Source: Thermincola ferriacetica
GTDB lineage: Bacteria > Bacillota > Thermincolia > Thermincolales > Thermincolaceae
Length of the DNA stretch: 40,479 bases
NCBI RefSeq assembly: GCF_001263415.1
Contig: NZ_LGTE01000025.1
Span: 1 to 40,479, forward strand
Reading direction: 5' to 3'
The notes below the pieces were generated by a model. That model had not been told where the DNA came from. It was given only the letters and a program-made list of their open reading frames with translations, and made no database searches. Of this stretch, positions 1 through 40,479 are shown in pieces. The position numbers and the translations under genes are program-made. Numbering within the stretch: position 1 is the first letter of the stretch; each line of letters starts with the position of its first letter.

Positions 1-4
1 CAAC

Positions 5-150
5 ATGAGCCATCGAGTTCGGGAACACTGCCTGCCTGGCCAGGGTTTGCAGCATAAAGCTCCTTGGTAGCGGAGAACCCCACCCACCCTGCCGTGGTTG
101 AAGGAAGGTGTAGCCTCGGAGCAACGGTTGTTTCACCGGTGCAGCGGCAT
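5..150. repeat. Left arm of a ~145-bp imperfect inverted repeat
   Basis: The reverse complement of 40232-40374 aligns along this segment with scattered substitutions and a few small indels (by eye roughly 80-85% identity). Shared blocks include GAGCCATCGAGTTCGGGAAC, GGCCAGGGTTTGCAGCA, GTAGCGGAGAACCCC and GCCTCGGAGCAACGGTTG. No ORF runs through it. It is probably a dispersed non-coding repeat family. Positions 151-243 contain weaker echoes of the same words (AACGGTTGTTGCAG, GCAGCGGATGTTTTACCG) and otherwise nothing I can name. Confidence 0.8.
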
Positions 151-243
151 CCGCAGAGTAACGGTTGTTGCAGTCCAAGCGGCTAGGGGCAGCGGATGTT
201 TTACCGATACAGTAGACAGTTACCGGACACGGGTTTATCGATT

Positions 244-594
244 TTAGCCGGGCGCTTGGAAAGTGCCTTTTAGGGTGAAGTTGACCCAATCGACAAAAGA
301 AATACCTGATTTCTCGTAAAATTCCACTTCCTTTTCCTTTTGGGCATCATATTCTTTAAAGAAATCTTTGACGGCCCTGCGGACCATTTCATAGGTTTCT
401 TCAGATACCAGCCCTGTTTCCAGCAAAATGACCTTCATGGCATGATTTTCTATTTCGAGGTTTTTCACTCGGCTGAAAAGTTCTATAAACAGCAGGCGGA
501 CATAGTCTTCGCTTATTTTATGGTCAGGGTCTCCTAACATAGCCCATATTTTTTTGTCGGACAGCATTTCCCAAGGTTCCTTGAACTCTGCCAT
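244..594 (-). CDS. Hypothetical protein, 116 aa
   Basis: I do not recognise this family. The ATG at 594 is chosen because an AAAGGAGG ribosome site lies 6 nt upstream; the open frame extends further back but that part is lysine-rich and has no ribosome site. The protein is soluble, charged and probably helical. It opens MAEFKEPWEMLSDKKIWAML and has an acidic-lysine central helix (KDFFKEYDAQKEKEVEFYEK). There is no signal peptide, membrane segment or cysteine cluster. It is transcribed away from the acs genes and stands alone, so context gives no function. Reality of the gene is well supported by its start site. Confidence 0.7.
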   Translation of the reverse strand: MAEFKEPWEMLSDKKIWAMLGDPDHKISEDYVRLLFIELFSRVKNLEIENHAMKVILLETGLVSEETYEMVRRAVKDFFKEYDAQKEKEVEFYEKSGISFVDWVNFTLKGTFQAPG

Positions 595-747
595 GTTTTT
601 CCTCCTTTTGTGCTTTAAAGTAAATGCTAACCTGTTTAGCGATGAATTATACGCCTTACCCGCAAATTTTTGCTTTTTAAAGATTTTCAGGTGATTTATC
701 CGGTAGCTAAGGGTGTTATTAATAAAAGCAACCAAGAAGGTGGAATT

Positions 748-852
748 ATGATGAACCCATGGAAATTATTGTTCGACAGACATCTGATTGATATCGATAA
801 AAGATCTATTTTGCATCGGCGAATGGCCGCCGAATGGCCGGCGAATGGTTAA
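748..852 (+). CDS. Possible small ORF, 34 aa, upstream of acs
   Basis: An ATG at 748 is preceded by AGGTGG with 5-nt spacing and opens 34 codons (MMNPWKLLFDRHLIDIDKRS and onward). Its last third is encoded by the three 11-bp GAATGG repeats of the acs control region, so the C-terminus looks accidental. It could be a gene scrap or a leader peptide. I know no homologue. Only the ribosome site argues for translation. Confidence 0.25.
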   Translation: MMNPWKLLFDRHLIDIDKRSILHRRMAAEWPANG

Positions 853-946
853 AAACTGTCTTAATCTATTGGCACAACCGTTAAAGAGCATATTTCGACC
901 ATTCGCCGGCAAAGTGCTGACTTTAGATTCGCAATTGTTTTACAAT
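816..946 (+). promoter_or_regulatory. acs control region: repeat sites plus sigma-A-like promoter
   Basis: Three tandem 11-bp units with core GCGAATGG or CCGAATGG occupy 816-848. Read on the minus strand they give CCATTCGCCGG-type words. In plus orientation there is ACCGTT at 877 and GACCATTCGCCGG at 897, in register 21 bp apart. A GTGCTGAC block starts 17 bp after the second. The proposed promoter is CTGACT (917-922), an 18-bp spacer and TACAAT (941-946). The same last-repeat/17-bp/GTGCTGAC layout precedes the second synthetase gene, which is the main reason to call this regulatory. The expected leader is about 135 nt. Confidence 0.6.
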
Positions 947-1088
947 TTAGACACCAAGAAAGATATTTGCCGAAATACAGTGAGGGGGGATAGAGGGAGA
1001 TTAGGCTGTTGTACAAGGTACAACCACTTTATTTCTTTATTTGGTTACATAAAATTCAGAATTATAAAAAGATTAAGGAGGTAAGTCA

Positions 1089-3014
1089 ATGGATAACACC
1101 GCTTTAGAAAACCGTGTTTTTAACCCGCCGGCTGAAATTGCCGAGAATGCTAATGCGAAAGCCGATATTTATGAATGGGCGAAAAAAGACCGGCTTGGAT
1201 TCTGGGATGCCCATGCCAAGGAATTGGTTACCTGGTTCCAGCCTTATGATAAGATTCTTGATGACAGTAATCCGCCTTTCTACAAGTGGTTTGTCAACGG
1301 CAAACTGAATGTTTCTTATAACTGTGTGGACCGCCATGCCAAATCAAATCGTCGCAATAAGGCTGCTATTTTATACGAAAGTGAGATTGGCAAAAAGGTA
1401 TGCCTTACTTATGGTATGTTGTATCGTGAAGTAAACAAATTTGCAAATGTATTGGCCGGCCTTGGTGTAAAGAAAGGTGACAGGGTTGCTTTGTACATGC
1501 CTATGATCCCGGAAGCTACCGTTGCTATGTTGGCTTGCGCAAGGATAGGCGCGCCGCATTCGCTGGTGTTTGGTGGTTTCAGCCCGGAATCCCTGCGCGA
1601 CCGGATTAATGACTGCGGGGCGAAAGTACTTATTACTTCCGACGGTAACTTCCGACGCGGTAAGCCTTTCCCGCTGAAAGACAACGCTGACAAGGCCATG
1701 GAAGATACACCTACTATCGAAAAATGTATCGTTGTCAAGAACGCCGAAAACGAAGTCGTTATGAAAGAAGGCCGTGACTTGTGGTATCATGAACTGATGG
1801 CTACCGCTGCCAACTACTATGAACCGGAGGTAATGGATGCTGAAGATATGCTTTTCATCCTTTATACTTCCGGTACAACGGGAAAACCCAAGGGTGTTGT
1901 GCATACCAGCGGCGGCTACCTGGTACAAACCCAGGCTACTCTTAAATACGTCTTTGATATCAAGGAAGACGATGTATACTGGTGTACGGCGGATATCGGT
2001 TGGATTACCGGCCACAGTTATGTAGTCTACGGTCCGCTGGCACTTGGTACAACCGTATTTATGTATGACGGTACTATTGATTATCCTGATAAGGACAGGA
2101 TGTGGGATATGGCCGAAAGATACGGCGTTACCAAGTTTTATACTGCACCCACCGCCATCCGTACCTGGATGAAGTGGGGTACCGAATATGTTAAGAAGCA
2201 TGACCTGTCTGCCATCAAGATTCTGGGTTCCGTTGGCGAGCCTATTAACCCGGAGGCCTGGATGTGGTACCGTGAGAACATTGGCCACGGCGAAGCGCCA
2301 ATTATGGATACCTGGTGGCAGACAGAAACGGGGGCGCACATGGTTACCCCGTTGCCGGGAGTTACTCCGCTGAAGCCGGGCACCGCTACCGTACCGTTCC
2401 CCGGTATCGAAGTTGATATAGTTGACGAAAACAAGAATTCTGTAAATGAGGGCTATCTGGTTGTCAAGTCCCCCTGGCCGTCCATGTTGAGAACTGTTTA
2501 TGGTGATGACAACAGGTATATTGACCAGTACTGGAAGAAGTTTGGTGACTTTTACTTTGCCGGCGACGGCGCCAAGCGGGATGAAATGGGCTATATTTGG
2601 GTAACGGGCCGCGTCGACGACGTCCTTAACGTATCGGGACACCGGCTCGGAACAGCGGAAGTTGAGAGCGCTCTTGTTGAATGCGAAGAAGTAGCGGAAG
2701 CTGCTGTAGTGGGCAAAAAGCACGAGGTTAAAGGCGAGTCTGTATGTGCCTTTGTTATCCTGAAAGACGGTTTCGAAGGGTCTCCGGAACTTATTGAGAA
2801 ACTGAAAAAGCATGTTGGTGTGAAGATCGGTCCTATTGCTAAGCCTGATGACATTATCTTTACTTCCAGCTTGCCGAAGACACGTTCCGGAAAAATTATG
2901 CGCCGCCTCCTGAGGGATATTGCTGAAGGACGGGCTATTGGCGATGTTACTACGCTGGCTGACCCGGGTGCGATGCAGGAAATTGCCGCCAAATATGCCG
3001 GAAAAGAAGACTAA
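1089..3014 (+). CDS. acs: Acetyl-CoA synthetase, AMP-forming (EC 6.2.1.1)
   Basis: This 641-aa cytoplasmic enzyme activates acetate to acetyl-CoA through acetyl-AMP. The ACS N-terminal cap is followed by the AMP-binding domain with the P-loop-like [11 protein letters not shown] (residues 259-269), the TWWQTETG adenine/phosphate motif, the hinge-region [13 protein letters not shown], and the C-terminal PKTRSGK, whose Lys602 is the conserved catalytic, acetylatable lysine. Length matches bacterial Acs (about 650 aa). The start has an AAGGAGG ribosome site 7 nt upstream. It is followed by its own terminator and by a second, shorter synthetase gene. In anaerobes such enzymes serve acetate assimilation or syntrophic acetate metabolism; which applies here is not visible. 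Confident in family, slightly less in strict acetate specificity. Confidence 0.95.
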
Positions 3015-3073
3015 TAGGTTACCCGACCGGTGAAAAATTGGTTGCAATAAACTAAAGACTTCCCTCAATGCTT

Positions 3074-3118
3074 GGGAACGAAATTTATCTAATCAGGAAT
3101 TTCGTTCCCCCTTTTTTC
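3074..3118 (+). terminator. Rho-independent terminator after acs
   Basis: A perfect 12-bp stem (GGGAACGAAATT at 3074-3085 with AATTTCGTTCCC at 3098-3109) and 12-nt loop is followed by CC and a run of six T. Confidence 0.9.
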
Positions 3119-3195
3119 TTTCGCCAGAATTTGCCAACTTATTAGGCAGACTGACTTTAGACTGGATATTGGCAGTATCAGATAGGATTTGTCAG

Positions 3196-3225
3196 TAGAC
3201 AAAGGATATACTTCTGAGGTATAAT
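3196..3225 (+). promoter_or_regulatory. Orphan sigma-A-like promoter in the acs-acsA gap
   Basis: TAGACA (3196-3201), an 18-bp spacer and a perfect TATAAT (3220-3225) sit in the 600-bp gap between the synthetase genes. No ORF follows before the repeat array at 3341, so this would be a distal second promoter for the downstream gene or the start of a non-coding transcript. The rest of 3119-3195 and 3226-3297 shows nothing recognisable. Confidence 0.35.
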
Positions 3226-3340
3226 TAAACACATCTACAATGAAGTTTACATAAAAATTTCTGTTTCATTTTTTGAGACAACCGTTTGCTGTGAATGCAG
3301 ACCATTTAAGCCAACCAATTTTCCAACCGGGATAAACTTA

Positions 3341-3463
3341 TTGACCGTTCGTCGCCAAATTTTGACCATTCGGGGATAAAAATTGACCGTTGGCCTGCTG
3401 AATATGACCGTTCACCGGAAAGGTGCTGACTTTTTTGGACACTTGTTTTAAAATTAAGACAAG
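3341..3463 (+). promoter_or_regulatory. acsA control region: four 21-bp-phased repeats, promoter, palindrome
   Basis: TTGACC or ATGACC plus GTT/ATT starts at 3341, 3362, 3383 and 3404, exactly 21 bp apart, i.e. two helical turns. Degenerate copies (ACCGTTT at 3281, ACCATTT at 3301) may extend the array upstream. The last copy is followed, after 17 bp, by GTGCTGAC. The proposed promoter is CTGACT (3426-3431), a 17-bp spacer and TAAAAT (3449-3454). An imperfect palindrome with outer arms CTTGT and ACAAG covers 3442-3463 over the -10. The leader of about 170 nt contains a small hairpin (GTAAAAAA/TTTTTTAC, 3543-3566). The picture is of several activator subunits binding one DNA face; the protein is unknown. 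Confidence 0.65.
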
Positions 3464-3633
3464 TAGGAAGGTTGCGAAAACGTAATATTCAAGATTTGAG
3501 GTGATGTCTATAGGGGAATAGATGGGGTAGAACCCTGCGCCTGTAAAAAAGACCATTATTTTTTACCCACTGATAATTTTCAGAAAAGTCTAATTTGTTC
3601 GTTAGTTTGTGAGATATGGGGGAGGTTATTTTA

Positions 3634-5355
3634 ATGGAGAATTTGGAAGTTTTGGCGCCATCGCCGGGAAAACACAACATGGAGAACTATGAAGAAACCT
3701 GTAAGAACTTTAAGTGGGAAGATATAGAGAAGGTATTCAGTTGGTCTACCACCGGTAAAGTTAATTTGGCGTACGAGGCTGTAGACAGAATGGTAGATGA
3801 AAAAGGCAAAGGTGATATGGTTGCCTTATATTATTGCGACAGTAAAACCGAAGAAAAATACACCTTTGCTGATATGAAGGCTTACTCCAATAAATTTGCC
3901 AATGTCTTACGGAAGTATGGTATCGGGAAAGGCGACAGAGTATTTATCTTCATGCCGCGCAGCCCGAAATTGTACTTCAGCTTCTTGGGTATCGTTAAGG
4001 TTGGAGCTATTGCCGGTCCGTTGTTCGAAGCATTCATGGAAGCTGCATTAAAAGACCGGCTGTCCGACAGTGAAGCTGTTGCCATAGTAACTACTCCCGA
4101 ATTAAAAGGCCGCATTTTGAAAGATGAGCTGCCCAACTTGAAGCACATTTTCGTTGTAGGCGCTAATGGCGACCTCGGCGAGCGGGAAATTGACTGGGAT
4201 GCTGAAATGGCGCAGGCATCCGATGAAGCAGAAATAGAATGGGTTGAGCGTGAAACCCCGTTATTCCTCTTGTATACTTCCGGTTCCACCGGTAAGCCCA
4301 AGGGTATTATCCACGTACATAATGACATGCTTGGATATTACACTACAGGTAAGTATGTGGGCGATCTCCAAGAAGGAGATATGTACTGGTGTACAGCAGA
4401 CCCGGGTTGGGTAACCGGTGTTGTTTACGGCATGCTTGCTCCGTGGCTTAACGGATGCTCTACTATCCTTAGGGGCGGACGTTTCAATGCTGATGAATGG
4501 TATCAAACCCTGGAAAAATATAAAGTAACTGTTTGGTACAGCGCTCCGACTGCCTTCCGGCTGTTAATGGCTGAAGGTGAAGAAAAGATTAAGCAATACG
4601 ACTTGTCCAGTCTGCGTCACATTATGTCTGTAGGCGAACCGCTGAACCCGGAAGTTATCCGCTGGTTTATGAAAACCTTGAATGTTCGTGTACACGATAC
4701 TTGGTTTATGACTGAAACGGGTATGCAAATGATTTGCAACTATCCCTGCATGGAAATTAAACTTGGTTCCATGGGTAAACCGGTTCCCGGTGTTGAGGCA
4801 GCTATCGTGGATGACAATGGCAATGTTCTGCCGCCGCTGCAGATGGGTAACCTGGCCATTAAGAAAGGCTGGCCTGCCCAGATGCGTGCTGTATGGAAGA
4901 ATCCTGAAAAATTTAACGAATATTTCAAGCATGACCCCTGGTATATTTCCGGTGACTCCGCATACATGGATGAAGACGGCTATTTCTTCTTCCAGGGACG
5001 TGTTGATGATGTTATCAACACTGCCGGTGAGCGGGTAGGTCCCTTCGAGGTAGAGTCCAAACTCATTGAGCACCCGGCTATTGCCGAAGCCGGTGTAATT
5101 GGTAAACCGGACCCCATTCGTGGCGAAATTATCAAGGCCTTTATCGCATTAAATGAAGGTTATGAATGGACGGAGGAATTGGCTAAGGAAGTAAGAGACT
5201 TTGTTAAGAAGGGATTAGCTGCTCATGCCGCACCGCGTGAATTCGAAGTTAAGGATAAACTGCCGAAAACACGTTCCGGCAAGATTATGCGCCGGGTGCT
5301 GAAGGCTTGGGAGTTAGGTCTACCTGTAGGCGACCTCTCCACTATGGAAGACTAA
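3634..5355 (+). CDS. acsA: Acetyl-CoA synthetase, AcsA type (AMP-forming acyl-CoA synthetase)
   Basis: This 573-aa protein closely resembles Bacillus subtilis AcsA (572 aa) along its whole length as I remember it, down to the C-terminal GDLSTMED. It carries YTSGSTGKPKG from residue 214, DTWFMTETG, GRVDDVINTAGERVG and PKTRSGK with catalytic Lys550. The start at 3634 is preferred over an in-frame ATG at 3616, because GGGGGAGG lies between them with correct spacing for 3634. It lacks the long N-terminal cap of the neighbouring 641-aa enzyme, so the two are distinct paralogues with overlapping chemistry, possibly differing in affinity or in acyl chain preference. Shared upstream repeats suggest co-regulation. 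Confidence 0.92.
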   Translation: MENLEVLAPSPGKHNMENYEETCKNFKWEDIEKVFSWSTTGKVNLAYEAVDRMVDEKGKGDMVALYYCDSKTEEKYTFADMKAYSNKFANVLRKYGIGKGDRVFIFMPRSPKLYFSFLGIVKVGAIAGPLFEAFMEAALKDRLSDSEAVAIVTTPELKGRILKDELPNLKHIFVVGANGDLGEREIDWDAEMAQASDEAEIEWVERETPLFLLYTSGSTGKPKGIIHVHNDMLGYYTTGKYVGDLQEGDMYWCTADPGWVTGVVYGMLAPWLNGCSTILRGGRFNADEWYQTLEKYKVTVWYSAPTAFRLLMAEGEEKIKQYDLSSLRHIMSVGEPLNPEVIRWFMKTLNVRVHDTWFMTETGMQMICNYPCMEIKLGSMGKPVPGVEAAIVDDNGNVLPPLQMGNLAIKKGWPAQMRAVWKNPEKFNEYFKHDPWYISGDSAYMDEDGYFFFQGRVDDVINTAGERVGPFEVESKLIEHPAIAEAGVIGKPDPIRGEIIKAFIALNEGYEWTEELAKEVRDFVKKGLAAHAAPREFEVKDKLPKTRSGKIMRRVLKAWELGLPVGDLSTMED

Positions 5356-5368
5356 TCACGTTAACCAC

Positions 5369-5407
5369 AAACCCCGATACGATGCCCTGTGTCGGGGTTT
5401 TCCTTTT
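5369..5407 (+). terminator. Terminator after acsA
   Basis: The stem AACCCCGATAC / GTGTCGGGGTT with a short loop is followed by TTCCTTTTT. It lies 14 nt past the acsA stop. Confidence 0.85.
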
Positions 5408-5444
5408 TATCACACTCCCTCCAATGTTAAAAAGCTCTTTAGAG

Positions 5445-5512
5445 CCCGGATTTTGTTTTGATTCCGGGTTTTCGTTTTGATGCCCCGGTTTGTGCTTTAG
5501 TGCCGGGGTTTT
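5445..5512 (+). terminator. Two further tandem terminator-like hairpins
   Basis: Stem 1 is CCCGGA (5445-5450) with TCCGGG (5463-5468), followed by TTTTCGTTTT. Stem 2 is CCCCGG (5483-5488) with CCGGGG (5503-5508), followed by TTTT. Both loops are T-rich. With the hairpin at 5369 they make three in a row between acsA and the transglycosylase gene. The stems are short, so efficiency of each is uncertain. Confidence 0.5.
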
Positions 5513-5629
5513 ACATATTGTACCGGAAGGATTTCCGTAAGAACCGGCGAATTGGAAGTTATACGGGCTAATGGAATTTACACGGGCTTAAATTTACCGG
5601 CTCTTTCTTTATATGAAAGGGTGAGGGTA

Positions 5630-6571
5630 TTGAAAATTAACTGGAAACATAAACTGATGTGGTTTTTAGATGTCAGAACAGTGTGGCTGCTGCTGCTTCT
5701 GTGTTTTTTTATGATGATTTACTATGAACCTTTTGGCAATAAGGTTATAACCTTCTTGGCCGGGGTTGAACCGCCTTTTTCGGAACTGCCGCCAAAGGCC
5801 AAGTTTGATGAAAAGACAACTATTGTTTACAAAAGGGAAAAATTAACGGTGGTACGGACTAATTTAAAAAACTCAGTGCTGTTGATCAAAAAAAGCCTGG
5901 GTTTTGGCGATGTGGCGGAAGGAAAACTGGTCAGTGCAGTGGATAGTATGCCGGTCTCCAGGAAAATTGAAGGCGATTTTTTGCGTGGGCAACCTGATAC
6001 CCGGCATGTAGAAGATACTTGGGATATTCTCAAAGACAATCTGATTGATGCAGGTAAAGCCTTTGGAGAGGCGTTGATGGTGAGGATAGTGACCATTGAT
6101 AATAAACCCATGATTGTTGAAAACGACAGAATTGTTCCTTATGACCGGACTGACCGGATCCTGCGTTGGGCCGATGAGATAGAAAAGGCTTCCAGGAAAT
6201 ACGGAGTAGCCCCTGAAATAATTGCAGCCGTAATGGAGCAGGAGTCAGGAGGTGACCCCCAGGCAGTAAGCCATGCCGGCGCAATAGGGCTGATGCAGTT
6301 AATGCCCTCCACTGCCCGCTGGTTAGGTGTGAATCCTTACAATGCGAAGGAGAATATAGACGGCGGAACCAGGTATCTGGCCCGTCTGTTGGCCCAGTTC
6401 GGCAACCTGGAGCAGGCGCTGGCTGCTTATAATGCGGGACCCGGTAACGTTATCAACGGCAACTATCTTTATATATCTGAAACACAGAACTATGTCCGCA
6501 ACGTACCCCGGTTAATACTTAAGTACAAGCAAAAATTCAGCACAATGGAGGTCAACGCGCAAAAACAGTAG
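5630..6571 (+). CDS. Membrane-anchored lytic transglycosylase (SLT domain)
   Basis: It is predicted to cleave peptidoglycan glycan strands at the outer face of the membrane. A signal anchor lies at about residues 18-32 (WLLLLLCFFMMIYY), then a spacer of unknown fold, then the SLT domain from about residue 180. Visible motifs are EQESGG with catalytic Glu205, GAIGLMQLMPSTA and AAYNAGPGNV. I place the start at TTG 5630, behind AAGGGTGAGG, giving 313 aa; the frame is open back to a TTG at 5552, but that has no ribosome site. The spacer between anchor and SLT is unusually long. It is convergent with the DUF881 operon. A role in cell-wall remodelling or sporulation is inference. Confidence 0.85.
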   Translation: MKINWKHKLMWFLDVRTVWLLLLLCFFMMIYYEPFGNKVITFLAGVEPPFSELPPKAKFDEKTTIVYKREKLTVVRTNLKNSVLLIKKSLGFGDVAEGKLVSAVDSMPVSRKIEGDFLRGQPDTRHVEDTWDILKDNLIDAGKAFGEALMVRIVTIDNKPMIVENDRIVPYDRTDRILRWADEIEKASRKYGVAPEIIAAVMEQESGGDPQAVSHAGAIGLMQLMPSTARWLGVNPYNAKENIDGGTRYLARLLAQFGNLEQALAAYNAGPGNVINGNYLYISETQNYVRNVPRLILKYKQKFSTMEVNAQKQ

Positions 6572-6643
6572 AGGGACTACCTTAAATGAATTGCGCTCTG
6601 TATCGAAACATGGGGTGCAGTTCATTATGAGGCAGTCCCTCAT
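6569..6643. terminator. Long stem-loop between convergent genes
   Basis: A roughly 24-bp imperfect stem begins GAGGGACTACCT and closes AGGCAGTCCCTC, with AATGAATTGC pairing to GCAGTTCATT inside, around a 22-nt loop. It overlaps the stop of the transglycosylase gene and ends 10 bp before the stop of the convergent DUF881 gene. No T-run follows, so it may be a bidirectional transcript end or a repeat element. Confidence 0.5.
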
Positions 6644-6653
6644 AGTTTGAAAG

Positions 6654-7343
6654 TCACTCTTTTACGGGTTTTGCATATTTGAAGTTAATAGGTTTGGCGG
6701 CTGGCAGTTCCATCCTTTCCACCTGTTTTATTTCCAGGGGGATTTTATAGAAGTTGCGCAGGTTTTCTACAATCCCCTGGGGAATGGAAATGCCGTTGTT
6801 CAGGGTGCTTGGTTCGCCGATAGCGGATACCTCATAAGGATAAGTGATCTTTGTTCCGTTGACCAGGATGCCGGAAAATTCATCGGCCGGTAAAATGGAT
6901 GTATGATTGGTGACCCTGATGCCGTTTACAGCCACAGCCTCGGCTCCGGCATTCCAGAGTTCGTTGATTATATCAATCATGTTTTGGTAGAAAAAGGCGT
7001 CCGAGTTATTTTCGGGAATTATCAATATTATACCGGGCCCTTCTACGGGGGAAAGACCATTGGCTATATTTAATTTGTCAATTTCTATCTGCATGGTTTC
7101 AGCCAGGGTTTTTTCCTCAGAAACACTGGATTCCAGTCTCTTTTGCTGGGTTCTCAAATCCCAAACTTCCCTGATCAGTTGATAGTGTTTCTGGTTTAAG
7201 TTTTTTGCCATGGCAGTTAGAGTTTCGGTACTCTGGGAACTTAAGTCGTTAAGTAATGCTTGCTGAGTGCGAAACTGGAACGAGAGAAGGATACCGAGCA
7301 ATACAAAGGTAAAGGTCAAGGCAAACTGCCATTTTCTAAACAT
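6654..7343 (-). CDS. DUF881 family protein (YlxW/YlxX-like)
   Basis: A 229-aa protein with one N-terminal membrane segment (about residues 7-25), a coiled-coil stretch (about 30-85) and the DUF881 globular domain, recognisable by GPGIILIIPENN, WNAGAEAVAVNGIRVT and the closing YPYEVSAIGEP region. Function of the family is unknown. In Bacillus subtilis two DUF881 genes (ylxW, ylxX) lie with sbp in the division cluster upstream of ftsA. Here it is the last gene of a DUF881-sbp-DUF881 operon, two bases after sbp. The two DUF881 copies differ strongly, so this is an old duplication. Confidence 0.85.
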   Translation of the reverse strand: MFRKWQFALTFTFVLLGILLSFQFRTQQALLNDLSSQSTETLTAMAKNLNQKHYQLIREVWDLRTQQKRLESSVSEEKTLAETMQIEIDKLNIANGLSPVEGPGIILIIPENNSDAFFYQNMIDIINELWNAGAEAVAVNGIRVTNHTSILPADEFSGILVNGTKITYPYEVSAIGEPSTLNNGISIPQGIVENLRNFYKIPLEIKQVERMELPAAKPINFKYAKPVKE

Positions 7344-7345
7344 AG

Positions 7346-7729
7346 TTACACCTCTTTGGAAAAGGGCTTGGAGCGCTGCCTTTTCTGGCTTTTCAGTCTG
7401 GCAATAATTAACCTCCGTGTAATGGCCAGGTTTTGAAATATGCGGATGCCAAAAACAAATATGGCTACATAGTACAGGTTTACTCCGATATAATCACCGA
7501 AAAACACTAAAGCCGCTGAAGCCAGGCCATTGATGAAAAAGCCGGAAATTAATATGACGCCGTCAAATTTATCTTCCAGTACCCCCCTGATACCACCCAG
7601 GGTGGAATCCAGGGAAGCCAGAATGCCGATGGAAAGATAGGTGGCATAAGCAGGTGGAACGGTGAAAGTAAAAAACTGTCCGATTATAAGTCCACCAATA
7701 AGTCCTAAAATGGATATCAATGCCCACAT
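7346..7729 (-). CDS. sbp: Small basic membrane protein Sbp (DUF1290)
   Basis: A 127-aa protein with about four hydrophobic segments, a short lumenal/cytoplasmic loop carrying LGGIRGVLEDKFD, and a very basic C-terminus (RRLIIARLKSQKRQRSKPF). These match the small basic protein Sbp encoded next to ftsA in bacilli. Its biochemical role is unknown. Its ATG overlaps the preceding stop (TAATG), indicating translational coupling within the DUF881 operon. Confidence 0.85.
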   Translation of the reverse strand: MWALISILGLIGGLIIGQFFTFTVPPAYATYLSIGILASLDSTLGGIRGVLEDKFDGVILISGFFINGLASAALVFFGDYIGVNLYYVAIFVFGIRIFQNLAITRRLIIARLKSQKRQRSKPFSKEV

Positions 7730-8445
7730 TAATTACCACCTACTTTCGGAAGGGCGTTGGCATAATTAAAAGTATAGCTTCCTTTATAAGGCGGAATTAC
7801 AACCTTGTTTAATTTTTCTAGGGACACAGGGAATTTCGCCATTTCGAGGGTATAATATTCTCCTGAACGGACATACATTTCTAATTGTTCGGGGTCCCCT
7901 ATGGCTGTTATGACATATGGCGGCGCAAGACGCCGGGTGTTGACAAGGATGATGCTTCCGGCGCAGCGGATATCAGAATTTGTAACAACCCTTATGCCGT
8001 TAACGGCTATAGCTTCGGCACCGGCAGAGCGTAAGTCATTTACAATATACAGTATGTTGGAGTAATGAATCATATAATATTCGGGGTCTTTGGCCGTCCG
8101 GGCCTGTTCCTGGTCATTCAGAGTTATTTTAATACCGGGACCGGATACCTTAACTAACCCTGCCCGAAATTTCAGATCTGCCAGGTTTTCTTGCATACGG
8201 CCAAGAGAACCTTGACCTGAGGCGATGGCTTGCTGGTATTTGTCCAGGTCTTTCCTGATCTTAGTTATTTCTGCCTCTAGTTCCCGGTTCTTTTTTTCCT
8301 GGGTCCTGATCATGGCCACCAGGTTTTGATTTTTCTGAGCTATGGGGTTAAAACGCATGTCGCTGGATTTATAATATAATGCGATTAAAAGCCCGGTGAT
8401 TAAGCAGACCAACGACAGCAGGACGTGCCACTTCTCTATTTTCAA
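7729..8445 (-). CDS. DUF881 family protein, first gene of the sbp operon
   Basis: A 238-aa protein with an N-terminal membrane segment (about 9-25), a coiled coil (about 40-85) and a DUF881 domain with GPGIKITLND, SAGAEAIAVNGIRVV and PPYVITAIGDPEQLE. The start is TTG at 8445, with a poorly placed AAGGA upstream, so the exact start is less certain than the gene. A TATAAT on the minus strand (8511-8516) may be its -10 but I see no good -35. It is divergent from cdaA. The operon is detached here from ftsA, its usual neighbour in bacilli. Confidence 0.83.
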   Translation of the reverse strand: MKIEKWHVLLSLVCLITGLLIALYYKSSDMRFNPIAQKNQNLVAMIRTQEKKNRELEAEITKIRKDLDKYQQAIASGQGSLGRMQENLADLKFRAGLVKVSGPGIKITLNDQEQARTAKDPEYYMIHYSNILYIVNDLRSAGAEAIAVNGIRVVTNSDIRCAGSIILVNTRRLAPPYVITAIGDPEQLEMYVRSGEYYTLEMAKFPVSLEKLNKVVIPPYKGSYTFNYANALPKVGGN

Positions 8446-8689
8446 GGGGAGATCTTCCTTTCCGCGGAGGGTTGTATGAAATTTGTGACCGGATTAAACA
8501 TCATACTTCTATTATATCAGTCTTTTTTCCTTTTTGAATATCCGGGAAATTTTGTTTTGCGGTGAAAAGAACATTAATCAGAAAAAACGAGAGCAAAGAG
8601 GTTATCAGTCCGGTTATGTCGAAGTGGTTAGACACATAATATATTTATTCACCGGAGGCTGTTTTAGTTTCCTGAAAGCAGGTGAAAAA

Positions 8690-9499
8690 ATGTTGGTGAA
8701 GCTGCCGGACATAACAATAATTAATATTTTGGACATCCTGGTGGTAGCACTTTTAATTTATAAACTGACGCAGCTTATCAGAGGTACGCGGGCAGTACAA
8801 CTAATCAAAGGTTTGGTGGTGCTGCTTGTGGCCACTACTGTGACTGATTGGTTAAAACTTTATACGATTAACTGGATACTGAAAAATATCAAGACCATGG
8901 TCGTGGTAGCAATTCCTATTGTTTTTCAGCCCGAATTACGGAGAGCCCTGGAACAACTGGGCCGTGGAAAGTTTTTTGCCAGGCCCCTTGATTTTTTGGG
9001 TGAAGAAGAAGCGGAACGCCTGGTAAATGAGCTGGTCCGCGGTATTGAGATGCTTGTCCGGGATAAAATCGGGGCATTAATAGTAATTGAAAGGAAAACC
9101 GGTATAAAGGATTACATAGAAACAGGCATTAAAATTGACGGTTTGGTTTCGGCTGAATTTCTGGTGAACTTGTTCGTTCCCAAAACCCCTCTGCACGACG
9201 GCGCCGCTATTATAAGAGGAGAACGTCTGGTAGCGGCAGGCTGCTTTTTGCCGTTAACGGAAAACCCCTACGTCAGTAAAGAACTGGGAACCAGGCACCG
9301 GGCCGCCCTGGGCATTTCTGAACAATCGGATGCCGTGGCTATTGTGGTTTCTGAGGAAACAGGTATTGTGTCTATCGCTGTGGAAGGGAAACTAACCAGA
9401 AATCTTGGCGGTGCTGCCACAAAGGAAAAACTGCTTGATTTACTGGTCGTTAAGAATAACAGGCAAATGGCCTTTTGGAACAGGAGGTCGGAAGATTGA
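8690..9499 (+). CDS. cdaA: Diadenylate cyclase CdaA
   Basis: This membrane enzyme condenses two ATP into c-di-AMP. Three N-terminal hydrophobic segments (about residues 9-85) precede the DAC domain with the catalytic Asp170-Gly171-Ala172 (LHDGAAI) and Arg202-His203-Arg204 (GTRHRAALGISE). At 269 aa it matches Bacillus CdaA (273 aa). The ATG at 8690 has AGGTGA 6 nt upstream; the frame stays open for 52 more codons but those look non-coding. The stop overlaps the start of cdaR. With cdaR and glmM nearby this is the conserved CdaA/CdaR/GlmM module controlling osmolyte and cell-wall homeostasis. Confidence 0.96.
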   Translation: MLVKLPDITIINILDILVVALLIYKLTQLIRGTRAVQLIKGLVVLLVATTVTDWLKLYTINWILKNIKTMVVVAIPIVFQPELRRALEQLGRGKFFARPLDFLGEEEAERLVNELVRGIEMLVRDKIGALIVIERKTGIKDYIETGIKIDGLVSAEFLVNLFVPKTPLHDGAAIIRGERLVAAGCFLPLTENPYVSKELGTRHRAALGISEQSDAVAIVVSEETGIVSIAVEGKLTRNLGGAATKEKLLDLLVVKNNRQMAFWNRRSED

Positions 9500-10425
9500 G
9501 CCGCGTCAAAGGCAAATACTGGAGTCAAATTGTCTCTCTTTTACTTGCCGTTATATTATGGATATATGTTTCTAACGAAATAAACCCTACCACTGAACAA
9601 ATACTAAACCGTGTGCCGCTGGAAACAAGAGGTCTTAGCGCCAATGTCGCTATATTGGAAATGCCCCGCGCTGTGGATTTGCGTATCCAGGGGCCGCGGG
9701 AGAAGGTTCAGCAGGTAGGCATCAGAGCGGTAGAAGCCTACATAGATTTATCCAATGCCAAAACGGGCGAAGTAAGTTTGCCTGTACGGGTCGCCGTGCC
9801 GGAAGGGGTCACAGTGGTCGATATCTCCCCCCCAGAAGTCACTGTACGATTGGAAAAAGTTTTTGAAAAGCAGGTTCCCATTAGACTGAAGCAAACGGGA
9901 AAACCGGCCAGAGGTTACCGGCTGCTGGACCCTGTTTTTGACCCTGTAAGGGTTATCATAAAAGGGCCGGGGAGCTTGCTCAAAAAGGTGGAATCAGCCA
10001 TTGTACAGGTTAATTTTACCGGTTCGAAGGACGGGTTCCACGGCAAGATGCCCGTCCAGGCCGTTGATAAAAACGGCAATGTTCTGGATAGCAACCTGGT
10101 CAGTATTTTACCTTCCAGAGTAGAAGTATTTGTGCCGGTGGTGTTGGACATGCCCAGCAGGGTAGTGCCCGTAAAACCTGTCCTGGAAGGTCAGCCGGCG
10201 CCGGGATATATCGTGTCCAATATTGTACCTGAGCTTGCCACAGTAAGTGTTTTTGGACGTGCAGACCTGGTCAGGTCCATTGATCAAGTCAGTACTGCTC
10301 CTTTAAATATTGCCGGGGCCAATGCTGATATTTACCAGGAAGCGGCCTTAGTTTTACCGCCCGGATTAAAGGCCAGCGCCGTCACTGTAAAGGTTCTGGT
10401 GAAGATTGTGCCGGAGAACCAGTAA
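9496..10425 (+). CDS. cdaR: CdaA regulatory protein CdaR (YbbR repeats)
   Basis: A 309-aa extracytoplasmic protein anchored by one N-terminal membrane segment (about 12-29, IVSLLLAVILWIYV) followed by about three YbbR repeats (about 45-125, 130-215, 220-300). It binds CdaA and modulates c-di-AMP synthesis. The TTG at 9496 is chosen because GGAGGT precedes it by 7 nt and the start overlaps the cdaA stop (TTGA); an in-frame TTG at 9475 lacks a ribosome site. Confidence 0.93.
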   Translation: MSRVKGKYWSQIVSLLLAVILWIYVSNEINPTTEQILNRVPLETRGLSANVAILEMPRAVDLRIQGPREKVQQVGIRAVEAYIDLSNAKTGEVSLPVRVAVPEGVTVVDISPPEVTVRLEKVFEKQVPIRLKQTGKPARGYRLLDPVFDPVRVIIKGPGSLLKKVESAIVQVNFTGSKDGFHGKMPVQAVDKNGNVLDSNLVSILPSRVEVFVPVVLDMPSRVVPVKPVLEGQPAPGYIVSNIVPELATVSVFGRADLVRSIDQVSTAPLNIAGANADIYQEAALVLPPGLKASAVTVKVLVKIVPENQ

Positions 10426-10465
10426 CCTTTTTCATCTTGCCCCGCGTAATATAAAGTGACTGTAA

Positions 10466-10494
10466 TTGACATGGCGAAACCACAGGGATATAAT
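10466..10494 (+). promoter_or_regulatory. Consensus sigma-A promoter for the flavoprotein-glmM unit
   Basis: TTGACA (10466-10471), exactly 17 bp, TATAAT (10489-10494): a perfect housekeeping promoter, 57 bp before the next start codon. It gives the downstream pair transcription independent of cdaA-cdaR. Confidence 0.85.
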
Positions 10495-10551
10495 AATTCT
10501 AATGTTTAATAATATATAAACTGTTGTCCCTACGTACTGAGGGGGTTAGGT

Positions 10552-12165
10552 ATGCGCTTCCGACTACATAATATCAGACTGGGTCTGGATGAAGAAAGTT
10601 CCCTATTACCCCAAAAAATTTGCCGGAAATTGAGGATTTTTCCGGAAGAATTATTAAACTGCCAGGTTTTAAAAAAAGCTGTTGACGCGAGGAAGAAAGA
10701 TAATATTCATTTTGTCTATTCCGTTGAAATTGAGCTTCCTGAGAAGACGGGCAGGAGGATTGCCGGAAAGCACGGCCTTACCCCCGTGACAGAACAACCA
10801 AATGCGCCGCTTGTACCGGGAAATATACCTTTGGGGGACCGGCCTGTTATTGTCGGAACCGGGCCGGCCGGGCTGTTTGCCGCCCTTCTGCTGGCGGAGT
10901 ATGGCTACCGACCTCTGGTACTGGAACGGGGATATGATGTGGAGACGCGTACGGCCAAAGTACTGGACTTTTGGGAAAACAGGGCTTTAGATCCTGAATG
11001 CAATGTTCAATTTGGCGAAGGGGGAGCGGGTACCTTTTCCGACGGCAAACTGACTACCCGCATTAATGACCCCAGGGTAACCAGGGTTTTTGAGACTTTT
11101 GTCGCTGCCGGGGCGCCGGAAGAAATTTTATACCTGAGCAAGCCTCATATCGGTACTGATAAATTACGTGCCGTAGTGAAAAATATCAGAAACCGCATCA
11201 TAGAACTGGGCGGTCAGGTACGTTTTCAGGCCAAATTGACCAATATATTTCACCAGCACGGCGCTGTCACTGAGGTGGAAGTTAACGGGAAGGAGCGGAT
11301 TCCGGCCCGGGCAGTTGTCCTGGCTATCGGACACAGCGCCCGTGATACATACCGGATGCTGGTGGAGCAGGGGTTTTACCTGGAACAAAAGGCTTTCGCC
11401 ATGGGGGTGCGCATTGAACATCCACAGCAATTGATCAATGAGGCTCAATACGGGAAGTATGCCAACCACCCCAGTTTAGGAGCGGCTGATTACCAACTGG
11501 TATATAAGAACAAGGAACTGGACCGGGCAGCTTATACTTTTTGCATGTGTCCGGGTGGACAGGTAGTGGCGGCTGCCTCGGAAAAGGATACAGTTGTAAC
11601 TAACGGTATGAGTTATTTTGCCCGTAACTCGGGGATTGCTAACAGCGCCGTAGCGGTTTCCGTCCTGCCCGATGATTTTGGGGCCAAAGGGCCGCTGGCC
11701 GGCGTGCAGTTTCAGAGAAAATGGGAAATGCTTGCTTTCCAGGTGGGCGGCAAAAACTACAACGCACCTGTCCAAAGGGTGGAGGATTTCCTGGCGGGTA
11801 GGGCTTCGGATAATGTTGATTTGGATTTAGCCAGCTACCGGCCGGGCATAACGCCGGCAGATTTGCATGGCTGTTTGCCGGAATTTGTTTCGGAGATGCT
11901 GGAAATGGCTATAGAGGATTTTGATAAAAAAATTCGGAACTTTGGTTACCCCGATGCTGTTTTAACAGGGGTGGAAACCCGTACTTCCGCCCCTGTGCGC
12001 ATCGTTAGAGATGAGGAATATAATGCGGTAGGTATTGCCGGTGTTTATCCGGCCGGCGAGGGCGCCGGTTATGCCGGGGGAATCATAAGCGCGGCTGTTG
12101 ACGGCTTGCGGATAGCGGAAGCCATTATCAAGAAGTATAGAAAGGGAGAGGAAACTGATGGGTGA
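10552..12165 (+). CDS. COG2509-type FAD-dependent oxidoreductase
   Basis: A 537-aa predicted flavoprotein. The N-terminal about 95 residues form a small alpha/beta domain typical of this group, followed by a Rossmann FAD site ([13 protein letters not shown], Gly102-x-Gly104-x2-Gly107), the family motif [14 protein letters not shown] and a C-terminal FAD-closing [15 protein letters not shown]. The family is called uncharacterised FAD-dependent dehydrogenase; no substrate is known. GAGGGGGT precedes the ATG. It overlaps glmM by 8 bp (ATGGGTGA), so the two are translationally coupled. Its position between cdaR and glmM is noteworthy, since those are commonly adjacent. Confidence 0.88.
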
Positions 12166-13507
12166 ATATTTCGGCACCGATGGCGTGCGGGGGGTAGCTA
12201 ACGCGCAGCTCACCCCGCAGTTGGCATATGAGCTGGGTAAGGCCGGCGCTTTTGTGTTGGCCAGGGATTGTGAAGGGAAAGAAAAGCCGAAGATTGTAAT
12301 CGGTAAAGATACCAGGATATCGGGCGATATGCTGGAAGCCGCTTTGATTGCAGGCATTTGTTCTGTAGGCGTGGATGTGTTCAAGGTCGGCATCATGCCT
12401 ACTCCAGCCATTGCATTTTTGACCAGGGACCTGGGGGCTGCTGCCGGGGTAGTCATTTCAGCTTCTCACAACCCCGTGGAAGATAACGGTATCAAGTTCT
12501 TTTCCGCTACAGGCTTTAAACTGCCTGACGAAGTGGAGGACCGTATTGAAGAACTGCTCAAATCGGGCCTGGACAACATTCCTACCCCTGTTGGTCCGGA
12601 AGTAGGGCGTGTTTATGACATTCATGATGCTGAAGACCGGTATGTGAATTTTGTTAAAAAAAGAGTGCCTGTGGACTTAAGGGGACTGAAAATGGTTATT
12701 GACTGCGCCAACGGCGCTGCTTACAGGGTTTCTCCCCGTATTTTCAGGGAACTGGGGGCAGAAGTCATACCTATTTTTAACCACCCCGACGGGATTAATA
12801 TAAATTACCATTGCGGTTCCACTCACCCTGAGGAGCTGAGTAAAAGAGTAGTGCTGGAAAAGGCGGATCTGGGTCTGGCCCATGACGGCGACGCCGACCG
12901 GGTCATTGCTGTGGATGAAAAGGGAAACATTATAGACGGCGATTATATGATGCTTATTTGCAGTAAATACCTGAAGGAGAAGAACCGCCTGCCGCAGAAT
13001 ACGGTGGTGGTTACGGTAATGAGTAACCTTGGTCTGCACATTGGTTTGAAGGAAGCCGGTATAAAGGTGCTGGAAACCAGGGTGGGCGACCGTTATGTCA
13101 TGGAGGAACTGCTCAGAACGGGCGCTGTATTTGGCGGCGAGCAATCGGGCCATATTATTAACCTGGAACACAATACCACCGGTGACGGGATCCTAACGGG
13201 ACTACAGTTGGTAGCGGTAGTGAAGGAATGCGGCAGGACCCTAGGGGTACTGGCCGGTCAGATGGAGAAGTTTCCCCAGGTGCTGGTTAATGTCAGGGTG
13301 GCCGATAAGAAAGGGGCCATGGAGAATCCCGAGGTTTTGGCTGCCATCAGGTCCGGCGAAGCCAAGCTGGCCGGTAAAGGCCGTATCCTGGTCCGGCCGT
13401 CGGGGACGGAACCGCTGGTTCGGGTAATGGCAGAAGGCCCCGAGGAAGAGATGCTGCAGAACCTGGTTGATGATATAGCGGCCGTGATTTCCCGGGTGGC
13501 AGGGTAG
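12158..13507 (+). CDS. glmM: Phosphoglucosamine mutase
   Basis: Interconverts glucosamine-6-phosphate and glucosamine-1-phosphate on the way to UDP-GlcNAc. This 449-aa protein has the phosphoserine loop SASHNP with Ser103, the metal-binding DGDADR and the C-terminal phosphate loop [15 protein letters not shown], all intact. Length equals that of Bacillus GlmM. The start overlaps the flavoprotein gene. GlmM of other Firmicutes binds and inhibits CdaA, so the cluster joins wall precursor synthesis to c-di-AMP. A 112-bp heptamer array begins three bases after its stop. Confidence 0.97.
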
Positions 13508-13510
13508 GTA

Positions 13511-13622
13511 TAGTTGACAGTTAACAGTTGGCAGTTGGCAGTTAACAGTTGGCAGTTGACAGTTAACAGTTGACAGTTGGCAGTTGACAGTTGGCAGTTG
13601 ATAGTTAACAGTTGATAGTTGG
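13511..13622. repeat. Tandem heptamer array, 16 units of YAGTTRR
   Basis: Sixteen uninterrupted 7-bp units run from 13511 to 13622. Each is CAGTT or TAGTT followed by AA, GA or GG; the last two bases vary in a non-regular order. The array starts three bases after the glmM stop. Open frames seen across it on the minus strand are artefacts of the repeat. Confidence 0.95.
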
Positions 13623-13632
13623 CAATCAAATG

Positions 13633-13687
13633 AAGGTTTGCGGAGCAAACCTTCCGATTGACCCCTGGCGCCTTTGGCGCCACGGGG
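13633..13687. other. Two adjacent strong hairpins after the heptamer array
   Basis: Hairpin 1 is AAGGTTTG-CGGAG-CAAACCTT (13633-13653). Hairpin 2 is CCCCTGGCGCC-TTT-GGCGCCACGGGG (13662-13687) with one bulged C. Neither has a T-run on the plus strand, so simple termination is doubtful. Together with the heptamers they look like a composite intergenic repeat lying between glmM and the ribozyme. Confidence 0.6.
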
Positions 13688-13739
13688 TAAGGAGCTTTGG
13701 AAAGGGGGGATGCGGTACCATTACAGGCGGACAATTGAA

Positions 13740-13897
13740 TAGAGGTAAAGCGCCTGAACTCAAGCCGGTGTTTTGGCCTGACGGTTTGAGTTGACGAGGA
13801 AGGGGTTTATCGAGTTATTCGGCGGGTACCCCTCGGTTGACACGACCGTTAAAGGCAGCCAAAACCGGGCAGTGATGCGCGGGACAAATGCTGCCGG
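13740..13897 (+). ncRNA. glmS ribozyme (self-cleaving, GlcN6P-responsive)
   Basis: In the 5' leader of glmS. The predicted cleavage is between A13749 and G13750 in TAAA|GCGCC. The conserved core is visible: GCGCCTGAACT, P1 pairing AACTCAAGCCG with CGGTTTGAGTT, then TTGACGAGGA, GGGGTTTATCGA, TTCGGCGG and the closing ACCCCTC. A further stem pairs GGCAGC (13854) with GCTGCC (13890). In known examples glucosamine-6-phosphate acts as cofactor for cleavage and leads to mRNA decay, giving product feedback on GlmS. It ends about 65 nt before the glmS start. Confidence 0.95.
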
Positions 13898-13961
13898 GTG
13901 GAAAAGGATTTGTTGTTATGAGGTAGAATTTACGGATTGAAAACATGGGAGTGAATGTGTA

Positions 13962-15791
13962 ATGTGTGGCATTGTTGGGTATATAGGGCCTAAGTCGGTG
14001 GTGCCCGTATTGATAGACGGCTTGAAGAAACTGGAATACCGTGGGTATGACTCGGCAGGTATTGCGGTGATAGAACAGGGTAAGGTGTTGGTGGCGAAAA
14101 GTGTTGGCAGGTTATCGAAACTGGAGGAGAAATTGGATGCTTATACGCCGGAAGCAAATATAGGCATTGGCCACACCCGTTGGGCGACGCACGGACGGCC
14201 TTCGGACGTTAATTCCCACCCCCATACGGATTGTACAGGGGTGATTGCTGTTGTGCATAACGGGATCATCGAAAATTACCTGGAGCTCAGGGAGTGGCTG
14301 GAAGCGCAGGGTCATAAATTTAAATCAGAAACTGATACGGAAGTATTGCCGCACCTGGTGGAGCATTTTTATGACGGCGACCTGGAAAAGGCCGTACAAC
14401 AGGTGATTACAAAGATTGAAGGCTCTTATGCCATGGCCGTGATCAGTAAAAACGAGCCGGATAAGATTGTGGCTGCCCGGAAGGACAGCCCCCTGGTTGT
14501 AGGTCTGGGCGACGGTGAGTATTTTTTGGCTTCCGATATCCCCGCTACCCTGGCCCATACGCGAGACAACTTTATTTTAAATGACGGCGAGATTGCCGTT
14601 ATTACTGCTGACGGTGTAAAAATAACCGATACGCAGGGCAATAAGATTACAAAAGAAGTATTCCATGTCCAGTGGGATGCTGTAGCTGCTGAAAAAGGCG
14701 GCTACCCGCATTTTATGCTGAAAGAAATTTATGAGCAGCCCAGGGCCATCAGGGAAACCTTCAGCAGCCGGATATCGGCTGACAATAAGCGGGTGGTATT
14801 AAACGAATTAAGTCTGACTGAAGAAGAGATTAAAGATTTACGGCACATCTTTATTGTTGCTTGCGGTACGGCTTATCATGCGGGTGTGGTAGGCAAATAT
14901 GTCATTGAGGACCTGGCCCGGATTCCTGTTACCGTGGATATTGCTTCCGAGTTCCGCTACCGGAACCCGATAATTCATCCGGGCGACCTGGTTATTGTCA
15001 TCAGCCAGTCCGGTGAAACTGCCGATACCCTGGCGGCTTTGCGGGAATCGAAAAAAGCGGGGGCCAGGATTTTGGCTGTTACCAACGTGGTCGGCAGCTC
15101 CGTGGCGCGGGAGGCGGACGATGTCCTGTACACCTGGGCCGGCCCGGAAATTGCCGTGGCTTCGACAAAGGCATATTCTACCCAGTTAATCGCCATGTTC
15201 CTGCTGGGCATCCATTTCGCTCAGGTACGGGGTACAATTGATGCTGCTTATGCGGAACGGCTCATCACCGGGATGCGGGAAATTCCCGACCAGGTGCAGA
15301 CTATTCTTGATGATCTGGAAGACCTGCAGAGTTTCCTGAAAAAATACGCGGAATGCCAGAACACCTTCTTCCTGGGCCGTGGCCTTGATTATGCGGTGGC
15401 CATGGAAGGGTGCCTGAAGTTGAAAGAAATCTCTTATATGCATGCCGAGGCTTATGCCGCGGGGGAACTGAAGCACGGTACCCTGGCCCTGATTGTGGAT
15501 GATGTGCCGGTAGTTGCGCTGGCCACCCAAACGGACCTGTACGATAAAATGGTGAGCAATATAAAAGAGGTCAAAGCGCGCGGCGCCCAGGTAATCGGGG
15601 TTACCTTTAAGGGTAATACGGAATTGCAGAAGGTTGTGGACCATGTGGTCTATATTCCGGAGACGGAAAATGTCCTGGCTCCCGTGCTGACGGTAATCCC
15701 GCTGCAACTGCTGGCCTACCATATTGCGGTGGCCAGAGGCTGCGACGTGGATAAGCCGAGGAATTTGGCGAAAAGCGTGACTGTGGAATGA
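13962..15791 (+). CDS. glmS: Glutamine-fructose-6-phosphate aminotransferase
   Basis: Makes glucosamine-6-phosphate from fructose-6-phosphate and glutamine, the first step to UDP-GlcNAc. This 609-aa protein has N-terminal nucleophile Cys2 (MCGIVGYIG) in the class II glutaminase domain (about 1-240) and two SIS sugar-isomerase domains (about 285-600) with ISQSGETADT and the C-terminal PRNLAKSVTVE. The last is the DNA-level target recognised by Tn7 TnsD in other bacteria. GGGAGTG precedes the ATG by 8 nt. Controlled by the ribozyme just upstream. Confidence 0.98.
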   Translation: MCGIVGYIGPKSVVPVLIDGLKKLEYRGYDSAGIAVIEQGKVLVAKSVGRLSKLEEKLDAYTPEANIGIGHTRWATHGRPSDVNSHPHTDCTGVIAVVHNGIIENYLELREWLEAQGHKFKSETDTEVLPHLVEHFYDGDLEKAVQQVITKIEGSYAMAVISKNEPDKIVAARKDSPLVVGLGDGEYFLASDIPATLAHTRDNFILNDGEIAVITADGVKITDTQGNKITKEVFHVQWDAVAAEKGGYPHFMLKEIYEQPRAIRETFSSRISADNKRVVLNELSLTEEEIKDLRHIFIVACGTAYHAGVVGKYVIEDLARIPVTVDIASEFRYRNPIIHPGDLVIVISQSGETADTLAALRESKKAGARILAVTNVVGSSVAREADDVLYTWAGPEIAVASTKAYSTQLIAMFLLGIHFAQVRGTIDAAYAERLITGMREIPDQVQTILDDLEDLQSFLKKYAECQNTFFLGRGLDYAVAMEGCLKLKEISYMHAEAYAAGELKHGTLALIVDDVPVVALATQTDLYDKMVSNIKEVKARGAQVIGVTFKGNTELQKVVDHVVYIPETENVLAPVLTVIPLQLLAYHIAVARGCDVDKPRNLAKSVTVE

Positions 15792-15840
15792 AAGAAGCGC
15801 CCTGCGGGGCGCTTCAGGCTGTAGACAAAGTCAAATTAGC
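15757..15840. other. attTn7-like site with possible Tn7-type end
   Basis: The conserved 3' end of glmS (AATTTGGCGAAAAGCGTGAC) is the region that TnsD binds in other bacteria. After the stop comes a hairpin, then TGTAGACAAAG starting at 15820, 28 bp past the stop. Tn7-family ends begin with TGT and insert about 25 bp past glmS. I could not find the matching inverted end or a target duplication, so the end itself is a guess supported mainly by the tnsD remnant at 18000. Confidence 0.35.
15794..15815 (+). terminator. GC-rich hairpin after glmS
   Basis: GAAGCGCCC and GGGGCGCTTC pair around a tiny loop a few bases after the glmS stop. There is no T-run, so it may be a weak terminator or a 3' stabilising hairpin. 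Confidence 0.5.
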
Positions 15841-15847
15841 ACGATTG

Positions 15848-15875
15848 AGGGGAGCTTAAATAATTCCTCCGCTCC
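15848..15875 (+). repeat. 28-bp dispersed repeat, copy 1
   Basis: AGGGGAGCTTAAAT followed by AATTCCTCCGCTCC. It matches 40447-40474 in the same orientation at 26 of 28 positions. Right after it, 15896-15931 (GGAGGGGTGGGTGGGG to CACCCCTCC) resembles the GGAGGGGTGGAGGGG part of the window-end repeat, so both may belong to one repeat family. It lies directly before the hsdR scrap. Confidence 0.7.
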
Positions 15876-15952
15876 AATATTTTCAAGCCGGTCTATAGGA
15901 GGGGTGGGTGGGGTAGCCCAGTCACCCCTCCACAAAAGCAAAGAACAATTCT

Positions 15953-16126
15953 ATGGAAGATTTCCGTTATGCTTTCCAAAAAGCATTTATGGGCGAAGTG
16001 GTGGACAGAATGGGCCAGAATGAAAAATTCTTTATGAAAATTATCGATGACGAACAGTTTGCCGGCGCTTTGATGGAGTTGATGCTCCCTGAGGTCTATG
16101 AGAGACTGCAGAGGGTGGAAGTATAA
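15953..16126 (+). pseudogene. C-terminal remnant of type I restriction subunit HsdR
   Basis: A 57-codon frame reads MEDFRYAFQKAFMGEVVDRM and continues through NEKFFMKIIDDEQF and LMLPEVYERLQ to TAA. This is what I recall as the C-terminal end of type I restriction-enzyme R subunits (usual length about 1000 aa). The helicase and nuclease parts are absent: the frame loses likeness just upstream, where the GGAGGGGTGG-type repeat begins. There is no ribosome site. I read it as a dead scrap of a restriction system cut by the repeat or by deletion. Confidence 0.7.
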
Positions 16127-16146
16127 GCTAAAGCCGGAATTAACGG

Positions 16147-16692
16147 TCACCTGTAAAATTTGTTTATCACATAATTGAAGTCATAATCGGGGAGCGCTCT
16201 TTTCTTTGCCTTCATTGCCTGCCATAGAGCTTGTCCTTCTTCGGTCGATATGTATTTGGCTTTCCAGTAATAATATAAAATATGTTCTGTACATATTAGA
16301 GGCGGGTGGCCGCCCTTGATATAGTCCAACACATCACTTAAGTTGTTGCTGGCCAAGGTGCCGTTGAGCGATTTGGCTAAAACTATGGCTGCTGCTTCAC
16401 CACGGCCTATCCTTTTGGGATTGTCCATGGCAGTTAATTGTAAATACTCGTTTATATACGGATCTGTAACGCCGATGTCTTTTTTAGTGAAGTTTTTAGC
16501 GTTTATTTCCTTTTCAATGCTGTAAAACACATAAGGATATTTTGTTTTCTTCATCTTGCTTAACTCTCTGTAAACGGCTTCGGGGATAATGATTTGCCCT
16601 GGGAAGAGGGTGTTAATGATGTCCAAACGATTAATCCACGAAAATGAAGCAATGCAGTCGTTATCAAACACTATCGGCATCTTCAAATGCAT
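16147..16692 (-). CDS. PIN-like domain protein (putative toxin nuclease)
   Basis: A 181-aa protein resembling PIN-fold nucleic-acid-binding proteins. It has an N-terminal beta strand ending in an acidic residue (PIVFDNDCI), IIIPEAVYREL, then IGRGEAAAIVLAKSL and LASNNLSDVLDYI. The usual third-site aspartates are replaced by SNN, a variant found in a subgroup of these proteins, so catalysis is not assured. The start at 16692 (AGAAGGTG, spacing 6) is preferred over 16680; the longer frame to 16740 lies inside the preceding gene. It overlaps the ImmA/IrrE gene, so it is coupled to it. A role as toxin or effector of the XRE-protease pair is inference. Confidence 0.7.
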   Translation of the reverse strand: MHLKMPIVFDNDCIASFSWINRLDIINTLFPGQIIIPEAVYRELSKMKKTKYPYVFYSIEKEINAKNFTKKDIGVTDPYINEYLQLTAMDNPKRIGRGEAAAIVLAKSLNGTLASNNLSDVLDYIKGGHPPLICTEHILYYYWKAKYISTEEGQALWQAMKAKKRALPDYDFNYVINKFYR

Positions 16693-17434
16693 TTTCCGCA
16701 CCTTCTGATTCTTCATTATCCCCGTACAGAATGTCTGCATAGCCGCCGTCCAAAAGCAATTCTTCGTACTTCCCGTAAGTTATCCTGCCACTGTCCAAAA
16801 GGGTCTGGGCAAGCTCTGCATAATCAGAATAGATTTGTGTGCCCTTATCTTCTGTATTACGATACAGGTCAGTGTTGTAACCAAGCCGAGCGGCGTTTTT
16901 AATTATATTTTTTTTCATGGAGTCGTATTGTTTACTGGTAATCGCTCCGATACTTTTCAGGCGGATAAGCATTAGTTTATGGCTTACCTGGAAGTAGTTC
17001 TCTAAAAATATTACATCGTTTAGGGTAATCTGCTTTCCCTTAGTTCTTTTTAGGATCATATACTCAAGGGCATTGTCTGGTACCAGGAGATGAGCCGCAA
17101 AGTGGTTGGCATCGCGTTCGTTTTGGTAATTTTCTTCGAATTTATTAATGGGACAGACTCTTCCCGACATACCAAGATCATATTTAATGTGGTAAAATTC
17201 ATGGGCAGCCGTAAAATACTGGTGTCCGAGGCTTCTGCTGGCATTTATTACAATAAGCCCAGCCTCTTTATTGCGCATAAAAAAGCCTGAGATATTTCCC
17301 GTTATTTTGGTTATTATCAGGGAAATGTTTTCGATGTCTTTTAACACTCTGAATATATCTACCCTGTCATATTGTCCATTCCCAAGATTTTTTCTTGTTT
17401 CTGCTGCCTTAAATTTTATTTCATCATAATTCAT
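16664..17434 (-). CDS. ImmA/IrrE family metallo-endopeptidase
   Basis: A 256-aa cytoplasmic zinc protease of the family that cleaves XRE-type repressors. The zinc site HEFYH is His78-Glu79 to His82, with the third ligand probably Glu106 in NERDANHFAAHLLVP. The C-terminal third (about 150-256) is helical and acidic (DNEESEGAENAFEDADS). It lies 4 bp after the XRE gene and overlaps the PIN-like gene. By analogy with ImmA-ImmR, the protease would inactivate the neighbouring repressor on a cue and so release the module. Confidence 0.88.
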   Translation of the reverse strand: MNYDEIKFKAAETRKNLGNGQYDRVDIFRVLKDIENISLIITKITGNISGFFMRNKEAGLIVINASRSLGHQYFTAAHEFYHIKYDLGMSGRVCPINKFEENYQNERDANHFAAHLLVPDNALEYMILKRTKGKQITLNDVIFLENYFQVSHKLMLIRLKSIGAITSKQYDSMKKNIIKNAARLGYNTDLYRNTEDKGTQIYSDYAELAQTLLDSGRITYGKYEELLLDGGYADILYGDNEESEGAENAFEDADSV

Positions 17435-17438
17435 CTTG

Positions 17439-17783
17439 TCACCTCCCCAGAAGAGCTCTCATCTCGCAGAGATTACGCAAAAAAGTCTTTGCAAAAGCGA
17501 CGGTTTCTAAATCTTCTTTGCAAAACTCGTCGGCTCTGAAGGCTATTTCTACTTCCGGTTCTTGTCCTTGCTCATTACCGAGAAAATAACCGACCGAATA
17601 CCCATATAAACCTGCCAATTCCTGTAACAGGGTAAGGTTGATTTCCCTTGCTCCAGTTTCATAATAGGATAACTGGACCTTATTTATTCCGAGGACTTTG
17701 GCAACCTGATCCTGGGTCAAACCGCTTTTCTTTCTCGCTTCTTGAAGTTTTTCCCCAAGGTTTTTGAGTAATCTATCACTCAT
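17439..17783 (-). CDS. XRE-family transcriptional regulator
   Basis: A 114-aa protein with an HTH at about residues 10-64 (LGEKLQEARKKSGLTQDQVA, then NKVQLSYYETGAREINLTLL) and an acidic tail of about 45 residues. AGGAGGGGG lies upstream of the ATG. First gene of the XRE-protease-PIN unit. The promoter ahead of it overlaps an inverted repeat that is a likely autoregulatory operator. Confidence 0.9.
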   Translation of the reverse strand: MSDRLLKNLGEKLQEARKKSGLTQDQVAKVLGINKVQLSYYETGAREINLTLLQELAGLYGYSVGYFLGNEQGQEPEVEIAFRADEFCKEDLETVAFAKTFLRNLCEMRALLGR

Positions 17784-17833
17784 GCAACCCCCTCCTTAAC
17801 TTATATGTTAATTTTGTATCGCATTATATTTTA

Positions 17834-17863
17834 ATTATAACACATTTGTTACACGATTAACAA
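17834..17863 (-). promoter_or_regulatory. Promoter and palindromic operator of the XRE-ImmA/IrrE-PIN unit
   Basis: On the minus strand: TTGTTA (17858-17863), 18 bp, TATAAT (17834-17839). The -35 is one arm of a perfect inverted repeat TTGTTA-N6-TAACAA (17846-17863). Binding by the adjacent XRE protein would block the promoter. Confidence 0.6.
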
Positions 17864-17984
17864 TGAAATAAAGATTTTTTTATTATACAATTTTACCGAG
17901 AGGGATTTTTGGCCCTTTGGCCGTGCCTTAACCCTGCGGCGGAACATTACATTACCTTAAATCCGTGGTAAAGCAATTAAAAAT

Positions 17985-18344
17985 CTCCTACAGTAACGAT
18001 GTAAAAAACCTATAGGAACATTTTCCTGTGACTGTGGGTTTGTATATGTAAGGACAGGGCCTGATGTTACTGAAGAATGTCGGTATTGAGAAAAAAAGGG
18101 ATAGGGAGATATTAGCCTGAGTAAAAGCGGTAGCCAAAGAAATGCTAAACTCTACCGAAAAACCTGAAAGGACCACCGTAAGTTTGATTGGCAGCAAGAT
18201 AGGAATAAGGGGACTCCTTGAAAACATTTGGACAAGATGCCCTTCACGAAGCCGTATCTTGATTCGGTGAAGGAAAGCAGAAGGAACTTTCAATTAAGAA
18301 GGATACAGTGGGCTGGTCAGGAATTAAAAACTAGGGAGAAGTGA
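17985..18344 (+). pseudogene. Degenerate TnsD/TniQ-like gene, C-terminal part
   Basis: Three fragments in different frames line up with the C-terminal half of Tn7-type target selector TnsD. 18000-18086 reads CKKPIGTFSCDCGFVYVRTG then PDVTEECRY and stop, i.e. the CxC zinc motif and GFVYxRxGPD signature. 18076-18220 reads KNVGIEKKRDREILA, stop, VKAVAKEMLNSTEKPERTTV, SLIGSKIGIRGLL. 18229-18344 reads LDKMPFTKPYLDSVKESRRN, FQLRRIQWAGQELKTREK, stop. At least two frame changes, an in-frame stop and an internal deletion make it dead. Intact TnsD proteins run to several hundred residues. Assignment rests on remembered motifs, not on a search, but its location downstream of glmS, the TnsD target, fits. 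Confidence 0.65.
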
Positions 18345-18414
18345 CCTTCTCCGATAAATTAGAAACAAAGAATGGCGGGACTGCCCTGATTTTTTGTTTT
18401 TCATAATTTTTTAA

Positions 18415-18622
18415 TTATGCTGCTTTTATGGAGTTCTTAAAGTCAAGCGGCGATTTATATCCAAGTTTTGAATGAAGGCGAACACGGTTATAAAATACCT
18501 CGATGTACTCGAATATACTTAAACGGGCTTCTGTCCTTGTTTTATACTTTGAGATAACCTTTAAGGATTTGCCGGTATTCCTTACATGCATACTGGCTAC
18601 CACAGTCTGAGTGATGGATTAG
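18415..18622 (-). pseudogene. IS3-family transposase remnant (DDE integrase C-terminus)
   Basis: Reading leftward, [20 protein letters not shown] matches the second catalytic Asp region of IS3-type OrfB. After a frame change and loss of the middle, [20 protein letters not shown] then [16 protein letters not shown] gives the typical C-terminus. The catalytic Glu segment is deleted and the 5' part is missing, so it is inactive. No terminal inverted repeats were found. Positions 18345-18414 and 18623-18694 show nothing else recognisable. Confidence 0.8.
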
Positions 18623-18694
18623 ACTGGCGGGGAGGGGTTATGTCTCGCTATAGCCTGTTTGAGTACTTATTGCATAATAAAAATGGACAAAGTT

Positions 18695-19252
18695 TCATTT
18701 TTTGGTTTTTCGCCAAAGCCGGTAAATGGCATAGACCAAAATTAATTCCAAAAGCCAGCTTTTCAGCCGGTTAATTTTCATAATTTGATAAACTGAAAAG
18801 GCTTCCAGCAACAATGCCGGTATTTTCCCCAAAGAACTGGCCACAGTAAAAGACAACACGGAAATTGTCCCCATTGAGGCTGCCAGAGTAACCAACCCGG
18901 AAGGCATCAAGGGCATAACCCTCAGTAACAATATGAGATAAACAGCCTCCCTGCCGGTACTGTTAGTCAATTTCATAAGCCGGGGATATTGCTTTAAATA
19001 GGGATGGATGACATGCTGAAGACCTTTGCGGTAAATGATAAAAGAGATTGACGCCCCTAGCGCTTCACCAATAAAGGAAATCAGCGTTCCCGGCCAGAAA
19101 CCGAAGAAGGTTATGTTGGCCGCGGTGATGAAAAAGCTGGGCAATACCCCCATAATGGCAACCACTATGCTTAAAATAATACTAAGTAATACTGCTTGGC
19201 TCTGATATTCGTTAAAGAAATGCACTAACTGTTCTTCCACTGGCGGCTCCAT
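18695..19252 (-). CDS. TVP38/TMEM64 (DedA-like) family membrane protein
   Basis: A 185-aa integral membrane protein with about five hydrophobic stretches. The family signature is visible in FFGFWPGTLISFIGEALGAS (a glycine-rich re-entrant region) and in LLLRVMPLMPSGLVTLAASM. Members are proposed to move or scramble lipids; a specific role here is unknown. The ATG at 19252 has AAAGGG directly against it; the GTG at 19240, preceded by GGAG at 6 nt, may be the true start. It is a single gene, the first non-island gene after the transposon remnants. Confidence 0.82.
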   Translation of the reverse strand: MEPPVEEQLVHFFNEYQSQAVLLSIILSIVVAIMGVLPSFFITAANITFFGFWPGTLISFIGEALGASISFIIYRKGLQHVIHPYLKQYPRLMKLTNSTGREAVYLILLLRVMPLMPSGLVTLAASMGTISVLSFTVASSLGKIPALLLEAFSVYQIMKINRLKSWLLELILVYAIYRLWRKTKK

Positions 19253-19319
19253 CCCTTTTCATACACTACTTATAATATTTTACCGTAACTTAGCTTTTAC
19301 GAAAACTAAAGGTAAAGAA

Positions 19320-19380
19320 TAGAAAAGGGATAAGTGCAAAGCTCTGTAAATGCAGGGCTTATTCTACTTATCCCTTTCTT
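19320..19380 (-). terminator. Terminator after the second XRE gene
   Basis: A perfect outer stem AAAGGGATAAGT (19324-19335) with ACTTATCCCTTT (19366-19377) encloses an inner stem AGCTCTG/CAGGGCT. A T-rich tail follows on the minus strand. It abuts the XRE stop codon. Confidence 0.8.
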
Positions 19381-19779
19381 TTAATTTTTCCCTGTATAAG
19401 GAAGAATAGTTTTTATAAGTTTTTTGACTAATTCCAGTTCTTCCGGAGAACATTTGTCGAGTAAAATGTTTATCTCTTTGTATTTGTTATCCTCAACTGC
19501 TTTATAGGTATTCCGGGCATCCTGAACCTGATAGGTATCATGAACAGTTTTCCCAAAAATCAGGTAGTCTAATGATACATGCAAACATTTGGCAATTTTA
19601 AATAAAACGCGAAGACTCATTTGCCTTTCGCCGCGTTCCAATTGCCCGACATAATAATCTGAAAGCCCGATGATTTCTGCAAACTTTTCCCGTGATAGTT
19701 CGAGCTTTTCTCTTTCTTCCCGTATTCTCTGCCCGATGGCCTTGTGATCTATTTCTGACTTTTTCTTCACTTTTTTCAC
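19381..19779 (-). CDS. XRE-family transcriptional regulator
   Basis: A 132-aa protein with an HTH at about residues 14-72 (IGQRIREEREKLELSREKFA, SDYYVGQLERGERQMSLRVL) and a C-terminal helical tail, CSPEELELVKKLIKTIL, that resembles a dimerisation helix. It is divergent from the Spo0E-like gene with 130 bp between, so it may control that gene as well as itself. Confidence 0.88.
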   Translation of the reverse strand: MKKVKKKSEIDHKAIGQRIREEREKLELSREKFAEIIGLSDYYVGQLERGERQMSLRVLFKIAKCLHVSLDYLIFGKTVHDTYQVQDARNTYKAVEDNKYKEINILLDKCSPEELELVKKLIKTILPYTGKN

Positions 19780-19847
19780 TCCCCACTGCCATTACTTTAC
19801 CTGAATTTAAGGCGCACTAGAATTTGCTATGTGCATATATTTATTAT

Positions 19848-19876
19848 TTGCAAAAAGCCAATATTTGATGTAAAAT
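19848..19876 (+). promoter_or_regulatory. Sigma-A-like promoter of the Spo0E-like gene
   Basis: TTGCAA (19848-19853), 17 bp, TAAAAT (19871-19876), about 33 bp before the proposed GTG start. Confidence 0.6.
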
Positions 19877-19909
19877 TATGTTTAGGTATTTTTACAGGGA
19901 GTGAACTTG

Positions 19910-20065
19910 GTGAATAAAAGAGATAAGATAGAAATGGCCCGGAAAATCCTTAATAATGCGGCCAATATGAATATGAGCAAGGAAATTCTTCTGAAAATCA
20001 GTCAGAAAATCGATAAATATATTGTGGAGTATTTTCGTAAAGGTGGAGGCCTAAAGGGGGATTAG
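19910..20065 (+). CDS. Spo0E-like sporulation regulatory peptide, 51 aa
   Basis: Starts at GTG 19910, behind GGGAGTGA. It reads MNKRDKIEMARKILNNAANM, then NMSKEILLKISQKIDKYIVE, then YFRKGGGLKGD. The core ISQKIDKYIVEYF fits the Spo0E signature SQxLDxxIxxY, in which the SQELD residues form the active site. Spo0E family members dephosphorylate Spo0A~P and so delay sporulation. Here the motif is SQKID rather than SQELD, so activity should be tested rather than assumed. The next gene starts directly at the base after its stop. This gene is too short for length-limited gene calling. Confidence 0.8.
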   Translation: MNKRDKIEMARKILNNAANMNMSKEILLKISQKIDKYIVEYFRKGGGLKGD

Positions 20066-20503
20066 ATGAGAGAGAAAATGTATAAATTTGCTCCTGTTAT
20101 TTTATTATCGGTCGGGCTGTTCTTATTGTTGATAACGTTTTTAGCTGACGGATATTACCAGGGCAGGCAAGGTTTTTTATGGCTGCCCATGGCAATAATC
20201 CAGACGGTGATTAGCACAATTTGCGGTATTTTAATTAAAAGATTAAACCGGGAGGCTAATACTGACGCGCTAACAGGCCTGCATAACAGGAAATATTTTT
20301 ATACAAAACTGTCGGAACTGAAAACAAAAGGTCCAATTTCTCTGCTTCTAATAGATCTGGACAATTTTAAGAGTATAAATGATACATACGGGCATATAGT
20401 AGGTGATCAGGTATTACAGCAATTTGCCGAAATTTTACGAAGGAATACAAGAAAAGACGATGTAATTGCCCGAAAGAATTATATTGCTATTCATATTTCC
20501 TGA
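20066..20503 (+). pseudogene. Truncated GGDEF (diguanylate cyclase) protein
   Basis: 145 aa: two N-terminal membrane segments (about 8-27 and 37-57), then the start of a GGDEF domain (TDALTGLHNRKYF at about 68-80, LLLIDLDNFKSINDTYGHIVGDQ). The frame ends in ARKNYIAIHIS exactly where the GG(D/E)EF active loop should begin, so the catalytic half is missing. The 3' end lies 15 bp from the end of the convergent bioA. Either a truncated pseudogene or a retained membrane stub. The membrane part and coupling to the Spo0E-like gene are intact. Confidence 0.8.
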
Positions 20504-20518
20504 AAGTCATAGAACTAT

Positions 20519-21865
20519 CTATAAACCAAAATATTCATTTATAGACTGACAGGCTATTTTGACCATGAACCTGATATCTTTTTCTTCTACAACATAAGGT
20601 GGCATGAAATAGATGACATTTCCCAAGGGGCGCAGGAGAACTCCTTTTTTAACAGCTATCTTATATATCTGGTAGCCCACACGCTTTTTCCAATCAAAGC
20701 CTTTCCCGGTTTCTTTGTCTTCTACCAGTTCTAATGCTCCAACCATACCCAATTGTCTAAACTCGCCTACATATGGGTGATCATCAAAAGCGTCCCTGAC
20801 TATATCACTGATAAGCTTTGATTTTTCTTTATTTTTCTCTAAAACATTTTCCTCTTCAAAAATGTTTAAGGTTTCACAGGCAGCGGCACAGGCTAACGGG
20901 TTGCCGGTATAGCTATGGCTGTGCAAAAAAGCCTTTAGTTCTGTATACTCACAGTAAAAAGCATCATAAATTTCATCGGTTACGACAACCAGGGATAAGG
21001 GTAAGTATCCTGCCGTGATCCCTTTAGATAAACACATGATATCAGGACTTACACCGGCATGTTCACAGGCAAACATTTTACCTGTCCGGCCAAAGCCTAC
21101 TGCAATCTCATCGGCAATAAAATGGATATCATATTTATCACAGAGTTTCCTCAGCTTTTTCAGATAAACCGGTGGGTAAATTTTCATTCCTGCCGCACAC
21201 TGGATGAGGGGTTCTATAATAACACCACAGATTTCTTCATGTTTTTTTCCTGCCAGCTTCTCCATATGTTCAAAACATTCAGCGCTACAGGTATCCCGTT
21301 CATTACCATAAGGGCAGCGGTAACAATCAGGGCCTTTAGCTTTATAGGTTTGTAGTAAAAGTGGTTTATAAATCTTACTGTATAAATCGATATCTCCTAC
21401 AGAAAGGGAGCCAAGAGTCTCACCATGGTAAGCATCGGTAATTGCTACAAATTTGGTTTTTTTAGCATTACCTGTTTGCTGATGATACTGAAAGCTGAGT
21501 TTTAGGGCAGCTTCTACTGCCGAAGAACCGTTGTCGGCAAAAAATACTTTATTTAATCCAGGGGGAGTTATTTGCACTATCCGTTCTGCTAATTCTATAG
21601 CAGGTTCATGGGAGAAATTAGCGAAAATAACATGCTCTAATTTTTCTAACTGTCTTTTCAGAGCCTGATTTATCCTCTCGTTGCTGTGGCCAAAAAGATT
21701 AACCCACCAGCTTGAGACGGCATCCAGGTAAGAATTACCTTCCACATCTATTAAATAAGGACCTTTCCCCCGTTCAATAACAATGGGGGGGAAGTCTTCA
21801 TAGTCTTTCATCTGAGAACATGGATGCCATATGTATTGTAAATCCTTTTTTTGCAGTTCATTCAT
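20519..21865 (-). CDS. bioA: Adenosylmethionine-8-amino-7-oxononanoate aminotransferase
   Basis: Converts KAPA to DAPA in biotin synthesis with a PLP cofactor. 448 aa, class III aminotransferase fold, with [13 protein letters not shown] near the N-terminus, the DAYHGET loop, [20 protein letters not shown], and PLP lysine Lys281 in [14 protein letters not shown]. The start has AAGGAG at 10 nt. Last gene of bioW-bioF-bioA, 55 bp after bioF. Confidence 0.96.
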
Positions 21866-21920
21866 AATAAAACAACTCCTTGTTATTCATTGGTCTGCTC
21901 TTTTCTTAAGATATCTTTTC

Positions 21921-23087
21921 TTAAGATATAATCTTCAATTTTTTCCCTATTTCCTGGATTTTTGTTAAAACATGGTTTATATCTTCCAGGGAATGGGTTG
22001 CCATTAAAGTCAGCCTTAAACGGCTGGTCCCCTGAGGTACAGTGGGTGGTCTGATAGCAGGGATAAAAATACCCTCTTCTAATAATTGTTTGCTAAACTC
22101 AACTGCTTTTTCTGCATCACCAATTATGATAGGAATGATGGGGGTTTGACTCGTCAATACTTGAAAACCGATTTTCTGCAGCCGGTTCTGTAACCACTGG
22201 GCTTTTATTAATAATCCTTTTCTTTTTTCCGGTTCTTTCTCAATTATTTCTAATGCCTTTAAGGCTACAGCTATTATCCCCGGCGATAAGGCAGTGGTAT
22301 AGATAAAGCTCCGGGCTTTATTCCGGAGAAAATCGATTAGATATTGCTTACCGGCTATAAATCCACCTTCACCGGCTAAAGCTTTGCTTAAGGTACCCAT
22401 TTGAATGTCTATCTTATCTTTCAGGCCGAAGTACTCCGGCGTCCCTGAGCCTGTTTTTCCCAAAATACCTGTTGCATGGGCATCATCAACCATTGTCAGT
22501 AAATTGTTTTTTGCAGCAATTTCCACTATTTCCGGTAGAGGTGCTATATCTCCATCCATGCTGAATACACCGTCGGTTACGATTATACCGGGATAACCTT
22601 TGTATTCCTTTACTTTTTTAGCTAAATCCCCCATGTCACAGTGCTTGTAAACAATTGTCCGCGCTCTGCTCAAACGACAGCCGTCAATAATACTGGCATG
22701 ATTTAATTCATCACTGAAAATAACCCAGTCTTTATCGGTAAGACCTGTGATAGCTCCTAAGTTTGCCATATATCCGGTGTTAAAGACCAAAGCCCCTTCC
22801 ATGCCTTTAAATTGGGCCAGTTTTTTTTCCAGTTCTCTATGTAATTCGTAGCTGCCGGTTGTCAATCTGGACCCTCCCGAGCCCACTCCATATCTGTTTA
22901 TGGCAGCAATAGCCGCTTCTTTTAACCTTTTATCAACACATAACCCCAGGTAACTGTTAGAAGCCATCAAGATTACCTTTTTTCCGTCTATTACCGTATG
23001 GGGGCCCTGGGCAGCGCTTAAATACTTAAACTCCCTGTATAACCCCTTTTCTTTTATTTCTTGCAAAGCTGCAGTTATTCTCTCCAT
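21921..23087 (-). CDS. bioF: 8-amino-7-oxononanoate synthase
   Basis: Condenses pimeloyl-CoA with alanine to KAPA (PLP enzyme). 388 aa with ASNSYLG, GSGGSRLTTGSYELH, DDAHATGILG and PLP Lys235 in GTLSKALAGEGG. I use ATG 23087, because AAGGAG lies 7 nt ahead of it; the in-frame TTG at 23093 sits too close to that site. The gene begins inside the end of bioW (62-bp overlap), so translation is coupled. Receives its substrate from BioW. Confidence 0.96.
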   Translation of the reverse strand: MERITAALQEIKEKGLYREFKYLSAAQGPHTVIDGKKVILMASNSYLGLCVDKRLKEAAIAAINRYGVGSGGSRLTTGSYELHRELEKKLAQFKGMEGALVFNTGYMANLGAITGLTDKDWVIFSDELNHASIIDGCRLSRARTIVYKHCDMGDLAKKVKEYKGYPGIIVTDGVFSMDGDIAPLPEIVEIAAKNNLLTMVDDAHATGILGKTGSGTPEYFGLKDKIDIQMGTLSKALAGEGGFIAGKQYLIDFLRNKARSFIYTTALSPGIIAVALKALEIIEKEPEKRKGLLIKAQWLQNRLQKIGFQVLTSQTPIIPIIIGDAEKAVEFSKQLLEEGIFIPAIRPPTVPQGTSRLRLTLMATHSLEDINHVLTKIQEIGKKLKIIS

Positions 23088-23907
23088 ATCCAATCTCCTT
23101 TAAAAACTCAGTTAAGGTATAATTCCCCCGGTAAGGGCTCAGTTCATTTACAATTGTTACTTGCTTTTCCAGCCAGAACAGGCATTGTTCTAAAGACGCC
23201 AGGCTTTTGTCAAAACAAAATACCCTGCCGCCTTTCTTAACCCCCAGGGGTTTTAAATTGGTAAACCTGACATAGCCTAACTTTTTAGAAGCTACATAAC
23301 CCGCAGTATAATCAGGGTCATCTGACCAGCAGATTTCAGCAACTATTCCCGGCGCCCGGCTAACTTTACTGGCTAAGGCCAGCGCTTCCTTAACGTGAGT
23401 ATTATTTATGCCTTCTCTGGCAAGCAAATCATTCAACTGGGGCACAATATTTTGTTCCCAATCCATGCCGGTAGCCCTAACCCCCCTCTCAAAATCAGGC
23501 TCTATTCTTTCCAGGGAATTAATCTCAACGAGCATAGCGCCCCTCATAGCCGGACTCTCTTCTAAATAGGATAGAATTGTTTTTGCCTGGTAAAAAGATA
23601 GGCCTATGTTTTCCAGAATTTTTATTAAGCCTTTTCGCCCTGCCCGATAATCATTAACCTTAACCGTAATTATCGGTAAGGATGGGATATAGGCAATGTC
23701 ATTCATTTTAATTTCTTCCAAAGAGATATTAATAAAATCGGCTTGCCCTTTACTGTGATAAATTGCCCGGTCTAGAAGGTCAGAAACAATATCTTTAATA
23801 TTCTCCCCGGAGACAATTCTCTCTGCTCCCGAAATATGCTGGCCGCCTTTTTCATGCCTGCCGCCTTTAGCTGCCCGCATTTTGATGTTGTAAAGTTTTT
23901 CCCGCAT
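23026..23907 (-). CDS. bioW: 6-carboxyhexanoate-CoA ligase (pimeloyl-CoA synthetase)
   Basis: Activates free pimelate with ATP and CoA. 293 aa. The start at 23907 (MREKLYNIKMRAAKGGRHEK) matches the N-terminus of Bacillus BioW, with a GGGAGAGA ribosome site; the upstream extension to 23946 runs toward the operator. Conserved pieces are HISGAERIV, KEALALASKVSRAPGIVAEI and CWSDDPDYTAGYVASKKLGY. The C-terminus is longer than in Bacillus, extending over the bioF start. First gene of the minus-strand biotin operon. Confidence 0.95.
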   Translation of the reverse strand: MREKLYNIKMRAAKGGRHEKGGQHISGAERIVSGENIKDIVSDLLDRAIYHSKGQADFINISLEEIKMNDIAYIPSLPIITVKVNDYRAGRKGLIKILENIGLSFYQAKTILSYLEESPAMRGAMLVEINSLERIEPDFERGVRATGMDWEQNIVPQLNDLLAREGINNTHVKEALALASKVSRAPGIVAEICWSDDPDYTAGYVASKKLGYVRFTNLKPLGVKKGGRVFCFDKSLASLEQCLFWLEKQVTIVNELSPYRGNYTLTEFLKEIGYGENNCSFARNKRKGVIQGV

Positions 23908-23946
23908 AGTACACATCTCTCCCAAGTGTTGCATTTTAAAATTCAT

Positions 23947-24009
23947 TTGTTAACCCATTTTTTGCAAATAGTTAACTAAATTATATAGTTCAATTTACTC
24001 TTTGGTCAA
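23947..24009 (-). promoter_or_regulatory. bioW promoter with BirA-type operator 1
   Basis: Operator: TTGTTAAC (23947-23954), 16 bp, GTTAACTA (23971-23978), arms matching the BirA box. The minus-strand promoter is TTGACC (24004-24009), 18 bp, TATAAT (23980-23985), so the operator covers the transcription start. BirA-biotinyl-AMP would repress bioWFA here. birA itself is not in the window. Confidence 0.8.
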
Positions 24010-24057
24010 CCCATATTTTGCGATGGGTTGACAAATCGGTGGTAAATTAACTAAGAT
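24003..24057 (+). promoter_or_regulatory. bioD promoter with BirA-type operator 2
   Basis: Operator: TGGTCAAC (24003-24010), 16 bp, GTTGACAA (24027-24034), the same spacing as operator 1. The plus-strand promoter is TTGACA (24028-24033), 18 bp, TAAGAT (24052-24057). Operator 2 thus covers the -35 of bioD with its right arm and the -35 of bioW with its left arm, and could shut both directions at once. Confidence 0.75.
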
Positions 24058-24094
24058 ATACATATGTTTCACACCAAAAAATGGAGGGACAGAA

Positions 24095-24811
24095 ATGGCT
24101 AAAGGTTTTTTCATTATCGGCACCGATACCGGGGTAGGAAAAACTTTTGTTACCGCAGGATTAACAGGGGCCTTACGGGAAAGGGGAATTGACGCCGTAC
24201 CCTATAAACCTGTTCAGAGTGGAGCAGTTGCCGGTGAAGACGGTTTGCGGGCTCCAGATGTGGAATTCTATAAAAAGGTTGCTGATTTACCTGATGATAA
24301 GTTTAATACATATTCCCTTGTGCCTCCTCTGGCTCCCAGTTTAGCGGCGGAGCTAAGCCAGGTATCCATAGAGATAGACAAAATAAAAGAGGATTTCGTA
24401 AGCTTGTGTGTAAAATACCAAATAGTAATTGTCGAGGGGGCCGGTGGCCTTTTTGTTCCCTTAAAAGGTACGGGCTTCTTATTACCTGACTTAATCAAAG
24501 AATTCAATTTACCGGTTATCATTGTCGCCAGACCTGATTTGGGAACTATTAACCATACTGTTCTTACTGTCAGGTGTGCAGAGCAATTGGGCTTGAAAAT
24601 CAAGGGAATAATTTATAATGGATTTGATATAAACAATTTAACCCTGTCGGAAAAAACCAATCCTGAAATAATCGAAAAGATGACCAATATACCTACTTTA
24701 GGTAAAATACCAAAGGGAAAAGATATTGATATTGATACCTGCCAAATAGGCAACACCTTGGAATTGATAAAGAACAATGTAGATTTTGATTTATTACTTA
24801 ATAATACGTAG
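24095..24811 (+). CDS. bioD: Dethiobiotin synthetase
   Basis: ATP- and CO2-dependent ring closure of DAPA to dethiobiotin. 238 aa. P-loop GTDTGVGKT (residues 9-17), YKPVQSGA, and VEGAGGLFVPL. GGAGGGA lies 6 nt before the ATG. It is divergent from bioWFA and shares the control region with it. No bioB occurs in the window, so the final step is encoded elsewhere. Confidence 0.97.
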   Translation: MAKGFFIIGTDTGVGKTFVTAGLTGALRERGIDAVPYKPVQSGAVAGEDGLRAPDVEFYKKVADLPDDKFNTYSLVPPLAPSLAAELSQVSIEIDKIKEDFVSLCVKYQIVIVEGAGGLFVPLKGTGFLLPDLIKEFNLPVIIVARPDLGTINHTVLTVRCAEQLGLKIKGIIYNGFDINNLTLSEKTNPEIIEKMTNIPTLGKIPKGKDIDIDTCQIGNTLELIKNNVDFDLLLNNT

Positions 24812-24819
24812 GTGATAAT

Positions 24820-26382
24820 ATGCAAACTATTTTAGATTATGGACAGAGAAACAAAGTAGAGTTAAATCCACTGGCCCAAAGGTATACTGTAAAAATTAAA
24901 ATGCCGGGCTTAACAGACAATCAGGGTGATGTGGACCGGTTGCGCCGTTATTTGCCGGAATCCCTCAAGGGAGTGCATATTCCTCTTGAAGTGATGAGGA
25001 AACTGCCATCTGTATTCCTGGAAGGGGATTGGCAGGTTTCGGTTATTGTGGCCCAGGCAAAAGAAAACCCCTGGGTAATTGACATAGAACCGGAGGTTGG
25101 CAAAGGCAACTATTACGGGTTGGCTCTGGACATTGGGACTACCACCACCGTACTTTACCTTGTGGACCTAGCTTCAGGAGAAGTCCTGGGCAATGTTTCC
25201 TCTTATAATGGACAGGTAAAATACGGTGACGACATATTAACGAGGATTTACCTGGGCAGCACAGAAAACGGAAGGGAAAAACTTCGCCAGGCTGTCCTTG
25301 AGACTATCAACGGGCAGATACAGCAGGTAGTTTCTGAACACAATGTGGAACAGAACAAGATTTATGCCATGGTGGTTGCCGGAAATACCACCATGATTCA
25401 TCTTTTCCTGGGACTGGACCCGGCAAACATATGCCGTGAACCGTATATTCCGGTAGTTAACAGCCCCGGCATTCTAAAGGCTATCGAAGTGGGTGTGGCT
25501 ATCAACCCTTTAGCCCCTCTCTATTGTTTACCGAATGTGGGCAGTTATGTCGGAGGTGATGTGATTGCCGGTTTATTGGTAAGCGGAATGCATCAGAAAC
25601 CCGAATTATCTCTTCTGGTTGACATCGGGACCAACGGCGAAATGGTTTTGGGCAACAACGAGTGGCTGGTGACTTGTGCCGGTGCGGCCGGGCCGGCCTT
25701 GGAAGGTGGCGCTGCTGAGCATGGAATGCGGGCAGAAGCCGGTGCTATTTACAAAGTAAGTATTGATCCGGCAACGCTTCAAACTGATTATAGAGTAATC
25801 GGTTCCGTTAAGCCCAGGGGTATTTGCGGTTCGGGGTTAATCGATTGCATGGCTCAGATGCTGGTAGCAGGTATTATTGACCGTTCAGGCCGGTTTAATG
25901 ATGATTCCGGTGCATTTGTGATTGCCGGCGCCCAGGAAACGGCGACGGGACAGGATATAGTTGTTTCCCAGAAGGATATTCGCAGCCTTTTAAAAACCAA
26001 GGCCGCTGTTACGGCGGCAGTGGAGGTATTAATGGAAGGGGTAGGCTGTTCTTTTAAAGAGCTGGAAAAATTTTATGCCGCCGGAGCCTTTGGTGCATAC
26101 ATAGACCCGGAATCTGCCATAACGATTGGATTGTACCCGGACATTCCCCGGCAAAATATTATTTCCCTTGGTAACAGCTCTCTTGAAGGCGCCAGACTTG
26201 CCCTGCTGTCAAGGGAGAAAATTGATGAAGCTGAGACCTTGGCCAAAAGTATTACTTATTTTGAGCTGAATAACAACCGGGAATTTATGAAAAAGTTTAC
26301 ATCGGGACTTTTCCTGCCTCATATGGACCTGAACAGATACCCTAGTGTCAAGAAAAAACTACAAAACGTTAGTTTTGTATGA
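24820..26382 (+). CDS. RACo-like ASKHA-domain protein (DUF4445) lacking the ferredoxin domain
   Basis: 520 aa. Resembles the reductive activator of corrinoid proteins, which uses ATP to help reduce Co(II) corrinoid to Co(I). ALDIGTTTTVLYLVDL (about 103-118), VVAGNTTMIHLFLGL and LLVDIGTNGEMVLGN are the actin-like ATPase motifs. The first residues (LDYGQRNKVELNPLAQRYTV) correspond to the part that follows the [2Fe-2S] domain in full-length RACo, and there is no cysteine cluster before them. It starts 8 bp after bioD with a TAGGTGAT ribosome site, leaving no room for an upstream domain. It either uses a separate ferredoxin or does another job. Placement in a biotin unit is unexplained. Confidence 0.82.
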   Translation: MQTILDYGQRNKVELNPLAQRYTVKIKMPGLTDNQGDVDRLRRYLPESLKGVHIPLEVMRKLPSVFLEGDWQVSVIVAQAKENPWVIDIEPEVGKGNYYGLALDIGTTTTVLYLVDLASGEVLGNVSSYNGQVKYGDDILTRIYLGSTENGREKLRQAVLETINGQIQQVVSEHNVEQNKIYAMVVAGNTTMIHLFLGLDPANICREPYIPVVNSPGILKAIEVGVAINPLAPLYCLPNVGSYVGGDVIAGLLVSGMHQKPELSLLVDIGTNGEMVLGNNEWLVTCAGAAGPALEGGAAEHGMRAEAGAIYKVSIDPATLQTDYRVIGSVKPRGICGSGLIDCMAQMLVAGIIDRSGRFNDDSGAFVIAGAQETATGQDIVVSQKDIRSLLKTKAAVTAAVEVLMEGVGCSFKELEKFYAAGAFGAYIDPESAITIGLYPDIPRQNIISLGNSSLEGARLALLSREKIDEAETLAKSITYFELNNNREFMKKFTSGLFLPHMDLNRYPSVKKKLQNVSFV

Positions 26383-26383
26383 G

Positions 26384-26413
26384 AAAAACCGGGGAGTCAA
26401 GCCCCGGTTTTTT
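26384..26413 (+). terminator. Terminator of the bioD unit
   Basis: AAAACCGGGG and CCCCGGTTTT pair around a 7-nt loop, followed by TT. It lies directly after the stop of the RACo-like gene. The A-rich 5' side could also serve transcripts from the right. Confidence 0.9.
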
Positions 26414-26505
26414 GACCTATACCATCTGCCGGTATTCATTTAACACTTTATCAATAAGTAACGACCAGCTCTGGGCGGTGATGGGGTATGAGATATCCAT
26501 ATCAA

Positions 26506-27270
26506 TCAGGCGCTGGAAAAGTTGCGCAAAAATGCCCTGATTCTTTCGTTTGAAGGATTATCTATCAGTTCCCGGGGGTTTCCCTGCTCCACGATTTGGC
26601 CCTTGTCCATAAAAATTACCCTGTCCGCCACATCGCGGGCAAAATTCATTTCATGGGTTACCACCACCATGGTCATGTGTTCCGCTGCCAGGACCCGCAT
26701 GACTTTTAAAACCTCGCCCGTAAGTTCGGGGTCCAATGCTGATGTGGGTTCATCAAAAAACAATATGTCAGGTTTCATGGCCAGGGCTCTGGCGATAGCC
26801 ACACGCTGGCTTTGCCCTCCTGAAAGCTGGTAAGGATAGGCATCGGCCTTATCGCTCAGGCCCATCTTTTCCAGTAATTCCATAGCCAGGTCCCTGGCTT
26901 TGCTGCGGTCCATGCCTGCCACGTGAACCGGCGCCTCCGTTATGTTCTGCAGAACGGAAAAGTGGGGGAAAAGGTTAAAGTTTTGAAACACCATACCGAG
27001 GCGAAGCCTGATCTTACGGAGATGTGCTTCAGGGGCATAAAGCACTTTTCCCTCCCCGGTGGTATCGGCCATGACTTCTCCCCCGACTACAATAGTGCCG
27101 CGGTCAATTTTTTCCAGCAGATTAAGGCAGCGCAGCACAGTACTCTTCCCCGAGCCTGAGGGACCTATGACAGCTACCACTTCTCCCTTTTTCACCTCAA
27201 AAGAAACACCGGACAGCACTTCTTTGCCGTCATAGCTTTTGTGTAAGTTATGAACCTTGAGCATCTGCAT
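26506..27270 (-). CDS. Polar amino-acid ABC transporter, ATP-binding protein
   Basis: 254 aa, GlnQ/ArtP-like. Walker [11 protein letters not shown]-loop [16 protein letters not shown], signature [17 protein letters not shown], Walker [15 protein letters not shown] and switch His in VVVTHEM are all intact. AGGAGG precedes the start. Third gene of binding protein-permease-ATPase; together they import a polar amino acid whose identity is not shown by the sequence. Confidence 0.93.
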
Positions 27271-27284
27271 TATTTTTATTCCTC

Positions 27285-27950
27285 CTACCTGTAATAACCC
27301 AGTCTTCTTTCAAGGGTATGAAAAACCTTTTCTACCGCCCAATTCATGATCAGGTAGAACAAGCCGGCCACGAAAATAGGTGTAGTGGAAAAAATTCTTG
27401 AAGATTCGTTCTTGGCAACCCTGAATAGTTCGGAGATGCCAAGGACCGTAACCAGGGCAGTATCCTTTACCAGGGTAATAACCTCGTTGCTGACAGGGGG
27501 CAGGATCCTTTTTATTACCTGAGGCAGGATTATTCTGACAAAAGTCTGTGTCCTGGTAAAGCCCAGCACGGCTGCGGCTTCATATTGTCCCCGGGGTATG
27601 GACAGGATGCCACCCCTGTATATTTCCGCAAAATAGGCGGCATAGTTCAGGGAAAAGGCGATGACGGCCGCAATAAACCGGTCCAGGCTGAAACCTGGGA
27701 AAATGTAAGACGGTGTAAAATAAACGAACCAGATTTGTAAAAGTAATGGAGTTCCGCGCATTACAGAAATATACCACTTGATGGGGTTGCTTATCCATTT
27801 TTTTGTGGACAGCCTGCCAATAGCTACCAGCAGTCCCAGGGGCAGGGAAAACAGCAGGGTGAGGAAAAAAATCTGCAATGACGTCAGCGCCCCCCCGGCG
27901 AGGAGGCCAATCAGGTTCAAGAAACTCGCCAAATCCATGTCCGTAAACAT
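27285..27950 (-). CDS. Polar amino-acid ABC transporter, permease
   Basis: 221 aa with about five membrane segments (HisM/GlnP type). [15 protein letters not shown] in the central region and the EAA loop [20 protein letters not shown] contact the ATPase. 14 bp before the ATPase gene. As a single permease gene it would act as a homodimer. An ATG four codons on (27938) is an alternative start. Confidence 0.92.
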
Positions 27951-28030
27951 TTTATCTGACTCCTTTTACCGTTTATTTGTCCGGTTTATTTTATTTATCC
28001 CATTTTATTTGTCCTTTTCATTGTAATTAG

Positions 28031-28080
28031 AAAAACAAAAAAAGACAAGGGCCGGTGTCTTCCCGGCACCGGCCCCTGTG
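28031..28080 (-). terminator. Terminator/attenuator between binding protein and permease
   Basis: On the minus strand the arms CAGGGGCCGGTGCC and GGTGTC-type ACACCGGCCCTTG pair over 28045-28080, followed by CTTTTTTTG and TTTTT. It lies after the binding-protein stop and before the permease, so most transcripts would end there and a minority continue. Confidence 0.85.
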
Positions 28081-28122
28081 AAGGCTTGGTTGATTCAGAA
28101 GGTATTAAGGCGCACCAATTGG

Positions 28123-28947
28123 TTATTTTCCAACAGTGGTAATGTCTTTACCGAACCACTTGGTAGAAATCTCGGCCAGCTTGCCGTCTTTGGCCATAGC
28201 TTCGAGGGTTCTCTGAATCTTTTCCATCAGTTGTTTATCATTTTTGCGGAAGCCAATTCCGTATTCTTCGCTGGCCAGCGCTTCATCCAGCACTTTATAG
28301 CCCTTGTTTTTCATGGTGATGTAGTAACGGGCCACTATTTCGTCCATAAGGACGGCATCTATGCCGCCTTTTTCAAGGTCCATGAGGGCAGTCATGTTGT
28401 CATCAAATTCAACAACTTCACCAAGTTTAGCCTTGAAATCCTTTGCTCCCGCCAGGGCGTCAGCGGCGCTTGAACCTGCCTGCAGGCCCAGTTTCTTACC
28501 GGCCAGGTCGGCAAGATTGGTAAAATTGGAATTATTCATGACAATAATTACCTGGCGGTTTTTCATATAAGGTTTGGAGAAAAGGACATTTTGCTTACGA
28601 TCTTCGGTAATAGTAAAACCGTTCCAGATAGCATCGATGTTTCCTGTGTTGAGTTCCTGTTCCTTGGCATCCCAGTTAATGGGCTGTAACTTGAGTTTGA
28701 CGCCGAGGCGGGAGGTAACCTCCTTGGCGACATCCACGTCGAAGCCAACAATCTCACCTTTTTCATCCCTGAAACCCATAGGAGGGAAATTCTCATCAAG
28801 CCCCAGTACGAATTCTCCTTTTTCCTTTACCTTTTCCCAGGAGGGATCACTTGCCTGGGAGGAGGAAGGGGAGGAACCGCCGCAACCGGACAGAACCAAT
28901 ACTGCTGCCAGCAAAAGTAGGAGCGCCGTTAGAATGTACTTTTTCAT
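28123..28947 (-). CDS. Amino-acid ABC transporter substrate-binding lipoprotein
   Basis: 274 aa, SBP family 3. The signal peptide has lipobox VLSGC with lipidated Cys22, then a serine-rich linker (GGSSPSSSQASD). The mature domain carries FVLGLDENFPPMGFRDEKGE, VGFDVDVAKEV, WNGFTITEDRKQNVLFSKPY and LGLQAGSSAADAL. The Asp/Glu and Arg positions typical of amino-acid binding are present (ITEDRKQ), but ligand identity cannot be told. First gene of the transporter operon, and likely the most abundant product because a terminator follows it. Confidence 0.94.
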   Translation of the reverse strand: MKKYILTALLLLLAAVLVLSGCGGSSPSSSQASDPSWEKVKEKGEFVLGLDENFPPMGFRDEKGEIVGFDVDVAKEVTSRLGVKLKLQPINWDAKEQELNTGNIDAIWNGFTITEDRKQNVLFSKPYMKNRQVIIVMNNSNFTNLADLAGKKLGLQAGSSAADALAGAKDFKAKLGEVVEFDDNMTALMDLEKGGIDAVLMDEIVARYYITMKNKGYKVLDEALASEEYGIGFRKNDKQLMEKIQRTLEAMAKDGKLAEISTKWFGKDITTVGK

Positions 28948-29052
28948 CAGAACATCGTCCTTTCCCTGAAAGTTGTAAAATTTTTAGAGTTAACTACACT
29001 TGTTATTTTACTTTAAAACTTCACTTTAGTAAAGCATTAATCCAATGTTCGT

Positions 29053-29433
29053 TTAAAGGATATTTTTAAGGTTTAATGCCTCTTTTTCAGGGATATGTTT
29101 AAGCAGTAATTTGAGTTCTCCCAATTCTGCCAGAAGTTCGGGTTTTTCTCTGGTGTCCATATAATTTTTTAATCTGGCCATACTCATGTTGATGCTGTCC
29201 AGTTCCTGGTGGTCTATAAATACTGCCCAATTGGAACTGGTCCTGTCCCAGGACGATTTCAGTTTACTGAAGCCCTGTTCCGCCTGTTGCCAATTCCTGG
29301 CCCGGAGGTGTTTTTCCATTACCTGGATATGAGCCATAAGGTCATCGGTGGTATTGTTAATGTAATTATAGGTAAAAGTCGAAAACCCAACGAGTATTGC
29401 AAAGACAACCAGGGTAGCGACAAATGTTTTCAC
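29053..29433 (-). CDS. DUF4363 family protein
   Basis: 126 aa. One N-terminal membrane segment or signal (FVATLVVFAILVGFSTFTYN), then an all-helical extracytoplasmic domain with alternating charged residues (MEKHLRARNWQQAEQGFSKL and later WDRTSSNWAVFIDHQELD). I recall this as DUF4363, a Clostridia/Bacilli family of unknown function encoded beside DUF421 genes. 18 bp after the DUF421 stop, in one transcript. Confidence 0.75.
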   Translation of the reverse strand: MKTFVATLVVFAILVGFSTFTYNYINNTTDDLMAHIQVMEKHLRARNWQQAEQGFSKLKSSWDRTSSNWAVFIDHQELDSINMSMARLKNYMDTREKPELLAELGELKLLLKHIPEKEALNLKNIL

Positions 29434-29451
29434 GGTGCAAACCTCCCAAGT

Positions 29452-30123
29452 TTATGATTTTTTCTGATAATATAAATTGCCCTGCGTGTCAAGAGAGGCA
29501 AAAAGGACCTGTTTTGGGTCCGCAATACCAAAGCTGTTCAACTGCTGTTTTAACCATGCGACATCGAGGTTTAGTTTTGCAAGGTTTTTATACATTATTT
29601 CGCCGTCCACAATCAACGTGTAAGGCAGACCTTCGTATTTAGTTGGCAGATTCATATCTTCCGGAACAATCGGCCGTTTTTGCGATTTTGGTATGACACT
29701 TAACTGCCCGCTGGTTTCCAGAATGGCAAATTCCACATCCGAGATATTTGGTACATTTTTAACCCTTAGTTGTTCTAACAGGTCGTTAATGTTATACCGC
29801 AACCTCGCCAGTTCTTTCTCCTTAATTTTACCGTTTTCTATAAGTACGCTGGGAGTGCCGCAGATTACTGCCCGGGCGCGGCTGCTCTTGAGTGAAATAT
29901 AAGATAAAACTACCTGGGCCATTAAAAGTGTTAAAATAGGAGTTATTCCGTTTAGCAACGGGATGCCGGTGTTTTCCATCGGGATGGCGGCAAGTTCGGA
30001 CAGCATAATTGCTATGACCAGCTCATATGGCTGAAGCTGGCCAATTTCCCGTTTCCCCATAATGCGCATGGCAGTGGCGACAAATACAAAAAGTATAAGG
30101 GTTCGTATAATTACTATCAGCAT
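29452..30123 (-). CDS. DUF421 membrane protein (YetF/YcaP-like)
   Basis: 223 aa from the ATG at 30123, chosen for AAAGGAGGT at 5 nt; the frame is open to 30171 but that part overlaps the ribosome site. Three N-terminal membrane segments with AMRIMGKREIGQLQPYELVI and SELAAIPMEN, then a cytoplasmic double domain with SVLIENGKIKEKELARLRYN and a C-terminal repeat of the same kind (LIVDGEIMYKNLAKLNLDVA). Bacilli have several such YetF-like proteins; function unknown, some linked to spores. Operon with the DUF4363 gene. Confidence 0.88.
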   Translation of the reverse strand: MLIVIIRTLILFVFVATAMRIMGKREIGQLQPYELVIAIMLSELAAIPMENTGIPLLNGITPILTLLMAQVVLSYISLKSSRARAVICGTPSVLIENGKIKEKELARLRYNINDLLEQLRVKNVPNISDVEFAILETSGQLSVIPKSQKRPIVPEDMNLPTKYEGLPYTLIVDGEIMYKNLAKLNLDVAWLKQQLNSFGIADPKQVLFASLDTQGNLYYQKKS

Positions 30124-30216
30124 AGAATACCTCCTTTGTGTTATATGGGAATTATAACCATTCAGAAGCAATTTTAATCGTATACTTTAAAAAGCTCCAG
30201 GGTACTATAAGAATTG

Positions 30217-30242
30217 AAAAACCCACCAATTGGTGGGTTTTT
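30217..30242. terminator. Perfect 26-bp palindrome between divergent genes
   Basis: AAAAACCCACCAA and its exact complement meet without a spacer, so both strands read as stem plus T-run. It sits upstream of both the DUF421 gene and the glucan synthase gene, where a plain terminator is not expected; it may insulate the two or attenuate the long transcript to the right. Confidence 0.7.
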
Positions 30243-30303
30243 CAGCCACAAAGGGGGGCATAATAAGTTAGGACAAAAAATCAGGTAATGGTGATTTTAT
30301 AAA

Positions 30304-33300
30304 ATGAGCACTATAAACGGAGTAGAGAAGATGGAAATGAACAATAAACTACTTGGTCCCGAAGACATAGAAAAACACGCGGCGGAAATTGCCAAAAGCC
30401 ATCTGGTACAGGAAAAGGCCAGGTTTCCGAGATGGTTAATGACCCGGATTGGGAGCAAATATAAACATATCCTGGAAGTTTACAAAACCATCGACAGGGA
30501 GACAGGCGGAGGAATACCTTCGTCTTCTACGGCAGAGTGGCTCCTGGATAATTTTTATGTTATTGAAGAACAGGTAAAAGACATTAAACACGCTCTTGCC
30601 AGGAAACCCTATTTCCGGCTGCCAGCGCTTAAGAATGACCAAATGAAAGGCTATCCCAGGATATATGCCCTGGCTTTGGAGTTAGTCAATCATACGGACG
30701 GAATGATTGACGAAAAAACCCTGATGAATTTTGTCAGGGCTTACCAATCCCGCCAGCCGCTTTCCATGAGTGAGTTGTGGGCTATGGCAGTTATGCTCAG
30801 AATCGCACTGATAGAAAAAATCAGCCACATTTGTGACCAGTTAGGTGCGTATTATAGGCAGCGGTATGAGGCGCGCCGCACGGCCGACCTGATCGTCGGC
30901 GCTGTAGACAAGGGTGACAACGAGGTTCGGAGAGTAATCAATGAACAAATAGGCAATAAACCGGACGTCTACCCTTCTTTCATTGAACTTCTGGTCCAAA
31001 TGCTCAGAAAGCAGGGGAGGAAGACGGCGGCTGCAGTGGGATATCTTGATGAGAAACTTACAGAAAAGGGGTCTTCTTTAGAAAAGTTGATCAGTCTGGA
31101 ACACCGGATGCAGGCGGCCAGACAGGTTTCCATGGGTAATTCCATAACCAGTCTGCGCATGATAGCGGCTATAGACTGGAATGAGATTTTTGAATCCTTG
31201 AGTCAGGTGGAAGAGATTTTAAGACAGGACCCGGCCGGGATTTATAACCGGATGGATTTTGAGTCAAGGGACCATTACCGGCACATCATCGAAAAGATGG
31301 CCCAGTTTTATAACATTTCAGAGATTGAAGTTGCCCAAAAAGCATTGAGCTGTGCGCAGGAGGCGCCGGCGGAAGATAACGAGGGGCCGGTGCGGCATGT
31401 TGGTTACTACCTGGTCAGCGCCGGCAGAAAAAAGTTGGAAAGGCAAATTGGTATTAAACCCGGGGGGCTTAAGGCTGCCTTGAATTTTTTTAAACGATAT
31501 CCTTATGCCGTTTATTTTGGGTCTATCGCTCTGATTACCCTGGCCATTATGGCCTTAATCTTAACGTATGCTGCCGGTCAGGGGGGCGTGTCGCCTCTGG
31601 TGTTTTTTGTAACGGGGCTTGTTCTGTTAATACCTGTAAGTGATATTGCCATTAATATTGTAAATTTTACCGTCAGCCATATCTATGCGCCGACTGTGTT
31701 GCCAAAATTAGAGTTGAAAGACGGTATTCCCGAAGAAAACAGTACCATGGTGATTATTCCAACCCTCCTGCCTGATGCAAAGAGGGTGCGGGAACTTTTA
31801 GAGAAGCTGGAAGTTTATTACCAAGCCAATAAGGAAAATAATCTTTATTTCACCCTGGTGGGCGATTTTAAGGACGCCGATTCACCTGATACGCCAGATG
31901 ACCCTGTAATCGTTGAAACGGCGTTAGAGGGGATCAAAAAATTAAACCTGCGCTATGCCAAAGACAGGCCTGTTTTCTATTATTTCCACAGGGAGCGGCG
32001 GTTTAATGAAGCTCAGAACCAGTGGATGGGCTGGGAACGGAAGAGAGGAGCGATTATTGAGTTTAATGACCTGTTAAGGGGGGCTCAGGATACCAGTTTC
32101 ACGATATGCAGTTGTGACCCGGGCCAAATACCTGCTGTCAAGTATGTCATTACCCTTGATGCCGATACGAGTCTCCCCATGGGCGCTGCCAAAAGACTGA
32201 TCGGAACCATGGCCCATCCCCTGAATAAACCGGTAATTGACGCGGAAAAAGGAATTGTCATTAAAGGACACGGATTGTTGCAGCCGCGAATCGGGGTAAG
32301 TATTGACAGCGCCAATAAGACCCTTTTTTCCAGAATTTTTGCCGGGCAGGGGGGTATTGACCCTTATACTACGGCTGTTTCTGATGTGTATCAGGACCTC
32401 TTCGGGGAAGGAATTTTTACTGGAAAAGGGATTTATGAGCTGGATACTTTCCAAAAGGTACTCAAAGAGGCTATACCTGAAAACAGTGTATTAAGCCATG
32501 ACCTTTTGGAGGGCAGTTACGTAAGGGCGGGGTTGGTTACCGATATCGAATTAATTGACGGTTACCCGGCCCGCTACAATTCCTTTTCCATGCGACAGCA
32601 CCGCTGGGTCAGGGGAGACTGGCAGTTAATCCCCTGGTTAGCGGCCAGGGTAAAAGACAGGCGGGGAAAGTGGAGGAAAAATCCTCTTTCGCCATTGTCC
32701 AAATGGAAAATATTTGATAACCTGCGCAGAAGCCTGTTAAACCCCGCCTTGTTTGTGTTGATTTCTCTGGGCTTTGCCGCCCTGCCCGGCAATAGCCTGG
32801 TTTGGCTGGGATTAGCCATTGTTACTGTAACTTTTCCTACGGTAACCTATTTAATGGGCGGTATTTTGGCCAGGAATTACCACCTGGTAGAGGGAGGCAA
32901 GGGCCAGACTGTCATTACTGGGGTTAGGGCCAGTTTGTACCAGGCCATCCTCCAGTTTATCTTTATACCTTACCAGGCTTATTTGATGGCTGATGCTATA
33001 GTGAGAACCTTAGCCCGCGTCCTTGTTACAAGAAAAAATCTGCTGGAGTGGATTCCGGCAGCGGATCTGGAAGCTTTGCTGAGAAATGATTTGGTTACTT
33101 TTTACAGAAAAATGGGTATTTCTCCTTTAATGGGTTTGGCAGTCCTGGCGCTGGCGCTGGTGCGGCCCAGTACTTTTCCGGAAGTAATTGTGGCAGCTGC
33201 ACTCTTTGGTGTGTGGGCCGGCGCGCCTTACGTGGCCTTTCGGGTCAGCCAGGATTACGCAACCAGAGTTGATCCGTTAAACGAGCGCGAAAAGTCTGAA

Positions 33301-36300
33301 CTGCGCAGGCTGGCGAGAAAAACCTGGGCATATTTCGAAGACTTGGCGACGGCTGAGGAGAATTTCCTGCCACCGGATAATTTTCAGGTTGATCCGCCTA
33401 ATGGAAAGGCCCGCCGGACCTCGCCGACCAATATAGGGTTGCTCCTGGCTTCCATATTGGCGGCACGTGATTTTGGTTATCTGGGTACGGCCGGGATGTT
33501 AGAAAAGCTGAATGCCACAATATCCACGGTGGAAAAAATGGAGAAGTGGGAAGGGCATCTCTATAACTGGTATGACACGGAAAACCTTCGGGTTTTAAGA
33601 CCCAGGTATGTTTCTACCGTGGACAGCGGCAATTTTGTCGGTTATCTCATGGTGGTGGAAGAAGGATTGAGGGAATACCTCAATAAATCCCTGGCGGACC
33701 CTGTTCTTGCCCAGGGACTCCTCGACACCATCAGAATTTTTAATGAAGAACTGAATGACAGGGATTTGGCTATCAGTACAGAAGTGCTGGAGGCATACCT
33801 GGCTGCCGATAAACATGACCTACAGAACTGGCTGGCCATATTAGACGGCATGGTGGCCCAGTTGACGGCAGACGATAAACGGGAAAAGGTGCAGGCTTCC
33901 CCATGGGGCCGGAAGCTTCTGGCCATGGTGTATTCTTTTAAAAAAGAAGCAGCCCTTTCAGTTGACAGTATATATGAACAGGCTGTGGATTTAATGAAAA
34001 GGATCCGGGCGCTGGTGGAAAACACCAGATTTCTTCCATTGTATGACCCCAAGAGACAGCTTTTCTCTATCGGATACAACGTGGAAGAAGGCATGCAGAC
34101 CAAATCTTACTATGACCTGCTGGCTTCGGAAGCCAGGCTGGCAAGTTATATTGCCATTGCCCGGGGGGAAATTGACAAAAAACACTGGTTCAGGTTAGGC
34201 CGGAAGCTTACCCGGGTGGACGGTCACAAAGGCCTTGTTTCCTGGGCAGGCACCATGTTTGAGTATTTTATGCCCCTGCTGGTAATGAAGAATTATGAAA
34301 ACTCGCTGCTGGACGCAACTTATTCCTTTGTAGTGAAGGTGCAAAAAAAATACGGGCAGAAGCGTAAAATACCGTGGGGAATTTCTGAATCAGCTTATTA
34401 TGCGTTCGATATTGATTTAAATTATCAATATAAAGCCTTTGGTGTGCCTGAACTTGGATTTAAAAGGGGACTCGGCAACGAACTGGTAGTGGCTCCCTAT
34501 GCTACGGCGCTGGCCCTGACCACTGACCCCAAAGGAGCTGTCGAAAATATATTAACCCTAAAAAAAGAGGGAATGGACGGGGAATACGGTTTTTACGAGG
34601 CCATAGACTATACTCCCGCCAGGGCCGGACGGCACGGTAGAAGCTCTATTGTCAGGAGTTTTATGGCCCATCACCAGGGGATGAGCATATTAGCATTAAA
34701 CAATTATTTTCACGACAATATAATGCAGAAGCGTTTTCACGCCAATCCGGTCATCAGGTCGGCTGAGCTCCTTTTGCAGGAGAGAATGCCCTTAAAGGTA
34801 GTTATCACCAAGGAACACCGGGAAGCATATCAGCCCCTGAAAAGAAAAGTGCAGGATGAACCGGAAGTTGTCAGGAAATACGGGGTTCCGGCAGGAGAAC
34901 TGCCCAATGTTCACCTGCTTGCCAACGGAAGTTACTCAGTCATGGTGACTGACGGCGGCTCGGGTTACAGCAAAAATAACGATATGGCCGTGGCCAGATG
35001 GTGGGAAAGCTTGCGCGGCCACAGTTCGGGTTTCTTTATCTATATACAGAACATCAACTCCAATAATGTATGGTCGGCTACCTACGAGCCTTACAATATT
35101 GAACCTGAGGAATACAGGGTTGTTTTTTCGCCGGACAAGGCAGAATTTATCAGGAAAGACGGAAATATAGAGACGCATACGCAAATCGTGGTCTCACCGG
35201 AAGACAATGCCGAAATCAGGACAGTAACTTTAACCAATAACAGCCGGTACAGCAGGGTTGTGGAAGTAACCAGTTACCTGGAAGTGGTATTGACCCATCC
35301 GGATGCTGATTTGGCCCATCCGGCTTTCAGCAACCTTTTTGTAACAACAGAATTTCTGCCTCAATATGAATGCCTGTTGGCTGTTCGGAGACCCAGAAAC
35401 GCGCGGCAAAAACCTGTATTTGCCGTGCATACCGTTGTTGTTGAAGGAGAGGTTATCGGCGACCTGCAGTACGAGACTGACCGGGCCAGGTTTATTGGCC
35501 GGAACCGGAGCTTGAATAATCCTCTGGCCATGGATGTTGACCAGCCTTTATCCAATACCGTGGGGGCCGTGCTTGACCCGGTCATGAGTTTGCGCAGAAG
35601 GGTCAGGATTGAGCCGGGGCACTCGGTGAGAATTACTTATACCCTGGGAGTAGCCGATAGCCGGCAGGATGCCCTTAAACTGGCCGATAAATACCGGGAT
35701 CCCAAAGTGATAGAGCGGGCCTTTGAACTGGCCTGGAACCGCAGCCGGATTGAAGCAGACTACCTGGATATTAAAGCCAGGGATATGGAGGTTTACCTGA
35801 ATATGGTTCCCTCCATTCTGTTTCCCGGACCGGCAAGGCGCAAATATGGGGAACATATTGCCCGGAACAAAAAGGGTCAGCCCGGTTTATGGCCCTTTGG
35901 GATTTCAGGGGATATCCCCATTGTTCTGGTGCATGTTGATGATAAAGAGCAGACTGACCTGGTTTACCAGGTCCTGAAGGCCCATGAATTCTGGCGGATG
36001 AAAGGCCTGAAGGTAGATGTGGTTTTCCTGGCGGAAGATGAAAGGGGCTATGTCCAGCCCCTGCAGGAAAGGATCAGAGAAGCTATTTTTGCCAGCCATG
36101 CCCGGGATATGATGAACCGGCCGGGCGGGGTTTACCTGATTAACGGTAACGTAATGGCTGATGAGGAAAAAGACCTTGTTTATACTGCGGCCAGGTTGAT
36201 ACTGAAAGGTGATGCCGGGACTATTGAAGAGCAGTTGGCCTGGGAAGAAAACCGGGCGCCTGTTCCAAAGTTGAGTACCGTAAATATTGACCGGGGAAGA

Positions 36301-38904
36301 GCAGATAGGGAAATGAAGGTCCCTGCGGTTCCGCCAATTGATGCGGACCAACTCCTGTTTTATAACGGGATCGGCGGTTTCAGCCAGGACGGCAGGGAGT
36401 ACGTTATTCTTCTGCGGGAAGGGCAATATACTCCGGCTCCCTGGATTAACGTAATTGCCAACCCTGGCTTTGGTTTTAATATCACAGAGGTGGGAGCAGG
36501 GTATACCTGGGCGGAGAACAGCCGGGAAAACAAACTGACTCCCTGGTATAATGACCCGGTAACGGATCTGGCAGGGGAAGTGTTCTACCTCCGGGACGAA
36601 CAGACGGGAGATTACTGGAGCATTACTCCGATGCCGATCCGGGAACGGGAAGATTACCTTATCCGGCACGGCAAGGGGTATACTTCCTTTGAGCATACTA
36701 GCCACGGTATTAAGCAGGAATTGACAGCATTTGTGGCTTTGGAGGACCCGGTAAAGATTTGCCTGGTCCGGCTCCAAAACCTGTCCGCAGTTTCCAGGGA
36801 AGTATCGGTAACTTACTATATACGCCCGGTGCTGGGAGTCAATGAAAAGATTAATGTTCCCTATCTCGTTACACAGAGTGACGGTAAAAAAGGTATCTTG
36901 CTGATTACCAACCCGTATAACTCTGATTTTCCGGGACGCCTTGTTTTTATGGATACTTCTGAGGTTGAACGGACTTTTACCGGGGACGACAAGGAATTTA
37001 CAGGGGTTAACGGTACTCTGGAACGGCCGGCCGCTCTGGAACGGGAAAGGCTTTCCGGAACTGTGGGAGCCGGTTTACTGCCCTGCGGGGCCATGCAGGT
37101 GAAGGTATCCCTGGGGCCGGAGGAATCCAGAGAAGTTGTTTTCCTCCTGGGCCAGGGCCGAGATTTGGCGGAAGTAACGGCCATTGCCGATAAATACAGC
37201 AGTGTAGATGCAGCCCGGGCGGAATTGGCCAGGGTCAGGGCCTTTTGGCTTGAAAAACTGGAGGTTATCCAGGTTTCAACTCCCGATAAGTCCATGGATA
37301 TACTTTTAAACAGTTGGTTACAGTACCAGGTTGTATCCTGCCGTTTATGGTCCAGAGCCGCTTTTTACCAGTCAGGCGGGGCTTACGGGTTCAGGGACCA
37401 GTTGCAGGATGTGATGGCATTGGTCTATACCTGGCCGGAGCTGACCAGACAACAGATACTGCTCCACGCGGCCCATCAATTTGTGGAAGGCGATGTGCAG
37501 CACTGGTGGCACCCAGGGGTTAACAAGGGAATCCGGACCAGGTATTCCGATGATTTTCTGTGGCTGCCTTATGTAACGGCCGATTATATAGAATGTACCG
37601 GCGACCGGTCAATCCTCGATGAAACAGTGGGTTTTCTGGAAGACGACCCTCTGCCGGCAGATGAGGATGAAAAGTACAACATTCCGCGGGTTTCGGGAGA
37701 AAAGGATACAGTTTATAATCACTGCATCAGGGCTATTGAAAATGCCCTGAAATTCGGTGAACGCGGGCTCCCGCTGATGGGTTCGGGCGACTGGAACGAC
37801 GGCATGAACACCGTCGGCAACAAAGGCAAAGGGGAAAGTGTCTGGCTGGGCTGGTTCATTTATACCGTATTGCAAAGGTTTATACCCGTTTGTCTGGCCC
37901 AAAGTGACGAAAAGAGGGCGCAAAAATATGCGGCTGTAGCTGATAATCTGGCCGAAGCTATCGAGAAAAATGGCTGGGACGGCAGTTGGTACCGGAGGGC
38001 CTATTTTGATGACGGTACCCCGTTGGGTTCGGCCGCCAATACGGAATGTAAAATTGACTCTATTGCCCAGTCCTGGTCCGTCATTTCAGGAATAGGCAAA
38101 CCCCACCGGGCCGAGGAAGCCATGCAGGCTGTCGAAAAGTATCTGGTTGACCGGGAAGCCGGTATTATCAAACTCCTTACACCGCCCTTTAACGAGGGAT
38201 ATCTGGAGCCCGGGTATATCAAAGGGTATGTGCCGGGGGTCAGGGAAAACGGGGGCCAGTATACCCATGCGGCTGTATGGACAATTTTGGCCTTTGCCAA
38301 ACTGGGTCAGGGAGATAAGGCAGGGGAATTGTTTCATCTGATTAACCCCATCAACCATACCCGTACGACCATTGAAGCCATGCGGTACAAGGCCGAGCCC
38401 TATGTGGTGGCTGCCGATGTTTATGCCGCCCATCCCAATGCCGGACGGGGCGGGTGGTCCTGGTACACGGGCGCTGCCGGCTGGATGTATCGGGTAGGGA
38501 TCGAGCATATCCTGGGTATTAAAAAAGTCGGTGCTAACCTATATTTTGACCCGTGTATACCCAAAAAATGGCCGGAATTCCAGGTACAGTACCGGCTGTC
38601 CAAAACTTTATACCGGATTCATGTCTGCAACCCCGAGGGGATAAACAAGGGAGTCAAGACGGTAATGGTTGACGGTCAGCAGGTTCCGGAAGGATACATT
38701 CCTCTGGTTGACGACGGACAAGAGCATATAGTGGAAGTCATTATGGGGAAAACGGAAGAGAACCGGAATCCGCGGAGAAAGTTGGTGGAAACTGATGTGG
38801 CCGGGTGGCAGGCAGCTTTACGAAAAACCCCCGCACCGGCTGCCGCGGCGGCGCAGCGTAATGATGGGTCGAAATGGTCAACAAAATACGTTGAAAACCC
38901 CTGA
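30304..38904 (+). CDS. Cyclic beta-1,2-glucan synthase-like protein (GT84 + glycoamylase-like + GH94)
   Basis: 2866 aa, the length of Brucella/Agrobacterium Cgs/NdvB. Order: cytoplasmic N-terminus (1-390), two membrane helices (about 400-460), GT84 glycosyltransferase with Asp619-Ala-Asp621, His732-Asp733 in SHDLLEGS and RQHRW (764-768), further helices (about 805-990), a glycoamylase-like domain (about 1050-1460, GTMFEYFMPLLV, IPWGISESAYYA), two beta-sandwich regions (about 1540-1790, 2010-2290), and a C-terminal GH94 phosphorylase-like domain with GSGDWNDG, general acid probably Asp2499. It should polymerise UDP-glucose to beta-1,2-glucan and cyclise it. GGTGAT lies 8 nt before ATG 30304; ATG 30331 with GGAG at 8 nt is equally good. 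The stop lies in the terminator stem. Single gene. Confidence 0.9.
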   Translation: MSTINGVEKMEMNNKLLGPEDIEKHAAEIAKSHLVQEKARFPRWLMTRIGSKYKHILEVYKTIDRETGGGIPSSSTAEWLLDNFYVIEEQVKDIKHALARKPYFRLPALKNDQMKGYPRIYALALELVNHTDGMIDEKTLMNFVRAYQSRQPLSMSELWAMAVMLRIALIEKISHICDQLGAYYRQRYEARRTADLIVGAVDKGDNEVRRVINEQIGNKPDVYPSFIELLVQMLRKQGRKTAAAVGYLDEKLTEKGSSLEKLISLEHRMQAARQVSMGNSITSLRMIAAIDWNEIFESLSQVEEILRQDPAGIYNRMDFESRDHYRHIIEKMAQFYNISEIEVAQKALSCAQEAPAEDNEGPVRHVGYYLVSAGRKKLERQIGIKPGGLKAALNFFKRYPYAVYFGSIALITLAIMALILTYAAGQGGVSPLVFFVTGLVLLIPVSDIAINIVNFTVSHIYAPTVLPKLELKDGIPEENSTMVIIPTLLPDAKRVRELLEKLEVYYQANKENNLYFTLVGDFKDADSPDTPDDPVIVETALEGIKKLNLRYAKDRPVFYYFHRERRFNEAQNQWMGWERKRGAIIEFNDLLRGAQDTSFTICSCDPGQIPAVKYVITLDADTSLPMGAAKRLIGTMAHPLNKPVIDAEKGIVIKGHGLLQPRIGVSIDSANKTLFSRIFAGQGGIDPYTTAVSDVYQDLFGEGIFTGKGIYELDTFQKVLKEAIPENSVLSHDLLEGSYVRAGLVTDIELIDGYPARYNSFSMRQHRWVRGDWQLIPWLAARVKDRRGKWRKNPLSPLSKWKIFDNLRRSLLNPALFVLISLGFAALPGNSLVWLGLAIVTVTFPTVTYLMGGILARNYHLVEGGKGQTVITGVRASLYQAILQFIFIPYQAYLMADAIVRTLARVLVTRKNLLEWIPAADLEALLRNDLVTFYRKMGISPLMGLAVLALALVRPSTFPEVIVAAALFGVWAGAPYVAFRVSQDYATRVDPLNEREKSELRRLARKTWAYFEDLATAEENFLPPDNFQVDPPNGKARRTSPTNIGLLLASILAARDFGYLGTAGMLEKLNATISTVEKMEKWEGHLYNWYDTENLRVLRPRYVSTVDSGNFVGYLMVVEEGLREYLNKSLADPVLAQGLLDTIRIFNEELNDRDLAISTEVLEAYLAADKHDLQNWLAILDGMVAQLTADDKREKVQASPWGRKLLAMVYSFKKEAALSVDSIYEQAVDLMKRIRALVENTRFLPLYDPKRQLFSIGYNVEEGMQTKSYYDLLASEARLASYIAIARGEIDKKHWFRLGRKLTRVDGHKGLVSWAGTMFEYFMPLLVMKNYENSLLDATYSFVVKVQKKYGQKRKIPWGISESAYYAFDIDLNYQYKAFGVPELGFKRGLGNELVVAPYATALALTTDPKGAVENILTLKKEGMDGEYGFYEAIDYTPARAGRHGRSSIVRSFMAHHQGMSILALNNYFHDNIMQKRFHANPVIRSAELLLQERMPLKVVITKEHREAYQPLKRKVQDEPEVVRKYGVPAGELPNVHLLANGSYSVMVTDGGSGYSKNNDMAVARWWESLRGHSSGFFIYIQNINSNNVWSATYEPYNIEPEEYRVVFSPDKAEFIRKDGNIETHTQIVVSPEDNAEIRTVTLTNNSRYSRVVEVTSYLEVVLTHPDADLAHPAFSNLFVTTEFLPQYECLLAVRRPRNARQKPVFAVHTVVVEGEVIGDLQYETDRARFIGRNRSLNNPLAMDVDQPLSNTVGAVLDPVMSLRRRVRIEPGHSVRITYTLGVADSRQDALKLADKYRDPKVIERAFELAWNRSRIEADYLDIKARDMEVYLNMVPSILFPGPARRKYGEHIARNKKGQPGLWPFGISGDIPIVLVHVDDKEQTDLVYQVLKAHEFWRMKGLKVDVVFLAEDERGYVQPLQERIREAIFASHARDMMNRPGGVYLINGNVMADEEKDLVYTAARLILKGDAGTIEEQLAWEENRAPVPKLSTVNIDRGRADREMKVPAVPPIDADQLLFYNGIGGFSQDGREYVILLREGQYTPAPWINVIANPGFGFNITEVGAGYTWAENSRENKLTPWYNDPVTDLAGEVFYLRDEQTGDYWSITPMPIREREDYLIRHGKGYTSFEHTSHGIKQELTAFVALEDPVKICLVRLQNLSAVSREVSVTYYIRPVLGVNEKINVPYLVTQSDGKKGILLITNPYNSDFPGRLVFMDTSEVERTFTGDDKEFTGVNGTLERPAALERERLSGTVGAGLLPCGAMQVKVSLGPEESREVVFLLGQGRDLAEVTAIADKYSSVDAARAELARVRAFWLEKLEVIQVSTPDKSMDILLNSWLQYQVVSCRLWSRAAFYQSGGAYGFRDQLQDVMALVYTWPELTRQQILLHAAHQFVEGDVQHWWHPGVNKGIRTRYSDDFLWLPYVTADYIECTGDRSILDETVGFLEDDPLPADEDEKYNIPRVSGEKDTVYNHCIRAIENALKFGERGLPLMGSGDWNDGMNTVGNKGKGESVWLGWFIYTVLQRFIPVCLAQSDEKRAQKYAAVADNLAEAIEKNGWDGSWYRRAYFDDGTPLGSAANTECKIDSIAQSWSVISGIGKPHRAEEAMQAVEKYLVDREAGIIKLLTPPFNEGYLEPGYIKGYVPGVRENGGQYTHAAVWTILAFAKLGQGDKAGELFHLINPINHTRTTIEAMRYKAEPYVVAADVYAAHPNAGRGGWSWYTGAAGWMYRVGIEHILGIKKVGANLYFDPCIPKKWPEFQVQYRLSKTLYRIHVCNPEGINKGVKTVMVDGQQVPEGYIPLVDDGQEHIVEVIMGKTEENRNPRRKLVETDVAGWQAALRKTPAPAAAAAQRNDGSKWSTKYVENP

Positions 38905-38927
38905 GATTAATACCTCAGGGGTTTTTT
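38896..38927 (+). terminator. Terminator overlapping the glucan synthase stop
   Basis: AACCCCTGAG and CTCAGGGGTT pair around a short AT-rich loop, then TTTT. The TGA stop (38902-38904) is part of the stem. Confidence 0.92.
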
Positions 38928-38967
38928 CGCAGAATCCGTATTAGGATGTGATTATAAAGTTTTGCTT

Positions 38968-39675
38968 TTAGCCGGCTAAAACTTTACCGTCAGTGTTTAT
39001 AGTGACTACGTTGAGCGCGATATCTTTGCCGCTGTTTACCACGGCCTGCCGGACCATGTTTACCAAACTGCCACAGCAGGGGACGGTCATCCTGGCCACG
39101 GTAATGCTTTTTATTGTGTGTAGCCTGAACATCTGTGTGAGCTTTTCCGCATAATCCACATTATCCAGTTTCGGGCAGCCAATGAGGGTGATGCGGTTTT
39201 TCATAAAATCCTGATGAAAATTGGCATAAGCGTAAGCAGAACAGTCAGCCGCAATTAACAGGTCCGCATTGTCAAGAAATGGGGCGTTGACGGGGACCAG
39301 CTTAATCTGGCAGGGCCACTGGCCAAGTTGTGATGCTACCGGAGTCCCGGAGGAACAAGAACAATCCTGGGATTTTTCCAGCACCCTGACGGAACTGCCC
39401 GGGCAACCGCAGGCCAATGTTTCGGGTTGGAGGGCCTGGGTTTCCATATGCTTTTTCACGGCTTCCTCATCAAAGGCTGCCGCTTCTCTTTCAACAATGC
39501 TGATGGCGCCGGCGGGGCACTCGGGCAGGCAGGCCCCCAGGCCATCACAGTAAGCGTCTGATACAAGCCGGGCTTTGCCGTTAACCAATTGCAGAGCCCC
39601 TTCATGGCAGGCACTGATACAAAGGCCGCACCCGGTACACTTGTCTTCATTTATCTCCACGATTTTTCTAAGCAT
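38968..39675 (-). CDS. 4Fe-4S ferredoxin-domain iron-sulfur protein
   Basis: 235 aa. The N-terminal ferredoxin-like domain has CTGCGLCISACHEGA and CDGLGACLPECPAGAI; the second set has wider spacing. It is followed by cysteine-rich motifs ACGCPGS and CSCSSG, then a domain with AADCSAYAYANFHQDF, IGCPKLDN and VPCCGSLVNMV that could hold another cluster. The ATG at 39675, with GAGG at 9 nt, is taken over the GTG at 39690. It probably passes electrons or senses redox state in the cytoplasm; partner and reaction unknown. Proteins like this occur in many anaerobes. Single gene. Confidence 0.85.
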   Translation of the reverse strand: MLRKIVEINEDKCTGCGLCISACHEGALQLVNGKARLVSDAYCDGLGACLPECPAGAISIVEREAAAFDEEAVKKHMETQALQPETLACGCPGSSVRVLEKSQDCSCSSGTPVASQLGQWPCQIKLVPVNAPFLDNADLLIAADCSAYAYANFHQDFMKNRITLIGCPKLDNVDYAEKLTQMFRLHTIKSITVARMTVPCCGSLVNMVRQAVVNSGKDIALNVVTINTDGKVLAG

Positions 39676-39906
39676 TTTCCTCAACCTCACTTATGATTAT
39701 TTTTACTGTAAACACATTATAAACCACCGATTAGCAAAAAAACAGTGAGGTTCATCACAGGTGCACAGGGCTTTTGGTCACCAAAGATGTCGAAAAATGC
39801 CGGAAAAAGGCGAGCAATAAGCGATGCCAATGGCAGGGGACAGCCCATCAGAAGTGGTATTAGAATAATTAAGCCAGAAACCAACCGTCGAAAGAAGGGG
39901 ATAACT

Positions 39907-40173
39907 ATGATCTGTCCCAAGTGTGGACACCCGAATAGTGACCGGGCGGTAGAGTGCCGGAAGTGTTTTTATAAGTTTAGAGGCCTAGACCTGTCTCATC
40001 TGGATCCGGGGAGGAGAGACCCGTGGGCTTTATCCGGTGTATTGCGGAATATAGCACGGAACAGCGCTAATCCTACGAAAGCCATGATTATCTATATTGG
40101 ATTGCTACTTATTTTTTTGGCCGGTGTGGTGCCGGTGATTGTGATGCAGGTGTTGCAGCACCAAGCTCAGTAG
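39907..40173 (+). CDS. Small zinc-ribbon membrane protein, 88 aa
   Basis: Starts at 39907 behind AAGGGG. CPKCGHPNSDRAVECRKC (3-20) is a four-cysteine zinc ribbon at the N-terminus; a membrane segment follows at about 60-82 (AMIIYIGLLLIFLAGVVPVI). The open frame reaches back to 39745, but that part is basic, lacks a ribosome site and is probably not coding. Function unknown. Positions 39691-39906 hold no other feature I can support. Confidence 0.75.
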   Translation: MICPKCGHPNSDRAVECRKCFYKFRGLDLSHLDPGRRDPWALSGVLRNIARNSANPTKAMIIYIGLLLIFLAGVVPVIVMQVLQHQAQ

Positions 40174-40231
40174 TAGCGGAGAAACCTCACTAAACCTTCG
40201 CCTACCCTTTAATCAGGCCTTTTATAAAATG

Positions 40232-40374
40232 ATGCCGCTGCACTAGTGAAGCAACCGTTGCTCCGAGGCTATGCCTCCCCATCTAAGGAGGGGTGGAGGG
40301 GTTCTCCGCTACCTGGGAGCTTGGTGCTGCAAACCCTGGCCGTTCAGGCAGCGTTCCCGAACTCGATGGCTCAT
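40232..40374. repeat. Right arm of the ~145-bp imperfect inverted repeat
   Basis: Reverse complement of the segment at 5-150. It includes CCTCCCCATCTAAGGAGG, a hairpin-forming stretch absent from the left arm, where the sequence differs. A partial further copy of the GTAGCGGAGAA word occurs in direct orientation at 40174. The gene-free stretch 40174-40479 holds this repeat, the 28-bp repeat and otherwise nothing I can name. Confidence 0.8.
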
Positions 40375-40446
40375 ATAGCATTTCTCAAAAGCTAGGCCGC
40401 CTCCCGTCCGGTCACTCAGCATATGTTGCGTGCCGCAGATAGGAAA

Positions 40447-40474
40447 AGGGGAGGTTAAATGATTCCTCCGCTCC
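40447..40474 (+). repeat. 28-bp dispersed repeat, copy 2
   Basis: AGGGGAGGTTAAAT followed by GATTCCTCCGCTCC, 26 of 28 positions identical to 15848-15875. It lies 5 bp from the window end. Confidence 0.7.
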
Positions 40475-40479
40475 GGGCG

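Follow-up and report, generated by a model that had tools for sequence, protein, structure and literature searches.

Two acetate–CoA ligase genes of Thermincola ferriacetica share a promoter layout with LytTR-type boxes that points to a BtsR-like response regulator

The window analyzed here is the whole of contig C25 (40,479 nucleotides) of the Thermincola ferriacetica genome (G000; 3.18 Mb in 78 contigs), and it contains two adjacent, consecutive genes for acetate–CoA ligases on the forward strand, acs (1089–3014; TIGR02188, NF001208) and acsA (3616–5355; NF003313), the latter of which may truly start with the ATG at 3634 that is preceded by GGGGGAGG. The two proteins share only 36% identity and are therefore old paralogs, and as they also belong to different ligase families, the common promoter described below is not the trace of a recent duplication. 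A small conserved protein is encoded upstream on the reverse strand (244–594; MAEFKEPWEMLSDKKIWAML...). It has no Pfam match, and its homologs adjoin acs in the sister family and in G056, a genome of another family. A repeat occupies the first 172 positions; contig C12 of the same genome ends with a 91% identical copy, which is the likely cause of the assembly break. Elsewhere in the window, a glmS ribozyme (13738–13906) is found upstream of a glucosamine-6-phosphate synthase-like gene at 13962, and positions 30304–38904 encode a protein of 2866 residues with glycosyl hydrolase 94 and putative glucoamylase domains. A structured leader RNA was considered for acs and acsA and rejected, as an Rfam search gave no structured RNA near either gene. 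Our comparison set comprised ten genomes, the own one and nine relatives, the nearest of which form a sister family in the same order.

Upstream of acs, a distal box ACCGTTAAA (877–885), which is conserved in relatives, is followed at 21 bp by a proximal box ACCATTCGC (898–906), both on the forward strand. The proximal box ends 10 bp before the −35 element CTGACT (917–922), and the −10 element TACAAT (941–946) follows after an 18-bp spacer, 34 bp behind the proximal box. The acsA promoter has four 9-mer boxes in 21-bp steps (at 3344, 3365, 3386, and 3407; 3344–3415), with the last box again ending 10 bp before CTGACT (3426–3431), a spacer of 17 bp, and the −10 element TAAAAT (3449–3454) 33 bp behind the last box. 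Box numbers thus differ, with two at acs and four at acsA, where there is also a far upstream pair at 3281 and 3301 (3281–3309), 20 bp apart. These data confirm most of what the first-pass annotation had read from the locus, namely ACCGTT at 877, GACCATTCGCCGG at 897 (the A of its ACC is position 898, 21 bp from 877) 17 bp before GTGCTGAC (914), an identical −35 element at both genes, and −10 elements within TTGTTTTACAAT at acs and TTGTTTTAAAAT at acsA. The claimed difference in site spacing, an 11-bp tandem versus 21 bp, had to be given up, because the four acsA boxes are also 21 bp apart and the additional pair is spaced by 20 bp; an 11-bp spacing occurs only in an inverse array at acs. When positions 810–960 were aligned with 3330–3480, the local score was 69, and the best of 2000 dinucleotide-preserving shuffles reached 45, so that the similarity of the two promoters is not a matter of chance. 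The 3.18-Mb genome has no more than 11 matches to the pattern ACCRTT-N15-ACCRTT (8 with the reversed-pattern control), 4 of them within the acs and acsA promoters. In a genome-wide ranking by a box-pair profile, acs came first (E 1.3e-6) and acsA second (E 8.9e-6), which is not independent evidence, since these sites contributed to the training of the profile.

In relatives of the sister family, boxes precede the acs orthologs and acsA in pairs spaced by 20–21 bp, and one class of acs promoters has the series ACCGCT-20-ACCGTT-21-ACCGTT. ACCRYT pairs less than 39 bp apart in 22 acs-type promoters were spaced by 20 bp (10 pairs) or 21 bp (17 pairs) and by no other distance, a period that corresponds to 11–12 bp between the 9-mers in 21 of the 22 acs-type promoters with boxes. 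Two acs-type promoters, that of a third acs copy in the own genome and one of G006, had no such pair. On both strands of about 1 Mb of sequence, which is not a random sample, 13 pairs were spaced by 20 bp, 36 by 21 bp, and at most two by any other distance below 40 bp. The motif derived from 72 boxes is ACC[G/A][T/C]TN[G/A], and the purine at position 8 is present in all 72 although it was not a selection criterion, with the qualification that the boxes are related by descent and hence do not represent 72 independent events. The distance to the promoter core is equally constant: all 23 promoters of acs, acsA, and the acetate-uptake transporter gene satP have a −10-like hexamer that lies 33 or 34 bp behind the end of the last box. 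The distance is 32 bp at the glycine cleavage (gcv) genes, and several of the additional sites that were found by their boxes only also have a −10 at 33 or 34 bp. The −35 elements of box promoters are often poor, and satP has no recognizable one. A fixed distance of this kind would be required by an activator that binds beside RNA polymerase, from which we infer activation rather than repression. Outside the order, almost all of 27 acs upstream regions lack boxes, with the exceptions of G051, whose array looks real, and of G025 and G013, whose pairs are weak and have one mismatch. In named distant bacteria, boxes were absent from the acs genes examined.

The dimensions of these repeats are those of LytTR operators. 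LytTR response regulators recognize two repeats of 9–11 bp with 11–13 bp between them (PMC4847170), typically about 10 bp before the −35 element (PMC6193735), and the repeats found here are 9-mers that have 11–12 bp between them and end 10 bp upstream of the −35 element at both acs and acsA. The btsT target oligonucleotide of Escherichia coli BtsR contains GCCGCTCAA, ACCGCTTAC, and ACCACTCAG at distances of 20 and 21 bp (PMC4847170), and the two boxes of Bacillus subtilis LytT, each of 13 nt with a gap of 8 nt, also give a period of 21 bp (PMC5626966). About a quarter of the boxes in our set have A at position 4. The general LytTR pattern has G at this position, and this deviation counts against the assignment.

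The own genome contains four complete LytTR genes (on contigs C3, C6, C8, and C31). The one on C8 is paired with a histidine kinase gene (locus L023, 5651–7763), and the two encoded proteins resemble BtsR and BtsS, respectively. Comprising a receiver (PF00072) and a LytTR DNA-binding domain (PF04397), the C8 regulator is the closest to BtsR among the four and the only one with an ortholog in all nine relatives (81–87% identity); in the eight relatives that were checked, 98–103 of the 105 residues of its DNA-binding domain are identical. Its scores are below the cut-offs of the BtsR equivalog model (NF008677; 196.8 versus 246 bits) and of the LytR model (NF010684; 200.7 versus 375). The kinase (L023:5651–6979; orthologs in L172–L180 and L304–L312) has only GAF-like, His_kinase (PF06580), and HATPase domains. 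The 5TMR-LYT multi-transmembrane receptor domain is absent according to Pfam, and there are two transmembrane-like segments as opposed to five or more in BtsS. The GAF-like domain carries cysteines in the arrangement GC..., C-x4/6-C-x-CPL, and these four cysteines are invariant in all 12 kinase orthologs that were compared, and BtsS lacks at least one of them. They could possibly form a metal, Fe–S, or redox site, and the candidate signals that the kinase may perceive are acetate, pyruvate, and the redox or metal state. No box pair was found upstream of the own C8 operon, which counts against its regulator as the one that binds the boxes.

When 19 more distantly related Firmicutes genomes were searched, orthologs of the C8 pair were found beside acs, or within about 5 kb of it, in six other families. 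The gene order is kinase–regulator–acs in G056, acs (truncated)–kinase–regulator in G021, and acs–kinase–regulator in G046, and acs is divergent from the pair in G051 and G033. In G013, the pair is flanked on one side by an aldehyde:ferredoxin oxidoreductase (AOR) gene, and acs lies together with lrgAB at a distance of about 5 kb, and in G011 a sodium:solute symporter gene (PF00474) is located upstream of the pair. In the intergenic region that acs and the pair share in G051, three forward boxes (21 and 21 bp apart) precede acs, with 34 bp to a −10-like hexamer, and a box pair (20 bp) faces the kinase–regulator operon. Regulator and boxes are thus tied together outside the order as well. On the other side, most acs genes outside the order have no clear boxes even though several of these genomes carry the regulator beside acs, and this counts against our explanation; the acs flanks of the named distant bacteria do not contain a pair of the C8 type. 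In a Desulfonauticus sp., a different LytTR-type regulator with about 32% identity to the C8 protein is encoded directly upstream of acs (L101:1384–4342).

With a probability of roughly 0.78, we regard the repeats as operators of a LytTR response regulator and the BtsR-like C8 protein as the likeliest regulator of acs and acsA in one regulon. This reading is built on the boxes, their spacing and conservation, their distance to the −10 element, and the linkage of the pair to acs, all of them sequence features from which we infer binding, the signal, and the direction of control. Kinases of this family phosphorylate their regulators, and the C8 kinase would accordingly act on the C8 regulator, whose molecules would then bind to boxes two helical turns apart (20–21 bp), on the same face of the DNA. 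Since the boxes are placed just upstream of a weak sigma-A-type −35 element, the bound regulator could recruit RNA polymerase at acs and acsA, and the response of acsA, with its four boxes, may be steeper than that of acs. In relatives, the regulator would act in the same way at satP, which would unite acetate activation and acetate uptake in one regulon. As the same switch lies before both ligase genes and before the acetate-use genes of relatives, one two-component system probably governs acetate use as a unit.

The first-pass annotation had proposed that both paralogs are wired to one regulator. An alternative is that no regulator is involved and that the common promoter arose by chance in AT-rich leaders or was copied in a duplication. 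The neighborhood of acs and acsA in the own genome would agree with such an origin, but the alignment beat every shuffle, the proteins are too different in sequence and family, the box number is two in one case and four in the other, and the layout recurs in another family and before unrelated genes; we consider this origin hardly credible. Conservation of the layout in the sister family and before the unrelated uptake gene supports the proposed common regulator of the two dissimilar ligases, for which a BtsR-like response regulator of the LytTR type is now a candidate.

More weight has to be given to the idea that the boxes are indeed LytTR operators and that acs and acsA are controlled by the regulator on C3 (near cytochrome genes), C6 (agr-like), or C31, given that there are four complete LytTR genes, that LytTR sites are alike between paralogs, and that a box pair is located about 4 kb from the C3 gene. 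Nevertheless, none of these three has an ortholog in all box-carrying relatives, where the other LytTR proteins are mostly 30–50% and at best 60% identical to them, and none was found linked to acs, which makes control by one of them unlikely. AraC/XylS-type activators likewise bind direct repeats with a spacing of about 21 bp near the −35 element, and spacing and position alone would fit a protein of this type. That it binds the boxes is nonetheless very improbable, as no AraC-type helix-turn-helix was found in the box-carrying genomes G004 (91% complete) and G007 (75% complete), and as the 9-mer fits LytTR/BtsR sites. In L020:6368–7479 (contig C3, reverse strand), a c-di-GMP-I riboswitch (7373–7479) is present just upstream of the C3 regulator gene, which adjoins cytochrome-like genes.

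Two further observations do not fit the explanation by the LytTR regulator and are counted against it. One is the inverse array at acs, which had been noticed as three inverse 11-bp copies at 816–848 and indeed consists of three reverse-strand boxes, 841–849 (ACCATTCGC), 830–838 (GCCATTCGG), and 819–827 (GCCATTCGC), in steps of 11 bp with the outer two 22 bp apart. This array is not conserved in the sister family. As reverse pairs recur at the third acs copy of the own genome (L059, a 22-bp pair) and upstream of acs in G046 (L306), it may be an accessory site. Its assignment as an operator of the divergent small gene was rejected: relatives have no forward boxes in an activating geometry before that gene, and in this genome about 170 bp separate the array from the −10-like site of the gene itself. 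The other observation concerns the third copy, acs3 (L059:416–2344 on contig C12, reverse strand; 84% identical to acs), which has only the reverse pair and has lost the forward boxes that its counterparts in relatives possess, and acs3 was rejected as a third regulated copy for this reason. Single matches inside genes (L022, L026, L027, and L028) were taken as chance occurrences.

Beyond acs and acsA, satP (NF038013/PF01184) is the third target predicted firmly from sequence; it is present in five of the ten genomes, with boxes in all five, and the own genome does not have it. Probable targets are an L-lactate-type MFS transporter (NF049980), with sites in several relatives and weakly in the own genome, the AOR operon on contig C11 of the own genome, the glycine cleavage genes behind glycine riboswitches in G002, and corrinoid methyltransferase operons. 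The methyltransferase operon on contig C16 of the own genome is no more than probable because its box triple has no −10 at 33 or 34 bp, whereas a nearer pair at C16:47808 has one. In the glycine cleavage operon of G002 (L217:4685–5289 on contig C2, reverse strand), four glycine riboswitch aptamers follow a LytTR-type promoter with three boxes.

Among the known systems, BtsS/BtsR of E. coli, which controls btsT in response to pyruvate, resembles the C8 pair in sequence (37% identity for the regulator, and 37% over 390 residues for the kinase), and its boxes, [AG]CC[AG]CT.[AG] (ACCGCT/ACCACT-type), are close to the motif found here and have the 20/21-bp series of one acs promoter class. It differs in its multi-transmembrane pyruvate receptor, in place of which the C8 kinase possesses two membrane segments, together with a GAF domain that carries four cysteines, and in its target btsT, in place of which we find acetate genes. 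LytS/LytT–pftAB of B. subtilis and LytSR–lrgAB belong to the same protein families and have two boxes with a 21-bp period, a likeness that concerns the spacing, and lrgAB adjoins acs near the orthologous pair in G013; however, the known target of LytS/LytT is a pyruvate transporter, and the sensor described here has no LYT membrane domain. CrbR of Vibrio and Pseudomonas is a LuxR-type regulator and its partner CrbS has an SLC5 symporter domain, whereas the C8 kinase has no symporter domain and its regulator is of the LytTR type. What CrbS/CrbR has in common with the C8 pair is the two-component control of the acetyl-CoA synthetase gene acs (PMC5436829, PMC5715377). HdrR/BrsR-type LytTR systems share 9-bp repeats with a 12-bp spacer, typically about 10 bp before −35 (PMC6193735), but their regulators are held by membrane inhibitor proteins, in place of which the C8 system has a receiver domain and a kinase.

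LytTR promoters as such are known, and so is the two-component control of acs, by the different family of CrbS/CrbR. The regulator type is known, but the acetate regulon itself does not appear to have been described before: in our literature search, which most subscription papers lay outside, no publication connected the control of acetyl-CoA synthetase in this group with a LytTR system. For anaerobes that oxidize acetate, reduce metals, or live in syntrophy, the activation of acetate is a key step. The analysis yields a motif for the operator, names a candidate for its regulator, and lists the predicted targets; it also draws attention to a sensor with four conserved cysteines, and it carries the LytS/LytTR theme, known for pyruvate sensing in E. 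coli and Bacillus, over to acetate. More tentatively, and with rather more doubt than belief on our side, a two-component system that is widespread in Firmicutes and separate from both BtsSR and LytSR might be the master regulator of acetate and C1/monocarboxylate use and sense via its four-cysteine GAF domain instead of a multi-transmembrane pyruvate receptor; in this case, acetate activation would be tied to the redox state and not to acetate itself. On contig C18 of the own genome, a gene (L262:3675–5876) encodes an iron-only-hydrogenase-like domain and an Fe–S motif fused to a sigma-54 activator domain with a Fis-type helix-turn-helix, and a candidate box pair with a −10 at 34 bp is located upstream of it.
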